This document shows positions 1 through 64,000 of a stretch of 64,000 nucleotides of DNA, piece after piece. Position numbers and translations under genes: made by a program. Position 1 is the stretch's first letter; every line of letters begins with the position of its first letter. This stretch comes from Saccharopolyspora rhizosphaerae. Lineage in GTDB: Bacteria; Actinomycetota; Actinomycetes; Mycobacteriales; Pseudonocardiaceae. The DNA is taken from the NCBI RefSeq assembly GCF_003931915.1, contig NZ_RSAA01000001.1, positions 434,001-498,000 on the forward strand, given 5' to 3'. The notes under the pieces were generated by a model. It saw only the letters and a list, made by a program, of their open reading frames with translations. It was not told where the DNA came from and did not search any database.

Positions 1-1
1 G

Positions 2-544
2 GGCGCCTCGGAGTTCAACGAGGTATTCTTCGAGGACGTCTTCGTGCCCGACGAGGACGTCGTCGGACCGATCAACGGCGGCTGGACGGTCGCGCGCGCC
101 ACGCTCGGCAACGAGAGCGTCAGCATCGGCGGCGGTCAGGGCAGCACGATGTCGACCCCGGCCTCGGCGATGGTCCCGCACCTCGACGCCCACCCCGAAC
201 GGCTCCCCGGCGGCGCCGCCCGCATCGGCCGGTACGCGGCTGAGCACCACGCCATGGACATGCTCAACATGCGCTCGGCGCACCGCGCCGTCGCCGGAGG
301 CGAGCCCGGTCCGGAAGGAGCCATCACCAAGCTCGTGCTCTCCGAGCTGGGCCACGAGGCCGCCGCCATCCTGAACGCCCTCACCGGCCCGGACTCGGTC
401 TACCTCGACGGCCCGGGTGCCTTCAGCGGGGCGCTCGCGCTGCTGCACCGCGGTCTCTCCATCGCCGGCGGCACCAGCGAGATCAAGCGCAACCAGATCG
501 GCGAACGCATCCTCGGGCTCCCCCGCGACCCGCTGATCAAGTGA
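2..544 (+). CDS. Acyl-CoA dehydrogenase, C-terminal part (cut by window edge)
   Basis: The frame is open from the first bases, so the gene starts upstream; 180 C-terminal residues remain. Acyl-CoA dehydrogenases are cytosolic flavoenzymes that put a trans-2 double bond into acyl-CoAs and pass electrons to ETF. The visible part has the end of the beta domain (NEVFFEDVFVPDED, then NGGW) and the C-terminal helical bundle ending in a typical GGTSEIKRNQIGERILG block, where family members contact FAD and the neighbouring subunit. Substrate cannot be told. It converges on a thiolase/enoyl-CoA hydratase pair and is separated from it by two hairpins, so it is probably a separate transcript of related fatty-acid metabolism. 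Confidence 0.93.
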   Translation, partial: GASEFNEVFFEDVFVPDEDVVGPINGGWTVARATLGNESVSIGGGQGSTMSTPASAMVPHLDAHPERLPGGAARIGRYAAEHHAMDMLNMRSAHRAVAGGEPGPEGAITKLVLSELGHEAAAILNALTGPDSVYLDGPGAFSGALALLHRGLSIAGGTSEIKRNQIGERILGLPRDPLIK

Positions 545-550
545 CACGAC

Positions 551-592
551 GAGGCGGGGGTGGGTCCTCACCGGGACCTCCACCCCCGCCTC
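551..592 (+). terminator. Strong hairpin terminator after the acyl-CoA dehydrogenase
   Basis: A perfect 13-bp GC stem (551-563 with 580-592) starts 6 bp after the stop codon. The 16-nt loop holds a second short GTCC/GGAC pairing. There is no U-tract, as is common for actinobacterial terminators. Confidence 0.75.
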
Positions 593-610
593 CCGAAGCC
601 GGTGATCAGC

Positions 611-630
611 GATCCCCCGCCTGGGGGATC
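611..630 (-). terminator. Hairpin terminator of the thiolase transcript
   Basis: GATCCCCC (611-618) pairs perfectly with GGGGGATC (623-630) around a 4-nt loop. It lies 3 bp beyond the thiolase stop codon on the minus strand. Confidence 0.6.
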
Positions 631-633
631 AGC

Positions 634-1776
634 TCAAAGGCGCTCGACGATCGTGGCGTTAGCCGTGCCGCCTCCCTCGCACATGGTCTGCAAGCCGTAG
701 CGCAGCTCCTGCTGCCGCATGCGGGCCAGCAAGCGGGTCATCAGGATGGCGCCGGAGCCGCCGAGCGGGTGGCCCACGGCGATGGCTCCGCCGAGCGGGT
801 TCAGCCGCTCGGGATCGGCGCCGGTGTCGACCAGCCAGGCCAGCGGGACCGGCGCGAACGCCTCGTTCACCTCGTAGGCGCCGATGTCGTCGATCGACAG
901 GCCGGAACGGCGCAGGACCTTCTCCGTCGCCGGGATCGGGCCGGTGAGCATCGTGATCGGGTCCGCGCCGCTGACCGCTCCGCTGTGGTACCGCGCGATC
1001 GGCCGCAGGCCCAGCTCTCGCGCGCGCTCGGAGGTGGTGATCAGCAGCGCCGCCGCGCCGTCGGAGATCTGCGAGGAGTTCCCGGCGTGGATCACGCCGT
1101 CTTCCTTGAAAGCCGGCTTGAGCCCGGCCAGCTTCTCCGGCGAAGAGCCCCGGCGCAGACCCTCGTCAGCGCTGAACTTCGTGCCCTCGACGTCGATCGG
1201 GACGACGTGGTCGTCGAAGAGCCCCCGGTCGACGGCCTCCGCGGCCTTGGCGTGCGAGGACGCCGAGTACTCGTCGAGCCGCTGGCGGGAGAAGCCCCAC
1301 CGCTCGGCGATCAGCTCGGCTCCGATGCCCTGGTTGAACGCGAACCCGTCGTAGCGTTCGGTCACCGCGGGCCCGTAGGGCTGGCCGGTGGCGCGGGCCG
1401 ATCCGAGCGGCACCCGGCTCATGGATTCGACACCGCCGGCCACGACGAGGTCCTGCTGACCGGCCATGACCGCGTGCGCTGCGGAGTCCAGCGCCTGCTG
1501 GCTGGAGCCGCACGCCCGGTTGATCGTCTGGCCTGGGACGTGCTCCGGCCATCCTGCGGCCAGGGCCGCGAACCGGCCGATGTTGCTGGACTGGTCCCCC
1601 ACCTGCGACACGCAGCCCCAGACCACGTCATCCACAGTGGAGGGATCGACTCCGGTGCGTTCCACCAGCGCTGTCAGCACCTGCGCGGACAGGTCCTGCG
1701 GGTGGACGCCGGAGAGCGATCCGCCGCGCTTGCCGATGGGTGTGCGGACGGCGTCGACGATGACGGCATCCCTCAT
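634..1776 (-). CDS. Thiolase (acetyl-CoA acyltransferase)
   Basis: This 380-residue protein matches full-length thiolase II enzymes, which cleave 3-ketoacyl-CoA with CoA or condense two acyl-CoAs. The N terminus reads MRDAVIVDAVRTPIGK. The acylated cysteine lies in NRACGSSQQAL, the histidine in GHPLGGSGA, and the second catalytic cysteine in the C-terminal CEGGGTANA. The ATG at 1776 is chosen over an in-frame codon further upstream because an AGGAG site precedes it by 7 nt and the family N terminus starts there. It lies 13 bp after an enoyl-CoA hydratase on the same strand, so the two form a beta-oxidation-type operon. Degradative versus biosynthetic direction cannot be decided. Confidence 0.95.
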   Translation of the reverse strand: MRDAVIVDAVRTPIGKRGGSLSGVHPQDLSAQVLTALVERTGVDPSTVDDVVWGCVSQVGDQSSNIGRFAALAAGWPEHVPGQTINRACGSSQQALDSAAHAVMAGQQDLVVAGGVESMSRVPLGSARATGQPYGPAVTERYDGFAFNQGIGAELIAERWGFSRQRLDEYSASSHAKAAEAVDRGLFDDHVVPIDVEGTKFSADEGLRRGSSPEKLAGLKPAFKEDGVIHAGNSSQISDGAAALLITTSERARELGLRPIARYHSGAVSGADPITMLTGPIPATEKVLRRSGLSIDDIGAYEVNEAFAPVPLAWLVDTGADPERLNPLGGAIAVGHPLGGSGAILMTRLLARMRQQELRYGLQTMCEGGGTANATIVERL

Positions 1777-1789
1777 GACCCGGCTCCTC

Positions 1790-2554
1790 TCACTCACCTC
1801 GCCAGACGGGCTTGCGCTTCTCCGCGAAGGCGATCGCACCTTCCTGCGCGTCGGCGGAGGTGAACACCGGCGCGGCGATCTCGGACTGCCGGGCGAAGGC
1901 GTCCTCGTCGGTCCAGTTCACCGCACCGGCCACGATCTGCTTGGTGGCGCGGACCGCGAGCGGCCCGTTGGCGGCGATCCGCGCCGCCAGGGCGCGGGCT
2001 TCCTCGAGGGCCTTGCCGGTCTCGGTGAGCTTGTTGACCAGCCCGTGCTGGTGGGCGACCTCGGCGCTGATCGGGTCGCCGGTCAGCGCGATCTCCATCG
2101 CCAGCTGGTACGGCAGCGTCTTGGGCAGCCGCAGCAGGCCGCCCGCCGCGGCGACGAGACTGCGCTTGACCTCGGGGAGCCCGAACTTCGAGTCCTGAGC
2201 TGCGACGATGAGGTCGCAGGCGAGGGCGAGCTCGCAGCCGCCCGCCAGCGCCCAGCCCTCGACCGCGGCGATCAGCGGCTTCGTCGGGGGCTTCTCGGTG
2301 AGGCCACCGAACCCGCGGCCTTCGAGCGAGGGCCGTTCACCTCGGGTGAAGGCCTTGAGGTCCATGCCGGCGCAGAACGTGCCGCCGGCCCCGGTGATGA
2401 TCGCGGCGGTCATGTCGGTGCGCGCTTCGAACTCGTCGATGGCGGCCGCGATGCCCTCGGCGACCGAGCGGTCGACCGCGTTGCGGGCCTCGGAGCGGTT
2501 GATGGTGATCAAGGCGATCCCATCCGCGAATTCCGTCAGAACACTGTCACCCAT
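1790..2554 (-). CDS. Enoyl-CoA hydratase/isomerase family (crotonase)
   Basis: This 254-residue protein has the crotonase fold. The first oxyanion-hole segment is FCAGMDLKAF and the second is GWALAGGCELALA. A PE-V-K segment (LPEVKRSLVAAAGG) replaces the usual PGxGGTQR, so one of the two hydratase acids is placed as in divergent crotonases. Such proteins hydrate 2-enoyl-CoAs or act as isomerases or hydrolases; the exact reaction is open. The ATG at 2554 follows GGGAGAG at 7 nt. It is the first gene of a two-gene operon with the thiolase downstream. Confidence 0.9.
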   Translation of the reverse strand: MGDSVLTEFADGIALITINRSEARNAVDRSVAEGIAAAIDEFEARTDMTAAIITGAGGTFCAGMDLKAFTRGERPSLEGRGFGGLTEKPPTKPLIAAVEGWALAGGCELALACDLIVAAQDSKFGLPEVKRSLVAAAGGLLRLPKTLPYQLAMEIALTGDPISAEVAHQHGLVNKLTETGKALEEARALAARIAANGPLAVRATKQIVAGAVNWTDEDAFARQSEIAAPVFTSADAQEGAIAFAEKRKPVWRGE

Positions 2555-2956
2555 GGGCAGCTCTCCCGTGATCGGCTTGGTGGCCCGCCTGTGTCGACCC
2601 CTCACCTTAACGGTCGCTAGCTTGGGAAGCGACTGTCAGCGCTGCATCGATCTCGGCGACTGGAGCCGGTTCCGAGCCCGGACCCGGCCCGAGCGCACCC
2701 GGCAGACCCTGGAGCGCGGCGTCGGGTGCAGCTCGACGAGCTCATCGTGCGCTCGCGTTCACGCGCGTTCAACGCCCTCCCGCAACTCGGGGACCGGAGC
2801 GTTCCTCCGTCCCTGCCGTGGGGAAGGCTTCCGGTGAGCAGCACCCCGGAACACCACATCGGCGCGGGACCGAACCGAGCCGCGCGCAGGGCCTTTCGAC
2901 GTCCGCAGCGCGAAGCGGGCCCGCCCGGGTGCCACGTCCGGGGAGTTCGTCGCCGC
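2555..2956. other. Intergenic stretch without a recognisable gene
   Basis: About 400 bp between the divergent enoyl-CoA hydratase and PPOX genes. Reading frames here have no family-like sequence or ribosome binding site. It should contain the hydratase promoter, but no convincing -35/-10 pair was seen on the minus strand. Confidence 0.5.
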
Positions 2957-2986
2957 GTGACAACCGTTCACCCCGCCGTCTACGGT
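2957..2986 (+). promoter_or_regulatory. Probable sigma-A promoter of the PPOX-type gene
   Basis: GTGACA (2957-2962) and TACGGT (2981-2986) are separated by 18 bp. This places the transcription start near 2993, about 27 nt ahead of the ATG. Confidence 0.5.
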
Positions 2987-3019
2987 CGAACTCGCTCACC
3001 GACGAGGCAAGGGGATTCG

Positions 3020-3520
3020 ATGGCGAAGCAACGCGCGCAGGTGCAGATGACACCCGAGGAGGTCGCGGCGTTCCTGGCCACCCGCCGCACCGCGACGCTG
3101 ACCTCGCTGGGACCGTCCGGGCACCCGCACGCGGTCGCGATGTGGTTCGCGCTCCTCGACGGCGTGGTCTGGTTCGAGACCAAGGCCAAGGCGCAGAAGG
3201 CCGTCAACATCCGCCGCGACCCGCGCGTCACCGTCCTCGTGGAGGACGGTCTGACCTACGAGACCCTGCGCGGCGTGTCCCTGGAGGGACGCGCGGAGGT
3301 CGTCGAGGACCGCGAGGCCCTCTGGGCGGTCGGGGTCGACATCTGGGAGCGCTACCACGGCCCCTGCACCGACGAGGTGGCGCCGCTGGTCGAGCACATG
3401 CTGCACAAGCGCGTCGCCGTCCGCCTCGACGTCGAGCGCACCCGCTCCTGGGACCACCGCAAGCTCGGCTTGGACCCCACTCCCGTCGGCGGCACCACAG
3501 CACCCTTCTACGGGCACTGA
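3020..3520 (+). CDS. Pyridoxamine 5'-phosphate oxidase-fold (PPOX/F420-type) oxidoreductase
   Basis: The 166-residue protein has the split beta-barrel pattern of PPOX-class proteins: a helix (TPEEVAAFLATRR), then ATLTSLGPSGHPHAVAMWF, then a second strand pair ending WFETKAKAQKAVNI and DPRVTVLVEDG. Actinobacteria have many such small enzymes that bind F420, FMN or heme and reduce or sequester small molecules; cofactor and substrate cannot be read from sequence. The ATG at 3020 follows an AAGGGG site and a good promoter. A longer open frame upstream lacks family similarity and was not used. It stands alone before agmatinase. Confidence 0.85.
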   Translation: MAKQRAQVQMTPEEVAAFLATRRTATLTSLGPSGHPHAVAMWFALLDGVVWFETKAKAQKAVNIRRDPRVTVLVEDGLTYETLRGVSLEGRAEVVEDREALWAVGVDIWERYHGPCTDEVAPLVEHMLHKRVAVRLDVERTRSWDHRKLGLDPTPVGGTTAPFYGH

Positions 3521-3684
3521 TCAGCCAGTCCTGCTCGGGGCGGGGCGATGCGGTGAGGCGCTGCGGGTCTGATCCGGCGGTTCGCAGAGGGCTTGGCGGT
3601 GGCGCGCGTCGTCGACGGCGCGGTTGAATCCTGCAAGCGTGCCGCGGCCGAGGTCCTGGCCGCCCCACCCGAAGAGGAGAAGCA

Positions 3685-4626
3685 GTGAACGACCCGATCG
3701 GCCCGGTGGACGCCACCCGGGTCCCCCGCTACGCCGGAGACACCACCTTCGCCCGGCTGCCCCGGCTCGCCGACGTCACCGACGCCGACACCGTGGTGTG
3801 GGGCGTCCCCTTCGACACCGGTGTGACCTACCGTCCGGGCGCCCGGTTCGGCCCCAACCACGTGCGGCAGAGCTCCCGGCTGCTGCGGCCCTACAACCCG
3901 GCCCTGGACGCCCAGCCGTTCGCGACGCGGCAGGTCGCCGACGCCGGTGACCTCGGCGTGAACCCGTTCAGCATCGACGACGCGATCAGCACGGTCGAGT
4001 CCGCTGCCCGCGACCTGTCGGGCACGCGGCGAACCCTGGTCACCGTGGGCGGCGACCACACGATCGCGCTGCCGCTGCTGCGGGTGCAGCACGAACGCCA
4101 CGGTCCGATCGCGGTGCTGCACTTCGACGCGCACCTCGACACCTGGGACACCTACTTCGGCGCCCCCCACACCCACGGCACGCCGTTCCGGCGGGCCGCG
4201 GAGGAAGGGCTCATCGACTTCGACCACTCGATGCACGTGGGCCTGCGGGGCCCGCTGTACTCGCGGCTGGACCTCGACGAGAGCGAGCGGATGGGGTTCG
4301 CCGCGGTGCACTGCCGGGAGTTCGTCCGCACCCCGATCGACACGATCCTCGACCGGATCCGGACCCGGCTGGGCACGCGGCCTGTCTACGTCTCGGTCGA
4401 CATCGACGTGCTCGACCCCGGTTTCGCGCCGGGCACCGGCACTCCCGAAGCCGGTGGGTTGTCGAGCCGCGAACTGCTGGAGCTGCTGCGCGGGCTCGAC
4501 GGGCTCAACCTCGTCGGCGCGGACCTGGTGGAGGTCGCACCCGCCTACGACCACGCCGAGATCACCGGGATCGCCGCGGCGCACGTCGCCTACGAGCTGC
4601 TGAGCGTCCTGCCCTCCGGCGCCTGA
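3685..4626 (+). CDS. speB: Agmatinase / ureohydrolase
   Basis: The 313-residue protein belongs to the arginase-agmatinase family, dimanganese enzymes that release urea from guanidino compounds; agmatine to putrescine is the usual reaction. All metal-binding motifs are visible: [13 protein letters not shown] and SVDIDVLDP. The C terminus has the conserved [10 protein letters not shown] stretch. The length matches bacterial agmatinases. GTG at 3685 follows AGGAG at about 6 nt. It appears monocistronic. Guanidinobutyrase or guanidinopropionase activity is possible, because substrate loops are not diagnostic by eye. Confidence 0.9.
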
Positions 4627-4724
4627 CGCGACCGGCAGGCCGGTGAACCGGCACCTGCTCACAACCCGAGTCGCACGTGGGCCGCTGGAGGACTACACGC
4701 GCATCAAGCACGTGATGCACAGCT

Positions 4725-6302
4725 TCAGCTGACGTTCCGGCTCCGCGGTGTCCTCGGGCGTCCGTCCGGGTCGACCACCAACCGCGACACGGGTGCGGCC
4801 CACGCCCCGGTCACCGCGGAGTCGCGTGGCCGGGGGTGGCGCCGGACGTGCCCAGGTGGCCGAGGCCCGACGCGACCGGAGGCGTACCAGCGCTCCAGCT
4901 CGTCGGCGGCCTTCCGCAGCGCAGCGATGCCGGTGTCCACGTCGGCGAGGTCGGTGTCGTCGGCGCGCTGCAGGTGTTCGCGCCACAGGCGCACGCGCAG
5001 CCCCCGGGCAAACGAGCCGTCGGGGGTCTCGTCGACCACGGCGGCGGACAGCTCCGAGTCGTAGGTCCACGACCTCCGGTTGAGGTTCGCCGAGCCCGCG
5101 GTCGCCCAGACGTCGTCGATGACGCAGACCTTGGAGTGCACGAAGATCGGCACGTCGTCGCCGTTGACGAGCTCGAGGAAGTCCACCCGCGACCCACCGG
5201 CCTCGCGCAGCAGGTCCATGGCACGCCGCTGGTTGAGGTCGTTGACCGCGCGCAGCACGCGGTCGTCCTGGTCGGGCTGGTGCGGCAACACCGCCACCAG
5301 GCGCAGCTCGGGGACGCGCCGCAGCGCCTCGGCGAAGGCGTCGGCCACCATCGGCGACCAGAGGAACTGGTCCTCGACGTAGATGAAGTGCTGCGCGCGA
5401 GCGAGCGCCTTGGCGTACGCGCGCGCGATGCTGTACTCGCCTTCGGGCGCGAAGCGGTAGGGCGGTCCCTTCTTCTTCGGGTAGGTGCGCAGCACCTGCA
5501 CCGCGTGGGGACCCGCGACCGGCGGTGGTGGGTCTTGCGCGGGCAGGGCACCGGGATCCCGGTGCCACGTCGAGGGTTGCGCCTGCCGCACGTCGTCCCA
5601 GCGCTCCCGGAAGCACGTCTCCACTTCCGCGACCGCAGGCCCGCTGACCGCGAGTTGCAGGTCGTGCCACGGCGGACGGTCACCGTAGGCCTCGGCGATG
5701 TCGTCCTGCACCTGGGAATCCCCGCGGTGGGTGCCGTCGTCGCGCCGGCTCGGGCTCGGGTCGATCCCGCCGAGGAAGGCCACGTCCTCCTCCGGCGCGT
5801 CCCGCCGACGGATGACCAGGAACTTCTGGTGGTGCGACCCGAACAACCGCACTCGGCGGTCGAGCAGGGCCGACCCACCGTGCGCGCGCAGCAGCTCGAT
5901 GAAGCGCTCGTTCTCCTTGACGTAGTCGGGTTTCCCGCGCGGCATCGGGGCCCAGAACAGGCCGTGCACCGAGGCGCCGGCGTCCAGTGCCCGGCACATC
6001 AGCTTCCCGATCTCGGAGCCGTCGACGGTCAGGCCCTCGTGCGGATCGCCCGCCCACGCGGCGAAGTAGACCTGGTCGCCCGTCCTCAGCCCGTCCAGCG
6101 CCGAGGCGACCCGCTCGAAGTACTCGCGTCCGTCGATGAGCGAGTGGACCAGGTTGCCGCTGCTCCACGCGTTCAGGGAGGTGTGCCGGTTGCCGCGCTC
6201 GCCTTCGGTGAGGAACCAGGGAGCACGAAGGAGCCCGAGGTCGCCCCTGTTCGGGTCGACCTCGGGCTCCTCGCTCTCGCCGGTGCCGTCAGGCACGGGC
6301 AC
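4725..6302 (-). CDS. Phospholipase D family protein
   Basis: The 525-residue protein carries two PLD-type catalytic motifs. The first is HHQKFLVI, followed by an insertion before the conserved FLGGID, so the usual Asp directly after HxKxxxx is shifted. The second is a canonical HSKVCVID followed by GSANLNRRS. Such enzymes hydrolyse or transfer phosphodiester head groups of lipids, and some act on nucleic acids. No signal peptide is visible, so a cytosolic or membrane-surface role is likely. The GTG start at 6302 overlaps the end of the upstream GlsB-type gene by 14 bp, which implies translational coupling. No ATG lies near the family N terminus. Confidence 0.88.
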   Translation of the reverse strand: MPVPDGTGESEEPEVDPNRGDLGLLRAPWFLTEGERGNRHTSLNAWSSGNLVHSLIDGREYFERVASALDGLRTGDQVYFAAWAGDPHEGLTVDGSEIGKLMCRALDAGASVHGLFWAPMPRGKPDYVKENERFIELLRAHGGSALLDRRVRLFGSHHQKFLVIRRRDAPEEDVAFLGGIDPSPSRRDDGTHRGDSQVQDDIAEAYGDRPPWHDLQLAVSGPAVAEVETCFRERWDDVRQAQPSTWHRDPGALPAQDPPPPVAGPHAVQVLRTYPKKKGPPYRFAPEGEYSIARAYAKALARAQHFIYVEDQFLWSPMVADAFAEALRRVPELRLVAVLPHQPDQDDRVLRAVNDLNQRRAMDLLREAGGSRVDFLELVNGDDVPIFVHSKVCVIDDVWATAGSANLNRRSWTYDSELSAAVVDETPDGSFARGLRVRLWREHLQRADDTDLADVDTGIAALRKAADELERWYASGRVGPRPPGHVRRHPRPRDSAVTGAWAAPVSRLVVDPDGRPRTPRSRNVS

Positions 6303-6549
6303 GGTTGAAGATGAGGCGGTAGATGAGCAGCAGGACCAGCGAGCCGATCACCGCCCACACGAAGCTCATCAGGTTGAAACCGGTGACGCCCTGCCCGCCG
6401 AACATCGAGCCGAGCCAGCCCCCGAGGAAACCGCCGACGACGCCGATGACGATGGTGAGCAGGATGCCGCCCGGGTCCTTGCCCGGCATGATGAACTTCG
6501 CGATCGCGCCGGCCACGAGGCCGAACAAGATCCAACTGAGGATGCCCAC
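6289..6549 (-). CDS. GlsB/YeaQ/YmgE-type stress-associated membrane protein
   Basis: The 86-residue hydrophobic protein has three predicted membrane helices and glycine zippers (VGGFLGGWLGSMFGG), typical of transglycosylase-associated (GlsB/YeaQ) proteins. These are often induced by general stress, but their biochemical role is unclear. GTG at 6549 is chosen because GAAGGGAG lies 7 nt upstream and the mature family sequence (GILSWILFGLVAGAIAK) starts there. It overlaps the start of the phospholipase D gene, so the two are probably co-transcribed. Confidence 0.85.
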   Translation of the reverse strand: MGILSWILFGLVAGAIAKFIMPGKDPGGILLTIVIGVVGGFLGGWLGSMFGGQGVTGFNLMSFVWAVIGSLVLLLIYRLIFNRARA

Positions 6550-6648
6550 TGAGCACTCCCTTCTCCTGCAAGGCCCCACTCACGGGCCCCTGTTCACCTC
6601 CCGCATACCCCACGCGTCACAGCGGTATGCACGATCCGATCATGAATT

Positions 6649-9552
6649 TCACGAGATCGAGTGCTGGTCGTCACCCGGGTCGAGGAGCTGGGCCAGGTGG
6701 AGGCCCCGGCGCTCCGGAGCAAGCTGGTCGATCTGCCTGGCGCAGGAGAAGCCGTCGGTGAGCACGGCCGCGTCGGCACCGGTCGCGCGCAGCGCAGGGG
6801 CGAGCGCGTTCTCGGCGACCTGCATGCTGACGTCGTAGTGCTCGGCTTCGAAACCGAAGTTGCCCGCCACCCCGCAGCACCCGGTGGCGTCGACGACCTC
6901 GTCGACACCCGCTGCCGCCAGGACCGCGCGCTGCGCCTGGGGGCCGAAGACCGAGTGCTCGTGGCAGTGGGTCTGCAGCACCGCCCGCTCCGGGACCTCG
7001 CCCGGGGCGGGCTGCCAGCCCGCGGCGACGCGGTCGGCGACGTGGGCGGCGAAGCTGCGCACGCGCCGGGCGACGCGCTCGGCCTGCTCGGTGGGCACGA
7101 GTTCGGGCAGGTCCTTGCGCAGCGCCGCCGCGCAGCTGGGTTCGACCACGACGATCGGCCGGTCGGTGCCGTCGTCGAGCGCCGCCGCCGCCCTGGCGAG
7201 CATCCGCTTGGCCGTGCGGAGTTGGCCGGTGGAGATCCACGTCAGACCGCAGCAGGCGTCGGCGGAGCAGGACGCGGTGTCACCGGCCTCGGCGAGCACC
7301 CGGGACGCGGCTCCGGCCACCTCGGGCCGGAATCCCCGGGTGAAGGTGTCGACGAACAGCACCACCGACCCGGCCGGGTCGTCGACGATCCCACGCCGCC
7401 ACTCCCCCGCCCGGGCGAAGCGCGGCAGTGCGCGGCGGGTGGTGAGCCCGCCCGCCGCGGCGAAGGCCTTGCCGAGCCGGGTGGCGAGGACCGCGTTGAC
7501 CGCGCCGGAGACGCGGCCGGTCAACCGGAGCCAGCGGGGCAGCCAGCCGAGCGAGTAGTGCGAGCGCGGGCGCCGGCGCCGGCGGTAGTAGTGGTCGTAG
7601 AACTCCGCCTTGTAGGTGGCCATGTCCACGCCCGCCGGGCAGTCGGTGGCGCACGCCTTGCACGACAGGCACAGGTCCAGCACCTCCCGGGCTTCCTCCG
7701 AGCGCCAGCCCTCCTCGACCGTGCGCGCACCCCGCACCACCTCCTGCAGGACGCGGGCGCGGCCGCGGGTGGAGTCCTTCTCGTCCCGGGTGGCGCGGTA
7801 GCTCGGGCACATGACCCCGCCGGTGTCGGCCCGGCAGCGGCCCACGCCGATGCAGCCCTGCACCGCGTGCACCCACGGATCCCGCCCCGGTGCCGGTGCC
7901 GGACCCAGGTCGAAGCTGGTGCGCCACTCCCGCTCCGGGACACCGGCCAGCGCGAGGTGGTCGTCCATCGGATCGGGATCGGTCATCGACCCCGGGTTCA
8001 GGACCCCCACCGGGTCCCACAGCCGGCGGGACTCGGCGAAGACGGCCATCACCTCCGGCGAGTACATGATCGGCAGCAGCTCGGAGCGGGCACGGCCATC
8101 ACCGTGCTCGCCCGACAACGACCCGCCGTGGCGGACGACGAGTTCGGCTGCCTGGCGGGTGAACTCGCGGAAGACCCTGCGCCCGTGCTCGCTGCGCAGG
8201 TCGTAGGTGATGCGGATGTGCATGCACCCGGCTCCGAAGTGGCCGTACATGACGCCGGTCAGCTCGTGCGCGGCCAGCAGCTCGCGCAGGTCGGCGAGGT
8301 AGTCGGCCAGCCTCTCGGGCGCGACGGCCGCGTCCTCCCAGCCCGGCCACGACTCACCGCCGGAGGCCAAGCGCGACGACAAGCCCGCGCCGTCCTCGCG
8401 AACCCGCCACAGCGACGCGCGTTCGGCCGGGTCGGCGGCCTTGCGGCCCTGCACCAACCGCCCGTCGTCGCCGAGCCGTTCCAGCAGCCGGTCGGCCAGG
8501 GCGCTGACCGAGTCCGGGTCGTCGCCGTCGAGGTCGACGAACAGCCACGCCTGCCCGTCCGGCAGTCCCAGCACGGAGTCCTCGCCCCGCCGGTGCCGCA
8601 TCGTGGCGACGATGGCCGCGTCGGTGCCTTCGACCGCGGCGGGCGAGAACTCCAGGATCGCCGGCACGTCCCTGGCCGCGTCGACCACGTCCCGGTAACC
8701 CAGGCACACCAGCAGCGCGCTGGCCGGTTTCGGCACCAGCTTCATCCGCGCGCCGACGACCACCGCCCACGTCCCCTCCGACCCGACGACGGCCCGGGCG
8801 ACGTTGAACCGGTGCTCCGGCAGCAGGTTGTCGAGGTGGTACCCCGAGACCTGGCGCGGGATGCGACCGAGTTCGAGCCGCAACGCGCTCAGGTGCTCCT
8901 GGGCGAGCCGGGTCAACGACTCGGTGAGCTCCGCGGCGCGCTGGACCGAGCGCGCGTCGGCGGGGTCGGTGGCGCGCAGACCCGACTCCGTCGCGGTCAA
9001 CCGAGCGCCCTCCGAGGTGACCAGGTCGATCTCGGCGACGTGGTCGGAGGTGCGCCCGTAGCGCACGGAGTGGTTGCCGCAGGCGTCGTTGCCGATCGCC
9101 CCGCCCACCGTGGCGCGGCTCTTCGACGACGGGTCCGGCGCGAAGGTGCAGCGCCCCGCGGTCGCCCGCTCCACGTCGCGCGACAGCGTCGCCAGGACGA
9201 CACCGGGTTCGACGTCGACCGTGCCCGCGTCCTCGTCGACGGTCCCGACGCGGTCCATGTGCCGGGAGAAGTCCAGGACCAGGCCCGGTCCGACCGCGTT
9301 GCCGGCCATCGACGTCCCTCCGCCGCGAGCGATGATCGGCGTGCCCAGCTCCCGGCAGACACCGACCGCCGCCACGACGTCCTCGACCGAGCGCGGGAAC
9401 GCCACGGCGACGGGTTCCACCCGGTAGTTCGAGGCGTCGTAGGCGTACTCGGCGCGACGCCGAGGTGCGGCGTCGGCCCGCACTCCCGCTCGCGCGAGCG
9501 CCTCGAGCAGTTCACCGTCGTGCTGCACCTTCGGAGCGGCGGTATCGGTCAT
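6649..9552 (-). CDS. FAD-linked oxidase fused to Fe-S (GlpC-like) domain
   Basis: The 967-residue protein combines an N-terminal FAD-binding type 4 domain (residues about 40-250: ARGGGTSMAGNAVGPG, then GGAIGNDACGNHSVRYG), an FAD-linked oxidase C-terminal domain (GHFGAGCMHIRITYD, then SGEHGDGRARSE), and a C-terminal iron-sulfur part. That part has CLSCKACATDCP and two CCG-type cysteine clusters (DACCGLTW, GCCGVAGNFGFE). This is the architecture of D-2-hydroxyacid dehydrogenases of the D-lactate, glycolate or 2-hydroxyglutarate type that pass electrons to quinones or other carriers. ATG at 9552 is the natural N terminus. A much longer open frame continues upstream but has no family similarity. 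It is transcribed away from the DUF7144-like gene. Confidence 0.93.
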   Translation of the reverse strand: MTDTAAPKVQHDGELLEALARAGVRADAAPRRRAEYAYDASNYRVEPVAVAFPRSVEDVVAAVGVCRELGTPIIARGGGTSMAGNAVGPGLVLDFSRHMDRVGTVDEDAGTVDVEPGVVLATLSRDVERATAGRCTFAPDPSSKSRATVGGAIGNDACGNHSVRYGRTSDHVAEIDLVTSEGARLTATESGLRATDPADARSVQRAAELTESLTRLAQEHLSALRLELGRIPRQVSGYHLDNLLPEHRFNVARAVVGSEGTWAVVVGARMKLVPKPASALLVCLGYRDVVDAARDVPAILEFSPAAVEGTDAAIVATMRHRRGEDSVLGLPDGQAWLFVDLDGDDPDSVSALADRLLERLGDDGRLVQGRKAADPAERASLWRVREDGAGLSSRLASGGESWPGWEDAAVAPERLADYLADLRELLAAHELTGVMYGHFGAGCMHIRITYDLRSEHGRRVFREFTRQAAELVVRHGGSLSGEHGDGRARSELLPIMYSPEVMAVFAESRRLWDPVGVLNPGSMTDPDPMDDHLALAGVPEREWRTSFDLGPAPAPGRDPWVHAVQGCIGVGRCRADTGGVMCPSYRATRDEKDSTRGRARVLQEVVRGARTVEEGWRSEEAREVLDLCLSCKACATDCPAGVDMATYKAEFYDHYYRRRRRPRSHYSLGWLPRWLRLTGRVSGAVNAVLATRLGKAFAAAGGLTTRRALPRFARAGEWRRGIVDDPAGSVVLFVDTFTRGFRPEVAGAASRVLAEAGDTASCSADACCGLTWISTGQLRTAKRMLARAAAALDDGTDRPIVVVEPSCAAALRKDLPELVPTEQAERVARRVRSFAAHVADRVAAGWQPAPGEVPERAVLQTHCHEHSVFGPQAQRAVLAAAGVDEVVDATGCCGVAGNFGFEAEHYDVSMQVAENALAPALRATGADAAVLTDGFSCARQIDQLAPERRGLHLAQLLDPGDDQHSIS

Positions 9553-9771
9553 GAGGCAGGATTCTCCCTCACCGTCGGGCCGGACTGCGCGACACGGGTG
9601 ATCCCCGTGTCGCGGCCGTGCGGTCTCAGACACGCTGCGCTGCCGCGGGCACCAACTCCGCCGAGCGGGAGGTCTTTCTGCTCTGGCGGCAAGTCCGGGC
9701 TGCTCACAGGGTGGATTCGCCGGTGACGAGGCGCGCCGGCTCTCGTGGTCCCCACTGCTGAGGAGTTCGAC

Positions 9772-10182
9772 ATGGCTACGCATGGAGCCCGCCCCGCACG
9801 CACCGGGTGGGTCGGTTGGATCTACTTCGGTGCCGTCGTCCTGGTGGCGGGCGGCATCGTGCAGTTCGTCAACGGGTTGATCGCGCTGGCCGACTCGGGG
9901 ATGATGTACCTCCTGCCGTCCGGGATGGCCGTGCAGGTGAGCTTCGCCAGCGTCGGCATCAGCTTCATGATCATGGGGATCGTGCTCGCCGCGGCCGGCA
10001 TCGGCGTGATGAGCGGCAAGACCTGGGCACGGGTGCTGGCGATCACCTTGGCCGTGCTCAGCGTGCTGGGCAACATCGCGTTCTTCACCGCCTACCCGAT
10101 CTGGTCGGCGATCGTCATCGTGCTCGACGTCCTGGTCATCTACGCACTCGTCGCGCACGGCAAGGAGCTGCGGCACAGCTGA
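9772..10182 (+). CDS. DUF7144-like four-helix membrane protein
   Basis: This 136-residue protein has four predicted membrane helices after a short basic N terminus (MATHGARPARTGWVGWIYF). It resembles a common actinobacterial family of unknown function with a conserved helix 1 (W-x-YFGxxxLxxxGxxQFxxGL). ATG at 9772 follows GAGGAG at 7 nt. The next gene on the same strand, 33 bp downstream, is another membrane protein, so a small operon is likely. No catalytic residues are evident. Confidence 0.8.
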   Translation: MATHGARPARTGWVGWIYFGAVVLVAGGIVQFVNGLIALADSGMMYLLPSGMAVQVSFASVGISFMIMGIVLAAAGIGVMSGKTWARVLAITLAVLSVLGNIAFFTAYPIWSAIVIVLDVLVIYALVAHGKELRHS

Positions 10183-10215
10183 CCTGGGGACCGCCGGAGA
10201 GGGAGGGGCGAGCGC

Positions 10216-10848
10216 GTGGGCCTCCAAGTGCTGCCGTTGGCGGTCACGATGATGGCCGGCCCGCAGATCATGTCCGCCATCGTGTTCGTGACCAGCGGTC
10301 GCGCGGTCCGGGTTTCGCTGGCCTTCCTCTCCGGAGTCCTCATCGCCACCGTCGCCGGGGTCGGCATCGCCCGCGGTCTCGCCCACCTGCTCGGAAACGC
10401 GCTCCCCTCCGGTGGTCTCCAGTCCTCGACGGCGGGCAAAGCGGCCCAGATCGGACTGATCTGCCTGCTGGTCCTGTTCGCCCTCCGGAACTACCTCGGG
10501 CGCAAGACCGCTGAGCCGCCGAAGTGGCTGGGCACCCTGCTCTCGGCCACTCCGGCCACCGGGTTGAAGACGGGTCTGCTGGTGGTCCTCGCGATGCCCT
10601 CGGACATCGTCATCATGCTCACCGTCGGTGCCAACCTCGAACACCACCGGTCGGGCTTCGGCGCCGCGGCCCCGTTCATCGCAGCCACGCTGCTGGTGGC
10701 GTCGCTCCCGCTGCTGCTCTACCTGACCTTCCACAAGCAGGCGATCACCGCCATGCCCAAGGTCCGCGACTGGATGAACACCCGCAGCTGGCTGGTCAAC
10801 ATCATCGTCTGCGGCATCTTCATCGCCCTCATCGCCACCGGCGCCTGA
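10216..10848 (+). CDS. GAP/Sap-family integral membrane protein
   Basis: The 210-residue protein has about six hydrophobic helices and matches the GAP family (Sap, sulfolipid-1-addressing protein type), related to LysE-like transporters. Members in mycobacteria affect glycolipid transport, but the substrate here is unknown. Helix 1 is LPLAVTMMAGPQIMSAIVFVTS. The central loop LSATPATGLKTGLLVVLAMPSDI is typical. GTG at 10216 follows GGGAGGGG. It probably shares a transcript with the preceding membrane protein. Confidence 0.78.
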   Translation: MGLQVLPLAVTMMAGPQIMSAIVFVTSGRAVRVSLAFLSGVLIATVAGVGIARGLAHLLGNALPSGGLQSSTAGKAAQIGLICLLVLFALRNYLGRKTAEPPKWLGTLLSATPATGLKTGLLVVLAMPSDIVIMLTVGANLEHHRSGFGAAAPFIAATLLVASLPLLLYLTFHKQAITAMPKVRDWMNTRSWLVNIIVCGIFIALIATGA

Positions 10849-11031
10849 CGCCACCGGGCTTGCGAAGGGTCCCGGGCGCCGACGAGTGCGGCGGAATTCC
10901 TCCCTCACCTCCACGACCGTCGTCCGGAGCGCTCCTGCGCTCTTCCTCGTGGACCGCGGCGGGGACCACGTGCAGCCCCTGAGGCGGGTCTGGTGCCGTA
11001 GGTTGTGATCGACCGCAGGAGGGGTGGGGCG

Positions 11032-11133
11032 ATGGTGGAGTCGGCGGCACCGCGGAGGACCACGAGCGACGTGACGACCGAGCACGTCGACACCCGCCCC
11101 GCCACCCGGGTGAGCCGGGGGTTGCGCCGGTGA
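11032..11133 (+). CDS. 33-residue leader ORF coupled to the MFS transporter
   Basis: An ATG at 11032 follows a strong AGGAGG (11017-11022) at 9 nt and opens a 33-codon frame starting MVESAAPRRTTSD and rich in Arg and Thr. Its stop codon (11131-11133) overlaps the GTG start of the MFS gene as GTGA. The transporter has no good ribosome site of its own. The arrangement therefore looks like translational coupling or a leader peptide. The peptide resembles no family known to me and may matter only as a translated leader. Confidence 0.5.
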   Translation: MVESAAPRRTTSDVTTEHVDTRPATRVSRGLRR

Positions 11134-12302
11134 TCAGCGCGAACCGCCAGGTCTGGGCCCTGCTAGGCCACGCCGCGCTCACCCAGCTGCTCACCTTCGT
11201 CCTGCGCCCCGCCACCACCTACCGGGCGATCGAGCTCGGCGTGCCCGCGTCCTGGCTGGGCGTGCTCTCCGGCAGCTTCGCCGTGGTCCCGTTGCTGCTG
11301 GCGCTGCCCGCCGGGCACGTCGTCGACCGGCTCGGCGAGCGCCGCGTGATGTTCGCCGGCAGCCTGCTGATGTGCGTGGCCGGCACCCTGCTTCTCGCGC
11401 TCGGTCACGCGGTCCCCGGCCTGATCGCGGGCAGCGTCGTGCTCGGCACCGCGCACCTGGGTGCGATCGTGGGTCAGCAGGCATTGGTGGCCAACAGCAC
11501 GACCTCGGGCCGGATGGACTCCGCGTTCGGCTACTACACCTTCGCCGCGTCGCTGGGCCAGGCCGCAGGTCCGCTGCTGATCGTCGCTTTCGGGGGCACG
11601 CAGGCGGTTCCGGACACCACGCCGATCTTCCAGGGCAGCATCGCGATCGCACTCGTGCTGTTCGCGCTGACCTTCGCGATCCGGAGCACCGGGGCCGCAC
11701 GCCGCCGGGCCGTCGCCGAGGACGTCGGCCTGCGGCAGCTGCTGCGCCTGCCAGGGCTGCCGGGCGCGCTGCTCACCGCGTGCACCGTGCTCGCCGCGGT
11801 CGACATCTCCCTGGTCTACCTGCCCGCGCTGGGAGCCGAACGCGGCATCGCCTCCTCGCTGATCGGCACGCTGCTGGTGCTGCGCGCGGCCTCGTCGATG
11901 GCGTCGCGGTTCTTCCTCGGGCGGCTCTCGGAGGCGGTCGGTCGTCGTCGACTCCTGGTGCTGAGCATCTTCGGCGCCGCTGCCGGTCTCGCCGTCGCCG
12001 CCGCCCCGGCACCGGTCTGGCTGCTGCTGGTCGCGGTCACCGTCGCCGGGTTCGGACTCGGCGTCGGGCAACCGCTGACGATGTCCTGGCTGGCCGAGTC
12101 GGCGCCACCGGGTGCGCGGGGTCGCGCGATGTCGTTGCGCCTGACCGGGAACCGCGCCGGTCAGGTCATCATCCCCGGCGCCATCGGCATGGTCGCCGCC
12201 GGACTGGGGTCGGCCGGCGTCCTCTGGGTCACCGCTGCGGGTCTCGCCCTCACGGGCACCCTCGCCCGCAAGCTCCCGGTCAACCACCCCTCCGGCCGCT
12301 GA
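11130..12302 (+). CDS. MFS transporter
   Basis: The 390-residue protein has twelve predicted membrane helices and the major facilitator loop 2-3 motif, seen here as GHVVDRLGERRVMF. A related GRLSEAVGRRRLL lies between helices 8 and 9. This half-to-half duplication is typical of drug or metabolite exporters, but no substrate can be assigned. The GTG start overlaps the stop of a 33-codon leader ORF, which carries the only strong ribosome binding site. A long intergenic region follows, so it is probably the last gene of its transcript. Confidence 0.88.
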   Translation: MISANRQVWALLGHAALTQLLTFVLRPATTYRAIELGVPASWLGVLSGSFAVVPLLLALPAGHVVDRLGERRVMFAGSLLMCVAGTLLLALGHAVPGLIAGSVVLGTAHLGAIVGQQALVANSTTSGRMDSAFGYYTFAASLGQAAGPLLIVAFGGTQAVPDTTPIFQGSIAIALVLFALTFAIRSTGAARRRAVAEDVGLRQLLRLPGLPGALLTACTVLAAVDISLVYLPALGAERGIASSLIGTLLVLRAASSMASRFFLGRLSEAVGRRRLLVLSIFGAAAGLAVAAAPAPVWLLLVAVTVAGFGLGVGQPLTMSWLAESAPPGARGRAMSLRLTGNRAGQVIIPGAIGMVAAGLGSAGVLWVTAAGLALTGTLARKLPVNHPSGR

Positions 12303-12324
12303 CCCCGCCGCTCCCCCAGCGGCC
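12294..12324 (+). terminator. Possible hairpin terminator at the MFS gene end
   Basis: GGCCGCTG (12294-12301) pairs with CAGCGGCC (12317-12324) around a 15-nt C-rich loop. The left arm includes the last codons and part of the stop. Confidence 0.4.
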
Positions 12325-12968
12325 ACCCCGCGCCCTGGTGCGGCCGGCTCCCGACGCCGGCAGAGAGCGAGTCCACTGAGGACCCCACGCCGGGGCCGGG
12401 ACCTTCGCCCCGGTCTCGGGCGCGAGTTCCCCTCGTGATTTCCTCGCGGCGGCTCGCCGCTCCTGGTGAGGTCGGCACGACACCGTGACCAACCCGCTGG
12501 TTCGTCCATGACGGTGGAGGCTTTTCACCACCGGCGGGTTCGTCGCCGGAGGATCACGTCGGCGTCCTGCACCGCGCGCAAGACCCAAAATCGCGGTGTG
12601 GAGCCGAAAACCGTCACCGCAGGCGCCGGTGAACCTGGGAAGATCACACTGCACGACGCGTCACCTCGTGAGAGCACCACACGCGACGAGGAATCACGAC
12701 AACCTCCCACCCGACGTCGAGCGATCACAACGGCTCGCACCGGTCCGGGGTCCTCGCCGATCACCGCCGCGTCGGCGAAAACCGTTCCTCTGCAGGCAGT
12801 TCGGAGCCTCGCCCTGCCTGGCACACCACCTCCACCGTCGACCCGGTCGAGGTGCACCGGCAGTGCTCAACGCTCAACTTTGTCCCATTGGGAACATTTC
12901 GAAAGGTTTTGCTCCTCGTCGGCGTTCCCTTGTGTACCGATTCGCATGACATGCGGGAGGAGACCGTG
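12325..12968. other. 640-bp intergenic region upstream of the secreted repeat protein
   Basis: No gene with family similarity or a ribosome site was seen on either strand. The last 80 bp are less GC-rich and contain short palindromes (TTTCGAAA and CCCATTGGG, around 12885-12905). They probably hold the promoter of the downstream secreted protein gene, but a clean -35/-10 pair could not be fixed. Confidence 0.45.
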
Positions 12969-14783
12969 ATGTCCAACAAACCAGCGCGCACGGAGCGATC
13001 GCGTCGAACGGCAGCAGTCATCGCTGCCGCCGGCGCCAGCGGTGTGCTGATCGCGATGGGCGGCACCGGGGTCATGGCCCAGGCTCCGCCCCCACCGCCG
13101 GCTCCGCCGGCACCGCCGGCACCGCCGGCACCGCCGAGCCCGCCGCCTCTCGAAGAGCAGCCTCCCGGTGGGCAACAGCCCGACCGGAACGAAGGCAGGG
13201 GCGGCCAGATGCAGGGCGGGATCGACACCGGCATGAACGTGGAATCGGTCGAGGTGGTCCACGAGGACCTCGACGACGACGCTCCCGAGCAAGTCCAGTA
13301 CCGGTTCTCCAAGCCCGTCACCGACGTGGGCAATCCCGCGGCCTTCCAGCTGTCCGGGTTCTCCACCGACGCCACGACCAAGGCGCAGAGCGCGGAGATC
13401 GTGAACGGTGACACCAACAGCGTCCTGACCGAGTACGCTCCCGGGACCGACGTCCGTTCGTTCACGGTGGCGATCACCGATTCCCAAGCCGTGGAGAACG
13501 AGAGCGGTCGCACGAACCTGCCGAACACCGTCGAGCTCGGCGGCGCCCGAGAGGTCCAGGGCACGGACGCACCTCAGCTCGAGAACGTCGAGACCAACGC
13601 GACGCTCGACCAGGTGAGGTACAAGTTCGACCGCAACATCAAGGAAGACGGCGGCGGGGTCGACGCCTCGAAGCTCGGTATGTACACCGAGGACGGCCGG
13701 GAGATCGACGGCCAGTCCATCGTCGGCGCCAACGACGACACCGTCACCGTCCAGTTCGACTCCCAGGTCGAGGACGGGGTGCGGCACTTCGCCAAGGCCG
13801 GCGCCGTCACCGACACCCGCGGTGTGAGGAACGCGCCGAGCTCCAGCGGGCAGGAGACCACCGCGCCGAGCTTGACCGGTGTCAGCGGACTGATGGGCAG
13901 GACCCAGTTCGAGTACACCTTCAACCAGCCGGTGACGGTCGACTCGCCGCAGGGCTTCGTCGTCTACACGCCGGATGGCAAGGCGATCGAAGGCAGCAGC
14001 GTCGTCCAGCCCAACGCCGAGACCATCCGCGTCGCGTTCCCGGAGATCCAGAACTACGGCGAGCAGATCAGCCAGGCCACGGTCAACCCCAACGCCGTGA
14101 AGTCCTCCGACGGATCGAACACGCCGAACGTCCTGGGCAACCAGGACATCGGCGGCACCCAAGCCGGAGCCCTCACCTCGGGTCCGGACCTCACGGGAGC
14201 CTCCGCCGGCCCGGACACCGGCCAGGTCCGCCTCGAGTTCGACGAGGAGATCGACGACGGCAAGACCTACAACGCCGACGGCTTCCAGCTGGTCACGCGA
14301 TCCGGCGACCGGATCAACGCCAACAGCGTGGTCGAGATCGCCGACAACAGCATCCTGGTCAACTTCAACCGGGCCGCCGCCGACGCCGGCAACTCCGTGA
14401 CGGTCAAGGCCAACGCCGTCCAGGACGAACAGGGCAACGGCAACCTGCTGGCGAACCGGTCGCTCGGAGAGGGCGGTGCAGGAGAGCCCGGCCTCGAGGA
14501 ACGGCAACCGGCTCAGCAGAGCAACCTCGACGACCAGGCCGACATCGACCTGAACCAGCAGAACACCGACGAGGACCTCGACCTGAACCAGCAGGACAAC
14601 AACGAGGACCTCGACCTGAACCGGCAGAGCACTGACGACAACAACCTGAACGACGACGACAGTGATCTGCGGGACGACAACAGCGACCTGAACAACAACG
14701 ACGGGTTCAGGGACAACGACAACAACAACAACGACAACGACCTGGACAACCAGAACGACTGGAACAACGGTTCTGGCCAGTGA
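12969..14783 (+). CDS. Secreted four-repeat protein with Pro-rich stalk and Asn/Asp-rich tail
   Basis: The 604-residue protein starts with a basic n-region and a hydrophobic signal peptide, with likely cleavage after residues 37-39 (MAQA). A Pro/Ala stretch follows (40-60). Four tandem units come next (about 91-205, 206-303, 304-408, 409-510). Each repeats the pattern xVxYxFxxPV, then a strand with G-x-x-I-x-x-x-S-V-V, then VxF and a final A-V-x-D/S. They look like beta-sandwich (Ig or SwmB-like) modules. The tail (511-604) is almost only Asp, Asn, Leu and Gln, with repeated DLNQQ. ATG at 12969 follows GGGAGGAG. A strong terminator follows, then a Crp-type regulator and a MoxR operon. The tail could bind divalent cations or wall polymers; function is unknown. 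Confidence 0.85.
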   Translation: MSNKPARTERSRRTAAVIAAAGASGVLIAMGGTGVMAQAPPPPPAPPAPPAPPAPPSPPPLEEQPPGGQQPDRNEGRGGQMQGGIDTGMNVESVEVVHEDLDDDAPEQVQYRFSKPVTDVGNPAAFQLSGFSTDATTKAQSAEIVNGDTNSVLTEYAPGTDVRSFTVAITDSQAVENESGRTNLPNTVELGGAREVQGTDAPQLENVETNATLDQVRYKFDRNIKEDGGGVDASKLGMYTEDGREIDGQSIVGANDDTVTVQFDSQVEDGVRHFAKAGAVTDTRGVRNAPSSSGQETTAPSLTGVSGLMGRTQFEYTFNQPVTVDSPQGFVVYTPDGKAIEGSSVVQPNAETIRVAFPEIQNYGEQISQATVNPNAVKSSDGSNTPNVLGNQDIGGTQAGALTSGPDLTGASAGPDTGQVRLEFDEEIDDGKTYNADGFQLVTRSGDRINANSVVEIADNSILVNFNRAAADAGNSVTVKANAVQDEQGNGNLLANRSLGEGGAGEPGLEERQPAQQSNLDDQADIDLNQQNTDEDLDLNQQDNNEDLDLNRQSTDDNNLNDDDSDLRDDNSDLNNNDGFRDNDNNNNDNDLDNQNDWNNGSGQ

Positions 14784-14790
14784 CCCCACC

Positions 14791-14824
14791 GTGTGCCTCG
14801 CCACGATCCCGTGGCGAGGCACAC
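14791..14824 (+). terminator. Perfect 15-bp hairpin terminator
   Basis: Bases 14791-14805 pair without mismatch with 14810-14824 around a 4-nt ATCC loop, 8 bp after the secreted protein stop codon. No U-tract follows. Confidence 0.8.
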
Positions 14825-14848
14825 TCCACGAGCTGAGGAGGCGCAACG

Positions 14849-15607
14849 ATGTCGGAGACACCGTCGCGCGCCACCGGCGAACCGGTCCCGCCGCCGGACC
14901 CGAACGACCCGACGACGGGGCCGGGCTCCGCTTCCCCGGTGCTCCACCGGGATCCCTTGACCGGAACCCGCTCGTTCATCGACCAGCAGCTGCGCAACGC
15001 GCTCCGGGTGCTCGCGCCCAACCTGCGGCGGTACAGCCTCTCACCCGGCGACCGGATCTACGGCGTGGGAGCGAACGTGCGGGCGGTCTCCCTCATCGAG
15101 CGAGGACTCGTCGCACTGCGCAGTCCGGGATCCGCGACGCTGATGCTGCTGCGCGACAGCGGGATCGTCGGTGACGTCGAAGTGATGACCGAGACCCGTG
15201 CGGAAAAGGAAGCGACCGCCCTGCTCGACACCGACATCATCCGCATACCCGGCGACGAGTTCCGGTGGCTGATCCAGCGGTACCCGGAGTTCGCCTTGCG
15301 GTGGACCGATGCGATGGCGTGCCGGATGGCCGGTTACGAACGCAGGCTCCTGGACATGCTGGCAGGAGATCTCAGGGCGCAGATCTCGTCCCTGCTGCTG
15401 CACGAGTTCGCCGATTCCGACGTGACGCGGCTGACCCACCAGATGATCGCTGAACTGCTCGGTGTGCAGCGCACCAGCGTCAGCCGGGTGGTCAGCCACC
15501 TCGTCCAGCACGACATCGTCGAGAGCGGGTACGGGCACATGCGGTTGCGCGACCGCAACGCGCTGGCCCGCGCCGCGCTCGGCTACTCGACGGGGAGCCA
15601 CACCTGA
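14849..15607 (+). CDS. Crp/Fnr-family transcription regulator
   Basis: The 252-residue protein has a Pro-rich leader (1-35), a cyclic-nucleotide-binding-like beta barrel (about 45-150, with LSPGDRIYGVGAN and LRDSGIVGDVEVMTE), a long dimerisation helix (LRWTDAMACRMAGYERRLLDML) and a C-terminal winged helix. Its recognition segment is MIAELLGVQRTSVSRVVSHL. The phosphate-binding R-x-A of true cAMP sites is not clear, so the ligand is uncertain. ATG at 14849 follows GAGGAGG. It precedes the MoxR operon by 27 bp and may control it. Confidence 0.88.
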   Translation: MSETPSRATGEPVPPPDPNDPTTGPGSASPVLHRDPLTGTRSFIDQQLRNALRVLAPNLRRYSLSPGDRIYGVGANVRAVSLIERGLVALRSPGSATLMLLRDSGIVGDVEVMTETRAEKEATALLDTDIIRIPGDEFRWLIQRYPEFALRWTDAMACRMAGYERRLLDMLAGDLRAQISSLLLHEFADSDVTRLTHQMIAELLGVQRTSVSRVVSHLVQHDIVESGYGHMRLRDRNALARAALGYSTGSHT

Positions 15608-15634
15608 GATCCGAACCAGGCGGGAGTTCGACCG

Positions 15635-16675
15635 ATGAACGAGAACACGGCGTGGAACCTGGGCGACGAGTCCGAGATGCTCCGCCACCGCGAGGGTGAG
15701 GTGATGCGGGGTCTGCTCTGGGAGCTCAAGAAGGTCATCGTCGGCCACGAGCAGGAGACCGAGGAGATCGTCGTGTGCCTGCTCGCCGGTGGGCACTGCC
15801 TGCTCGAAGGTCTGCCCGGCGTCGCCAAGACGCTGACCATCAAAACGCTGGCCGAGGCCGTCGACGTGGACTTCACCCGGATCCAGTTCACGCCCGACCT
15901 CGTTCCCTCCGACATCGTCGGCACCCGCATCTACCGAGCTTCCCGCGAGGAGTTCGACATCGAGCTGGGCCCGGTGTTCACCAACTTCGTGCTCGCCGAC
16001 GAGATCAACCGCGCGCCGGCGAAGGTGCAGTCGGCGATGCTGGAGGTCATGGCCGAGCGCCAGGTCAGCATCGGCGGGCAGACCTGGGCGATGCCGCGCC
16101 CGTTCCTGGTGATGGCCACGCAGAACCCGATCGAGACCGAGGGCGTCTACCCGCTGCCCGAAGCGCAGCGCGACCGCTTCCTCGTCAAGGTCCTCATCAA
16201 CTACCCGCAGGCCGGCGACGAGCTGGAGATCGTGCGGCGGATGAGCACCGGGGCGCCGAAGCCCAAGCAGGTCCTCGACGCCGAGAAGCTCACCCAGCTG
16301 CAGGAGTCGGCCAGCCAGGTCTACGTCGACCCGCTGGTGATGGAGTACGCGGTGGCGCTGGTGATGGCCACCCGCACGCCCAACGAGCTCGGGTTCAGCG
16401 ACATCGCCCCGTACCTCGCGGTCGGGGCGAGCCCGCGGGCCAGCCTCGGCCTGATCGCCGCGGCCCGAGCGTTCGCGCTCATCCACGGCCGCGGTTACGC
16501 GGTCCCCGAGGACGTGCACCACCTCGCGCCCGCGGTGCTGCGGCACCGGCTGGTGCTGACCTACGAGGCCTTGGCCGACGGCGTCACCGCCGACGACATC
16601 GTCACCAAGCTGCTCGACCGGGTGCACCAGCCCCGGCCGGCCAAGACCCGGTCCTCGCTGTGGGGTCGGTCCTGA
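15635..16675 (+). CDS. MoxR-type AAA+ ATPase
   Basis: The 346-residue cytosolic ATPase has Walker A (GLPGVAKT), Walker B (VLADEINRA), sensor 1 (ATQNPIE) and the arginine-finger region typical of the MoxR branch (LPEAQRDRF). MoxR proteins act as chaperones that help assemble or activate partner proteins, usually with VWA-domain proteins encoded next door. Here the next genes encode DUF58 and a membrane VWA protein, the standard arrangement. The stop overlaps the next start as TGATG. Confidence 0.95.
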   Translation: MNENTAWNLGDESEMLRHREGEVMRGLLWELKKVIVGHEQETEEIVVCLLAGGHCLLEGLPGVAKTLTIKTLAEAVDVDFTRIQFTPDLVPSDIVGTRIYRASREEFDIELGPVFTNFVLADEINRAPAKVQSAMLEVMAERQVSIGGQTWAMPRPFLVMATQNPIETEGVYPLPEAQRDRFLVKVLINYPQAGDELEIVRRMSTGAPKPKQVLDAEKLTQLQESASQVYVDPLVMEYAVALVMATRTPNELGFSDIAPYLAVGASPRASLGLIAAARAFALIHGRGYAVPEDVHHLAPAVLRHRLVLTYEALADGVTADDIVTKLLDRVHQPRPAKTRSSLWGRS

Positions 16676-17622
16676 TGGCGCGGCGGGCCCACCACGAGCA
16701 ACCGGCCACGCGCCGCGTCCTGGCTCAGCTGGAGCTGCTGATCAACCAGCGGCTCGCCGGTGCCGTGCACGGTGACTACCAGGGGTTCTTCCCGGGTCCG
16801 GGCAACGAGGCCGGCGAGGGACGTCCCTACGTGCCGGGCGACGACGTGCGCATGATCGACTGGAACCTCACCGCCCGCACCTTGCACACCCACGTCCGGG
16901 ACCCGATCCGCGACCACGAGCTCGACGTGTGGATCGTCGTCGACCTGTCGGCGAGCCAGTCCTTCGGCACCAGGGGCGGTGAGAAGCGGGAGCTGGCGCT
17001 GTTCGCCACGGCCGCGTTCGGCTTCGCCGCGACCTGGCTGGCCAACCGGGTCGGCGCGGTGCTGCTGGTCGACGGGGAGACCGAGGTCTGGCCGCTGCGC
17101 TCCGGGAAGACCCACCTGCAGGCGGTCCTGCACCGCATCGCGACGATCAACACCCGCGAACCCCGCCCCGACCCGCCCGGCGGCCGCACCGACCTCAGCC
17201 CCGCGCTGAGCCAGGTCGGGACCGTGGCACCCCGCCGCGGGTTCGTCGCGGTCATCTCCGACTTCCTGGTCGAGCCGGGGTGGGCCAACGACCTGCACCG
17301 GCTGTCCCAGCGGCACACGGTCGTGGCGGTCGAGCTGGTCGACCCGCTGGAACTGCGGCTCCCCGCCGTCGGATCGCTGGTCGTCGAAGACCCCGAGACC
17401 GGCGCGCGGCTGACCGTCGACACGCTCGACAGCGCTCTGCGCGAGCGGTACGAGGAAGCGGCCCGCCACCAGCGGGAACGCATCGCTCACATCATCCGCA
17501 ACGCCGGGGCCGAACACCTGCGGCTGCGCACCGACGAGGACTGGATCGGGCAGCTGGTGCAGTTCTTCCGGCTCCGCAAGCACCGGCAAACTGGCTATCG
17601 GCGGTCATCATGGGTGGGTTGA
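16675..17622 (+). CDS. DUF58-domain protein of the MoxR operon
   Basis: The 315-residue protein has the DUF58 signature (GRPYVPGDDVRMIDWN) followed by a VWA-like fold with a metal-site motif (VVDLSASQSFG). DUF58 proteins accompany MoxR ATPases and are thought to be part of a membrane-linked assembly or stress complex. There is no strong membrane segment. Its ATG lies in the TGATG junction with moxR, and its end overlaps the next gene by 13 bp. The three genes must therefore be one transcript with coupled translation. Confidence 0.92.
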   Translation: MARRAHHEQPATRRVLAQLELLINQRLAGAVHGDYQGFFPGPGNEAGEGRPYVPGDDVRMIDWNLTARTLHTHVRDPIRDHELDVWIVVDLSASQSFGTRGGEKRELALFATAAFGFAATWLANRVGAVLLVDGETEVWPLRSGKTHLQAVLHRIATINTREPRPDPPGGRTDLSPALSQVGTVAPRRGFVAVISDFLVEPGWANDLHRLSQRHTVVAVELVDPLELRLPAVGSLVVEDPETGARLTVDTLDSALRERYEEAARHQRERIAHIIRNAGAEHLRLRTDEDWIGQLVQFFRLRKHRQTGYRRSSWVG

Positions 17623-18548
17623 GCTTCGCATCCCCGGCGTGGTTGTGGCTTCTGCTGCTCGTCCCCGCGCTGGCGGTGGTCTACGTCCTCGTCCAGCGCA
17701 GGAGGGTCCGCTACACGGTCACTCTGACCAACCTGGAGCTGCTGTCCTCGGTGATGCCTCGCCGCCCCTCCTGGCGCAGGCACCTCCCGCCGGCTCTGCT
17801 GCTGCTCGCGACGCTGATCCTGGTGCTGGGCCTGGCGGGCCCCACCGTGCGGATGCCGGACCCCTCGCGCAGCAGCACCGTGGTGCTGGCCGTGGACGTC
17901 TCACCGTCGATGCTCGCCAACGACGTGCCGCCGAGCCGGTCCGACGCCATGAAGACCGCGGTCCGCGACTTCCTGGAATCGGTGCCCCAGGACACCCAGG
18001 TCGGGCTGGTCAGCTTCGCCGCGTCCGCCAACGTCGACGTGCCACCCACCCGGGACCACCAGGCGGTCGTCGACGCGCTCGGGCGGTTGCAGTTCCAGTC
18101 CAACACCTCGTTGAGTCAGGCCATCCTGACCTCGCTGAACACGGTGCGCACCGCCGGCGGCAGCGCCGCGGGGATCATCGTGCTCTCCGACGGCCTGAGC
18201 AACACCGGCCCACCTCCCGAAGCGGCGATCGAGGCGGCTCGCGCGGCGCGCGTGCCGGTGTCGACGATCGCGGTCGGCACGCCGGCAGGCAACGTCCAGC
18301 TCTCCCGGGGGCCGGTGGCCGTTCCGCTCGACACGCGGGAGCTCGAGCGCCTGGCGCGCGAAACCGGAGGACTGACGTTCACCGCTGCCACCGAGCGGGA
18401 GCTGCAGGCCATCTACAGCAACATCGGTGAGACCGTGTCGCCGCCCATCGTGCCCGTCGACATCAGCCGCTGGTTCTTCCTGTCCGCGCTCGTCGCGATG
18501 GCGGCGGCCGGTGCGCTGTCGATGCTGTGGTTCGCCAGGATGCCGTGA
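17610..18548 (+). CDS. Membrane-anchored VWA-domain protein (BatA-like)
   Basis: The 312-residue protein has two N-terminal membrane helices (about 10-30 and 58-78), a central von Willebrand A domain with a full metal site (LAVDVSPSM, then the threonine/serine and aspartate loops, ending IIVLSDGLSNTG), and a C-terminal membrane helix (about 290-308). This is the BatA/Aerotolerance layout, with the VWA domain facing the outside or periplasm. It is the partner of MoxR and DUF58 upstream. ATG at 17610 overlaps the DUF58 gene. An 18-bp tandem duplication spans its stop codon. Confidence 0.92.
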   Translation: MGGLSFASPAWLWLLLLVPALAVVYVLVQRRRVRYTVTLTNLELLSSVMPRRPSWRRHLPPALLLLATLILVLGLAGPTVRMPDPSRSSTVVLAVDVSPSMLANDVPPSRSDAMKTAVRDFLESVPQDTQVGLVSFAASANVDVPPTRDHQAVVDALGRLQFQSNTSLSQAILTSLNTVRTAGGSAAGIIVLSDGLSNTGPPPEAAIEAARAARVPVSTIAVGTPAGNVQLSRGPVAVPLDTRELERLARETGGLTFTAATERELQAIYSNIGETVSPPIVPVDISRWFFLSALVAMAAAGALSMLWFARMP

Positions 18549-18572
18549 TCGTCGAGGATGCCGTGATCGTCG
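18537..18572 (+). repeat. Perfect 18-bp tandem duplication across a stop codon
   Basis: The unit at 18537-18554 (aggatgccgtgatcgtcg) is repeated exactly at 18555-18572. It includes the last codons and stop of the VWA gene, so the second copy carries a duplicate in-frame stop. Confidence 0.9.
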
Positions 18573-18580
18573 GCAAACCC

Positions 18581-18889
18581 TCATTCCTGCTCGCGCAACC
18601 GCATCGCGAATTGCCGCAACCTCGATGCCGCGTCCTGGTCGGACTTCCCCCTGCGTTCGGCGAGGCTGCTCTTGATGTCGAGGTACACCCGCAATTCTGT
18701 CCCACAGGCCCGGCACGCTTCGAGGTGCTTCTCGAAGGCCTCGGCCTCGTCGGGGTCCAACTCGCGGTCGATGTAGCGCTGGAGCAGGGAAAGCGCCTCG
18801 AAGCACTGCCTCTGGCGCTCGTACCTGGCGCGCTGCGCCCACTTCTGGGACCGCTGGTTGCGTCGCAGGGGCTCGAACCACGCCTTCAC
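18581..18889 (-). CDS. Zinc-binding (zf-HC2) anti-sigma factor
   Basis: The 102-residue protein has a ZAS-type zinc site: Cys29 (RQCFEAL), then H55-x3-C59-x2-C62 (KHLEACRAC). This is the pattern of anti-sigma factors that hold an ECF sigma factor until a redox or surface signal. The C-terminal half is charged and helical with no membrane segment, so it would be a cytosolic RsrA-like factor. GTG at 18889 follows GGAAGGTGG and fits family length. It is divergent from an ECF sigma gene, which is most likely its partner. Confidence 0.8.
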   Translation of the reverse strand: MKAWFEPLRRNQRSQKWAQRARYERQRQCFEALSLLQRYIDRELDPDEAEAFEKHLEACRACGTELRVYLDIKSSLAERRGKSDQDAASRLRQFAMRLREQE

Positions 18890-19219
18890 CGCACACCACC
18901 TTCCCGGCAGTCCACCACACGTGGGTGCAGACAATTCCCAGTCTACACCGCAATTCTCAACCCTTTCACCACCACCGCGTGCCAATCCTCCACATCCGCG
19001 GGTGTGACTTTGTGCCCTTTGTGTCCTCTCGGATACCCGGGATCCTTCAGGAGTAAGCCGGATTGCTCCTGAGAACACGAAGAACACGACTGGCACCGGA
19101 TGGAAGGCAAGCGCACGGGTTCACGGGCGTGGTGAGGGCTGCAGTTCTGCGCGGTCGCGGAATTCCCTGCCCGTCACGTTGAAGCAGGCGTCTTCCACGC
19201 AGAAGGGGGTGTCGAGGCA
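18890..19219. other. Divergent regulatory region between anti-sigma and ECF sigma genes
   Basis: No gene fits in these 330 bp. GGAAT- and GTT-like pieces occur (for example near 19160-19180), but the spacing does not match the SigR-type consensus. Autoregulation is plausible, though no site can be supported. Confidence 0.4.
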
Positions 19220-19780
19220 GTGGAAAGGTCCGACACTTTCTCCGTGGTCGAGAAGCAGCAGATGTTCGACCGGTACGTCGTCCCGGAGATCCCTCTGCTG
19301 CTGCGAGTGGCGCGGTCGCTCACCGACCAGCCCGCCGACGCGGAGGATTTGGTCCAGGACACGTTGTTGCGGGCTTACCGCGGAATCACCGGGTTCGACG
19401 GGTTCTACCCGCGCGCGTGGTTGCTGCGCATCTTGCACAACACCCACGTCAGCAGGCTCCGCCGGCGCAGTCCCCTGCTGATGTTCGGTCCCGCTGATCG
19501 CGATGAGGGGATGAGCGATCCCGCCCCGCACGGCACCCCGGAGAGCGTCGTCGTGGACGAGTCCTTCGACGACGCCGTTGAGCAGGCCCTCGGCATGCTC
19601 CGACAGCCGAACAAGAAGGTGATCGACCTCGTCGACATCGAGGGCCTGTCCTACGCGGAAGCCGCGATGGCGCTCGACGTCCCCATCGGGACCGTCGTCA
19701 GCCGCCTGCACCGCGCCCGCAAGCAGATCCGGGAGCACCTGGTCGACCAGGGCATCGGCCCGCACCGGCACGGGCGTTGA
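19220..19780 (+). CDS. ECF-type RNA polymerase sigma factor
   Basis: The 186-residue protein has sigma region 2 (QPADAEDLVQDTLLRAYRGI, with the -10 reading helix RAWLLRILHNT) and region 4 (LSYAEAAMALDVPIGTVVSRLHRAR). Region 3 is absent, as expected for an extracytoplasmic-function sigma factor. It would direct RNA polymerase to a stress regulon when released from the zf-HC2 anti-sigma factor encoded divergently. GTG at 19220 is preceded by a GAGG site. It converges closely (26 bp) on an HtrA-like protease, a typical envelope-stress function. Confidence 0.92.
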   Translation: MERSDTFSVVEKQQMFDRYVVPEIPLLLRVARSLTDQPADAEDLVQDTLLRAYRGITGFDGFYPRAWLLRILHNTHVSRLRRRSPLLMFGPADRDEGMSDPAPHGTPESVVVDESFDDAVEQALGMLRQPNKKVIDLVDIEGLSYAEAAMALDVPIGTVVSRLHRARKQIREHLVDQGIGPHRHGR

Positions 19781-19806
19781 TCCGCCGCGCCGGAGCGGTC
19801 ACCGCA

Positions 19807-20760
19807 TCACCGCACGGGGCCGTCCACCAGGGGACGCGCCTGGTCGATCGGAACCGTGAACCCGAGGCCCGCGGCTTCGGACCCGTTCTTGCCGCTGGCC
19901 ACCGCCGTGTTGATGCCGATGACCTCACCGTCCATGTTGACCAGCGGGCCGCCCGAGTTGCCGGGGTTGATCGCCGCGTCCGTCTGGATCGCATCGCCCA
20001 GTCCGGCCCCCTTGCCCGTGGGGACGCTGCGGTGCATCGCGCTGACGATCCCGCTGGTCACCGTACCGGGCAAGCCCAGCGGTGAACCGACCGCGATGAC
20101 CTGCTGGCCGACCTCGAGTTCGGACCCGTAGGCGAGCTTCGCCGGCTGCAGGTCCCGCACGCCCTCCGCCTGGACCACGGCGAGGTCGCGTCCGGGGTCC
20201 TGCTCGACGACGCGCGCCTGCGCCTTCTTGCCGTCGTTGAAGGTCACGGTGACGGGTCCGCCGCCGGCCTTCTCCACCACGTGGTGGTTGGTGAGGATGC
20301 GCCCGCCCTCGTCGACGACGACACCGCTACCGGTGCTCTTGCCCTGCGGGCTCGTGATGTTCAGGGACACGACGCTGGGCTGCACCGCGGATGCGGTCGC
20401 CTGCGGGGACGCTGCGGGCTGTGAGACCTGGGAGACGAGCCCGTAGGTGGCTCCGGCCGTGGCTCCGCTGCTCAGCAACGCGGCGCCGAGCACGACAGCG
20501 GTCACGCCGCGCTTCTTGCCGGAGGTGGTCTTCTTCGGCTCGGTGCGCTCCGGGAGGCGGGGACGCGGCAGGCGCCTGAAACGCTCGCCCAGACCGTGCA
20601 GCAACGAGCCCCGGGCTTCTTCCTCGGGCGTCGCTTCGGCGGCGTCGGCGGTCTCCGCGGGCTCGGTCGTACCCCAAGGGTCGTAGCTCCACGGGCTGTC
20701 GTTCCGCACTCGCCGGTACTGGGAGGGTGTGTACGGAGTGTTAGTCGGTGCTTGCTCCAT
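19807..20760 (-). CDS. Membrane-anchored HtrA-like serine protease without PDZ domain
   Basis: The 317-residue protein has a cytosolic acidic/Arg-rich N terminus (1-84), one membrane helix (about 87-109) and an extracytoplasmic trypsin-like domain. The triad is His160 (TNHHVV), Asp192 (GRDLAVV) and Ser269 (GNSGGPL). HtrA/DegP relatives degrade or refold damaged envelope proteins. It ends directly after the protease domain (FTVPIDQARPLVDG). The C-terminal PDZ domain found in most actinobacterial HtrA proteins is missing, and only 26 bp separate it from the sigma gene. ATG at 20760 starts the family N terminus. The nearby ECF sigma/anti-sigma pair suggests envelope-stress control. Confidence 0.9.
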   Translation of the reverse strand: MEQAPTNTPYTPSQYRRVRNDSPWSYDPWGTTEPAETADAAEATPEEEARGSLLHGLGERFRRLPRPRLPERTEPKKTTSGKKRGVTAVVLGAALLSSGATAGATYGLVSQVSQPAASPQATASAVQPSVVSLNITSPQGKSTGSGVVVDEGGRILTNHHVVEKAGGGPVTVTFNDGKKAQARVVEQDPGRDLAVVQAEGVRDLQPAKLAYGSELEVGQQVIAVGSPLGLPGTVTSGIVSAMHRSVPTGKGAGLGDAIQTDAAINPGNSGGPLVNMDGEVIGINTAVASGKNGSEAAGLGFTVPIDQARPLVDGPVR

Positions 20761-21278
20761 GGCCCTGAGTCTCCGCATCAGCGCGGAAGATCGCCAGAAG
20801 CTGCTACGTTCCGTGAATCACTCCACGCCTGGACAGGGCCTTATTACCCGAAAATCAGCCCCCGTTCAGGTGAAGATCCTCAGTCCCCATCTCCGGCTCT
20901 TCTCGGCCACCCTACGCGAAAGGCTCGGTGCTACCGGGCTGTTTGGTGCGGGAGTGGTGGAAGTGACGTGCTCCCAGGGAGGTCCACCCGTCAACTCCGT
21001 CACCGAGTGTGCTGCCGGGTGGGGCACCCAGCAACGAGACACCTCTCGCGACGGGCATTTCCCAACACGGTAGCAATCCGGTCCGCCGACGTCGTCCGCG
21101 GTGGCACCCGGGAGCACATCACACGCCTGAGGTTGGGCATCAGCCCCCTGGCCGTGGGAAAAGCACGTTCCGGCGCCGGAACTCGTGAATCGACCAGAGT
21201 CCACGTGCTCTGCCGCGACGGCGCGCCCGGTTGCTCGACTGGACGCCCGCCGCCACGCCTGACCCTGGGGGGAGTTCG
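20761..21278. other. 518-bp intergenic region
   Basis: This lies between the divergent protease and lipoprotein genes. No convincing gene was seen. The stretch around 20835-20875 is less GC-rich (it includes TTATTACCCGAAAATCAG) and probably holds the protease promoter. Confidence 0.45.
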
Positions 21279-21767
21279 ATGGCTGCTCGCACCACCACGG
21301 CCGCACTGGGGTTCGCAGCCGCCTTGATCGCGGCCACGGCCTGCGACTCGGCGCGCGCACCAGGCCCGCCCGCGACCCCCGCACCCGCGCCACCGTCGAC
21401 GAGCGCGCTCACTCCGCAGCCTCCGCCCTCGGCCCCTGCCGAGCCCTCGCCCGAACAGCCGCCGCGGCAAGAACTTCCGCCCAGCGGTCCGAACACCGGT
21501 GCGGCGACCGAGGACTCACCCTCTTCCGAGGGGGCCACCGACCCGGACGCCGAAGACCCCTCTCCCGCGGGAGAGGGCTCGGGAACGGGCTCGGAGGAGG
21601 ACTTCCAGGAGTACAGGCAGGAATCGGGCTACCCCTACAGCTACGAGGAGCACGACCGGCTGCCCGGCTACCTGCAGTGCGGAACGGCGTGCGGCCAGGA
21701 ACCCACGTCCGGCGAAGTCCAACGTCAGCACCTGTGCGAGCGAGGAATTCTCGACGACGGGTGCTGA
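21279..21767 (+). CDS. Small Pro/Ser-rich putative lipoprotein
   Basis: The 162-residue protein starts with a signal sequence (MAARTTTAALGFAAALIAATAC) ending in a cysteine at residue 22. The lipobox is weak (AATAC instead of LxxC). A long Pro/Ala/Ser/Glu linker follows (about 27-115). A short C-terminal part has four cysteines (QCGTACGQ and LCERGILDDGC) and could form disulfides. ATG at 21279 follows GGGGGGAG. No family is recognised. It is likely cell-surface exposed, with the linker crossing the wall. Confidence 0.65.
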   Translation: MAARTTTAALGFAAALIAATACDSARAPGPPATPAPAPPSTSALTPQPPPSAPAEPSPEQPPRQELPPSGPNTGAATEDSPSSEGATDPDAEDPSPAGEGSGTGSEEDFQEYRQESGYPYSYEEHDRLPGYLQCGTACGQEPTSGEVQRQHLCERGILDDGC

Positions 21768-21930
21768 GCAGGAGATCTTCACAGCAGACTACCGGTGTCC
21801 ACCCACGTCACGGTGTTCGGCTGGGGTTGCACCTGGGGTGAACCCGACGCCGACGTCGTTGCTGGCCGAGAACCCCCGACGAAGGGCCAGATCGGGAGAT
21901 CTCGCGACCGCGGGAGAACGTGGGCGGCGA

Positions 21931-22566
21931 CTACTCCGCGGGGAGGGCGAGCGCCCGGCGGGTGAGGGTGTCAAGCGTGTCGAGGAGCCGCTCGGCAGCC
22001 GGTGGGTCGTCACCTTGGACGATCCACAGGTAGAGGGAGTGGTCGATCATCGCCGCCAGGGCGCGCGCGGTCAGCTCGGGGTCCACGTCGTCGGGCACCA
22101 GCCCGTCGCGTTGCCAGCGTCGGAGGGCGTGGGCGGTCCGCGCGATCGAGGTGGCCCGGTGCTCGCGGCGCAGCTCCTGGAACTCCTCGTTGAACGTGGC
22201 GACCTGCTCGACGATGGCCATCATCTTGGCGTTGCGCAGGTAGGCCTCGCAGTAGGCGCGGTTGGCGTGGCGGATGCGCTCCGCGGGTGACGCCCCGGCC
22301 CCCGGTCCGTCGGCGCGCGAGGTCATCTCGGCGAACAACCGGTCGGCGACTTCGAAGAACACCGCTTCCTTGGACGGGAAGTAGGTGTAGAAGGAACCGT
22401 AGGCGACCTCGGCTCGACGAGCGATGTGCGCGATCCGGGTGTCCAGGAAACCCCGCTCCTCGAAGACCTCCCGCGCTGCGGCGATGAGCTTCTCGCGGGT
22501 GCGCGCGCCGCGCTCGGTCAACGGCGGACGTCCGCCTCGCTCGGTGGAACCCGCTCCCTCCGGCAT
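21931..22566 (-). CDS. TetR-family transcription regulator
   Basis: The 211-residue protein has the TetR DNA-binding domain at residues about 20-70 (REKLIAAAREVFEERGF, then IARRAEVAYGSFYTYFPSKEAVF) and a C-terminal helical ligand-binding domain. ATG at 22566 is selected over an upstream codon because a GAGGG site lies close and the upstream residues are not family-like. It is divergent from a VOC-family dioxygenase gene, and a palindromic site lies between them. It most likely represses that operon in response to an aromatic or steroid-like ligand, which is inference. Confidence 0.88.
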   Translation of the reverse strand: MPEGAGSTERGGRPPLTERGARTREKLIAAAREVFEERGFLDTRIAHIARRAEVAYGSFYTYFPSKEAVFFEVADRLFAEMTSRADGPGAGASPAERIRHANRAYCEAYLRNAKMMAIVEQVATFNEEFQELRREHRATSIARTAHALRRWQRDGLVPDDVDPELTARALAAMIDHSLYLWIVQGDDPPAAERLLDTLDTLTRRALALPAE

Positions 22567-22589
22567 GCCCTCGATCCCCCTCGCGGACC

Positions 22590-22656
22590 TTGACAACCCC
22601 GGGTGCACCGGATGATGATCTCATATTCCGCACAAGTTGACATGACTGTCAAGTCA
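22590..22656 (+). promoter_or_regulatory. Promoter and TetR-type operator of the VOC operon
   Basis: TTGACA (22590-22595) and GATGAT (22614-22619), 18 bp apart, form a candidate promoter. Just downstream, TTGACA-tgac-TGTCAA (22637-22652) overlaps a second dyad TGACT-gtca-AGTCA (22643-22656). Such nested palindromes suit a TetR dimer, and the site would also cover the TetR gene's own promoter. Confidence 0.55.
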
Positions 22657-22672
22657 GCCATCGGAGGCGTCG

Positions 22673-23251
22673 ATGACGACGACCAACCCGGAGTTCCAGC
22701 TCGGCGGCATCAACCACCTGGCGCTCGTCTCGTCGGACATGCAGCGCACCATCGACTTCTACAGCGGCGTGCTGGGCATGCCGCTGATCAAGACCATCGA
22801 CCTCCCAGGCGGTTCCGGCCAGCACTTCTTCTTCGACTGCGGTGGTGGCGACTGCGTGGCGTTCTTCTGGTTCCCCGACGCCCCCGATGCGGCACCCGGC
22901 ATCTCGGCGCCGGCTTCCCGGCCCGGTGAGGGCGAACTGCTCAGCGCGGTCGGGTCGATGAACCACGTGGCCTTCCACGTCCCGGTGGAGCACTTCGAGG
23001 AGTACCGGGAGCGGCTGCAGGCCAAGGGCGTGGCCGTGAGCCCGGTCCTCAACCACGACGACAGCCCGTCGACCGTGGCACGGGAGATGCACGACGGCGT
23101 GTTCGTGCGCTCCTTCTACTTCCAGGACCCGGACGGCATCCTGCTCGAATTCGCGTGCTGGACCCGCCAGTTCACCGACGCCGACGTCTCCCACACGCCC
23201 AAGACCGCCGCCGACCGGACCGTGGGAGAGCGCAATGCCGCGCCTGCGTGA
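22673..23251 (+). CDS. VOC-family (glyoxalase/extradiol dioxygenase-like) protein
   Basis: The 192-residue protein has two beta-alpha-beta-beta-beta modules. Metal ligand candidates are His15 (GINHLALVS), the His of SMNHVAFHV and the Glu of LLEFACW. This is the usual H-H-E set of VOC metalloenzymes, which include extradiol dioxygenases and glyoxalases. An Asp/Pro-Asp-Gly turn (FQDPDGILLEF) precedes the Glu as in the family. ATG at 22673 follows GGAGG. It overlaps the next gene by 17 bp, so they are one operon under the divergent TetR regulator. The substrate is unknown. Confidence 0.85.
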   Translation: MTTTNPEFQLGGINHLALVSSDMQRTIDFYSGVLGMPLIKTIDLPGGSGQHFFFDCGGGDCVAFFWFPDAPDAAPGISAPASRPGEGELLSAVGSMNHVAFHVPVEHFEEYRERLQAKGVAVSPVLNHDDSPSTVAREMHDGVFVRSFYFQDPDGILLEFACWTRQFTDADVSHTPKTAADRTVGERNAAPA

Positions 23252-23882
23252 GGTCCCGCGCGCCGAGGTCACCGACGAGCGGGTCCTGTTCTTCTACGAC
23301 CGGCTCTTCGGACCGGACCGCGACCCCGCGGTTGACCACGGCACCGCGACCGGCTCACCCGGCGACTGGTGGACCGTGTTCGCGCAGTGCCCGGAGGTCT
23401 TCCGCCACGCCGTCCGCGGGTTCGCGTTGTACCGGAACGCGAGCCTCGACCCGGTGCTGCGCGAGCTCGGCCAGTGCCGCGCCGGTTGGGCGCGGGGCAG
23501 CCAGTTCGTCTTCTCCCAGCACTGCAAGCAGCTGCGCGCGCTCGGCGTGCCGGAGGAGAAGATCACCGCTCTCCCCGCCTGGCAGCTCGCCGACTGCTAC
23601 ACCGCGCCCGAGCGCGCAGTGCTCGCCTACACCGACGCCCTGGTGCTCGACGGCGGCCGGGTCCCCGACCCCGTCTTCGCCGCGCTCGGCGAGCACCTCG
23701 GCGAGCCGGAGGTCCTGCAGCTGACCTACATCACCTGCGTGTACGACATGCACGCCACGATCGCCAAGGCACTGCGGCTGGAGTTCGACGACCGGGCGGA
23801 CCCGGTCGTCGAGGTCGCCGCACCGGAGGGCAGCGGGAACCGCGACATCGCCGCCGACCTCACCGGAGGTGCGGGAGCCTGA
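23235..23882 (+). CDS. Carboxymuconolactone decarboxylase-family protein
   Basis: The 215-residue protein is an AhpD/CMD-like helical protein. The core segment (FVFSQHCKQLRALGVPEEKI, then ERAVLAYTDALVLDGG) matches the family, with a single cysteine next to a histidine (QHCK). Members are decarboxylases or peroxidase-like enzymes. It starts inside the end of the VOC gene (17 bp overlap) and is followed head-to-head, with 1 bp between stops, by the MpaB-like gene. A role after ring or side-chain oxidation is plausible, but the substrate is unknown. Confidence 0.82.
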   Translation: MPRLREVPRAEVTDERVLFFYDRLFGPDRDPAVDHGTATGSPGDWWTVFAQCPEVFRHAVRGFALYRNASLDPVLRELGQCRAGWARGSQFVFSQHCKQLRALGVPEEKITALPAWQLADCYTAPERAVLAYTDALVLDGGRVPDPVFAALGEHLGEPEVLQLTYITCVYDMHATIAKALRLEFDDRADPVVEVAAPEGSGNRDIAADLTGGAGA

Positions 23883-23883
23883 T

Positions 23884-25212
23884 TCAGGTGGCCGCCTCGG
23901 TCACCCGGCGGTAGGTCGCGGCATCGGTCGCGTACTCGGGATTGCCGTACTCGGCGAGGCGCTGCTTGACGACGCGGGTGGTGTACTCGTCGGCGAGCTT
24001 GCGCAGGACCGGTTGCTCGGCGGCGACAGCCATGGTGAAGAAACGGCCCAGGACGAACGGGGCCGTGGCCGCCACGCAGGCGAGGTCGACGAACCCGAAC
24101 GGGACGCTCATGGCTTCGGCCCGCTTGAGGTCGCCGCCGCAGATGCCGAGGAACAGCGCTTTGCTCCAGCTGCGCTCCACGAGCTCCGCGGCCTGGTCGA
24201 GCAACGACCGGCCGGGACGGAGATCGGCGGACATGGTCGAGCGGACCAGCTCACCGCAGGTCGCGTCGTCGAACCCGCGGCGCAGCGTCGCCGCGCGCGC
24301 GTGGAAGAGATCCACGATGCCGGACGCCGTGGTGGGCAGCAGCTCTTCGGGCAAGCCGAGCAGGAAGCACCGGTACCGGCTCACCTCCAGCATCGCGCGC
24401 TCGCGCGCGGAGAACTCACTGCGCCCGGATCCGGTGGCCATCATGGCCGCCAGGTACATGTTGATCAGACCGGCGGGCATCTGGTCGGCCTGCGGCACCG
24501 GCACGCCGTAGACCGCCGGGTCCCAGCCCTCGGGGCTGCTGAGCGCGTTGCAGCGGACCATCGAGTGCATCAGCCGCACCATGGCCGCGGCTTGGAACCC
24601 CTCGCCGTAGCGGCCCAACGCACCCGGCAGCGTCGTGACGGTGAAGAAGTTGGCGGTCTCGTTGACGCGTCGAGCGGCGCGCCGGCCGGTGAGCGCGCCG
24701 GTCAGCACCATCGGCAAGGCCGCGTAGGTGTTGATGAAGGTCGCCAGGAACGCTCCGCGCGTGATGTAGGGCGACAGGAACGCGGCACCGATGCGCAGCT
24801 GGCGCGCACCTTCCTCGACGAGCTCCATGTCGAGCCAGTCCGGCGTGTTCTCCATGGCCGCGATGAGGGCGCGCAGCTCGTCGGGGGCGTCGGGCACGGA
24901 ATCGACGCCCTCCCGGCACGCCTGCTGCAGCATGCCGATCAGGCCCTTGACGCCGTGCTGCTGGGACAACGCCGCGTAGGGGTCGGCGACCACGTCACCG
25001 AGCATGGTGGTGGTCCGGATCAGCTCCACGGCCCGCTCGTTCGCGAGCACGGACTCGCGATCACCCACCCAGCTGGGCAGGTCGGACTTCGCCTGCGGGT
25101 CGGTGGTGAACCGGTGCGGGGTGCTGTCGAAGTCGATCGAACCGTAGAGGTCGGGCTGCCGTTCCCGCTGAGAGACGGCCCGTTGAGCGAGCTCAGGGTA
25201 GTGGAGCGCCAT
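23884..25212 (-). CDS. MpaB/latex-clearing-type (DUF2236) oxygenase
   Basis: The 442-residue protein is related to DUF2236 heme proteins such as fungal MpaB and rubber oxygenase Lcp. The conserved core helix with Arg and His (MVRLMHSMVRCNAL) is present; in Lcp the equivalent histidine ligates heme. There is no signal peptide, unlike secreted Lcp, so a cytosolic role is expected. ATG at 25212 follows GAGGTG. It is divergent from a TetR regulator across a 55-bp gap filled by a large palindrome, which implies direct control. Its substrate may be a terpenoid-like or polyene compound; this is inference. Confidence 0.82.
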   Translation of the reverse strand: MALHYPELAQRAVSQRERQPDLYGSIDFDSTPHRFTTDPQAKSDLPSWVGDRESVLANERAVELIRTTTMLGDVVADPYAALSQQHGVKGLIGMLQQACREGVDSVPDAPDELRALIAAMENTPDWLDMELVEEGARQLRIGAAFLSPYITRGAFLATFINTYAALPMVLTGALTGRRAARRVNETANFFTVTTLPGALGRYGEGFQAAAMVRLMHSMVRCNALSSPEGWDPAVYGVPVPQADQMPAGLINMYLAAMMATGSGRSEFSARERAMLEVSRYRCFLLGLPEELLPTTASGIVDLFHARAATLRRGFDDATCGELVRSTMSADLRPGRSLLDQAAELVERSWSKALFLGICGGDLKRAEAMSVPFGFVDLACVAATAPFVLGRFFTMAVAAEQPVLRKLADEYTTRVVKQRLAEYGNPEYATDAATYRRVTEAAT

Positions 25213-25223
25213 CCGGACACCTC

Positions 25224-25264
25224 AACTTTCAACCTGTAGGTTCCAGGCTGACAGGTTGTAAGTT
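25224..25264. promoter_or_regulatory. Large palindromic operator between MpaB-like and TetR genes
   Basis: AACTTTCAACCTGT (25224-25237) and ACAGGTTGTAAGTT (25251-25264) are inverted repeats with one mismatch in 14, separated by 13 bp. A smaller perfect dyad AACCTGTAGGTT lies inside. The site fills the divergent promoter region, and TAAGTT in its right arm could be the TetR gene -10 box. Confidence 0.75.
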
Positions 25265-25276
25265 AGAGTGTCAAGA

Positions 25277-25891
25277 GTGACCGGATCCCCCAGCACGCGC
25301 AAGCGGATGAGCGCCGTCGACCGCCGCGAGCAGATCCTCGACGTCACCCACCGGATCGTCGACGAGGAAGGCTTCCACGCGGCGACGCCGAACCGCGTCG
25401 CGGAGGCCGCCGGCGTCACCCGCCCGGTGCTCTACCAGCTCTTCGGCGATCTGGCCGGAGTCCTCGTCGCGCTCGTCGACCGCGAGTCCGAGCGCGCTGG
25501 GATCCAGTTCGCGAAGGCCACCTCGCAGCTCACCGAAGCGCCGGAGGACGACCGGCTCATCAGCACGTTCTGCGGCGTGCTCAACGCGGTCGACGAACAC
25601 CCCTCGACCTGGCGGCTGTTCCTGTTCCCGCCCCAAGGCGCTCCACCGCGGCTGCACCAGCGGCTCGCCGAATCCGAAGAGCTCGTCGTGCAGTTCCTCC
25701 AGCGCGAGCTCGAACGCACCGTCCCCGACCTCCCCGACCCGGAGTACACCGCGAGGATGGTGCACGCCGCCGGGCGCGAGCTGCTGCAACGCCGCCTCGC
25801 CGATCCCACCCACGCCACCACCGAACGGCTCATTGCCCTCGTCCGGCACGTGCGGACCTGGGTGCTGCCCACCAGCGCCCTCCCGAACTGA
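25277..25891 (+). CDS. TetR-family transcription regulator
   Basis: The 204-residue protein has a TetR DNA-binding domain (RREQILDVTHRIVDEEGF, then VAEAAGVTRPVLYQLFGD) and a helical C-terminal domain. Of two in-frame GTG codons, 25277 is preferred because the likely -10 box (25259-25264) leaves only a few nucleotides before it. The mRNA would then be almost leaderless. It is divergent from the MpaB-like oxygenase and probably represses both genes through the palindrome between them. A bidirectional terminator follows. Confidence 0.87.
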   Translation: MTGSPSTRKRMSAVDRREQILDVTHRIVDEEGFHAATPNRVAEAAGVTRPVLYQLFGDLAGVLVALVDRESERAGIQFAKATSQLTEAPEDDRLISTFCGVLNAVDEHPSTWRLFLFPPQGAPPRLHQRLAESEELVVQFLQRELERTVPDLPDPEYTARMVHAAGRELLQRRLADPTHATTERLIALVRHVRTWVLPTSALPN

Positions 25892-25894
25892 CGT

Positions 25895-25929
25895 CACCAC
25901 CGGCGCGCGAGAGCCGGGCGCCGGTGGTG
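25895..25929. terminator. 12-bp hairpin, probably bidirectional terminator
   Basis: CACCACCGGCGC (25895-25906) pairs perfectly with GCGCCGGTGGTG (25918-25929). It sits 3 bp after the TetR stop and 8 bp beyond the end of a small gene on the other strand. Confidence 0.75.
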
Positions 25930-25937
25930 CAGCCGGG

Positions 25938-26102
25938 TCAGAGGGAGGCCGGCAAGACCAGGAAGCTCCACGCCAGCAGGGGACCGATGCCGACGATTCC
26001 CGCGGTGTAACCGATGATCTGCTTGTAGAAGCGGTCTCGGTCCACGCCGCGCGCGTTGCTGAGCACCAACCTCCACCGCACCCAGCTCGGGACGGTTCGC
26101 AC
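25938..26102 (-). CDS. Small hypothetical membrane protein (54 residues)
   Basis: This frame ends in a convincing membrane segment (YKQIIGYTAGIVGIGPLLAW, then SFLVLPASL) after a basic part with GVDRDRF. It faces the shared hairpin at 25895-25929, as a real convergent gene would. GTG codons at 26102, 26081 and 26066 are possible starts; none has a strong ribosome site, so the N terminus is uncertain. No family is recognised. It could be a short single-pass protein or the remnant of a larger one. Confidence 0.4.
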   Translation of the reverse strand: MRTVPSWVRWRLVLSNARGVDRDRFYKQIIGYTAGIVGIGPLLAWSFLVLPASL

Positions 26103-26346
26103 CGGCTGAGCGACCGCGCCGCCCCCGGGAGCGCTCTGCGTCGCCCCCGTGCAGGAGTCGGGAGGACCACCGCGCGGTCCCGGACGATCAGCACCGCTGG
26201 TTGAGCGGACCCGGTACTGTCTCGATCATCGCGCTCCACCGGGAGGGGTTCGGTAGGGCCTCCGCAGCACCAGGCGCGGTGGGCATCGGGTGCGGAACCC
26301 ACCCACCTCGACCTCGTGGGAGCCGCGCACCTGACAGGAGACCGCC

Positions 26347-27222
26347 ATCCACACCGACACGCTCACCATCGACGGCACACCGCTCGACTACCGCGAACGC
26401 GGCAATGGGCCGCCGCTGCTGCTCCTGCCTGGCGGGAGCGGCCACGCCGGCGTCCTCGACGGGGTCGTCGCGCACCTGGCAGACCACCACCGCGTCGTCG
26501 CCCTGTCGAGCCGGCTGGCTTCGGCCCCGGGGGACGCCGAGCACCACGACCAGCGCCCGGCGGACCACGCCGAGGACGCGCTGGGGCTGATCGAGGCGCT
26601 CTTCGACGAACCGCCGACCGTCTTCGGGTTCAGCGCGGGTGCGATCACCACGCTCGCACTGCTGGCGCACCACCCCGACCGCATCGGTCGGGCGGTCGTC
26701 CACGAGCCCCCGGTGATCGGGTTGCTGCCCGACGCCGACCGCCACCGGGAGGCCCTCGAAGCGGTCCGGACCGCCGCGCGCACCCAGGGGCCCGAGGAAG
26801 CCTCCCGGCTCATGACCGAGACGATGACCGCCTCGGCACCCAGCACGGACTCACCGGAGGTGCGCCACCCCGGCGACTGGCTCGACGGGTACGCCGAGAC
26901 CCAGCCCGAGCCGCCCACCTCCGACCTGCTGGAGCTGCTGCCCCTGCTCGGCGAGCTGCAACCGCTGTTCCTGGAGCACCTCCTCCTGCCGTTCACCACC
27001 AGCGAGCTCGACCTGCCCGCGCTCAGCGCAGCGGAATCGCGCCTGGTCCCCGCCGCCGGCATCGACTCCCGAGGTCAACTCCCCCACCGCACCGCCACCG
27101 CCCTGGCCCACCGGCTAGGACTCCCCCTGACCGAACTCCCCGGCGGACACCTCGGCCCGGTCGAACGCCCCGCCCAGTTCGCCACCGCCCTCCGAGCCCT
27201 CCTCGCAGAGGTGACGGCCTGA
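26347..27222 (+). CDS. Alpha/beta hydrolase with apparent ATC start codon
   Basis: The 291-codon frame has a complete alpha/beta hydrolase pattern: an oxyanion loop (LLLLPGGSGHAG), the nucleophile elbow FGFSAGA and a late histidine in PGGHLGP. The frame is closed upstream by TGA at 26332. No ATG, GTG or TTG occurs before the nucleophile; the next is at 26713. An AGGAG site (26336-26340) sits exactly 6 nt before ATC at 26347, where the protein would read (M)HTDTLTIDG. Either ATC is used as a rare start or an ATG was lost and the gene is poorly expressed. Substrate is unknown. Confidence 0.75.
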   Translation: MHTDTLTIDGTPLDYRERGNGPPLLLLPGGSGHAGVLDGVVAHLADHHRVVALSSRLASAPGDAEHHDQRPADHAEDALGLIEALFDEPPTVFGFSAGAITTLALLAHHPDRIGRAVVHEPPVIGLLPDADRHREALEAVRTAARTQGPEEASRLMTETMTASAPSTDSPEVRHPGDWLDGYAETQPEPPTSDLLELLPLLGELQPLFLEHLLLPFTTSELDLPALSAAESRLVPAAGIDSRGQLPHRTATALAHRLGLPLTELPGGHLGPVERPAQFATALRALLAEVTA

Positions 27223-27309
27223 TCTTGCGGGGCGCGGCGAACAGCTGTGCTGTCGGCTCGGGGTTCTGCCACCCGCACCGCCCACCGGACCAAGAACTCA
27301 CCAGCGACT

Positions 27310-27315
27310 TATGGT
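27310..27315 (+). promoter_or_regulatory. -10 box implying leaderless isochorismatase mRNA
   Basis: TATGGT lies 6 nt before the ATG at 27322, so transcription would start at the initiation codon. No ribosome site is present and the -35 region is weak. Confidence 0.4.
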
Positions 27316-27321
27316 CGTGCC

Positions 27322-27837
27322 ATGGCGTTGTTGCGTTCGGGCTCTTCTGTGCTGCTGGTGGTGGACCTGCAGGAACGGCTGATGCCGGCCATCACCGGCG
27401 GCGCGGCCGTGCTGGAGAACACCGCCCTGCTGGTGCGGGCCGCGGTGCGGTTGGGGGTGGACGTCCGCGCCACCGAGCAGAACCCCCGCGGCCTCGGCCC
27501 GACCGTCGCCGAGATCGCGGAGCTGCTGCCGCGGCCGGCCCAACCCAAGACCACCTTCGCCGCCGGGATCGAGCCCGGGCCCGGCACCGTCGTGGTGGCC
27601 GGGTGCGAGGCCCACGTGTGCGTGCTGCAGACCGCGCTGGGGCTGCGGGAGCGCGGGCGGGAGGTCGCCGTGGTCGCCGACGCCGCGGGGAGCCGGGTCG
27701 AGTCGAACCGCGACCGGGCGCTGGAACGCCTGCGCGCTCACGGGGTGGACGTCGTCACCGCGGAGATGGTCGTGTTCGAATGGCTCCACGACAGTGACCA
27801 CCCCGCCTTCCGCGAGGTGCTGGAGCTCATCAGGTGA
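27322..27837 (+). CDS. Isochorismatase-family cysteine hydrolase
   Basis: The 171-residue protein has the family triad: Asp in VVDLQERL, Lys in PKTTFAAG and the nucleophile Cys in GCEAHVCVLQTAL, with the usual cis-peptide neighbourhood. Members hydrolyse isochorismate, nicotinamide, N-carbamoyl compounds or similar amides. Without a carrier domain or siderophore genes nearby the substrate is open. ATG at 27322 has no ribosome site and is probably translated from a leaderless mRNA. It lies 12 bp before a crotonase gene, so both are one operon. Confidence 0.88.
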   Translation: MALLRSGSSVLLVVDLQERLMPAITGGAAVLENTALLVRAAVRLGVDVRATEQNPRGLGPTVAEIAELLPRPAQPKTTFAAGIEPGPGTVVVAGCEAHVCVLQTALGLRERGREVAVVADAAGSRVESNRDRALERLRAHGVDVVTAEMVVFEWLHDSDHPAFREVLELIR

Positions 27838-27849
27838 GGAGCGGACTCG

Positions 27850-28599
27850 ATGCCCGTGCGCGTGGAACGCACCGGTGCGGTGCAGGTCATCACGCTGGAC
27901 CGGCTTGAACGGCGCAACGCCTTCGACGGCGGGATGACCGAGGCGCTCGACGCCGCGCTGAACGGCTTCGAGGACGACGACTCCGCGCTGGCGGCGGTGC
28001 TCACCGGCGGTCAGGACTTCTTCTCGGCGGGCACCGACCTCCGGGCCTGGGCCGGTGCTCCCACCGAGCGCGGTGGTCCCTACGGGATCGCCGGACGTGA
28101 GCTCGTCAAGCCGGTGATCGCCGCGGTGGAGGGTGCCGCTGCCGGCGGTGGCTTCGAGATCGCGCTGGCGACGTCGATGATCGTGGCTTCGGAGACCGCG
28201 CACTTCTCCTTCCCGGAAGTCGGGCTCGGGCTCATCGCCGAGTGCGGCGGGCTCTTCCGCGCGCCACGCGCGCTGCCGCTCAACATCGCTCGGGAGCTCC
28301 TGATCACCGGAGAACGCCTCCCCGCCCGACGTGCCTACGAACTGGGGCTGGTCAACCGGCTGACCGAGCCCGGGCGCGCATTGCCCGAAGCGCTGTCGCT
28401 CGCCCAGCGGATCGCCGAACAAGCCCCGATCGCCGTGCGGGAGACCCTGCGCGCGGTCGAAGCCGCTCACCCCGCCGACGACGACACCGACTGGGCGCGA
28501 ACGACCTTCGCCAAGGACCGGGCACGCGCTTCCGCCGACGCCACTGAAGGCGTGGCCGCGTTCCTCGACAAGCGCTCCCCGCGCTGGAGCGGCGCCTGA
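27850..28599 (+). CDS. Enoyl-CoA hydratase/isomerase family (crotonase)
   Basis: The 249-residue protein has crotonase motifs FFSAGTDLRAW and EGAAAGGGFEIAL, the Glu of SFPEVGLGL, and Glu in ARELLITGER at the second acid position. The usual PGxGGTQR is replaced by AECGGLFRAPR. A true hydratase is thus possible, but the loop is divergent. The C-terminal helix (ATEGVAAFLDKRSPRW) is standard. ATG at 27850 follows TGAGGAG. It is co-transcribed with the isochorismatase-like gene upstream. Confidence 0.9.
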   Translation: MPVRVERTGAVQVITLDRLERRNAFDGGMTEALDAALNGFEDDDSALAAVLTGGQDFFSAGTDLRAWAGAPTERGGPYGIAGRELVKPVIAAVEGAAAGGGFEIALATSMIVASETAHFSFPEVGLGLIAECGGLFRAPRALPLNIARELLITGERLPARRAYELGLVNRLTEPGRALPEALSLAQRIAEQAPIAVRETLRAVEAAHPADDDTDWARTTFAKDRARASADATEGVAAFLDKRSPRWSGA

Positions 28600-28791
28600 G
28601 ACCTGTCGCGGGAAGACGCCGCTCGCACCGTTCCACCCTCACCCGCCCGGACCAACGCCTCGGAACCGACACCTGGACGGGTGTCCCGCGGACCGCTGGC
28701 TGAAAACGACTTCCCCCGTGCTGCCGCCCGTGGGACGCTCGTCGGCGGCTCCGGTCGCGTTGCCCGGGACCGTTTTCTGGGGAGGTGTCTC

Positions 28792-30402
28792 ATGCGCGGC
28801 GACGTCGACATCATCCTCGTCGGGGCAGGTTCTGCGGGGTGCGTGCTCGCCAACCGGCTCTCGGCGGACCCGGCCCTGTCCGTGCTCCTGCTCGAAGCCG
28901 GCCCGCGGGACCGCAACCCGCTGCTGCACGTTCCCAAGGGCTTCGGCAAGTTGATCGGCAACCCCCGCTTCGCCTGGCACTTCCCCACCGATCCGATCGG
29001 TTCGACGCGCCGCACCGAGAAGTGGGTGCGCGGACGGGTCCTCGGCGGGTCCAGCTCGATCAACGGGATGGTCTACAACCGGGGTCACCGAGCGGACTAC
29101 GACGAGCTCGAGCGGCTCGGCAACCCCGGGTGGGGCTGGGACGAGGTGCTGCCGGTCTTCCGCGCCCTCGAGGACCACTCGCTGGGCCGCGGGCCCGGCC
29201 GCGGGGCGGGCGGACCGCTCTCGGTCAGCGTCGCCTCCCCCGGCGAACCCCTGTGCGAGGACATGATCGCCGCCGGGTCCGAGGCGGGTCTCAGCGCGGT
29301 CGACGACCTCAACGATTCCGACGCCGAACGCATCGGCTACTCGCCGATGACGATCCGCCACGGCCGGAGGGTCAGCGCGGCGCGGGCGTTCCTGCACCCG
29401 GCCCGCGATCGCCCCAACCTGCGGGTCCTCACCGGTGTGACGGTCGATTCCCTGCTGTTCGACGGTGACCGGGCGGTGGGCGTGCGGGGGCGGTTCCGCG
29501 GCTCCACTGTGGACTTCCGGTGCGTCCGAGAGGTCGTGCTCTGCGCGGGCAGCATCGGCAGCCCCGCGTTGCTGCAGCGGTCCGGGATCGGGCCCCGCGA
29601 GGTGCTGCGCCCGCTGGGCGTCGACACGCGCGTGGACGCCCCGAACGTCGGCGCTCGGATGCGCGAGCACCGCTGCGTGCCGCTGCAGTTCCGGTTGCGG
29701 GAGGACCGCGGTTACAACCGGCGGTTGAACTCCTCGGCGGCGCAGGTGCGCACGGCGTTGCGGTACCTGCGCACCCGGAGCGGGCCGCTGGCCGGCCCCG
29801 CCTTCGACGTAGTCGGGTTCCTCAAGAGCGACCCGCGGCTGGCCCGCCCGGACGCGCAGGTCCTGCTCGCTCCGCTGTCGCTCAAGCCGCACGGCGCCGG
29901 TGAGGAGGCGCAGGTGGAGGACGAACCCGGGGTGCAGGCCATCGGCTACGTGCTCCGGCCCGACAGCGAAGGCCGGTTGGCGATCACCTCGTCCGACCCC
30001 GACGACGACCTCACCGTCGACCCGGGGTTCCTCACCACCGGCCACGACCGCGAGATCACCGCGGCCACCTTGCGCCGGATGCGCGAGCTCTTCGCCCAGG
30101 AACCGATCGCACGGCACCTCGTCGGTGAAACGCTGCCCGGGACCGACGTCGACGACGTCGACGAGATCGCCGACGTGGCGTTGAACCGCGGGCACTGCGG
30201 CTACCACGCGATCGGGACGTGCGCGATGGGCCCGAACTCGGACGACGTGGTCGACCCGAGCTTGCGCGTGCGCGGGGTCGAGCGCCTCCGCGTCGTCGAC
30301 TCCTCGGCCTTCCCGACCATGGTCTCCGGCAACCTCAACGCCCCGGTCATGGCGTTCGCCTGGCGAGCCGCGGACGTCCTGCTCGACGGTCAGTCGTCCT
30401 GA
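28792..30402 (+). CDS. GMC-family FAD oxidoreductase
   Basis: The 536-residue protein is a glucose-methanol-choline oxidoreductase. It has the N-terminal dinucleotide motif GAGSAGCVLANRL, the first signature GRVLGGSSSINGMVYNRG, and near the C terminus HCGYHAIGTCAMG and SSAFPTMVSGNLNAP. These hold the catalytic His and the Asn of the His/Asn pair. Such enzymes oxidise alcohols, including choline and long-chain or cyclic alcohols. ATG at 28792 follows GGGGAGG; upstream in-frame codons lack a ribosome site. Its end overlaps the end of the LAL regulator gene by 13 bp on the other strand. Confidence 0.93.
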   Translation: MRGDVDIILVGAGSAGCVLANRLSADPALSVLLLEAGPRDRNPLLHVPKGFGKLIGNPRFAWHFPTDPIGSTRRTEKWVRGRVLGGSSSINGMVYNRGHRADYDELERLGNPGWGWDEVLPVFRALEDHSLGRGPGRGAGGPLSVSVASPGEPLCEDMIAAGSEAGLSAVDDLNDSDAERIGYSPMTIRHGRRVSAARAFLHPARDRPNLRVLTGVTVDSLLFDGDRAVGVRGRFRGSTVDFRCVREVVLCAGSIGSPALLQRSGIGPREVLRPLGVDTRVDAPNVGARMREHRCVPLQFRLREDRGYNRRLNSSAAQVRTALRYLRTRSGPLAGPAFDVVGFLKSDPRLARPDAQVLLAPLSLKPHGAGEEAQVEDEPGVQAIGYVLRPDSEGRLAITSSDPDDDLTVDPGFLTTGHDREITAATLRRMRELFAQEPIARHLVGETLPGTDVDDVDEIADVALNRGHCGYHAIGTCAMGPNSDDVVDPSLRVRGVERLRVVDSSAFPTMVSGNLNAPVMAFAWRAADVLLDGQSS

Positions 30403-33062
30403 CCGGGGTTGGTGCGCGCGGCGAGTTCCGCGCGGGAACGGATCCCGAGCTTGGCGTAGACGCGGGTCAGGTGGTACTGGACCGTCTTGCTCGACAGGAA
30501 CAGCTCCGCCGCCACCTCCTTGTTGGACAACCCGCGTGCCACCAAGCGGACGACCGATTCCTCCTGCGGCGTCAGGCTGCTCGGGGTCGGTTCTGGCCTG
30601 GCCCGGTGCACCCCACCGGCTTTGAGCTCGCGGTCGCAGCGCTCGACGTAGGTGGTGGCACCCATGGCGGCGAAGCCGTCGCGGGCGGCGCTGAGGACGA
30701 CGTCGGCGCGGGCGCGGCGGCGCAGGCGCCGCAGCGTCTGGCCGTAGCTGAAGTTGATGCGGGCCTGGTCGTAGCGCAGCGGGAGCGCGCTGATCAGCTC
30801 GAGCGCTTCGTCGAACGAGCCCGAGGCCGCTGCGACGTCGCCGCGCGCGCCGTGCAGCCGCCCGCGGGCCGCGGCGAGGCGGGCGCGGGTGGAGGCGTGG
30901 CCGCGCTTGGCGGCCAGCTTCTCGTGCGGGACGAGGAACTCCTCGGCCTCGTCCAGCCTGCCGAGCAGGACCAGGGCGTGGGCGTACATGTCCTGCCACG
31001 GCCAGTGGCCCGGTTCGTCCGTGCTCGCGCTCGGCGACGGCCGGGTCAGCGGGTGCAGCGCGCGCAGCACGCCGTCGGAGTCGGCGCGGGCCTCGGCCGC
31101 GTGCGCGCGGGCGAGCTGGCCGGGGATGCGCATGATGTGGTAGTCGCCGGCGCCGGTGGCGCCCTGCAGGAGCACCTCTTCGGTCGCCTCGACGTCACCG
31201 CGCGGGGCGTGCACCGCCGCGGCCGTCCACAGCAGCAGCGGGCCGGTCACCAAGATCCCGGTGTGCTCCTGCACCTCCATCGCTTCGCGCACGGTCGCCA
31301 GCGCCTCGTTCCACTCCCCGGTGAGGAACTGGACCCGCGCCAGCCAGGCCCTCGCCCACAGCGAGATCCGGGCCGACCCGCCGAGGTGCGCGGTGGGGAT
31401 GGCGCTCTCGAAGTCGACGCGGGCGTCGTCGATCCGGTCGCTGATCAGGTGGATCCACCCGCGCGCCATGGTCGCGCGCTGCCACTGCGCGCCGTGGCGC
31501 AGGCGGGTGGTGAGGTGGTCGTAGTGGCGCTGGGCTTGCTTCGGGCTGCCGGTGGCCGCCAGGCCGATGCCGCGGATGGCGGCGGCTTCCACGGCCGTCG
31601 GCGTGTCGGCGCCCGACAGCTCGATCGCGCGGTCGGCCCACAGCACGAGGTCGTTGCCGTCGTAGCGGCACAGCGCGTCGAGGACGTAGCGCTGGCAGAT
31701 CAGCGCGGCGGTCTCGGGTTCGCGGTCGGTGTTGACGATCGCCCAGGCGCGGCGGAGCCGGTTGCCTGCTTCGGCGGCCCTGCCCCGGACCAGGGCGAGG
31801 TAGCCGAGAACGGCGTCGCGCAGCGGGGTTTCGCGGATGCTCTCGACCTCGGGGATCAGCGCGGTGGCGCGGAAGACGTCGCCCGCACCGATGAGCGCGT
31901 CCACGGCTCGGGTGATCAGGGCTTGCTGGTGCTGGGGGTCGTCGGTGAGCCTGCTCGCGTCGCTGAGCAGGGTGGCGGCCGTGCCCCAGGCCCCTTCGGC
32001 GGCGCGTTCGCGGGCGAGGTCGTCGAGGCGTCCCGCCACTTCGGCGTCCGGCACTGGGCTGGCGGCCACCAGCAGCCGCAGAGACCGGACCGGGTCGTCG
32101 ACGAGTTCGGACGCGCGGCGCTGCAGCTGGGCGCGGCGCGCCGGGCCCAGCTCGGTGAGCACGGCCGCGCGCACCATCGGGTCAGGTGGGCTGACGTAGG
32201 TGAGCCCGCGCGGGGCCAGCGCGACCAGCCCGGCCGCCGTGGTGGCGTCCATCAGGGGCAGCGGTTCGGTGTCGAGCTCGGCCAGCGACATCACGCTGCG
32301 GACCGGCGCGTCGGGACCGAGGACCGCCGCGGCCTCGGCGAACCGGCGCGCGACCGGCGAGCAGGCGTTGAGGTCCTCGCGCACCCGTGCCTGCACCGCC
32401 GCGGGTGCGGGCAAGGTCGGCTCGAACTGGGACCAGGTGCTGCGCGGGAGTTCCACGAGCAGCTGCGCGGCCGGGCGCGGGCGGCCGAGGGTGTGGCGGC
32501 GCAACCGTTCGGCCATCGACGGGTGCAGCGCGACGCCGTGCGCGGCGGCCAGCTCGCTGATCTGACCTGCGTCCAGCGGCGGGACGCGGGGGGCGTCGGT
32601 GGCGATGCGCGGCAGCAGGTCGAGGACTTCGGCGGGGGCGCGCCGATCGCCGGTGGTCGCGGTCGCCAAGACGCGCAGCGCGGCGTCCTGGTGGTGGCGT
32701 TGGGCCGAGGCGAGGGTGCGCAGCGAGGCCACGTCGCCGAACTGGGCGTCGTGGACCACCAGCACCGTGCACGGTTCGAGCCGGGTGACGAGTTCGGCGG
32801 CGGTGTCCAGCGGGTTCGAGGTCGGCAGTTCCGGGACGAGCTGCACCAGCAAGGAGTAGGGGCGGTCGGCCTCCCACTCCGAGGCCGTGGCCCGCAGGAC
32901 CGGGACGTCCTGGCGGCCTGCGAGGTGGTCGGCCAGCGTCGAGCTCCCGATCCCGGGCGGCCCGCTGAGCAGGACGAAGCGGTTCTGCCCCGACCGCAGG
33001 ATCTGCTCCAGACCGGCCACGAGCTCGGTCCGCCCGATCAGCGGCTGTGCTGGTCGTGTCAC
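30390..33062 (-). CDS. Large LAL-type LuxR-family regulator with degenerate P-loop
   Basis: The 890-residue protein has an N-terminal NTPase domain, a long TPR-like helical repeat region (about 330-800) and a C-terminal LuxR helix-turn-helix (SLTPQEESVVRLVARGLSNKEVAAELFLSSKTV region). The P-loop reads GPPGIGSST, so the Walker A lysine is replaced by serine; the Walker B segment is VLVVHDAQ. ATP binding may be lost or altered. GTG at 33062 follows GAGGTGG. It lies after the ben genes on the same strand with a 297-bp gap, so it may have its own promoter while regulating the benzoate island. Confidence 0.9.
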   Translation of the reverse strand: MTRPAQPLIGRTELVAGLEQILRSGQNRFVLLSGPPGIGSSTLADHLAGRQDVPVLRATASEWEADRPYSLLVQLVPELPTSNPLDTAAELVTRLEPCTVLVVHDAQFGDVASLRTLASAQRHHQDAALRVLATATTGDRRAPAEVLDLLPRIATDAPRVPPLDAGQISELAAAHGVALHPSMAERLRRHTLGRPRPAAQLLVELPRSTWSQFEPTLPAPAAVQARVREDLNACSPVARRFAEAAAVLGPDAPVRSVMSLAELDTEPLPLMDATTAAGLVALAPRGLTYVSPPDPMVRAAVLTELGPARRAQLQRRASELVDDPVRSLRLLVAASPVPDAEVAGRLDDLARERAAEGAWGTAATLLSDASRLTDDPQHQQALITRAVDALIGAGDVFRATALIPEVESIRETPLRDAVLGYLALVRGRAAEAGNRLRRAWAIVNTDREPETAALICQRYVLDALCRYDGNDLVLWADRAIELSGADTPTAVEAAAIRGIGLAATGSPKQAQRHYDHLTTRLRHGAQWQRATMARGWIHLISDRIDDARVDFESAIPTAHLGGSARISLWARAWLARVQFLTGEWNEALATVREAMEVQEHTGILVTGPLLLWTAAAVHAPRGDVEATEEVLLQGATGAGDYHIMRIPGQLARAHAAEARADSDGVLRALHPLTRPSPSASTDEPGHWPWQDMYAHALVLLGRLDEAEEFLVPHEKLAAKRGHASTRARLAAARGRLHGARGDVAAASGSFDEALELISALPLRYDQARINFSYGQTLRRLRRRARADVVLSAARDGFAAMGATTYVERCDRELKAGGVHRARPEPTPSSLTPQEESVVRLVARGLSNKEVAAELFLSSKTVQYHLTRVYAKLGIRSRAELAARTNPGQDD

Positions 33063-33359
33063 GTCCACCTCGTCGTGCGTCGGCGCCCGTCCAGCATCCC
33101 GGACGGGCGCCGACCAGCTTAAGCGGCGTGCGCTGCGCCGGCCGTCGGCACGGTGTGGTGCCGCGCCGACGAGCGGGCCACCGACCCGGGCCCGACGAGG
33201 TCGTCCAGCCCAGCCCGGCCGAAGCCCGCGCACCAGGCGACACCGGCCGCTCACACCTCGTCGGTCAGTCGTGCGGCACCGATGCCGATCGGCGGGCTCG
33301 TGGCCGCACGGGTGGGGTGCGGGACGGGGTTGGTGGCGACCCCCCCGTCCCGGCCGACG

Positions 33360-36002
33360 TCAACCGAGGTCGCCGCCTGCGACCGGCAGGACGGTGCCGG
33401 TGATGTAGGACGCCTCCTCGGAAGCGAGGAAGGTGATGGCGGCGGCCTGCTCGTCCAACGTGCCGTAGCGCTTCATCAGCGACGTGCCCAGGGTCTGGTC
33501 GATGTGGGCCTGGAACCACTCCTGCTCCTGCTCGGTCTCCAGCGGCGAGCCACCTCGGGAGACCCGGCGCGGGGGCGCCTGGGTGCCGCCCGGGGCGGTG
33601 GCGACCACGCGGATGCCGGAATCGGCGCACTCCAGGGCCAGCGAAGCGGTGATGGCGTTGATGCCGCCCTTGGCCGCCGAGTACGGGATCCGGTGGACTC
33701 CCCGGGTGGCTGCCGAGGAGACGTTGACGATCACCCCGCTGCCCCGCTCCTGCATCGAGGGCAGCGCGGCGCGGCAGGAGAACAGCGTGGTCATCAGCGA
33801 CCTGCGCAGCTCGGTCTCGATCTGCTCCGGGGTGAACTCGGTGAACGGCTTGAACCAGATCGCTCCGCCGACGTTGTTGATGAGCACGTCGATGCGGCCG
33901 TGCCGGGCGACCGCCGCGTCCACCACGGACTGCGCGCCCTCCCAGGACTCCAGGTCGGCCACCACGGGCGAGGCTCCCAGCTCCTCGGCGAGGCCCTCGA
34001 CCAGTTCGGAGCGGTCGGCCAGCACGAGGTCGCCGCCTTCGGCCGCGATGCGGCGGGCGGTCTGCTCGCCGATGCCCTGGGCCGAGCCGGTGACGATGAC
34101 GACCTTGCCGTCGAAGCGCCCCGGGGTGGTGAAGCGCGGGCGCTTGGACTCCTCCGCGTCGGCCATGGCCCGCCGGGTGGTGTCCTTCGAGCGCTCGGCG
34201 TGCTCGGCGATCAGCTGCCGGGCCGCGGTGCGGTCGCCCGCCTCGAACGCGGTCACGATGTCGAGGTGGTCCTGGGTGCACCGGGGATCGCACCAGGTGG
34301 CGTTGCGCAGCGTGGTCTCCATGTGGCCCTTGACGCCGAGGGCGCGGTAGGCCTGCAGGAGGTGCTCGTTGCCGGTGAGGGTGAACAGGTAGTCGTGGAA
34401 GGCCGCGTTCGCCTCGGTGTAGGCGGCGGCGTCGACGAACCGGTCGCCGTCCACGTGCGGCACCGCCGATTCGGCGAGCAGCCGGTAACCGGCGAGCTGC
34501 TGGGAGCTGAGCCGGCCGATGGTCAGCTCCAGCGCGCCCAGCTCCAGCGCTTGGCGTGCCTCGAACACCGCGTCCGACTCGTGCACCGACGGGTGTTCCT
34601 CGCCGATCTCGTAACCACCGGGTGCCGGCGCGACGACCGGTTCGAGGTCGGTCGGCTCCGACAGCACCTGCTGACCTGCGACGCAGCGCGCCTCACCGTT
34701 GGCGATGAGCGCCTCACCGCGCTCGAGACCGCTCGTGCCACCACCGGTCCCGGCCCAGATGCGCTGCCCCGCGATGGAGCTCGCCGCGGCCCTCTCCTCC
34801 TCCACCGGCGGGAGGGAGCCGTCGTGCAGCGCCGCGACCGGGGTGCCCGGGAAGATGGTCTGACCGGCCAGGTTCCGGCCTTCCCCCGGGTTCTCCTCCA
34901 GTTCCGCCACGGGTTCGGGCTCCGCTTCCACCTCGGCGATGACGGGTTCGGGTGCGGGTTCCGGTTCGGGCTCGGCCTCGACGGCCGGGGCGCTGGTGGC
35001 GGCGAGGGCGAACTTCTCGTAGTAGAAGCCGGTCGGCTCGAAGCCGTCTCCGGCGAAGTGCTCGCGCACCGCCTCCACCATCGGCGGCGGCCCGCACAGG
35101 TACACCGCGACGTCACCGCCGTGCAGGTGCTCGTCCCGGATCAGCGTGGTCACGTAGCCCTTGTTCGGGGCGCTGCTGCCCGGGTCGGCGACGCAGTAGT
35201 CCCAGGTCAGGTTCTCGACGTCGGCGGCGAGCTCCCGCACGGTGTCCATCTCGACCAGGTCGTCGTCGGTGGTGACCCCGTAGATCAGGTGCGCGGGCCG
35301 CGTCGACCCGCAGGCGCGCATCGCGCGGATGATCGACAGGATCGGCGCGAGCCCGGTACCGCCGGCCAGCAGCAGCACCGGCCGGTCGGTCTCGCGCAGG
35401 AAGAAGCTGCCGTGCGGTCCGGTGAACGACAGCTCGTCGCCTGGCTGCGCCCGCTCGGTGAGGTACTCCGACATCACCCCGCCCGGGGTGATCTTGACCA
35501 GGAAGGTCAGCAGCTCGTCGTCGGGCGCGCTGCTGAAGGAGTAGGAGCGCGTCTCCTCAGTGCCGGGCACGGCGATGTTGACGTACTGGCCGGGCAGGAA
35601 CGCCAGCTCGTCCCGGTTCGGCGTCTTCAGCGTCAGCGACACCGTGGTCGGCGAGAGCCGCTCGACCGCGTTCACCGTCGCGGGGAAGGTCGCGGCCTGG
35701 GTCTTGGCCACCGCCGAGGTGCTGGCGATGCGCAGCACCAGGTCGGACTTCGGGGTCATGCTGCACGGCAGCACGTAACCGCGTTCGGCCTCGTCGGCGG
35801 TGAGCGCGTCGTCGATGTAGCTGCCGCCGTCGTAGTCACCGGACTCGCAGAGGGCCTTGCACGTGCCGCAGGCCCCGTCGCGGCAGTCCAGCGGGATGTT
35901 GATGCGCTGCCGGTAGGACGCATCGGCCACGGTCTGGTCCGGCGCGCACGTGATGAACCGGGTGACACCGTCCTCGAAGGACAGCGCGACTTGGTGGGTC
36001 AT
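33360..36002 (-). CDS. BenC-FCD-BenD fusion: benzoate dioxygenase reductase, FCD sensor and cis-diol dehydrogenase
   Basis: A single 880-codon frame without internal stop. Residues 1-95 are a plant-type 2Fe-2S ferredoxin (C40, C45, C48, C80). Residues about 100-332 are an FAD/NAD reductase (RSYSFSSAP, GGTGLAPILS, CGPPPMVE), as in BenC. A Glu/Pro-rich linker (340-372) and three xAGQxI-like repeats (378-446) follow. Residues about 472-612 match the FCD ligand domain of GntR regulators (AFHDYLF; DHLDIVTAFEAGD; AEH). Residues 628-880 are a short-chain dehydrogenase (TGSAQGIG, NNVGG, YSAAK), the expected BenD. It starts 11 bp after benB. It would pass electrons from NADH to BenAB and oxidise the resulting diol, with the FCD part as a possible metabolite sensor. 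Confidence 0.9.
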   Translation of the reverse strand: MTHQVALSFEDGVTRFITCAPDQTVADASYRQRINIPLDCRDGACGTCKALCESGDYDGGSYIDDALTADEAERGYVLPCSMTPKSDLVLRIASTSAVAKTQAATFPATVNAVERLSPTTVSLTLKTPNRDELAFLPGQYVNIAVPGTEETRSYSFSSAPDDELLTFLVKITPGGVMSEYLTERAQPGDELSFTGPHGSFFLRETDRPVLLLAGGTGLAPILSIIRAMRACGSTRPAHLIYGVTTDDDLVEMDTVRELAADVENLTWDYCVADPGSSAPNKGYVTTLIRDEHLHGGDVAVYLCGPPPMVEAVREHFAGDGFEPTGFYYEKFALAATSAPAVEAEPEPEPAPEPVIAEVEAEPEPVAELEENPGEGRNLAGQTIFPGTPVAALHDGSLPPVEEERAAASSIAGQRIWAGTGGGTSGLERGEALIANGEARCVAGQQVLSEPTDLEPVVAPAPGGYEIGEEHPSVHESDAVFEARQALELGALELTIGRLSSQQLAGYRLLAESAVPHVDGDRFVDAAAYTEANAAFHDYLFTLTGNEHLLQAYRALGVKGHMETTLRNATWCDPRCTQDHLDIVTAFEAGDRTAARQLIAEHAERSKDTTRRAMADAEESKRPRFTTPGRFDGKVVIVTGSAQGIGEQTARRIAAEGGDLVLADRSELVEGLAEELGASPVVADLESWEGAQSVVDAAVARHGRIDVLINNVGGAIWFKPFTEFTPEQIETELRRSLMTTLFSCRAALPSMQERGSGVIVNVSSAATRGVHRIPYSAAKGGINAITASLALECADSGIRVVATAPGGTQAPPRRVSRGGSPLETEQEQEWFQAHIDQTLGTSLMKRYGTLDEQAAAITFLASEEASYITGTVLPVAGGDLG

Positions 36003-36013
36003 GGCCGCCTCGC

Positions 36014-36556
36014 TCAGATGTGGTACACGTCGACGACGTGGTGGATGTAGTCGTTCTTGAGCACCACGGTCTTCCGGCGGATCAGCGGCGCCGGACCGGA
36101 GAAGTCGATGGTGTAGAACGACGTCCCGTAGTAGGGGTCCACGGTCTTGTACCGGAAGTACATGGTGTGCCAGTTGAACCGGACGTCCACGATGTCCCCG
36201 CGGCGTTCGATCAGCTCCACGTTGGTGATGTTGTGGCTGGTGCGGGGCTCCGGGATGGACGTGGCGCTGGAGCGCTCGGTGCGGATGCGGAAGACCCGGT
36301 CCTCCAGCCCGCCCTTGTTCGGGTAGTAGATGAGCGAGATGTCGGTCTGCGGGTCCTCGGTGAGCAGGTCGTCGTCACCCCAGGACGGCATCCAGAACAC
36401 GACGTCGTCGGCGTAGCACTCCAGCCACTTCTCGAACTCGCGGTCGTCGAGGTAGCGGGCCTCGCGGTAGAGGAACTGCTCGATGTCCTGCTGGGTGATG
36501 GACTTGGTGCCCGCGGGTGCGGTGGTGGGCGCGGTGGCGTCAGCGTTGACGGTCAT
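36014..36556 (-). CDS. benB: Benzoate 1,2-dioxygenase small (beta) subunit
   Basis: The 180-residue protein matches the beta subunits of ring-hydroxylating dioxygenases: QFLYREARYLDDREFEKWL, then YADDVVFWMPSW, and the C-terminal KNDYIHHVVDVYHI typical of benzoate/toluate types. It has a structural role in the alpha3beta3 enzyme that inserts O2 into benzoate. ATG at 36556 follows AGGAG. It sits 25 bp after benA and 11 bp before the reductase fusion, in one operon. Confidence 0.94.
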   Translation of the reverse strand: MTVNADATAPTTAPAGTKSITQQDIEQFLYREARYLDDREFEKWLECYADDVVFWMPSWGDDDLLTEDPQTDISLIYYPNKGGLEDRVFRIRTERSSATSIPEPRTSHNITNVELIERRGDIVDVRFNWHTMYFRYKTVDPYYGTSFYTIDFSGPAPLIRRKTVVLKNDYIHHVVDVYHI

Positions 36557-36581
36557 CGGGAATCTCCTGGCGCGGTGGGGG

Positions 36582-37946
36582 TCACTGGACGTCGGCGGCG
36601 CGTTCTGCGGCGATGGCGTTCCGCATGCGCTCCTGCCAGTAGCCGTGCTGGACCGGGTAGAGCCCTTCGTCCTCGTTCTTCTGGCCGGCCGAGATCACGC
36701 CCTTCATGTCGAGCGCTTCGGCGAGCTCGTCGGGACCGTTCAGCCAGTGCTCGGCACCGCGGCTCATGTCGTTCCACGGCGCGGCGGTGGCGCGGAAGGT
36801 CAGCTGGCAGGAGCGGAACTCCTCGAGGTCGTCCGGAGTGGCCATGCCCGAGGCGTTGAAGAAGTCCTCGTACTGGCGGATCCGCCACGCCCGCGACTCG
36901 GCGCTCTCGCCCTTGGGCGCGATGCAGTAGATGGTGACCTCGGTCTTGTCCGGCGCGATCGGCCGGAAGTGCCTGATCTGCGTGGAGAACTGGTCCATCA
37001 GGTAGACGTTCGGGTACAGGCACAGGTTCCGGGAGCCGCGCACCATGAACTCGCCCTTGGCTTCGCCGAACTCCTGCTTCAGCTCCTCGATGCGCGGCCA
37101 CAGCGGGCGGTCCTGCGGGTTGCCCGCCCAGGTCCACAGGCACAGGTGGCCGTTCGGGTAGGACCAGTAGCCGCCACCGGACTTGCCCCAGCTGCCCGCG
37201 TCGAGGGTCTTGGTGCTGTTCTTGGACTCACCGGTGCCGCGACGGGCGGTGGTGGCCGCGTAGTTCCAGTGCGTGGCGGTGACGTGGTAGCCGTCGGCGC
37301 CGTTCTCGGCCTGGACCTTCCAGTTGCCGTCGAAGGTGTAGGTCGACGCGCCGCGGAGCACCTCCAGGCCGTCCGGGGACTGGTCGACGAGCATGTCGAT
37401 GACCTTGGTGGTGTCGCCCAGGTGCTCGCTCAGCGGCGCCACGTCCGGGTTGAGGCTGCCGAACAGGAACCCGCGGTAGGAGTCGAAGCGGGCGACCTTG
37501 GTCATGTCGTGCGAGCCGTCGGTGTCGAACGCGGGCGGGTACCCGGCGCCGTCGGGATCCTTGACCTTGAGCAGCTTGCCGTCGTTGCGGAACGTCCAGC
37601 CGTGGAACGGGCACGTCAGCGTGGTGCGGTTGTCGGCCTTGCGGCGGCAGACCATCGCTCCGCGGTGGGCGCAGGCGTTGATCAGGCAGTGCAGCTCGCC
37701 CTCCTTGTCGCGGGTGATCACGACGGGCTGGCGGCCGATGTACGTGGTGAAGTAGTCGCCGGGGTTCGGCAGCTGGCTCTCGTGCGCGAGGTAGATCCAG
37801 TTGCCCTCGAAGATGTGCTTCATCTCGAGTTCGAAGATCTCCTCGTCGGTGAAGATCCGGCGGTTGGCCCGGTACACCCCGGCCTCGTGGTCCTCGACGA
37901 CGGCGTCGGCGACGACGGCGGACACGCGGTTCAGCATCTCGGTCAT
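36582..37946 (-). CDS. benA: Benzoate 1,2-dioxygenase large (alpha) subunit
   Basis: The 454-residue protein has a Rieske 2Fe-2S domain (CAHRGAMVC and CPFHGW) and a catalytic domain with the mononuclear iron site ([11 protein letters not shown], with the bridging Asp). Length and C terminus ([14 protein letters not shown]) match benzoate/anthranilate-type oxygenases. It converts benzoate to the cis-1,2-diol carboxylate with BenB and the reductase. ATG at 37946 follows GGAGG; upstream in-frame codons are not used. It is divergent from a LysR regulator and its leader contains a hairpin. Toluate or anthranilate cannot be excluded, but catechol genes adjoin. Confidence 0.95.
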
Positions 37947-37985
37947 GGATCCTCCAACGGCCCAGATCGACTCTGATCGGCCTCC

Positions 37986-38005
37986 CGGCGGCCGCTGGGC
38001 CGCCG
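37986..38005 (-). promoter_or_regulatory. Stable hairpin in the benA leader
   Basis: CGGCGGCC (37986-37993) pairs perfectly with GGCCGCCG (37998-38005) around a GCTG tetraloop, about 40 nt before the benA start. It may affect mRNA stability or act as an attenuator. Confidence 0.4.
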
Positions 38006-38058
38006 TGGCATGACTCGGAACCATGACAGCTCGTGGTGGTGGTCACACCGGACAAATA

Positions 38059-38075
38059 CCTAGACCTGACCTAGG
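38059..38075. promoter_or_regulatory. Candidate LysR operator in the benA-LysR divergent region
   Basis: CCTAG-N7-CTAGG is a clear dyad in a less GC-rich stretch between benA and the LysR gene. A second small dyad ACAAA-GTC-TTTGT lies at 38112-38124. Either could be the activator's binding site. Confidence 0.5.
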
Positions 38076-38189
38076 GTGCGATTCATCGTTGTCGTTTATC
38101 AATCGTGCGGAACAAAGTCTTTGTCTTCGATGAGAGGGCTCCTTACCGTGGGAGGGCATCGGCGACGAGGACGAGGGAGGAGGCCCGCC

Positions 38190-39098
38190 GTGGAGCTTCG
38201 CCACCTGCGTTACTTCGCCACCGTCGCCGAGACGTGCCACTTCGGCCGAGCCGCCGAGCAGCTGCACATCGCCCAGCCCGCGCTCTCGCACGCCGTCCGG
38301 CAGCTGGAGGACGAGCTCGGCGTGGCGCTGCTGGAGCGCACGACCAGGCAGGTGGGGCTCACCCCGGCGGGCGAGTTCTTCTTGGGCGAGGCCCAGCGGG
38401 TGCTCTCGGCCGTCGACGCCGGCGTGCGCGGGGTGCAGCGGATCGGCGAGGGGCAGCTCGGCCTGGTCCGCGTGGGTGTCACCGGCACCGCGGCCTTCTC
38501 GCACCTGCCGCACCTGGCGCGGGCGCTGGCCCAGCGGGTGCCGCAGGTCGAGCTGGAGGTGCGCGCCGAGCTGCTCACCGCGGAGCAGTGCGCGCAGCTG
38601 CGCGACGGTTCGCTGGGCATCGGAGTGCTCCGGCCGCCGGTGACCGGCGAGGACATCGACTACCGCGTGATCGAGGCCGAGCCGCTGGTGGCGGCGGTCC
38701 CCGCCGACCACCGGCTGGCCGTGGAGCCCGTGGTGTCGATGACCGACCTGCGCGCCGAACCGCTGGTGACCTACGACGGCCGCCACTCGGTCGTGCACGC
38801 GGCGGTGCTGCGCAGCTGCCGCGACGCCGGGTTCACCCCGAACCAGCAGCACCACGCCCCGGGCACCGCCGCGCTGCTCGCGCTGGTCGCCGGTGGCCTG
38901 GGCGTGGGCGTCGTGCCCGCATCCGCCCGTTCGCTGCCGCTGGCCGGGGTGGTCTTCCGCGACCTGGCGGGAGCCGCGACCGTCGAGCTGGCGCTGGCCT
39001 GGCACCGCGACACCAGCTCTCCCCTGGTCAACACCGTCCTCGCCGAGCTCGAGGACGTCTTCCCGTCCGCACGACCCCCAGCAGAGGCCGGCTCATGA
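38190..39098 (+). CDS. LysR-family regulator of the benzoate/catechol genes
   Basis: The 302-residue protein has the LysR winged helix (ELRHLRYFATVAETCHFGRAAEQLHI, AQPALSHAVRQLEDELG) and a two-lobed effector domain. The sequence resembles the CatR/CatM/BenM type that senses cis,cis-muconate or benzoate. GTG at 38190 follows GGGAGGAGG; upstream residues are not LysR-like. Its ATGA overlap with catB shows co-transcription with the cat genes, an arrangement that allows autoregulation together with benA control. Confidence 0.92.
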   Translation: MELRHLRYFATVAETCHFGRAAEQLHIAQPALSHAVRQLEDELGVALLERTTRQVGLTPAGEFFLGEAQRVLSAVDAGVRGVQRIGEGQLGLVRVGVTGTAAFSHLPHLARALAQRVPQVELEVRAELLTAEQCAQLRDGSLGIGVLRPPVTGEDIDYRVIEAEPLVAAVPADHRLAVEPVVSMTDLRAEPLVTYDGRHSVVHAAVLRSCRDAGFTPNQQHHAPGTAALLALVAGGLGVGVVPASARSLPLAGVVFRDLAGAATVELALAWHRDTSSPLVNTVLAELEDVFPSARPPAEAGS

Positions 39099-40198
39099 AG
39101 ATCACCCGGGTGGAGGCGATCCCGTTCGCCATCCCGTACCGCAAACCGCTGCGCTTCGCCTCCGGCGAGGTCCACGCCGCCGAGCACGTCCTGGTGCGGG
39201 TGCACACCGACGACGGGGTCGTCGGTGTCGCCGAGGCACCACCGCGGCCGTTCACCTACGGCGAGACCCAGGCCGGGATCGTCACGGTGATCGACACGAT
39301 CTTCGCACCGCAACTCACCGGGCTGAGCCTGCTGGAACGCGAGACCGCCTACGCGCGCTTGGCGCGCACCGTGGGCAACCCGACCGCGAAGGCCGCCATC
39401 GACATGGCGATGTGGGACGCCCTGGGCCGCAGCCTGGACGTGTCGGTGACCGAACTGCTCGGCGCCTACACCGACCGGATGCGCGTCTCGCACATGCTGG
39501 GCTTCGACGACCCCGCCGCGATGGTCGCCGAGGCCGAGAAGATGCGCGACACCTACGGGATCACCACCTTCAAGGTCAAGGTCGGCCGCCGTCCGGTCTC
39601 GCTGGACACCGCCGTGGTGCGAGCCCTGCGCGAGGGGCTGGGCGAGTCCGTCGAGCTCTACGTCGACGGCAACCGCGGCTGGACCGCCGCCGAGTCCGCG
39701 CGCGCCATGAAGGAGATGGCCGACCTGGACCTGCTCTTCGCCGAGGAGCTGTGCCCGGCCGACGACGTGCTCGGCCGGCGCTGGTTGGTGCAGCAGCTCG
39801 ACGTGCCGTTCATCGCCGACGAATCCGCCGTCACCCAGGCCGATGTCACCCGGGAGGTGCTCGGCGGATCGGCCACGGCGGTGAGCATCAAGACCGCGCG
39901 GACCGGCTTCACCGGTTCCCAGCGCACCCACCACCTCGCCGAAGGCCTCGGCCTGGAGGTCGTGATGGGCAACCAGGTCGACGGCCAGCTCGGCTCGCTG
40001 TGCACCGTCGCCTTCGGCGCCGCCCACGCGCTCACCTCGCGCCGGGCCGGCGAACTCTCCAACTTCCTCGACATGAGCGATGACCTGCTGGCCGAACCGC
40101 TGCGGATCAGCGACGGTGAGCTCACCGTCCGTCCCGGTGCCGGCCTGGGTGCCGAGCTTGATCCCGACAAGCTTCGGCACTACCGCCAGGACCGCTGA
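39095..40198 (+). CDS. catB: Muconate cycloisomerase
   Basis: The 367-residue enolase-superfamily protein has the catalytic KVKVG lysines, the metal ligands in YVDGN, FAEELCP and IADES, and the second lysine in VSIKTAR. It lactonises cis,cis-muconate to muconolactone. Its place next to catechol dioxygenase and muconolactone isomerase fixes the role better than sequence alone, since dipeptide epimerases are similar. The ATG overlaps the LysR stop by 4 bp. A 28-bp gap leads to catA. Confidence 0.93.
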   Translation: MKITRVEAIPFAIPYRKPLRFASGEVHAAEHVLVRVHTDDGVVGVAEAPPRPFTYGETQAGIVTVIDTIFAPQLTGLSLLERETAYARLARTVGNPTAKAAIDMAMWDALGRSLDVSVTELLGAYTDRMRVSHMLGFDDPAAMVAEAEKMRDTYGITTFKVKVGRRPVSLDTAVVRALREGLGESVELYVDGNRGWTAAESARAMKEMADLDLLFAEELCPADDVLGRRWLVQQLDVPFIADESAVTQADVTREVLGGSATAVSIKTARTGFTGSQRTHHLAEGLGLEVVMGNQVDGQLGSLCTVAFGAAHALTSRRAGELSNFLDMSDDLLAEPLRISDGELTVRPGAGLGAELDPDKLRHYRQDR

Positions 40199-40226
40199 CC
40201 CCCACCGCCAATCAAGGAGGATTCAG

Positions 40227-41072
40227 ATGACCACCGCCCACGACACGGCCACGGCCGCCGCTTCCGGCGCCAACGCGACCGAGCGCTTCAAGAGCGACAA
40301 GCTCGTCGGCGTGGAGGGCACCCCGCCTGAGCGCGTGAGCACGCTCGCCCGCGAGGTGCTCGAGGCCGTGCACGCCACCATCCGCAAGCACAAGGTGACC
40401 TACGCCGAGTACAACGCCCTCAAGGCGTGGCTGATCAACGTCGGCGAGGACGGCGAGTGGCCGCTGTTCCTCGACGTCTGGGTCGAGCACGTCGTCGAGG
40501 AGGTCGCCACCGAGCACCGCGAGGGCAACAAGGGGACGATCGAGGGCCCGTACTATGTCCCGGACGCCCCCGAGCAGGGCTCGAAGGGCGCGGTGCCGAT
40601 GCGCGAGGACGAGCCGGGCACGCCGCTGACCTGGACCGGCCGCGTCACCACCACCGACGGTTCGGCGCTGGCCGGGGCGACGGTGGAGCTGTGGCACGCC
40701 GACGCCGACGGCTTCTACTCGCAGTTCGCCCCTGGCCTCCCGGAGTGGAACCTGCGCGGGACGTTCACCACCGACGCCGACGGGAACTTCGAGATCCGCA
40801 CGGTGCGCCCGGCGTCGTACCAGATCCCGACCGACGGTGCCTGCGGCAAGCTCATCGCCGCCGCCGGGTGGCACGCGTGGCGGCCGGCGCACCTGCACGT
40901 CAAGGTCTCGGCACCGGGCCACGAGCTGCTGACCGCCCAGCTGTACTTCCCCGGCGACGAGCACAACGACGACGACATCGCCTCGGCGGTCAAGCCCGAG
41001 CTGATGCTCGACCCGAAACCGGTCGCCGGTGGCGAGGCCATCGAGTACGGCTTCGTCCTCGACCCGTCCTGA
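40227..41072 (+). CDS. catA: Catechol 1,2-dioxygenase
   Basis: The 281-residue intradiol dioxygenase has non-heme Fe(III) ligands in order: Tyr in GPYYVPDAP, Tyr in RPASYQIPTDG, and two His in HAWRPAHLHVKV. The N-terminal helical dimerisation domain (about 1-100) is present. It cleaves catechol to cis,cis-muconate. ATG at 40227 follows AAGGAGG at 7 nt, the best ribosome site of the operon. It lies between catB and catC on the plus strand. Confidence 0.96.
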   Translation: MTTAHDTATAAASGANATERFKSDKLVGVEGTPPERVSTLAREVLEAVHATIRKHKVTYAEYNALKAWLINVGEDGEWPLFLDVWVEHVVEEVATEHREGNKGTIEGPYYVPDAPEQGSKGAVPMREDEPGTPLTWTGRVTTTDGSALAGATVELWHADADGFYSQFAPGLPEWNLRGTFTTDADGNFEIRTVRPASYQIPTDGACGKLIAAAGWHAWRPAHLHVKVSAPGHELLTAQLYFPGDEHNDDDIASAVKPELMLDPKPVAGGEAIEYGFVLDPS

Positions 41073-41092
41073 TCAGTCCACAGGAGACAGAC

Positions 41093-41374
41093 GTGCTCTA
41101 CCACATCCGCATGGACGTGAAGCTCCCGCCGGACCTCGATCCGGACGTGCGCGCGGACCTGCTGGCGCGCGAGAAGGAGTACAGCCAGAAGCAGCAGCGC
41201 GAGGGCCGGTGGCCGCACCTGTGGCGGGTCGCGGGCGAGTACGCCAACATCTCGGTCGTCGACGTCGCCGATCACGACGAGTTGCACGAGGTGCTGTCCG
41301 GGCTACCGCTGTTCGCCTACATGGACATCGAGGTGACCCCGCTGGCGGTGCACCCGAACAAGATCGCAGGTTGA
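41093..41374 (+). CDS. catC: Muconolactone delta-isomerase
   Basis: The 93-residue protein is full length for CatC, which isomerises muconolactone to the beta-ketoadipate enol-lactone. The typical N terminus (LYHIRMDVKLPPDLD), the central EKEYSQKQQREGRWPHLWRV and the end (LAVHPNKIAG) are all visible. GTG at 41093 follows AGGAGACAGAC. A perfect 15-bp hairpin follows, which may reduce readthrough to the transporter gene. Confidence 0.95.
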   Translation: MLYHIRMDVKLPPDLDPDVRADLLAREKEYSQKQQREGRWPHLWRVAGEYANISVVDVADHDELHEVLSGLPLFAYMDIEVTPLAVHPNKIAG

Positions 41375-41384
41375 GGAACGCCTC

Positions 41385-41419
41385 GGAAGCCGGGTGTCCA
41401 CAGCGGACACCCGGCTTCC
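41385..41419 (+). terminator. Perfect 15-bp hairpin between catC and benE
   Basis: 41385-41399 pairs exactly with 41405-41419 around a 5-nt loop (ACAGC). It would end or attenuate the cat transcript before benE. No U-tract is present. Confidence 0.78.
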
Positions 41420-41437
41420 TCGTACCGGAGGGGGCTC

Positions 41438-42703
41438 GTGACCAGCACTCTCGACGAAGTCGACACCGGGGAGCCGGTTCGCCGCACACGCTTCGAACGT
41501 CCCTCCCCCGCCCGAGCGCGCCAGGTGCTGCGCGACCTCAACGGCTCCTCGGTGGCCGGCGGGGTGGTCGGCCTGGTGTTCTCCGCGACCGGCCCGATCG
41601 CGGTGATCCTCTCGGCCGGCCTGAACGGTGGGCTGAGCCCGGCGCAGCTCGCGTCGTGGGTGTTCGGGGTGTTCTTCCTCAACGGCGTGCTCACCGCGAT
41701 CGCGTCCTGGGTCTACCGGCAGCCGCTGGCGTTCTTCTGGACCATCCCCGGCACGGTCGTGGTCGGCGCCTCGCTGGACCACTTGCGCTGGTCGGAGGTG
41801 CTGGGCGCGTTCGTGGTGACCGCTCTGCTCATCCTCGCCATCGGCCTCACCGGGTGGGTCCGCACCGTCATGGCGGCCCTGCCGATGCCCATCGTGATGG
41901 CGATGGTCGCGGGCGTGTTCCTGCGCTTCGGGCTCGACCTCGTCCACGCCACCGGGTCGGACGCCGTCGTCGCCGTGCCGATGATCGCGGTGTTCCTGCT
42001 GCTCAGCGTGTTCCCCGCGGCCGGAAGGCTGGTGCCGCCGATCCTGGGTGCGCTGCTCGCAGGTGCGCTCGCCGTGGCCGCGTCCGGCCGCTTCGCCCTC
42101 GACGGGGCGGGCTGGCTCGCCCAGCCGCTGCTGCAGTCGCCGGAGTTCTCCTGGCGCGCCCTGACCGAACTCGTCGTGCCCCTGGCCATCACGGTGCTGG
42201 TGGTGCAGAACGGACAGGGCACAGCGGTTCTCCGGCAGGCGGGGCACCGCCCGCCGACCAACGTCGCAGCGCTGCTGTGCGGGCTCTGGTCGTTGCCGGC
42301 CGCCGCGGTCGGCGCGGTCTCGACCTGCCTGACCGGACCGACCAACGCGCTGCTGGTCGCCTCCACCGAACGCTCCCGCCAGTACACGGCCGGCATCGTG
42401 TGCGGTCTCGGCGCGATCGTCGTCGGGCTGTTCGCCCCGGCCTTCGTCCGCTTCATGCTGGCCACTCCCCCGGCGTTCATCGCGGTCCTCGGCGGGCTGG
42501 CCATGCTGCGCGCCTTGCAAGGTGCGTTCACCACCGCGTTCAGCACGAAGTTCACCCTGGGCGCCCTGCTGGCCTTCCTGGTGACCGTCTCCGGCGTGAA
42601 CCCGCTCAACATCAACTCCGCGTTCTGGGGTCTGCTGGCGGGCGTCCTGGTCGCCTTCGCCCTGGAACGAGCGGACTTCACCTCCCGCGACCAGGCGGCC
42701 TAG
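41438..42703 (+). CDS. benE: Benzoate/proton symporter
   Basis: The 421-residue protein has about twelve membrane helices and matches BenE benzoate transporters: DLNGSSVAGGVVGLVFSATGP at the start, then FWTIPGTVVVGASL, and a late VSGVNPLNINSAFWGL. BenE imports benzoate with protons. GTG at 41438 is preceded by GGAGGGGG. It comes after the cat genes but behind a strong hairpin, so its expression may be partly independent. Confidence 0.93.
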   Translation: MTSTLDEVDTGEPVRRTRFERPSPARARQVLRDLNGSSVAGGVVGLVFSATGPIAVILSAGLNGGLSPAQLASWVFGVFFLNGVLTAIASWVYRQPLAFFWTIPGTVVVGASLDHLRWSEVLGAFVVTALLILAIGLTGWVRTVMAALPMPIVMAMVAGVFLRFGLDLVHATGSDAVVAVPMIAVFLLLSVFPAAGRLVPPILGALLAGALAVAASGRFALDGAGWLAQPLLQSPEFSWRALTELVVPLAITVLVVQNGQGTAVLRQAGHRPPTNVAALLCGLWSLPAAAVGAVSTCLTGPTNALLVASTERSRQYTAGIVCGLGAIVVGLFAPAFVRFMLATPPAFIAVLGGLAMLRALQGAFTTAFSTKFTLGALLAFLVTVSGVNPLNINSAFWGLLAGVLVAFALERADFTSRDQAA

Positions 42704-42741
42704 AAGAGCCTGAAGCGGCTCCGCGGGGAGCGAGCGCGTGG

Positions 42742-42772
42742 TTGCGTTCGAGCGCGCTCACACCTCTACCGT
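42742..42772 (+). promoter_or_regulatory. MerR-type promoter with 19-bp spacer and palindrome
   Basis: TTGCGT (42742-42747) and TACCGT (42767-42772) are 19 bp apart, the long spacing typical of MerR-activated promoters. A perfect palindrome GAGCGCGCTC (42750-42759) lies in the spacer. The start point would fall at the GTG of the MerR gene, giving a leaderless mRNA. Confidence 0.6.
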
Positions 42773-42780
42773 TTCCCGGT

Positions 42781-43245
42781 GTGGCACACGACGACGCACT
42801 GCACGAGGCGCTGCGCCTGGCGATCGATCCACCCGGTGGGGTCTCGGTCGAGGCTCTGCGCGAGCTCGCGCGCGATGACGACGCAACCGAGTGGGACATC
42901 GCCACGACGGCGAAGCACCTCGGGGTGAACCCCCACACGCTGCGGTACTACGAACGCACCGGTCTGGTCCACGTCGACCGCGATGCCGCCGGCCACCGCC
43001 GCTACGACGCGCCCGCCGTGCGCAGGCTGGTGTTCCTCATCCGGATGCGGACCTCGGGCATGCCGATCAGCGACCTGCGGCACTACGTCGACCTCATCGA
43101 CGCCGGACAGGACACCGTGCCCGAACGCCTGGACCTGTTGCTGGAACACCGCGACACGGTGCGATCCCAGATCGCCCGGCTGCAACTCGCCCTCGCCGCC
43201 ACCGAGTACAAGATCGCCCTCTACCAGGAAGCAGACCAGCCATGA
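42781..43245 (+). CDS. MerR-family transcription regulator
   Basis: The 154-residue protein has a MerR winged helix (ATTAKHLGVNPHTLRYYERTGLV, RRYDAPAVRRLVFLIRMR) followed by the long dimerisation helix. No metal-binding cysteines are present, so an organic ligand is likely. An unusual 37-residue N-terminal extension (VAHDDALHEALRLAID) precedes the DNA-binding domain, and GTG at 42781 has no ribosome site but a well-placed -10 box. Its stop overlaps the next gene as ATGA, so the decarboxylase-like gene is its co-transcribed target. Confidence 0.87.
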   Translation: MAHDDALHEALRLAIDPPGGVSVEALRELARDDDATEWDIATTAKHLGVNPHTLRYYERTGLVHVDRDAAGHRRYDAPAVRRLVFLIRMRTSGMPISDLRHYVDLIDAGQDTVPERLDLLLEHRDTVRSQIARLQLALAATEYKIALYQEADQP

Positions 43246-43667
43246 CGAGCACCGCCCCGCAGCACGACATCTCCAGTCCCGACAACCTCGCCCGCCGCCG
43301 CCACGGGCTGTCCGTCCTGTCCGAGATCGACGGACACCGAGGCGAGGCCGTCCTCGACTCGCTCGCCGACATCAACCCAGCCCTCGGCCACCACGTCGCC
43401 GCGTTCGCCTTCGGGGACATCTACGACCGACCTGGTCTCGACCGCCGCAGCCGCCAGCTCGTCACCCTCGGCGTCCTGACCGCCCTGGGGAGCTGCGACC
43501 CGCAGCTCCGAGTTCACATCGGCGCTGCCCTGAACGTCGGTCTCAGCCGCGAGGAGATCACCGAAGCGCTCCTGCACGCGGCGGTGTTCTGCGGCTTCCC
43601 CCGGGCCCTGAACGCGACCTCCGTCGCCCGCGACGTCTTCGCCGAGCAGGACGACGCGCACCCCTAG
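43242..43667 (+). CDS. Carboxymuconolactone decarboxylase-family protein (PcaC-like)
   Basis: The 141-residue helical protein has the CMD core: RSRQLVTLGVLTALGSCDPQLRVHIGAALNVGL and ALLHAAVFCGFPRALNA. The PcaC enzyme decarboxylates 4-carboxymuconolactone in the protocatechuate branch. No other protocatechuate genes are nearby, so another substrate is possible. ATG at 43242 overlaps the MerR stop (ATGA). It converges with the PucR-type gene, and both stop codons share the palindrome CTAG. Confidence 0.82.
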   Translation: MTSTAPQHDISSPDNLARRRHGLSVLSEIDGHRGEAVLDSLADINPALGHHVAAFAFGDIYDRPGLDRRSRQLVTLGVLTALGSCDPQLRVHIGAALNVGLSREEITEALLHAAVFCGFPRALNATSVARDVFAEQDDAHP

Positions 43668-45454
43668 CGGGTGCGGGCCGACTCCCAGCGGTGCAGGCGC
43701 AGGGCCAGCTGGATCTCCAAGGCGCGGGAGGGGGTTTGCCAGTCCTCGCCCAGCAGGGAAGCGACGCGTTCGAGGCGCTGCACGACCGTGTTGACGTGGA
43801 CGTGCAGGACGTCCTTGGTGCGGTTGTGCTGGCCGCCCGCGGCGAAGTACGCCTCCAGCGTGGCCACCAGCTCGGTGCCGCGCCGCGCGTCGTAGTCCAG
43901 CACCGGTCCCAGCGTGCGGCGGACGAAACCGCCGATGTCGGCGCGATCACCGAGCAGCACGCCCAGGAACCCCAGCTCCTCGGCAGAAGCACCTTCGCCC
44001 GCGCGGCCCAGGGCCAGCAGCGCGTGCAGGCACCGCACCGCTTCGGCGTGCGCGGAGGCCACCGCGACGGGCCCGCACGCGGGACCGGCCGCGCCGACCG
44101 TGACCAGACCGTCCACAACGGACCCGAGTTCTTCGGCCAGGCGCGCCGCCAGCGTCGACGCGTCGTCCTCGCGGGCGAGCAGCACGACCTCGTCGGCGTG
44201 GCTGCCCGCGAGCACCGCTCGCGGGGAGGCCGCCATCACCAAGCGCCTGCGCGGGACCGACTCGGCGTGGGCCACCAGCACGCAGTGCGGGGCGGCGAGG
44301 TCCACGCCGAGCCGCGAGGCGCGCGCCACCAGCGCCGCGGAGTTGCGTTCGGGCGCCGTCAGCAGGTCGGTGAGCAGTTCGCCGCGCACCTCGTCCTCGG
44401 CCTTGGCCACCGAGCGGCGCAGCATCAGCAGCAGCGCGGTGACCACCGAGGCGCGCTCGAACAACCGCCGGTCCGCGTCGAGCAGCGTCGGGCGGTCCGC
44501 CAGCACGATGCTGCCGAGGGTTTCCGGTCCGGCCTGCACCGCGCACACCCAGGTCCCGTCGCGGACCACGGCACGGCCGGTGGCCAGCGAGTCCGCGACG
44601 GCGTCGGCCGCGGGCGGGTCGACGGGCTCGCCCGCGCGGGCGAGCTCGGTGGAGTCGGCGTCGAACAGCGACAGCGAGCCCTGCAGCACGTCGGCCAGCG
44701 CGGCCGCGACGCTGGAGACGTCGGCGCCGCGCAGCACCAGGTCCATCAGCCGGTCGTGGGCTTCGCCCGCCCGCTGCACCGCCTCGCTGTGGGTGCTGAT
44801 CTCCTCCAGCAACCGGGCGTTGTCGAGCGCGATGGCCGCGTGGTCGGCCAAGGACGACAGCAGCGCGACCTCCTCCGGGGTGAACTCGCGGGGAGTGCGG
44901 TCGGCCGCGTAGAGCACGCCGATCACGTCGTCACCGACCGACAGCGGAACGCCGAGGATGGCCGCCAGCCCCTCGTCGCGCACCGCGTCGTCGATGGCCC
45001 TGGTGTGCGTCACGCGGTCGTCGCGGAAGTAGTCGGGACTGGCGTAGGGGCGGGCGGTCTGGGCGACCAGGCCGCCGATCCCCTTGCCCATGCCCAGCGC
45101 GACTTCCTTGAACAGCTGGGACACGCACCCGTCGGTGACCCGCATGTAGGTGCCACCCGCGGCTTCGTCGTTGAGGCTCAGGTACGACACGTCCGCGCCC
45201 AGCAGGGTCCGGGCGCGGCGCACGATCGACCGCAGCACGGCGTCCGGGTCGTGCAGCCGCGCCAGGTCGCTGGCCGTGTCGAACAACGCGGTCAGCTCCG
45301 CCTCCCGGCGGCGGTGCGCGCTCAGCGTCGCGGAGATGCGCAGCGCCAGCTCGGTGGCACGGCCGAGGTCGGGGTTGCCTGCACCGACCTCGGCCAGCCG
45401 TTCACCGCTCGCTCCGCTGGCGAGCAGGTCGAGCAGCTTCAGCACGTCGTCCAC
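43664..45454 (-). CDS. PucR/CdaR-type regulator with GAF domain
   Basis: The 596-residue protein has an N-terminal helical part, a GAF sensor domain (about 75-215: LGADVSYLSLND, LGVPLSVGDDVIGVLYAADR) and a C-terminal PucR-type helix-turn-helix (HNRTKDVLHVHVNTVVQRLERV). Such regulators sense small metabolites, often aromatic or purine related. It follows the MHS transporter by 4 bp and that follows 3-hydroxybutyrate dehydrogenase, so it is the last gene of this minus-strand operon. Its last bases overlap the decarboxylase stop codon on the other strand. Confidence 0.88.
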   Translation of the reverse strand: MDDVLKLLDLLASGASGERLAEVGAGNPDLGRATELALRISATLSAHRRREAELTALFDTASDLARLHDPDAVLRSIVRRARTLLGADVSYLSLNDEAAGGTYMRVTDGCVSQLFKEVALGMGKGIGGLVAQTARPYASPDYFRDDRVTHTRAIDDAVRDEGLAAILGVPLSVGDDVIGVLYAADRTPREFTPEEVALLSSLADHAAIALDNARLLEEISTHSEAVQRAGEAHDRLMDLVLRGADVSSVAAALADVLQGSLSLFDADSTELARAGEPVDPPAADAVADSLATGRAVVRDGTWVCAVQAGPETLGSIVLADRPTLLDADRRLFERASVVTALLLMLRRSVAKAEDEVRGELLTDLLTAPERNSAALVARASRLGVDLAAPHCVLVAHAESVPRRRLVMAASPRAVLAGSHADEVVLLAREDDASTLAARLAEELGSVVDGLVTVGAAGPACGPVAVASAHAEAVRCLHALLALGRAGEGASAEELGFLGVLLGDRADIGGFVRRTLGPVLDYDARRGTELVATLEAYFAAGGQHNRTKDVLHVHVNTVVQRLERVASLLGEDWQTPSRALEIQLALRLHRWESARTR

Positions 45455-45458
45455 GCGC

Positions 45459-46793
45459 TCATCTTCCCACCGGCAGCCCGGCCTCCGCCCCGTCCTGAGC
45501 CTCGTCGTAGAGCGAGGTGCGGGCGGTTTCCCGGGCGCAGAGGAGCGCTGCCACGGTCAGCGCGCACATGGCCACCACGTAGAGCGAGACCGCTGTGGTG
45601 CCGCCGGTGGCCTTGAACAGCGCCACCGCGACGAGCGGGGCCAGCGCGCCGGCCGCGATCGAGGACAGCTGCCCGCCGACGGACAGCCCGGTGAAGCGGA
45701 CCCGGGTGGCGAACTGCTCGGTGAAGAACGCCGCCTGCGGCCCGTACATCGCGCCGTGCAGCACCAGTCCGACGGTGGCGGCCACCGTGATCAGCAGCGG
45801 CGAGCGGGTGTCCATCAGCGCGAAGAACGCGAACGACCACACCGCCGTCCCGACCGCCCCGAACAGGTAGGTGGGCTTGCGACCGATCCGGTCCGACAGC
45901 GCGCCCCACATCGGGATCGTCACGAAGTGCACGGCCGAACCGATGAGCACCGCGTTGAGCCCGGCGGACTTGCTCATTCCGAGCCCGGTCGTGACGTAGA
46001 CCAGGATGAACGCGGTGAGCACGTAGTAGGAGACGTTCTCGGCCATCCGGGCGCCGATGGTGATCAGCACCTGGCGCCAGCTGCGCCGGAACACCTCGAT
46101 CACCGGGGCCTGGGGCCGGCTGCCGGCGTTGCGCTGCGCGGCCAGGAACACCGGGGACTCGGAGACGGTGAGCCGGATCCACAGACCGATCATCACCAGC
46201 GCACCGGAGAGCAGGAACGGGATCCGCCAGCCCCAGGCCTCGAACGCGGCGTCGGACTGGAAGGCAGCGAGGACCGCGAGCACGGCGGTGGCCAGCAGGT
46301 TCCCGCCCGGAGCACCGCACTGCGGCCACGACGCCCAGAACCCGCGCCGCCGGTCGTCGCCGTGCTCGGAGACGATGAGCACCGCTCCGCCCCACTCCCC
46401 GCCCAGGGCGAAGCCCTGGACCAGGCGCAGCAGCGTCAGCAGCAGCGGAGCGCCCGCGCCGATGGCCGCGTAGGTCGGCAGCAGGCCCATGGCCGCTGTC
46501 GACCCGCCCATCATCAGCAGGCTGATCACCAGCAACTGCTTGCGGCCGACCTTGTCACCGAAGTGCCCGAACACCAGCCCGCCCAGGGGCCGGGCGAGGA
46601 ACCCGATCGCGTAGGTGGCGAACGACAGCAAGGTGCCGGTGAGCGGATCGGACTCGGGGAAGAACAGCGTGTTGAACACCAGCGCTGCGGCCGATCCGTA
46701 GAGGAAGAAGTCGTACCACTCGATGGTGGTGCCGATGAGGCTCGCGGCCACGATCTTGGCGATCCGCCTGGGTGGCGGCTGGGTCTCGGTCAC
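45459..46793 (-). CDS. MHS-family (MFS) metabolite/proton symporter
   Basis: The 444-residue protein has twelve membrane helices and MFS motifs FGHFGDKVGRKQLL and GALSDRIGRKPTYL. Helix 1-2 (ASLIGTTIEWYDFFLYGSAAALVF) and the EWGGAVLIVSEHG loop mark the metabolite:H+ symporter branch that includes carriers for shikimate, proline and aromatic acids. GTG at 46793 is preferred over GTG at 46802 because AAGGAG lies 8 nt before it. Next to ben/cat genes it may import a hydroxybenzoate or similar acid. Confidence 0.9.
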   Translation of the reverse strand: MTETQPPPRRIAKIVAASLIGTTIEWYDFFLYGSAAALVFNTLFFPESDPLTGTLLSFATYAIGFLARPLGGLVFGHFGDKVGRKQLLVISLLMMGGSTAAMGLLPTYAAIGAGAPLLLTLLRLVQGFALGGEWGGAVLIVSEHGDDRRRGFWASWPQCGAPGGNLLATAVLAVLAAFQSDAAFEAWGWRIPFLLSGALVMIGLWIRLTVSESPVFLAAQRNAGSRPQAPVIEVFRRSWRQVLITIGARMAENVSYYVLTAFILVYVTTGLGMSKSAGLNAVLIGSAVHFVTIPMWGALSDRIGRKPTYLFGAVGTAVWSFAFFALMDTRSPLLITVAATVGLVLHGAMYGPQAAFFTEQFATRVRFTGLSVGGQLSSIAAGALAPLVAVALFKATGGTTAVSLYVVAMCALTVAALLCARETARTSLYDEAQDGAEAGLPVGR

Positions 46794-46836
46794 CGTCAAC
46801 ACTCCTTCGTGTCACGTGGTTCTGCGGCCGTGGGGG

Positions 46837-47595
46837 TCAGGAGGCGGTCCAGCCGCCGTCGAGGGGCACGCTCGTGCCGGTGATGTGCGCGGCCTGGTCA
46901 CCGCTCAACCAGCGCACGACGTCGGCGACCTCCTCGGGCGTGATGAGCTGCTTCACGGCGGCGCGCTGCAGCAGCACCTCGCTGATCACGTCGGATTCGT
47001 CCATGCCGTGCGCCTCGGCCTGGTCGCGGACCTGGTCGCGCACCAACCGGGTGTCGACGTAGCCGGGGTTGACGCAGTTGCTGGTGATGCCGTGCGCCGC
47101 ACCCTCCAGAGCGGCCACTTTGGACAGTCCTTCGAGGGCGTGCTTGGCGGTCACGTACGCGGACTTGTAGGCGCTGGCCCGCAGACCGTGGACGCTGGAG
47201 ACGTTGACGATCCGGCCGTGCCCGCGTTCGCGCATGTGCGGCAGCGCCTTGCGGACGAGCAGGAACGGCGTGGTGACCATGACCTGCTGCATGCGGGCGA
47301 AGACCTCGGGCGGGAACTCGTGCAGCGCCGCCACGTGCTGGAAACCGGCGTTGTTGACCAGCACGTCGACCTCGCTGGGCAGCTCCTCCACGGCAGCCGG
47401 GTCGGCGAGGTCGGCGGTGTGGGCCCACCCGCCGTGCTCGGCGGCGACGCGCTGCACGGCGTCCGCGTCGATGTCGACGGCGTGCACCTTCGCACCCGCC
47501 TCGGTCAGGGCCCGCACGCAGGCGTGGCCGATCCCGCTGGCCGCTCCGGTGACCAGCGCGACCCGGCCGTCCAAGCGGCCTTGAGAACTCAGCAT
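46837..47595 (-). CDS. 3-hydroxybutyrate dehydrogenase-type SDR
   Basis: The 252-residue short-chain dehydrogenase has TGAASGIG, the NNAGFQHVA stretch, the catalytic Tyr/Lys in YVTAKHAL, and NCVNPGYVDTRLVRDQV. That last motif and the EVLLQRAAVKQLITPEEVA region are typical of D-3-hydroxybutyrate dehydrogenases, which make acetoacetate with NAD. ATG at 47595 lacks a ribosome site; a TACCGT -10 box (47604-47609) 8 nt upstream suggests a nearly leaderless mRNA. It heads the operon with the MHS transporter and PucR regulator. Confidence 0.88.
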   Translation of the reverse strand: MLSSQGRLDGRVALVTGAASGIGHACVRALTEAGAKVHAVDIDADAVQRVAAEHGGWAHTADLADPAAVEELPSEVDVLVNNAGFQHVAALHEFPPEVFARMQQVMVTTPFLLVRKALPHMRERGHGRIVNVSSVHGLRASAYKSAYVTAKHALEGLSKVAALEGAAHGITSNCVNPGYVDTRLVRDQVRDQAEAHGMDESDVISEVLLQRAAVKQLITPEEVADVVRWLSGDQAAHITGTSVPLDGGWTAS

Positions 47596-47714
47596 GGCGA
47601 CAGACGGTAAGCCCCCGCTGACCACCGGACCATGTGCCCGTCCACCACAGCCTGAGTTCGGGAGATGGTGACCGGGCACACCCCCTCAGCTCGGCACGGG
47701 CGGTGCTCCGGCGG

Positions 47715-48187
47715 TCACAACGGCGCGAGGACGCGTTCCGGGTCGGCGTCGAGGCCGAGCCGTTCCAGCACCGACAGGAGCGCCCGCTCCTCGAACCGGA
47801 AGTGGCTCTCCACGATCGCGGAGAGGCGGTCGAGGTGACGGGGCCAGGCTCCACCGGCGACGCGGACCGGTTGAGGGCGGCCTGCACCTGGTCCAGCAGG
47901 TGGGCGATCATGTCGTGGTCCTGCTGCAGCTCGTGCAGCGTCGGCCGGAGCTCCGGATGAGCGGCGGCGATCGCCGGGAACAACTCCCGGTCCTCACCTC
48001 CGTGGTGTGCGGACTGCGCGGTGCAGAAGCCTCGGCAGAAGAACAGCAGGTCCCGGCCCACATCACCGGGCGGAGCACCGCCGACGGCCTCTCGCCGGGT
48101 GTCCTCCAGCGCTTCGCGCAGGCGCGCGTGCACGCGGCGCAATTCCTGGTTCCAGGCGACCAGCCTGATCTTCTCGCCCTCAGTCAC
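47715..48187 (-). pseudogene. Hemerythrin-domain protein, frameshifted
   Basis: From GTG at 48187 the frame gives a hemerythrin-like helix bundle with iron-ligand candidates (RRVHARL, AHHGGEDRELF, QQDHDMIAHL) up to ALNRSASP. The fourth helix then continues in another frame (HLDRLSAIVESHFRFEERAL), ending at the stop at 47715-47717. One base appears lost near 47858-47866. Hemerythrin proteins bind O2 or NO or act as sensors through a diiron site; the break separates the last His and Glu ligands from the rest. It may be a real pseudogene or a sequencing error. A coupled 11-codon leader ORF precedes it. Confidence 0.75.
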
Positions 48188-48215
48188 GGAAGGGCGACGG
48201 CATGGACATCGGCAT
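48180..48215 (-). CDS. 11-codon leader ORF before the hemerythrin gene
   Basis: ATG at 48215 follows a strong AAGGAGG site at 4 nt and encodes MPMSMPSPFRD. Its stop overlaps the GTG start of the hemerythrin frame. It could couple translation, or the hemerythrin gene may once have started here, since removing one base near 48190 would join the frames. Confidence 0.4.
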   Translation of the reverse strand: MPMSMPSPFRD

Positions 48216-48754
48216 GTCGCCTCCTTCGGGTCCCACGCCTCCATGCCTGGCACGAACTGCCACCGGCACGCGACGCTGGCGCCACACCAACACCGCGCTC
48301 CCCACCGCTGGAGCAGAACGGCGCACCGCGCCAACGGAGCAACCCGAATGCTGTCCAGGACCCCGCGGGACAACCCGGAAGCTGTCAACCCTCGAACTTC
48401 GCGCGAAGTTCGAACGGCAACCCCTCACCACTTCAGACACGACGACGCGCACGAAACACCTGCGCGTGTCAGGTCCGAGAAGGGCACAACGACCTCCCGC
48501 CGAACCGCGCCTGCCCCGGTTCGCACCTCGAGCGCATCTTGACGGGCTCCGCACACCGAGGCTCTGAGCAGCCGTCCTGAGACCCGGGCAGACCGACACG
48601 CGCGGGTTCAGGAAAGCGCCCTGATGTGTCCGAGGAAGTCACCCTCCTCGCAGCGAGTTGCATCCGGCCCCGTCCGCTTCGCGCGAGATGGTCGAACGGA
48701 GGTGCGAAGCCGCTGGAGCAGGCACCGCCGAGCGGAACAGCCTCGCGGCTCTGG
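48216..48754. other. 540-bp intergenic region with a perfect palindrome
   Basis: No gene was recognised on either strand between the hemerythrin gene and the PAP2 gene, both on the minus strand. The only marked feature is a 22-bp perfect palindrome at 48392-48413. Confidence 0.5.
48392..48413. repeat. Perfect 22-bp palindrome (operator or terminator)
   Basis: TCGAACTTCGC is followed directly by its exact reverse complement. The outer TCGAAC/GTTCGA arms look like actinobacterial LexA half-sites, but the spacing is 10 bp instead of 4. Confidence 0.8.
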
Positions 48755-49369
48755 TCAGGCTGCCAGCGTGAACAGGCCTGCGGCGATGGCCGCACCGACC
48801 AGGATGCCGCCGACGACCTGGGCCGTCGTGTGATCACCGAGGCGGACTCGCGACCACGAGATGGCCGCGACGACGGGCGAGGACAGCCACCACGCCGGAC
48901 CGTGCGCCACGATGAGCACCACCGCGGCGCCGGCGGCGACGGCGGCGTGCATGGACACCTTCCACCACACCGTGATCGCCGCGGTCACCACCAAGGCGAC
49001 CACCATGGTGATGTCCAGCGCGACCACCATCCGCGGCGCCTCCCACGCGACCAGGAGCGCCAACCCGACGGTGCTCGACGCGATCAGGGCGAGGAACGGG
49101 ACGAGCCTGCCCTCCCGATCGCGGACGTGGTGACCGTCCCAGCGGCCCGCACGCGCACCCCACACGATCACCGCCATCGGCAGCAGGCTGCTGGTCAGCG
49201 CGACCAGCAGACCCCACCCCAAGGCCGGCCCGACCGCCCGCGTCGCCCGCCACGCCACGACGAGCGGCAGCACCGTCACGATGACCCACGGCGCCAACAC
49301 CTCCGTGATCACCCGCGCGAGCCGGTCGACCCACCACGCCCCCACCGCCGTCCGAGACTCGATCTGCAT
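48755..49369 (-). CDS. PAP2-type membrane phosphatase
   Basis: The 204-residue protein has five or six membrane helices and late PAP2 motifs: SMHAAVAAG (the catalytic His region) and SRVRLGDHTTAQVVGG (second His). The first K-x6-RP motif is poorly kept (DREGRLVPF). PAP2 proteins remove phosphate from lipid phosphates such as undecaprenyl pyrophosphate or phosphatidic acid. ATG at 49369 is the likely start, with GAGGGG rather far upstream. It is monocistronic. Confidence 0.75.
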   Translation of the reverse strand: MQIESRTAVGAWWVDRLARVITEVLAPWVIVTVLPLVVAWRATRAVGPALGWGLLVALTSSLLPMAVIVWGARAGRWDGHHVRDREGRLVPFLALIASSTVGLALLVAWEAPRMVVALDITMVVALVVTAAITVWWKVSMHAAVAAGAAVVLIVAHGPAWWLSSPVVAAISWSRVRLGDHTTAQVVGGILVGAAIAAGLFTLAA

Positions 49370-49638
49370 GTCCGTGAGAAGCCCCTCGCTCCAACCACAC
49401 CCGGTGTCCGCCGCCGAGCGCGGAACGCGCTGCGCGGCAAGACGTGTCGTCCTGATTGTCCTCCACGGGCGGGAGCAGTCCGCCCTCAGGTGGCGCCGAC
49501 CGCCTCGCTCGGCGGACGCCGTCCGAAGATCGTTCCCCCACGGTCTGATTCGATCCACGTCACCCGGCGGAGCGTAAAGCTCGATCTTCGGCGCACGTCG
49601 GAGTACGGTCCGCCGCAGTCCGGTGTGGGAGGTTCGTC

Positions 49639-50442
49639 ATGACCGCAGACGAGCACGGGGTGTTCGACCTCAGCGACGGCGTCGACCTGTCCGCGCCGAA
49701 CGTCGCGCGGATGTACGACTACTACCTGGGCGGCGCCGCGAACTTCGCGATCGACCGCGACACCGCGGACGAAGTCCTGGCCATCACGCCCGAGGCGGGC
49801 CGAGCCGCGCGCGCCAACCGCGACTTCCTCGGACGCACCGTGGCCTACCTCTGCGAGCAGGGCGTCGACCAGTTCCTCGACCTCGGCTCGGGCATCCCGA
49901 CCGTCGGCAACGTCCACGAGATCGCGCACCGGCACAACCCGGAGGCCCGCGTCCTCTACGTCGACCACGACGCCGTCGCCGTGCTGCACGCGCGCTCGTT
50001 GCTCGGTGCCGAGCCCCGTGCCGAGATCACCCGCGCCGACATCCGCGATCCCGGGGCGGTCCTGTCCTCACCCGAGGTCGCCGAGCTGCTGGACTTCAGC
50101 AGGCCCGTCGCCGTGCTCGCCGTGGCGGTGCTGCACTTCCTCCCCGACGCCGACCGACCGGCCGAGGTCCTGCGCGCGTACACCGACAGGTGCGCCCCCG
50201 GCAGTTACCTGGCGATCTCCCACGTCGCGGGCGTCGGCATGACCGACGCGCAAGTGGCACGGGGTCGGGAGCTCTACAACACCACCCCGACCCCGGTCAT
50301 CGTGCGCGACCGCGACGAGATCGCCGGTCTGGTGGAGGCCTACTCCCTCGTCGAACCCGGGCTGGTCCCGATCAACCACTGGCCGGTGGTGACGCCGGAA
50401 GCACCGGCCGGCGGCTACGGCGCGGTGGCGCGGAGCGGCTGA
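49639..50442 (+). CDS. SAM-dependent methyltransferase (DUF574 type)
   Basis: The 267-residue protein belongs to the actinobacterial DUF574/SAM-methyltransferase family. The N terminus PNVARMYDYYLGGAANFAIDR is diagnostic. FLDLGSGIPTVGNVHEIA is the SAM-binding loop, and VLYVDHDAVAVLHAR carries the ribose-binding acid. Many paralogues occur per genome and substrates are mostly unknown. ATG at 49639 follows GGGAGG. It is not in an obvious operon. Confidence 0.88.
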   Translation: MTADEHGVFDLSDGVDLSAPNVARMYDYYLGGAANFAIDRDTADEVLAITPEAGRAARANRDFLGRTVAYLCEQGVDQFLDLGSGIPTVGNVHEIAHRHNPEARVLYVDHDAVAVLHARSLLGAEPRAEITRADIRDPGAVLSSPEVAELLDFSRPVAVLAVAVLHFLPDADRPAEVLRAYTDRCAPGSYLAISHVAGVGMTDAQVARGRELYNTTPTPVIVRDRDEIAGLVEAYSLVEPGLVPINHWPVVTPEAPAGGYGAVARSG

Positions 50443-50549
50443 CCCGGCCCACATCGGTGGCCCGCAGCACCTCCGCCGACCTCCCTGGAATACGGGAGGG
50501 CGCCGGTTGTTGAACCGCGTGCTCAGTCGTGCCGCTTGAGGAGACCAGC

Positions 50550-51692
50550 ATGCAGTTCGGGGTCGACGCCAGCGCGCCCGGTGGCGACCGCACGGCCACC
50601 GTGGTGGTCCTCGGTGGCGGGCAGGCGGGCTTGTCGGCCGGCTACCACCTGCAGCGCAAGGGTTTCGTCAGCGCGCTCGAGGACACCGGGGCGCGGAGCT
50701 TCGTGGTGCTCGACGCCAACCAGGCGCCCGGGGGCGCGTGGCGCCACCGCTGGGAATCGCTGCGGATGGCGACCGTGAACGGCATCTTCGACCTGCCCGG
50801 GTTCGCCCAGCCGCCGGTCGACCCGGACGAGCCCAGCCGGGTGGCGGTGCCGCGCTACTTCAGCGCTTTCGAGCGAGCCACGCAGCTGCCCGTGCTGCGA
50901 CCGGTGCAGGTCACCGCCGTCCGGCCCGCCGTCCCGGACGAGCCCGACGGGGACCTGCTCGTCGAGACCGACCGCGGGCGGTGGACCACCCGCGCGGTCA
51001 TCAACGCGACGGGGACCTGGACCAACCCGGTCCTCCCCCACTACCCGGGTCAGGAGACCTTCCGGGGTCGGCAGCTGCACACCCAGGACTACGTCGCCGC
51101 CGAGCGGTTCGCGGGGTTGCGCGTCGCCGTCGTCGGCGGGGGCATCTCGGCCGTGCAGCAGCTCGCGGAGATCTCCGAGGTCGCGACGACGTTCTGGTAC
51201 ACGCGCCGGGAACCCGTGTTCCGCGAGGGCGCGTTCGACCGCGACGCCGGGCGCGAGGTCGTCGCCGAGGTGGCTGCCGACGTCGAAGCCGGCCGTCCCG
51301 CCGGCAGCATCGTCTCCTACACCGGGCTGGCCTGGACCTCCTACGCCGTGGCCGCCGCGCAGCGCGGGGCGCTGCAGCGCCGTCCCCTGTTCACCCGGAT
51401 CGAACCGAGAGGGCTCCGCGAGGCCGACGGGACGTTCACCCCGGTGGACGTGATCCTCTGGGCCACCGGGTTCCGACCCGCACTGGCGCACCTGGATCCG
51501 CTCGGCCTGCGCACCGAGCTCGGCGGTGTCCGGGTGCGCGGAACTCAGGTCGTCGGTGACCCTCGCGTGCACCTCGTCGGTTTCGGCCCCTCCCAATCCA
51601 CCGTCGGCGCCAACCGCGCGGGCCGCGAGGCCGCCCACGCGCTCGTCCGCCACCTCCGCCGGCGGGACCCCACCGTGACGCCAGCCGGCTGA
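50550..51692 (+). CDS. FAD-dependent (flavin monooxygenase-like) oxidoreductase
   Basis: The 380-residue protein has two dinucleotide-binding motifs, LGGGQAGLSAGYHL (FAD) and VVGGGISAVQQL (NADPH), plus WATGFRPAL near the C terminus. This is the layout of FMO/Baeyer-Villiger-like enzymes, although the FMO fingerprint is not exact. It could oxidise an N- or S-compound or a ketone. ATG at 50550 follows TTGAGGAG at 7 nt. It converges with the M20 amidohydrolase, with 5 bp between the two stops. Confidence 0.85.
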   Translation: MQFGVDASAPGGDRTATVVVLGGGQAGLSAGYHLQRKGFVSALEDTGARSFVVLDANQAPGGAWRHRWESLRMATVNGIFDLPGFAQPPVDPDEPSRVAVPRYFSAFERATQLPVLRPVQVTAVRPAVPDEPDGDLLVETDRGRWTTRAVINATGTWTNPVLPHYPGQETFRGRQLHTQDYVAAERFAGLRVAVVGGGISAVQQLAEISEVATTFWYTRREPVFREGAFDRDAGREVVAEVAADVEAGRPAGSIVSYTGLAWTSYAVAAAQRGALQRRPLFTRIEPRGLREADGTFTPVDVILWATGFRPALAHLDPLGLRTELGGVRVRGTQVVGDPRVHLVGFGPSQSTVGANRAGREAAHALVRHLRRRDPTVTPAG

Positions 51693-51697
51693 GCCGG

Positions 51698-52966
51698 TCA
51701 GGGCTCCGGGCGCACGGAGGTGCGCTGGTCCATGCGCAGCAGCGTCGCGGCGAGCAGGTGCACGCCGGTGGCGATCTCGTCGGGTTCGGTCCACTCCTCC
51801 GGGCAGTGGCTGCGGCCGTCGTGGGAGGGCACGAAGATCATCCCGGCCGGGCAGCGCGCCGCGAGGTGCGCGGCGTCGTGCCCCGCCGCGCTCGGCATCG
51901 CCACCCAGGGCAGCCCGAGCTCGTCGGCCGTGGCCGCGGTCAGGTCCTGCACGCTGGTGGCGGTGGGGACGACGTCGTTGTCGGAGCTCCACTCCAGCAA
52001 CGCCTCCACGCCGTTCTCCGCGGCGAGGCTGCCGATCTCCTCGGCGATCCGACGCTGCGCGCGGGACAGCCAGGCCTGGTCGTCGGAGCGGAATTCCGCG
52101 GCCAGCACCGCCCGGCCGGGAACGACGTTCTCCGCAGCGGGTTCCAGGCCGAGCGTGCCGCAGGTCGCAACCGCCGATTCCGGGCCGGTGCAACCGATGC
52201 GCTCCACGGCCAGCACCGTCTTCGCCGCGGCCACCAGCGCGTCCTTGCGCTCGTCCATGCGGCAGGTGCCGGCGTGGTCAGCGCGCCCGATGAACGTCGC
52301 CAGCAGTCGGTCGATGCCGACGATGGCGGTGACCACGCCGATCTCGACACCCCGTCGCCGCAGCGTCGGTCCCTGCTCGATGTGCAGCTCGACGTACCCG
52401 TGCAACGGGCCGGTGGCCCAGCCCGGGCGCAGCACGCCCTCCGGGTCGACGCCGAACCCGCGCAGGGCGTCACCGAGCCGCGTGCCCTTCCCGTCGCGGA
52501 GGTCGAGGTCGGCGGCGGTGAGCACGCCGGTGGCGGCCTGACTGCCCAGGCAGGTGCCCGAGTGCGGGTTGGCCTCCTCCCCGAGGAAGTCGACCACCAG
52601 CAGGTCGTGGTCGAGCCGGGTGCCGGTCTCGCGCAGCCTGCGCGCGACCTCGATCGCACCGAGCACCCCGACGACGCCGTCGAAACGACCGCCACCCTCG
52701 ACGGTGTCGGTGTGCGAGCCGGTGACCAGCGGCGGCCCACCGCGCCGGCCCGCCAACCTGCCGACGATGTTGCCGGCCGGGTCGGTGACGACCTCGAGCC
52801 CCGCGTCGCGCATCCGCGCCCGGACCCACGCCCGCGAGGCTCGGTAGGGCTCGCTGAACAAGCGGCGCGTCCACCCCGCCGAGTCGGGTTCGGAGAGCTC
52901 GGCGAGCTCGTGCACGTCCGACCACAACCGCTCCTGGTGGGGCTCCAGCAGCTCGATGCCTCGCAC
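51698..52966 (-). CDS. M20-family amidohydrolase (allantoate / N-carbamoyl-amino-acid type)
   Basis: The 422-residue protein is a dinuclear zinc amidohydrolase. Ligands are visible in GSHTDTVEGGGRFDGVVG (His, Asp), LGEEANPHSGTCLGS (Glu-Glu), HIEQGP (His) and AAGHDAAHLA (His). It would hydrolyse allantoate, N-carbamoyl-beta-alanine or N-carbamoyl amino acids. GTG at 52966 has a moderate AGG site. No purine or pyrimidine catabolic genes flank it, so the substrate is undecided. Confidence 0.9.
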   Translation of the reverse strand: MRGIELLEPHQERLWSDVHELAELSEPDSAGWTRRLFSEPYRASRAWVRARMRDAGLEVVTDPAGNIVGRLAGRRGGPPLVTGSHTDTVEGGGRFDGVVGVLGAIEVARRLRETGTRLDHDLLVVDFLGEEANPHSGTCLGSQAATGVLTAADLDLRDGKGTRLGDALRGFGVDPEGVLRPGWATGPLHGYVELHIEQGPTLRRRGVEIGVVTAIVGIDRLLATFIGRADHAGTCRMDERKDALVAAAKTVLAVERIGCTGPESAVATCGTLGLEPAAENVVPGRAVLAAEFRSDDQAWLSRAQRRIAEEIGSLAAENGVEALLEWSSDNDVVPTATSVQDLTAATADELGLPWVAMPSAAGHDAAHLAARCPAGMIFVPSHDGRSHCPEEWTEPDEIATGVHLLAATLLRMDQRTSVRPEP

Positions 52967-53121
52967 AGCGTCCTGCCTCTCACTCGACCGATCCGCCTCG
53001 GCGCCATGCTGCCGCCTCGAACACGGCGGGTCCCGGAGCGATCCGCGGACGTTCCCGCTGAACCTGGCCCCCGAACCGGAAGACGTCAGTCCAGTGGGTC
53101 AGCTCCGGGCACGACCGGTGA

Positions 53122-54048
53122 TCAGGGAACGAGGTGCCCCGCTGCTCGGAGGAGGCCGTACCACTCGGCCCGGGTGAGGCGGAGGTCCGAGCCCGCCGCG
53201 GCGTCGGTGATGCGTTGCGTGTTGGTGGTGCCGAGCACGACCTGCATTCCCGCCGGGTGGCGGGTGATCCACGCCGTGGCGATGGCCATCGGGGTGGCGC
53301 CGTACTTGACTGCGAGCTTCTCCAACAGCGCGTTGAGCTCCGGGTGTTCCGGGTCGTCGAGGAAGACCCCGCCCGGGGAGGTCTTCTGGAACGGCGACCA
53401 CGCCTGGAGGGTGATGCCGTTGATGCGGCAGTGGTCGACCAGGCCGCCTCCGTCGCGCACGAGCGCGCCGTCCTCGGCCGTGTTGGCGGTGAGCCCTTGC
53501 GCGATGATCGTCGCGTGCGCGACCGACAGCTGCACCTGGTTGACCACGATCGGTTGGCGCACGGCCGTCTTCAGCAGCTCGATCTGGCCCGGGGTGTGGT
53601 TGGAGACGCCGAAGTTGCGCACCTTGCCGCTGGATTCGAGCTCGTCGAAGGCGCGGGCCACCTCATCAGGCTCGACCAGCGCGTCCGGGCGGTGCAGCAG
53701 CAGCACGTCGACGTGGTCCGTGCCCAGCGCGCGCAGCGACTCCTCCACCGACGAGACGACGTGCTCGTAGGAGGAGTCGTAGTACCCGTCGACGATGCTG
53801 GTCTTGGTCTGCAGCGTGATCTGCTCCCGCTCGTCGCTGGACAGGCCCAGCGCCTCGGCGAACCTCCGCTCGCACCAGTGCCTTCCGTGCTGCGAGCCGT
53901 AGATGTCCGCGTGGTCGAAGAAGTCGATCCCGGCCTCGCGGGCCGCGGTGTAGATCTCCCGGATCTCCTCATCGGTCTTGTCCGCGATCCGCATCATCCC
54001 CGAGATGATGTTCGGCGCTTGAGTCGTTCCGAGCGGAACGGTCCGCAT
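53122..54048 (-). CDS. Aldo/keto reductase
   Basis: The 308-residue TIM-barrel enzyme has the AKR catalytic set: Asp in IDFFDHADIYG, Tyr in the same segment, Lys in LQTKTSIV and His in LLLHRPD. The NADPH region ends with VVLGTTNTQRI. It resembles YdhF-type reductases, which reduce carbonyls with unclear natural substrates. ATG at 54048 is taken as the start; a GTG at 54060 overlaps the end of the arsR frame (GTGA) and is a possible alternative. Confidence 0.9.
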   Translation of the reverse strand: MRTVPLGTTQAPNIISGMMRIADKTDEEIREIYTAAREAGIDFFDHADIYGSQHGRHWCERRFAEALGLSSDEREQITLQTKTSIVDGYYDSSYEHVVSSVEESLRALGTDHVDVLLLHRPDALVEPDEVARAFDELESSGKVRNFGVSNHTPGQIELLKTAVRQPIVVNQVQLSVAHATIIAQGLTANTAEDGALVRDGGGLVDHCRINGITLQAWSPFQKTSPGGVFLDDPEHPELNALLEKLAVKYGATPMAIATAWITRHPAGMQVVLGTTNTQRITDAAAGSDLRLTRAEWYGLLRAAGHLVP

Positions 54049-54056
54049 AGGTCGTG

Positions 54057-54554
54057 TCACCTCACCGCACGAGTTCGTCCGGGAGATCCCGGACCCGCCG
54101 GTCGATTCCACCACGGATCGCGCGGACCGCCGCGACGCGCTGCCCGCGGACGGCGGGTGGGAGGCGTCGCTTCCGGCGGGGTGGCGCAGGCAGCACGCGG
54201 TCGAGCCCGACCCCCACGGCCGCAGGCCGCTGCGTCGTTCCGATCACGTGTTGGCCGCTGGCGTCTCGGACGGTGCCAGGCCGGGGAGAGCGAGCGCAGC
54301 GCTTCCGGCCGCACGTGGGAGCACCTCCACGTCCCACGCCGCTCGCCTTCGATCACACCGGTCTCGCGCAGCACCTCGAGGTTGTGGGAGATCGTGGGTC
54401 CGGCCAGGTCGAACGCCCCAGTCAGATCGCCCCCGCACGCTTCACCTCCGGTGTGCGAGGCGAGCAGCGACAGCAACCGCACCGGCTCCCCGATCGCCTT
54501 GAACACCCGCGCCAGCGAGGTGGCCTGCTCGTCGTCCAGCGGCTCGCGCACCAC
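54057..54554 (-). CDS. ArsR/SmtB-family regulator with frameshifted C terminus
   Basis: Residues about 1-95 are a normal ArsR domain (LARVFKAIGEPVRLLSLLASH; GPTISHNLEVLRETGVIEGERRG). The metalloid-binding CVC pair of arsenic sensors reads CGG, so one cysteine is lost. After SLSP the frame runs on into a 70-residue Arg/Pro-rich tail, while the expected short end (LAPSETPAANT, stop near 54244) lies in another frame. A one-base change near 54290 explains this. The gene is divergent from a decayed cadI. It may still bind DNA, but it looks like it is degenerating. Confidence 0.65.
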   Translation of the reverse strand: MVREPLDDEQATSLARVFKAIGEPVRLLSLLASHTGGEACGGDLTGAFDLAGPTISHNLEVLRETGVIEGERRGTWRCSHVRPEALRSLSPAWHRPRRQRPTRDRNDAAACGRGGRARPRAACATPPEATPPTRRPRAARRGGPRDPWWNRPAGPGSPGRTRAVR

Positions 54555-54629
54555 CCGTGATCAGCACAGGCCCACAGCCGCCTGTTTCGCACGCAGCTAC
54601 CTCGACCGCTGCCGAAGCAGCGGAGCAAG

Positions 54630-55048
54630 CGGTCCCGTCGGCCACCGGCTCTTCGCGTGGGCGACCTGGAAGCCTCCAGCGCGCTACTCGACGCTCTTCG
54701 GCCGCGAACCCGCCAAGCGGTGGCCGGCTTCGCCCTCATCGAACCACCGCTCGAGCTCGTGCTGATCGCGGGTGAGGCCGGGCAGGACACCGCGCGGGAC
54801 CACCTGGGCGTGGAAGTCGACAGCACCGAGGCGGTCGACGCCGCCGAGCGGCTCCGGGCCCTCGGTCCGCTCACCGAGGCCGAAGCACACGACCTGCTGC
54901 TACCCGCCCCAAGGACGACGTCTGGGTCCACGGACCCGGCCGCGAGCCGTGGGCTGTCCACGTCGTCGAGGACGACGCCCCCGCCTCCGGCGCCTCGGCG
55001 GAGGCCTTGCTGCGGGTGACGGGGCTCAGGCGTCGAGGATCCCGTTGA
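54630..55048 (+). pseudogene. cadI: Decayed cadmium/arsenic-inducible VOC protein (CadI/ArsI)
   Basis: Fragments of one CadI/ArsI protein appear in three frames in the right order: LRVGDLEAS, then YSTLFGREPAKR, then IEPPLELVLIAGEAGQDTARDHLGVEV, then TTCCY (54889-54903, with the vicinal cysteines), then VWVHGPGREPW. At least four frameshifts and loss of the start codon are needed to explain this. Intact ArsI enzymes cleave organoarsenicals with iron. The end overlaps the pterin dehydratase gene on the other strand. Its divergent partner arsR is also damaged, so the metalloid response here is defunct. Confidence 0.8.
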
Positions 55049-55307
55049 GGCGGCGTGCGAGGGCGAGGTCGTGCTCGGTCGTCCCGCCCTCGTCGTGGGT
55101 GAGCGAGGTGACGGTCACGCACTTGTAGTCGTGGATGCGGATGTCGGGGTGGTGGTTGGCCCGGTTGGCCGCCCACGCCACCACGTTCGCCAGCTGCACC
55201 GCCCCGTTGAAACCCTTCACCGTCCATGTCCGGCTGATCGAACGCGCATCACCGGTCCAGCCGGTCAGGTCTTGCAGGGCGCGAGCCACCTCGTCGTCGC
55301 TGAGCAT
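55026..55307 (-). CDS. Pterin-4a-carbinolamine dehydratase
   Basis: The 93-residue protein is full length for this family. The signature lies in ANHHPDIRIHDYKCV (His-His-Pro and the second His), with the WTGDARSISRTWTVKGF strand before it. It recycles the pterin cofactor of aromatic amino acid hydroxylases; in some bacteria it also assists transcription factors. ATG at 55307 has a weak AGG site. It stands alone between the cadI remnant and a divergent DUF3040 gene. Confidence 0.9.
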   Translation of the reverse strand: MLSDDEVARALQDLTGWTGDARSISRTWTVKGFNGAVQLANVVAWAANRANHHPDIRIHDYKCVTVTSLTHDEGGTTEHDLALARRLNGILDA

Positions 55308-55462
55308 CGCGACTCCTTCCGGCGCGGGATGATCGACGACACCGAGTCTACTGACCGGCCGCGAGCCGGCCCGTCCGGATCAGGGCCTATCGGCCCTACC
55401 GGCACCGCACGCGGGTCAGCGATCGTGACCTCAACTGGTCCGGTCGACTGCCGGAGGACGCC

Positions 55463-55723
55463 ATGCTTCAACCCCACGAACGCCGAATCCTCGGTGAGAT
55501 GGAGCGCCAGCTGCGCACCGAAGACCCCGGGCTCGCAGGCGAGATGGCCAAGCCTCGCAGCCGCTTCCGCACTTGGCTGAACACCCGCAGAGCTCTCGGC
55601 CTGGCTTCAGCGTCTCTGGCAGTGCTGTGCCTCGTCCTCGGTGAAGCCGCTGCCTTCGTCACCACCGCCCTGGTGGCCACGGCCCTGCTCATGCTCAACG
55701 GTTGGACCTTCCGATCCCGGTAG
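55463..55723 (+). CDS. DUF3040 membrane protein
   Basis: The 86-residue protein starts LQPHERRILGEMERQLRTEDPGLAGEM, the cytosolic DUF3040 motif, and ends in two membrane helices (about 45-60 and 63-80). Function is unknown; the family is common in actinobacteria. ATG at 55463 follows CGGAGG. Confidence 0.8.
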   Translation: MLQPHERRILGEMERQLRTEDPGLAGEMAKPRSRFRTWLNTRRALGLASASLAVLCLVLGEAAAFVTTALVATALLMLNGWTFRSR

Positions 55724-55821
55724 CCCAGGTTGACCCCCGTGCGCACTCCCACCGGCGCCGAAGCTGGTGGGAGTGAGCATGCTCCTGCTCTGCGAACGCC
55801 TTCGACCAGGACAGGGTGGTC

Positions 55822-56572
55822 ATGACCGACGAGCGGTTCCTCGCGCACGTCACCGAGCGGTTGGAGGCCCTCCCGCGCGTGCAGGCGGTCACGCTCGGCG
55901 GCTCCCGGGCCCAGGGCACCCACCGCCCGGACAGCGACTGGGACCTCGCTCTCCACTACCGGGGCGGATTCGCGCCCGCGGACCTGCGCGCGATCGGCTG
56001 GGACGGCGAGGTGTCCGAGATCGGTGCGTGGGGTGGCGGTGTCTTCAACGGCGGTGCCTGGCTGACGATCGACGGTCGGCACGTCGACGTGCACTACCGC
56101 GACCTCGACGTGGTCGAGCACGAGCTCGCCGAGGCCGAGCGGGGTCGGTTCCACTGGGAGCCGCTGATGTTCCACCTCGCGGGCATCCCGAGCTACCTGG
56201 TCGTCGCCGAGCTCGCCTTCAACCGCACGCCGCACGGCAGCCTGCCGCGTCCCGACCACCCCGCAGCGCTCCGGGGATCGGCTCCCCCGGTGTGGCGGGA
56301 CCGCGCGACGATGACCTTGCAGTACGCCGAAGGCGCCTACGCCGCGCGCGGCCAGGCCACGGAGGTAGCGGGCGCGCTCGCGACCCGCCGCCATGTTCAC
56401 CGCGCACGCGGTGCTGGCCGCCCGCGGTCAGTGGGTCACCAACGAGAAGCGGTTGCTGCACGACGCTGATCTCCGCGACCTCGACGCCATCACCGCGAAG
56501 CTCGCTCCGGACCCCGAAGCTCTGCACCAGGGCCTCGCCGACTCCAGGGACCTCTTCGACTCCGCGACCTAG
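55822..56572 (+). pseudogene. Nucleotidyltransferase-domain protein, frameshifted
   Basis: The N-terminal frame from ATG at 55822 has a clear nucleotidyltransferase motif (LGGSRAQGTHRPDSDWDLAL) and a distant Asp (HVDVHYRDLD). The helical C-terminal part (MFTAHAVLAARGQWVTNEK through RDLFDSAT, stop 56570-56572) continues in another frame. One extra base near 56382-56390 (ACCCGCCGCC where ACCGCCGCC would join) restores a single frame. The uninterrupted protein would be about 250 residues, like aminoglycoside-nucleotidyltransferase or MNT-type proteins. It may be a sequencing error or recent decay. Confidence 0.75.
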
Positions 56573-56671
56573 GTCCTGTGGGGAACCACTCCGCTAGGGC
56601 TCGGCCGCTCGGTGACGCGGCCCATGTCGGAGGGCACGACGGGACGAGGAGCACGACCGGTCGCGAGGTGT

Positions 56672-57730
56672 TCAGGTCGAGCCGGTCCCCTGCTGCGGTT
56701 CGAGCCGGAGGCAGAAGCAGGCCCCGCCGCTCTCGGCGCGTTCGTACCAGGCGCTCCCGCCGTTGGCTTCGGCGAGGTTGCGGACGATCCAGAGCCCGAG
56801 CCCTGTTCCCTCCACGTCACGTCCGGTGTTCGGGTCACGGCTGAAGCGGTCGAACATCCGCGGCGCGAACTCCTCCGGCACCCCGGAACCGTGGTCGCAC
56901 ACCTGCAGCTCGACCCCGCCCGACCGCTCGGTGGCGTTGATCTCGACCGGCGGTCTCCCGTAGCTGAAGGCGTTCTCCAGGTAGTTGGTGAGCATCTCGG
57001 AGAACTCCTGCCTGTCGACCATGGCCACGAGGTCCGGGCTGCAGGAGAACGTCACGTCCCGGGCCTTGTCACCGAAGACGGCCAGCCGTTCGAGGATGAG
57101 TTCGAGCACGGGCACCGGTTCGCGGAGGGCTCGGGCGTTCTCCGCGTCGATCCGCGAGGCGGTGAGCAGCTTGCGCATCAGCCCCCAGAGCCCGTCCACG
57201 CGCTCGAGGACCTGCTCGACGAGGTCACGACCGCGCTTGTCGCCGTGGCCGGAGAGGTGGTCCTGGAGGCTGCGCACGAGCAGCTTGATCTCCGCCACCG
57301 GAGCGCGGAGCTCGTGGGCGGCGACGGCGACGATGGCGGATTGCCGTTCCAGCGCCGTCTCCAGCTCCTGTTCGACCCGCTTCCGACGCGTGACGTCCCG
57401 CAGCGAGGCGACGTGGACCTGTTCGCCCTGCCAGCCGGCGGTGGTCACCCGCATCTCCACCACCCGCGGCGACCTGCCGGGGGCGAGGAGGTCGATCTCG
57501 CTCGTCTCCTGGTTGACCATCGGGAACCCGAACGAGCTTCCGACGAGCTCGGTCGCCGGCCGGGCGAACAGCGCCTCGGCCGCCGGGTTGCACGAGCGGA
57601 TGATGCCGTTGTGGTCGACCGCGACGATCCCGTCGGCCGCGGCGGTCACCAACGTCTGCTCGCCACCGCCGTTCGACGGGGCGCCGGGGTCTCGTCGTCC
57701 ACCGGAAGGAGCGTTCGACGGCTCGCTCAT
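56672..57730 (-). CDS. PAS-domain sensor histidine kinase of the Kai operon
   Basis: The 352-residue soluble kinase has a PAS domain (about 26-120: VTAAADGIVAVDHNGIIRSCN), a HisKA domain with the H-box AAHELRAPVAEIK, and an ATPase domain with N-box (LTNYLENAFSYG) and G-boxes (HGSGVPEEFAPRMF, GTGLGLWIV). No membrane segment is present, as in SasA, the kinase driven by cyanobacterial KaiC. It starts 18 bp after kaiC on the same strand and is probably its output kinase. No cognate response regulator lies in the window. Confidence 0.9.
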   Translation of the reverse strand: MSEPSNAPSGGRRDPGAPSNGGGEQTLVTAAADGIVAVDHNGIIRSCNPAAEALFARPATELVGSSFGFPMVNQETSEIDLLAPGRSPRVVEMRVTTAGWQGEQVHVASLRDVTRRKRVEQELETALERQSAIVAVAAHELRAPVAEIKLLVRSLQDHLSGHGDKRGRDLVEQVLERVDGLWGLMRKLLTASRIDAENARALREPVPVLELILERLAVFGDKARDVTFSCSPDLVAMVDRQEFSEMLTNYLENAFSYGRPPVEINATERSGGVELQVCDHGSGVPEEFAPRMFDRFSRDPNTGRDVEGTGLGLWIVRNLAEANGGSAWYERAESGGACFCLRLEPQQGTGST

Positions 57731-57748
57731 CAGTCACCGCTCCATCGC

Positions 57749-59233
57749 CTACAGCGGCTCTGCCGGCTGCTGCGGCTGCTCGGGAACCAGGGTGGTGGAC
57801 GCGGAGTCGAGCGGCTCGCCGATGTGCATGCCGCGGTCGTCGATGTCCACCCGGCGGATGCGCTGGTCGTGCGAGGTGCCCCGGGCCTTCGGCACGACGA
57901 CGGCGCGCCGCACCTCGCCGCCGCTCTCCAGGTCGCGCAGCAGGATCGTCACGTCGACGAGGCTGTTGATCTCCACGGCGACCTCGGGCGGCATCCGGTC
58001 TCCCAGGCGAGGGCCCGACGAGGAGGTGAGCAGCGCGGTGATCTCGCGAGGGCGCAACACCGCGCCCAGGGCGACCAGGAAGTCGAGCATCCCCTGCGGG
58101 TTGGTGATGCGCTCGAGCGCGGAGACCGTGTCGATCACCACCCGCCGGGGCGCGAACTCGGTGACGTGGCGCCGCATCCGGATGAAGTGGTCCTCCAGCG
58201 AGGACTCCTCCGGGTGCTCCGCCACCACGCGCAGCAGCCCGCTCCCCTCCGCCTCCTCCACGTCGACGTCCCAGCCCGCAGCGGTGCGCACCAGCTGCTC
58301 GTGGGTTTCCTCGAAGGTGCAGAAGAGGCATCGCTCCCGCGCCTCGAGCGCGGCGGCGGCGAAGCGCAGTCCGACCAAGGTCTTGCCCGAGCCGGGAGAA
58401 CCGCTGAGGAACGTGATCGCGTCCCGGTAGGGACCACCCCCGCACATCGCGTCCAGCTCCGCGATGCCCGAGGACACGCGCTCGCGCGAGGCGCGGGCCG
58501 GCTCGCCGAGGAAGGCCAGGGGCACCACCACGATCCCGTCCTGCGGGTCGATGGCGAACAACCACTCCCCGGTCCGGTGCCCCGCACCGCGGAACTTGAC
58601 GATCTCGATGGTCCGGCGGCGCTGGCCGCTGTCCAGCACGTTGCGGAGGATGATCACGTTGTTGAGCACGAACTCCTCGACGCCCAGCCGCGACACGCCA
58701 TCGTGCTCAGCCGACCGCTCGGTGGTGAGCACCGCGGTGACTCCGAGGCCTTCGAGGGAGGAGGCGATCCTGAACAGTTCTCGGCGGACGTTGGCGGCGT
58801 CGCTGAAGCGGGTGAGGATCGCGCCGAGGGAGTCGAGCGCGACGCGCTTCGCGCCCGTGCGGCGGACGGCGTCCTCGATGCGCGCGACCAGAGCGGCCAA
58901 GTCGAAGTCGCCGACGGCGACGCTCTCCTCCACCTCCGCCGACGCGTCGACGAAGGTCCAGGCACCCTCGCTCTCCCACACGTCGATGGGCTCTCCCAAC
59001 GACGCGGCGTTGCTGCGCACGGCCGCGGGCTTCTCCTCGAACGTGACGAAGACCCCGGGCTCGCCGAAACCGCTGATGCCGCGGGCGAGGAACTCCACGG
59101 CGAACACCGTCTTCCCGCTGCCGGTCGTCCCCGTCACCAGCGTGGCGCGCCCTGCGGGCAGTCCGCCCAGCGCGACCTGGTCGAAACCGCCGATGCCGGT
59201 CGGAAGGCGTTCGATCGCTCCGCTACCGCTCAC
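57749..59233 (-). CDS. kaiC: Two-domain KaiC-like clock ATPase
   Basis: The 494-residue protein has two RecA-like halves: Walker A GTTGSGKT (35-42) with catalytic Glu pair FEE (65-67), and GSPGSGKT (278-285) with FEE (307-309). It has the size and order of cyanobacterial KaiC, a hexameric ATPase/autokinase. The CII phosphosite segment differs: aligned by eye, T426 is Val, S431 is Asn (422-423 region) and T432 is Ser424. Autophosphorylation may thus be limited to one residue. GTG at 59233 overlaps the kaiB stop (GTGA), and the histidine kinase follows. Confidence 0.92.
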   Translation of the reverse strand: MSGSGAIERLPTGIGGFDQVALGGLPAGRATLVTGTTGSGKTVFAVEFLARGISGFGEPGVFVTFEEKPAAVRSNAASLGEPIDVWESEGAWTFVDASAEVEESVAVGDFDLAALVARIEDAVRRTGAKRVALDSLGAILTRFSDAANVRRELFRIASSLEGLGVTAVLTTERSAEHDGVSRLGVEEFVLNNVIILRNVLDSGQRRRTIEIVKFRGAGHRTGEWLFAIDPQDGIVVVPLAFLGEPARASRERVSSGIAELDAMCGGGPYRDAITFLSGSPGSGKTLVGLRFAAAALEARERCLFCTFEETHEQLVRTAAGWDVDVEEAEGSGLLRVVAEHPEESSLEDHFIRMRRHVTEFAPRRVVIDTVSALERITNPQGMLDFLVALGAVLRPREITALLTSSSGPRLGDRMPPEVAVEINSLVDVTILLRDLESGGEVRRAVVVPKARGTSHDQRIRRVDIDDRGMHIGEPLDSASTTLVPEQPQQPAEPL

Positions 59234-59538
59234 GAGTCACACCGCCATTCCGGGGGCAGCTCAGCGTTGCCGGGCAGGCCCAACGCGGCTGTGGTGCGGG
59301 AGTGGTCGGACAGGTCGCCGACCACCCGCCTCTGCGGGCCCGGCGCGATCCTGACCACCGTGGGGGTGGCCAGGACCCGCTGCTCGGCCGCCAGTTCCGG
59401 GTGCTCGGCGGCGTCGACGACCTCGATCTCGTAGCGGCCGGGCACCAGGCGTTCGCACACGGTGCGCAGGTTCGTCCACGCGGCCTGGGAGCGCTCGGTC
59501 TGCCCGACCACGAACAACCTGAACGAGAAATCCGCCAC
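59230..59538 (-). CDS. kaiB: KaiB-like protein
   Basis: The 102-residue protein has the thioredoxin-like KaiB fold: FRLFVVGQTERSQAAWTNL, then YEIEVVDAAEHPELA, then LATPTVVRI and VGDLSDHSRT. These are the conserved LATPT and GDLSD motifs. KaiB binds KaiC and switches its phosphorylation state. GTG at 59538 gives the usual family length; an in-frame GTG at 59643 would add 35 residues without similarity. It is coupled to kaiC by a GTGA overlap. It follows the acyl-CoA synthetase gene on the same strand by 160 bp. Confidence 0.88.
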   Translation of the reverse strand: MADFSFRLFVVGQTERSQAAWTNLRTVCERLVPGRYEIEVVDAAEHPELAAEQRVLATPTVVRIAPGPQRRVVGDLSDHSRTTAALGLPGNAELPPEWRCDS

Positions 59539-59698
59539 CTGACCACGTGCCTTCGTCGCACCGGGTCCGCGCGTCAACGCCGCGCGGTCCCACCACGCGT
59601 CGCTGACCAGCCACCACCCATCGTGCCCCAACACCCCGGGCACCGCGTCCCGCGCAGCGGCGGGCCACCGCGTCGAGTTGCCGGAACCACCCGAGACG

Positions 59699-61237
59699 TC
59701 AGGGTTCGGCCAGCTGGTTCCGGAGGCGGTACTTCATGATCTTGCCGCTGGAGGTGCGCGGGAGCTCCTCGACGACCTCGAGGCGGAGCGGGAGCTTGTA
59801 CCCCGCCAGGCGCCCTTGGGCGAATTCGCGGAGCTCCTCGAGCGAGAGCGTGGCGTCCGGGTGCAGGACCGCCACGGCGGTGACGGCTTCACCCCAGCGG
59901 TCGTGCGGGGTGCCCACCACCGCGACGTCGGCGATCGCCGGGTGGTGGAACAGCACGTCCTCGACCTCCGCCGGGTACACGTTCTCCCCGCCGGAGATGA
60001 CCATGTCCTTGACCCGGTCGACGACGTAGACGTAGCCCTCGTCGTCGACCACGCCGATGTCACCGGTGTGGAACCAGCCCTCGGCGTCGATCACCGCGTC
60101 GGTGGCGGCCTTGTCCTTCCAGTAGCCGGCCATCACCTGCGGGCCGCGCACGCAGATCTCACCCCGCTCCCCGGCCGGCACCGAGTTGTTCTCGGCGTCC
60201 ACCAGACGCACGTCCGACAGCGGCAGCACCTGGTTGCCCGCCGCGCCGATCTTGGCGTCGACCTCGTCGGTGCGCAGCACCAGGGCCAGCGGCGCCGTTT
60301 CGGTCAACCCGTAGCCCTGCACGAAGGTGACCCCGCGTTGCCCGTACCGCTCGATGAGCGCCTTCGGAGCCGGGGCTCCCCCGCAGATGAAGGTGCGCAC
60401 GCTGGAGAGGTCGGCGCTCTCGAACTCCGGAACCTGGCTCATGAACAGGAACATCGCGGGCACGCCGAACATGGTGCTGACGCGGTGCTGCTCGATGAGG
60501 CGCAACGCTTCGACGGGGTCGAAGGTGGGCGTGAGGACGATGTGGCCGCCCTTCTGCAACGTGCTCAGCGTGGTGACGTTGAGCCCGCCGATGTGGAACA
60601 GCGGGGCGCCGACCAGCGAGACGTCCTGCTGGCTCGTGTCGTAGATGAGCAGCGCGTTCACGTTGTTCCAGAACAGGTTGCCGTGGGTGAGCATCGCCCC
60701 CTTCGGCCGTCCCGTGGTGCCCGAGGTGTACATGATCACCGCGACCTCGTCGGCGTCCGGGTGCACCGGCTCGGCCAGCGGCTCCCGGGCGGCGAGGAGG
60801 TCCGGCAGCGCTTCCCACCCGGGCGCCTCGGTCACGGCGATCGTGCGCTGCAGGCCGGCTTCGGTGCGGACCTGCTCGACCACCGCGGCCCGCTCGGTGT
60901 CGGCCAGCATGGTGTGCACGCCGGCGTTGCCGAGGATGTAGCTCATCTCCGGTGCGGTGAGCCGGAAGTTCAGCGGCACGAACACCGCCCCGATCCGGGC
61001 GCTGGCGAACAGCGCGACCAGGAACTCACGGTCGTTGAGCCCGGCGTAGCCGACCCGATCGCCCTGCCCGACCCCGCCGGCGGCCAGTTCGGCGGCCAGC
61101 CGGTCGATGCGGTCGGCCAACTCGCCGTAGGTCAGCGTCGTCCCGGTGAACGTGATGGCCGGCAGGTTCGGGGTTGCTGCCGCGCGGCGGCTGATCCACG
61201 AACCGAGGTCCATCGGAGGCTGCACGCTGGTGGTCAT
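59699..61237 (-). CDS. Acyl-CoA synthetase (AMP-forming ligase)
   Basis: The 512-residue enzyme has the adenylate-forming signature YTSGTTGRPKGAM, the GYGLTE motif, WFHTGDIG and the C-terminal lysine region SSGKIMKYRLR. It activates a carboxylic acid to acyl-CoA; the pattern suits medium/long-chain or aromatic acids. ATG at 61237 is the natural start. The region upstream to the SRPBCC gene shows no gene. A promoter for kaiB may lie beyond its end. Confidence 0.93.
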   Translation of the reverse strand: MTTSVQPPMDLGSWISRRAAATPNLPAITFTGTTLTYGELADRIDRLAAELAAGGVGQGDRVGYAGLNDREFLVALFASARIGAVFVPLNFRLTAPEMSYILGNAGVHTMLADTERAAVVEQVRTEAGLQRTIAVTEAPGWEALPDLLAAREPLAEPVHPDADEVAVIMYTSGTTGRPKGAMLTHGNLFWNNVNALLIYDTSQQDVSLVGAPLFHIGGLNVTTLSTLQKGGHIVLTPTFDPVEALRLIEQHRVSTMFGVPAMFLFMSQVPEFESADLSSVRTFICGGAPAPKALIERYGQRGVTFVQGYGLTETAPLALVLRTDEVDAKIGAAGNQVLPLSDVRLVDAENNSVPAGERGEICVRGPQVMAGYWKDKAATDAVIDAEGWFHTGDIGVVDDEGYVYVVDRVKDMVISGGENVYPAEVEDVLFHHPAIADVAVVGTPHDRWGEAVTAVAVLHPDATLSLEELREFAQGRLAGYKLPLRLEVVEELPRTSSGKIMKYRLRNQLAEP

Positions 61238-61610
61238 CGTCCACTCCTCACGGCGCAGGTCTGCGGGCCGACCCGGGTGTGTCCTGGGTCATAGTCGCTG
61301 AGCGTATCCCGGCGAACCGCGGAGAACAACGACGCGCGCCGGCCCGCCGGCGCCACTTCGCTCCACAGTGGACGAGCGCCGTTGACCCCCGGAAGTGGAG
61401 GCGAACGCGCCTCTTCCGGTGGGGACCTCGATGCCCGGTGGGACCCGACCCGGCGCCGAGCGGTGCGGTGGCGCCGGGCGCGCAGCGCAAGGCATCTGCG
61501 CGCCGTGCACGAGGTCGAGTCGTTCCACACAGGACGCCACGGCGCGGGACCCCGCCCCCGGTCCCCCGGCGCCCTCCGCGGAGGGCCGTACGAGAGCGGT
61601 CCCGGCGCGG
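61238..61610. other. 373-bp intergenic region
   Basis: This lies upstream of the acyl-CoA synthetase and downstream of the SRPBCC gene. No gene or convincing promoter pair was recognised. Confidence 0.45.
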
Positions 61611-62096
61611 TCAGGACGCGAGCAGGTCGTCGATCTGGTTGATGGCGGAGGAAGCGCCTTCGACCACACCCATTTCCAAGACCTTCTGCAGCGCATCGGC
61701 CGAGGCGTAGGTGCCGACGTAGGTGGCGCGCGTGCCGCCGTCGATCTCGGTGAAGGTGTAGGTGTTCTGCGAGACCGGCATGTCGGGGAGCGGGTTGAAC
61801 TCCTCGTCGGCGAAACCGTCCTCGAAGGTGAACCCCCGGGGCTCGTCCACCGACGTCACCTCCCACCACCCGCAGAACTTCTCCCCTTCGGGCGAGGTCA
61901 TGCAGTAGTTCATGCGCCCACCGGGCCGCAGGTCGTGGTCGACGAACGTCGCGGGGTAGCTCGGCGGGCCCCAGACCCGTTCGAGCTGGCGCGGGTCGGC
62001 GTAGACCTGCCACACGCGCTGCACCGGCGCGGCGAACTCGGCGGTGATGGTCAGGGTCAGGGCGTCCACGTCGTGCTGGACATCGGTGACGGGCAT
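61611..62096 (-). CDS. SRPBCC/AHSA1-family protein
   Basis: The 161-residue protein has the AHSA1 (START-like) fold: LTLTITAEFAAPVQRVWQVYADPRQLERVWGP, then RPGGRMNYCMTSPEG and a final FTEIDGGTRATYVGTY. Such proteins bind hydrophobic ligands in a cavity and often pair with ArsR regulators, as here. ATG at 62096 is chosen because GGAGGAG lies 7 nt upstream; a GTG at 62102 would sit on that site. Two bases separate it from the ArsR stop. Confidence 0.88.
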   Translation of the reverse strand: MPVTDVQHDVDALTLTITAEFAAPVQRVWQVYADPRQLERVWGPPSYPATFVDHDLRPGGRMNYCMTSPEGEKFCGWWEVTSVDEPRGFTFEDGFADEEFNPLPDMPVSQNTYTFTEIDGGTRATYVGTYASADALQKVLEMGVVEGASSAINQIDDLLAS

Positions 62097-62098
62097 GG

Positions 62099-62455
62099 TC
62101 ACTCTCCTCCATCGGTCCTGGTCGACCCCTCGGCGTCGAGGAGTTCGTCGATGCGGGCGACGCGGCCGCGCCAGACCTCTTCGAGCTCGCGCAGCATCGA
62201 AGCCACTGAGCGCACCGCCTCCACCTCGCCGGCGGCGAGGCTTTCCCGACCACTGCGCCGCTTGCTGATCAAACCGGCGCGCTCGAGAACGGCGACGTGC
62301 TTCTGCACGGCGGCGAAGCTCATGCCGTACTTCGTCGCGAGCGCGGTCACCGAGTGTTCGCCGACCAGGACCCGGCGCAGGATGTCGCGTCGCGTCCGAT
62401 CAGCGAGCGCGTGGAAGAGGGCATCGGCCCTGTCCTCGGTCTCGGTGTCGTCCAC
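62099..62455 (-). CDS. ArsR-family regulator paired with the SRPBCC gene
   Basis: The 118-residue winged-helix protein (RADALFHALADRTRRDILRRVL, YGMSFAAVQKHVAVLERAGLI) lacks metal-binding cysteines and is the type usually found with AHSA1/SRPBCC genes. GTG at 62455 is the likely start: a promoter places transcription at this codon, so the mRNA would be leaderless. A TTG at 62470 would lie inside the promoter. A perfect palindrome in the promoter is its probable operator, giving autorepression. Confidence 0.88.
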   Translation of the reverse strand: MDDTETEDRADALFHALADRTRRDILRRVLVGEHSVTALATKYGMSFAAVQKHVAVLERAGLISKRRSGRESLAAGEVEAVRSVASMLRELEEVWRGRVARIDELLDAEGSTRTDGGE

Positions 62456-62461
62456 AGGAAG

Positions 62462-62491
62462 AAAGTACAACCAAGTGGTTGTAGATCACAA
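62462..62491 (-). promoter_or_regulatory. ArsR promoter with perfect operator in the spacer
   Basis: On the minus strand TTGTGA (62491-62486) and TACTTT (62467-62462) are 18 bp apart. TACAACCA-ag-TGGTTGTA (62466-62483), a perfect 18-bp palindrome, covers the spacer and touches the -10 box. The start point falls at the GTG codon. Confidence 0.75.
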
Positions 62492-62614
62492 GCTCGCGAC
62501 CTCACCCGCTTCCGCGCGCACAGGTTCTTGACCGCGAGGCGCTGCCGGCAGGGCACTTCGACCCACCTCGCCGCGACGCGGCCAGCGAGAGGGGAAACGG
62601 GACCGGGGCGCCCG

Positions 62615-63361
62615 TCAGCCCCTCTCGGCCGTGTAGCGGGTGATGTGCTCGGTGGTCTCGCTCGAGCGGAACAGCCGGGCGAAGGTGTTGATGGACTGGT
62701 CGACCGCGCTCTGCAGCGACACGTTCAACCACTCGTCGATGAGCGCTCGCTGCTCGCGGACGGCCAGGGCGGGCAGGGTCGCGAGTTCGGCGGCCCACTG
62801 GTGCGCCACCGGCACGACCTCCTCGCGCTCGACGGTCTTGTTCACCAGCCCGGTGTGCGCCAGTTCCGCCACGGTCAGCGGTTCGCCCGTCAACAGCATC
62901 TGCTTGGCGGTGGAGAGCCCGACGTGGTGGTGCAGCAGCGCGGCGTCGACCACGGACGGGATGCCGAGCTTGACCTCCGGCAGTCCGACGAGCGCTTCCG
63001 CGTGCGCGACGCGCAGGTCGGCGGCCAAGGCCAACTCGAAGGCCGCTCCCAAGCACGCGCCCTGCACCGCGATGATGGACAGCTGCGGCGCGTGGCGCAC
63101 CGCGCGCATCAGGGAGCCGATCGAGGCGATGGCGCTGCGCGCTTCGCTCTCGGACAGCCCCGGGAACGTGCCGAGGTCCATGCCGGCCGAGAAGTTCCGC
63201 CCACCGGTGCCGGTGAAGACGAGCACCCGGCAGTCCTCGGGTGCGTCGCGCACCGCCTGCTCCAGGGCGCGGACGTCGCTCAGCAGCAGCGCGTTGGCCT
63301 TGCTCGGCCGGTTGGTGGAGAGGGTGCGGACCTCGCCGGTGTCGCTGATCTCGATGGCCAT
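62615..63361 (-). CDS. Enoyl-CoA hydratase/isomerase family (crotonase)
   Basis: The 248-residue protein has crotonase loops NFSAGMDLGTF and GACLGAAFELALAADL. The catalytic region GLPEVKLGIPSVVDAALLHHHV lacks the usual GGTQR. Ser-Val-Val-Asp replaces the second acid loop, so this is probably a divergent member, for example a carnitinyl-CoA or methylglutaconyl-CoA-like enzyme, or one of altered activity. ATG at 63361 follows GAGGAG at 7 nt. A 240-bp gap separates it from the serine protease. Confidence 0.88.
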   Translation of the reverse strand: MAIEISDTGEVRTLSTNRPSKANALLLSDVRALEQAVRDAPEDCRVLVFTGTGGRNFSAGMDLGTFPGLSESEARSAIASIGSLMRAVRHAPQLSIIAVQGACLGAAFELALAADLRVAHAEALVGLPEVKLGIPSVVDAALLHHHVGLSTAKQMLLTGEPLTVAELAHTGLVNKTVEREEVVPVAHQWAAELATLPALAVREQRALIDEWLNVSLQSAVDQSINTFARLFRSSETTEHITRYTAERG

Positions 63362-63602
63362 CGGTCGATCTCCTCGCGCGGCGTCGGTTCGCGTCGGCGC
63401 TGCCGCGCGCGCCGACCGCGACGTCGAGCCCGCACGACCACCGCAGCGAACACCGTTGACGTACAGCACGTCTCGTGACTTGCCGAGATGAGCCGCATGG
63501 CCCGACGATCGCCGCAGACTACATCGTGGGCCACGCGCAGGAGGTCTCCGCGCAGCGGCGCTGCGACCCACCCGGGTCGCAGCGCCGGACTTCCCCGTCA
63601 GA

Positions 63603-64000
63603 TCACTGGGTCAGCAGGCTCAGGCCGTAGGCCGACAGCGCCTCCCGCACGGGCTGGAAGTAGGTCTCCCCGCCGGTGCGGCAGTCTCCCCAGCCACCCG
63701 AGGTCATGCCTTGGGCCTGGTTGCCGGAGATGAACGAGCCGCCGGAGTCACCGGGCTCCGCGCAGACGTTGGTGCGGGTGAGGCCGGACACCGTGCCCTG
63801 CTGGTACTGGACGGTCTGGTTCTTGGCCAGCACGGCGCCGCAGTGCCAACCCGTGGTGGAACCGGAACGGCAGATCGACGCTCCCAGCGGAGCTTCGCTG
63901 GACCCGGACACCGCGACGTAGCCACCGCTGTAGTCGTAGACGAGCGGGTAGCCGGTGTCGTCGGAGCCGGTGCTGACGTAGGCGTAGTCGTTGCCGGGGA
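63603..64000 (-). CDS. Streptogrisin/alpha-lytic-type serine protease, C-terminal part (cut by window edge)
   Basis: The frame runs past the window end, so the signal peptide, propeptide and catalytic His are not seen. The visible part has the Asp segment (PGNDYAYV), paired cysteines (SICRSGSTTGWHCG) and the nucleophile EPGDSGGSF, then SGGWGDCRTGG forming another disulfide. This is the S1E family of secreted chymotrypsin-like proteases. The end (YGLSLLTQ) shows that no chitin- or cellulose-binding tail is present. Confidence 0.92.
   Translation of the reverse strand, partial: PGNDYAYVSTGSDDTGYPLVYDYSGGYVAVSGSSEAPLGASICRSGSTTGWHCGAVLAKNQTVQYQQGTVSGLTRTNVCAEPGDSGGSFISGNQAQGMTSGGWGDCRTGGETYFQPVREALSAYGLSLLTQ

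Follow-up and report, generated by a model that had tools for sequence, protein, structure and literature searches.

The locus described here lies in a 64,000-nucleotide stretch of the Saccharopolyspora rhizosphaerae genome, hereafter the window, and is centred on a single gene that joins the reductase and the diol dehydrogenase of benzoate oxidation. Upstream of this gene and on the same strand are benA and benB, encoding the two oxygenase subunits, and further catabolic, transport and regulatory genes surround them:

33360..36002, minus strand: fused benC-FCD-benD gene, 880 codons plus stop, ATG start
35007..36002, minus strand: BenC part, residues 1-332, with [2Fe-2S], FAD and NAD domains (NF040810)
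34617..35006, minus strand: linker, residues 333-462, fast-evolving, with no Pfam family over its cut-off
34845..34874, minus strand: AGQ motif 1, residues 377-386
34749..34778, minus strand: AGQ motif 2, residues 409-418
34656..34685, minus strand: AGQ motif 3, residues 440-449
34194..34568, minus strand: FCD domain, residues 479-603 (Pfam and fold match)
34200..34409, minus strand: segment containing putative metal ligands (N532, H536, H579 and H601), invariant in 37/37 and 44/44 aligned sequences
34164..34166, minus strand: codon M613, a possible internal start in the first-pass annotation, unsupported as a start
33360..34118, minus strand: BenD part, residues 629-880, plus stop (NF040811)
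36014..36556, minus strand: benB, oxygenase small subunit (TIGR03232, 271 bits, cut-off 225.55)
36582..38024, minus strand: benA, oxygenase large subunit (first in-frame start; TIGR03229, 802.5 bits, cut-off 780.95)
30390..33254, minus strand: LuxR-type regulator gene, downstream (first in-frame start; GerE 63.6 bits, AAA_16 below cut-off)
38076..39098, plus strand: LysR-type regulator gene, divergent from benA (PF03466, PF00126)
39098..40198, plus strand: muconate-cycloisomerase-like gene (approximate start; PF13378, PF02746)
40080..41072, plus strand: catechol dioxygenase frame (first in-frame start, the true start probably later; PF00775, PF04444)
41438..42703, plus strand: BenE benzoate transporter (PF03594)

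A scan of the locus for promoters and terminators found none. LuxR-type and LysR-type regulator genes are present at two other ben loci, L190 and L191, too.

The open-reading-frame reading of the window contains no internal stop in the frame from 33360 to 36002, and three families match along it in order. Residues 3-332 score 491 bits against the NCBIfam BenC family NF040810 (cut-off 430), residues 479-603 score 58.5 bits against the Pfam family FCD (PF07729, cut-off 24.3, E 1.2e-15) when the segment is searched against Pfam, and residues 629-880 score 401.7 bits against the NCBIfam BenD family NF040811 (cut-off 380). The fusion of BenC, FCD and BenD in a single gene, with the order and the FCD assignment proposed in the first-pass annotation, is thus confirmed. 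Against the AntC family NF008822 the window protein reaches 288.9 bits, below the cut-off of 402. The solved chain of benzoate dioxygenase reductase (PDB 1krh) aligns over residues 2-332 with an E value of 7.5e-106; its 338 residues include neither an FCD nor a dehydrogenase, unlike the window protein.

The cysteines of the 2Fe-2S centre and the FAD and NAD motifs of BenC, as well as the glycine motif and Tyr/Lys pair of the short-chain dehydrogenase (SDR) fold of BenD, show no variation across 37 aligned sequences. Strict patterns searched over 80 loci recovered the 2Fe-2S and FAD motifs in 80/80, the NAD motif in 77/80, the SDR glycine motif in 80/80 and the SDR Tyr/Lys pair in 78/80, and from these motifs both enzyme parts look catalytically active. 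The next BenC-like match to the fused BenC in the same genome has 31% identity, and no SDR there matches BenD above 41%; as the genome holds no closer BenC or SDR, the fused protein is probably its sole source of both activities.

The BenC-FCD-BenD architecture is already published. In 2019, benC and benD of Gordonia alkanivorans YC-RL2 were described as fused with an FCD characteristic of GntR regulators, with LysR and LuxR regulators nearby as at the window locus, which reduces the novelty implied by the first-pass annotation; the available text of this account concerns one genome and is silent on how widespread the fusion is, on its phylogeny, on the metal site, on linker repeats and on mechanism (PMC6362181). 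Elsewhere, a figure legend labels benC of R. ruber as both reductase and dehydrogenase (PMC6498646), and benC of Rhodococcus TG-1 is listed as an 'FCD domain-containing protein' with benD separate, a description that would place it with the BenC-FCD type (PMC11858498). Two proteins of that type in our samples (L004 and L117) share the N/H/H/H residues of the FCD with the window fusion; unlike it, they lack both an in-frame BenD and a CxxxC ahead of the third metal ligand. How annotation can conceal two domains is illustrated by a 2,583-base gene on a Tsukamurella plasmid, whose 860-residue product matches residues 1-880 of the query and is named BenC alone. Among the matches listed from the open-licence literature, neither the breadth of the fusion nor the kinship of its FCD with those of flavin reductases was found, and no functional study of the fusion was recognised from titles and abstract starts. 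The new elements are the fold, metal-site residues and constraint of the FCD, its flavin-reductase kinship, the linker repeats and a probable single origin.

A whole-protein scan, keeping one genome per species, retained 80 of 148 confirmed relatives, and 80/80 carry BenC, FCD and BenD in one uninterrupted frame, with the limit that the seed peptides came from every part of the query, which favours full fusions. These relatives, all of which we take to be actinobacteria, include Saccharopolyspora, Amycolatopsis, Prauserella, Nocardia, Nocardioides, Rhodococcus, Williamsia, Gordonia, Mycolicibacterium, Geodermatophilus, Kribbella, Flexivirga and Kitasatospora, among others; the nearest of them point to a Saccharopolyspora as the probable host of the window. 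The first-pass annotation had mentioned longer BenC proteins in other actinobacteria, and both this remark and the same three-part order in other genomes are borne out; a sequencing or assembly artefact is ruled out by the frame shared in all 80.

Sampling by taxonomic rank places these fusions among other arrangements. In the same family, 57 of 297 genomes have a BenC match (E 1e-90), 45 of them in open frames of at least 698 residues and 12 in shorter ones; some of these genomes or loci are apparently identical to relatives kept in the whole-protein scan. Thirty of the loci were examined: 18 are BenC-FCD-BenD (own included), 10 are stand-alone BenC without FCD, one (L032) is BenC-linker-BenD without FCD, and one (L004) is BenC-FCD with a separate BenD. 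For the remaining 27 the evidence is frame length: 26 reach 698 residues or more, and one is a partial match at 417. The class sample (394 genomes) gave 19 BenC matches in 18 genomes, comprising 11 fusions with FCD (own included), one BenC-FCD (L117), two stand-alone proteins (L125 and L126) and five cases of another reductase fusion. Seven matches came from the phylum sample of 396 genomes: three fused (own, L118 and L120), L117, and three of the other reductase fusion. As a control, the BenC of Corynebacterium glutamicum was recovered in the family, class and phylum scans. Separate benC and dehydrogenase genes occur in proteobacterial plasmids among the matches listed, and in some actinobacteria too.

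In a BenC tree of 39 chosen rows, whose bootstrap is unsettled, the BenC parts of fused proteins form one group (support 100/99) that also holds L032 and L125. The former has lost the FCD and retained the BenC-BenD fusion; the latter has no FCD, its BenC ends in one AGQ motif, and BenD is in another frame. In the unrooted BenD tree, grouping of the fused rows on one side requires a root placed among the unfused ones. These relationships suggest that the fusion probably arose once, and that the FCD was lost in two sampled relatives, one of which (L125) split again. At L190, the neighbouring genes benC-FCD and benD share a single base, and a frame change at the stop of such an arrangement could have produced the fusion. 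Fusion and FCD are separable, as L032 keeps the one without the other. The first-pass annotation had also raised channelling of the diol from oxygenase to dehydrogenase; nothing speaks for this idea beyond co-linearity, and L032 detaches the fusion from the FCD.

The FCD was compared in two alignments, A1 (the window and 36 of the 80 loci) and A2 (44 rows), and PF07729 matches 44/44 members of A2. By definition, the metal-ligand residues of FCD domains are D/N, H, H and H. The corresponding N/H/H/H site is invariant in 37/37 rows of A1 and 44/44 of A2, and is found at 80/80 loci when the pattern is searched across the whole protein; a weak profile alignment (E 0.44) matches it to the D/H/H/H of TM0439. 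Metal binding by the FCD is thus putative. Among the regions compared, the FCD has the lowest dN/dS, 0.148 against 0.190 for BenC and 0.187 for BenD, in a sample of 9 of the 37 sequences (36 pairs). Measured against the window sequence, the FCD is nearer than BenC at 77/80 loci and nearer than BenD at 73/80. By these sequence measures, the FCD is under constraint at least equal to that of the enzyme domains.

The isolated FCD was modelled with a pLDDT of 94 and has the all-helical FCD fold. Its best matches among solved structures are GntR/FCD regulators, for instance DhdR with inducer, VanR Atu1419, TM0439, McbR and NanR; searched by sequence against the PDB, the FCD alone returned one irrelevant match (E 0.16). 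The full-length model (pTM 0.45) gives nothing on domain contacts, and the stretch preceding the FCD is a low-pLDDT linker in it. VanR Atu1419, DhdR and TM0439 have the FCD fold in common with the window protein and bind DNA through a winged helix; the Pfam matches of the fused protein to E 0.001 include no such helix (PF00392). Identity as a GntR/FadR transcription regulator is ruled out on this ground.

Profile scans of 396 and 200 genomes returned 11 FCD matches outside ben fusions: seven flavin reductase-FCD fusions, three GntR-type proteins and one fragment. All seven of the first kind (L136, L137, L138, L150, L151, L152 and L155) carry both Flavin_Reduct and FCD in Pfam; the GntR winged helix-turn-helix passes its cut-off in three of them (L136, L150 and L155), falls short in two (L151 and L152) and was not found in the other two (L137 and L138). 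The FCD tree comprises 59 rows, including 29 of 83 FCD matches, with the fragment L153 omitted as well as L179, which takes the same place as L155. Its GntR and flavin-reductase labels come from a short motif, and Pfam confirmation covers the flavin-reductase rows (7/7). All 20 ben FCDs form one set (support 99/95), nested in a set of 29 rows (97/86) that adds the seven flavin-reductase rows and two plain GntR rows (L139 and L140); 30 other GntR-type rows stand apart. This placement is partly ascertainment, as resemblance to ben FCDs was what brought the flavin-reductase FCDs into the sample, and the comparison is uneven, most other rows coming from four genomes. With this limit, the nearest non-ben relatives of the ben FCD appear to be mostly FCDs fused to flavin reductases. 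In the two reductase neighbourhoods viewed, a clear HpaB neighbour is present in one: at L186 the reductase gene has an HpaB-type oxygenase gene as its immediate neighbour, both on one strand, and at L187 about 4 kb and a regulator-like gene separate the reductase gene from an HpaB-type gene on the opposite strand. These flavin reductases resemble the ben fusion in bearing a related FCD on an NADH-type reductase, and differ in a reductase fold unrelated to that of BenC. The apparent grouping of the ben FCD with reductase-linked FCDs is the best new lead of this work.

This kinship, together with the HpaB-type gene beside the L186 reductase, makes a MarR-gated HpaC the closest working model. 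Acinetobacter baumannii HpaC (C1) is self-inhibited, and binding of the aromatic substrate to its C-terminal MarR domain lifts this inhibition, speeding flavin reduction by a factor of 30 or more (PMC10816480). Like the window protein, HpaC oxidises NADH on behalf of an aromatic oxygenase and bears a domain of regulator type; as described in the available text, it is a flavin reductase with MarR and no dehydrogenase, whereas the window protein is an iron-sulfur flavoenzyme with FCD, and gating is shown for HpaC and inferred for the window protein (PMC10816480). Neither Flavin_Reduct nor MarR is among the Pfam matches of the window protein to E 0.001.

In the benzoate pathway, the BenC step spends NADH and the BenD step returns it. 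We propose that the BenC part would pass electrons from NADH to the BenA/BenB oxygenase, yielding the cis-diol, and that the BenD part would convert the diol to catechol and return NADH, so that the NADH spent by BenC may be regenerated locally in the same chain. The FCD would act like the effector half of a GntR-type regulator, with no DNA-binding half attached and with a conserved putative metal site. Its ligand would most likely be benzoate or another pathway acid, and the domain may gate the oxidation of NADH by BenC, sparing electrons from loss to oxygen in the absence of substrate. The best explanation, to which we give a probability of about 0.5, is that the window gene encodes one bifunctional benzoate-to-catechol protein whose FCD binds a pathway acid and gates BenC while BenD regenerates NADH. 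Tuning of electron flow by a metabolite through the FCD, as the first-pass annotation suggested, is a reasonable inference from the sequence, strengthened by the kinship with flavin-reductase FCDs. Evidence against gating comes from the two sampled members of the fused group without FCD, one fused (L032) and one split (L125), and gating is not essential to benzoate oxidation as such, as 10 of the 30 same-family loci have a stand-alone BenC without FCD.

The linker between BenC and the FCD ranges from 77 to 228 residues over the 80 loci and contains a repeat with the consensus R-x-[IVL]-A-G-Q-x-[VMIL]-[FLW]-P (RxIAGQxVFP). Strict motifs number 164 in these linkers, where 200 shuffles gave 1.3 on average and at most 5, and at least 76 of 88 spacings fall at 28-33 residues. 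Four loci have no copy, 23 have one, 21 two, 30 three, one four and one five; three copies, as in the window, are common and not universal. The invariant columns of linker alignment A3 are an unfair sample, drawn from the window and nine chosen motif-rich loci. Searched against Pfam with E values up to 10, the linker gave a single low-complexity match far below its cut-off, and a linker profile run on five genomes matched the ben fusion in each, with two weak further matches in one (E 0.23 and 0.40). It is a guess that the repeats serve as docking motifs.

FCD regulators dimerise, and SDRs are usually tetramers. The fused chain could accordingly be a scaffold, in which FCD and BenD oligomerise and hold BenC units and the oxygenase together, the FCD senses nothing, and the gain is fixed stoichiometry with local transfer of NADH or diol. 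The long linker with its repeated motifs would suit docking, and the FCD-less L032 indicates that joining alone is viable; a spacer, however, need retain neither the N/H/H/H site nor a dN/dS below that of the enzyme domains, which makes this explanation an unlikely one, albeit the best survivor among the alternatives. Less probable still is feedback, with the FCD binding muconate, catechol or diol and slowing the dehydrogenase or reductase when downstream steps lag. The short FCD-BenD joint of about 25 residues, beside the long linker to BenC, fits this idea, but BenC-FCD exists with a separate BenD (L004, L117), and the nearest FCD relatives sit on reductases, which points to a reductase as the older partner.

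A signalling role, in which a ben-gene regulator senses which ligand or redox state the fused protein is in, would parallel the proposal made for the ferredoxin reductase ThnY in the regulation of tetralin genes (PMC3771892). LuxR-type and LysR-type genes do flank the operon, as they do at L190 and L191; these are ordinary regulators already in place, and with no winged helix found in the fused protein we regard such a role as improbable. Slightly weaker yet is the explanation that linker cleavage or an internal BenD start makes mostly separate BenC and BenD from one frame, for which the low-complexity, low-confidence linker and a Met at the M613 position in 37/37 rows of A1 could be cited, and against which stand the intact frame at 80/80 loci, which cleavage alone would not demand, the lack of any visible Shine-Dalgarno-like sequence before M613, and the Ile at this position in L035, a locus outside A1. 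The internal BenD start at ATG 34166 raised in the first-pass annotation is accordingly disfavoured; the sequence preceding the first ATG of the fused gene is GCGAGGCGGCC, and start regions, read by pattern, were readable at 68 of 88 loci.

Returning to the gated bifunctional protein, a broader and more tentative proposal is that an FCD free of DNA binding may act as a plug-in gate on two unrelated types of reductase that feed aromatic oxygenases, namely flavin reductases (with an HpaB neighbour in at least one case) and the iron-sulfur flavoenzyme BenC, and that in the ben fusion gate, reductase and NADH-regenerating dehydrogenase would share one chain, docked via tandem RxIAGQxVFP motifs. 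If the gate is real, sensor domains of transcription factors would have been reused as direct switches on catabolic reductases in two enzyme families, and the fused protein would provide a natural one-chain design for NADH recycling.

The FCD domain of the fused benC-FCD-benD gene and proteins from three related loci supply the following features:

Window 34278-34292 (residues 571-575): CxxxC pair, shortly before the putative metal ligand H579
L125 (L189:9560-10720): stand-alone BenC, placed inside the fused group, the tree group of BenC parts from fused proteins
L190:6201-7028: separate BenD, whose N-terminus begins MVTTYAGQFVTPGRF
L032 (L188:5268-7592): natural BenC-linker-BenD fusion without FCD, 774 residues

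In the aligned FCD sequences, the cysteine pair is present in the fused forms and absent from L004 and L117, where BenC-FCD occurs with a separate BenD; it is possibly redox- or metal-linked. The stand-alone BenC of L125 still ends in one copy of the AGQ motif, the conserved linker repeat, and BenD is encoded at that locus in a different frame. The start of the L190 BenD, MVTTYAGQFVTPGRF, is an AGQ-like string that may be a chance resemblance.

According to Pfam, FCD is also joined to a flavin reductase in L136, L137, L138, L150, L151, L152 and L155, with a GntR winged helix between the two in several of these proteins. An HpaB-type oxygenase gene adjoins the flavin reductase-FCD gene in one of two neighbourhoods (L186, L187) and lies about 4 kb from it in the other. 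A targeted search of open-licence literature yielded no recognised description of such proteins among the matches listed.

Five BenC-like reductases (L127-L131; 34-39% identity), from five genomes of one genus, have long open frames of 854-932 aa and are a reductase fusion of another kind. The C-terminal part of L129, the one scanned, resembles FAD_binding_3 but falls under the Pfam cut-off.

The benC-FCD-benD fusion was also found on a plasmid, NZ_LR134459.1 of Tsukamurella tyrosinosolvens (L191), where cat genes adjoin it; this was the only one of 105 matching plasmid records with at least 80% of the query covered at one place.

The L032 fusion, with two strict AGQ motifs, is a ready-made protein for comparisons.
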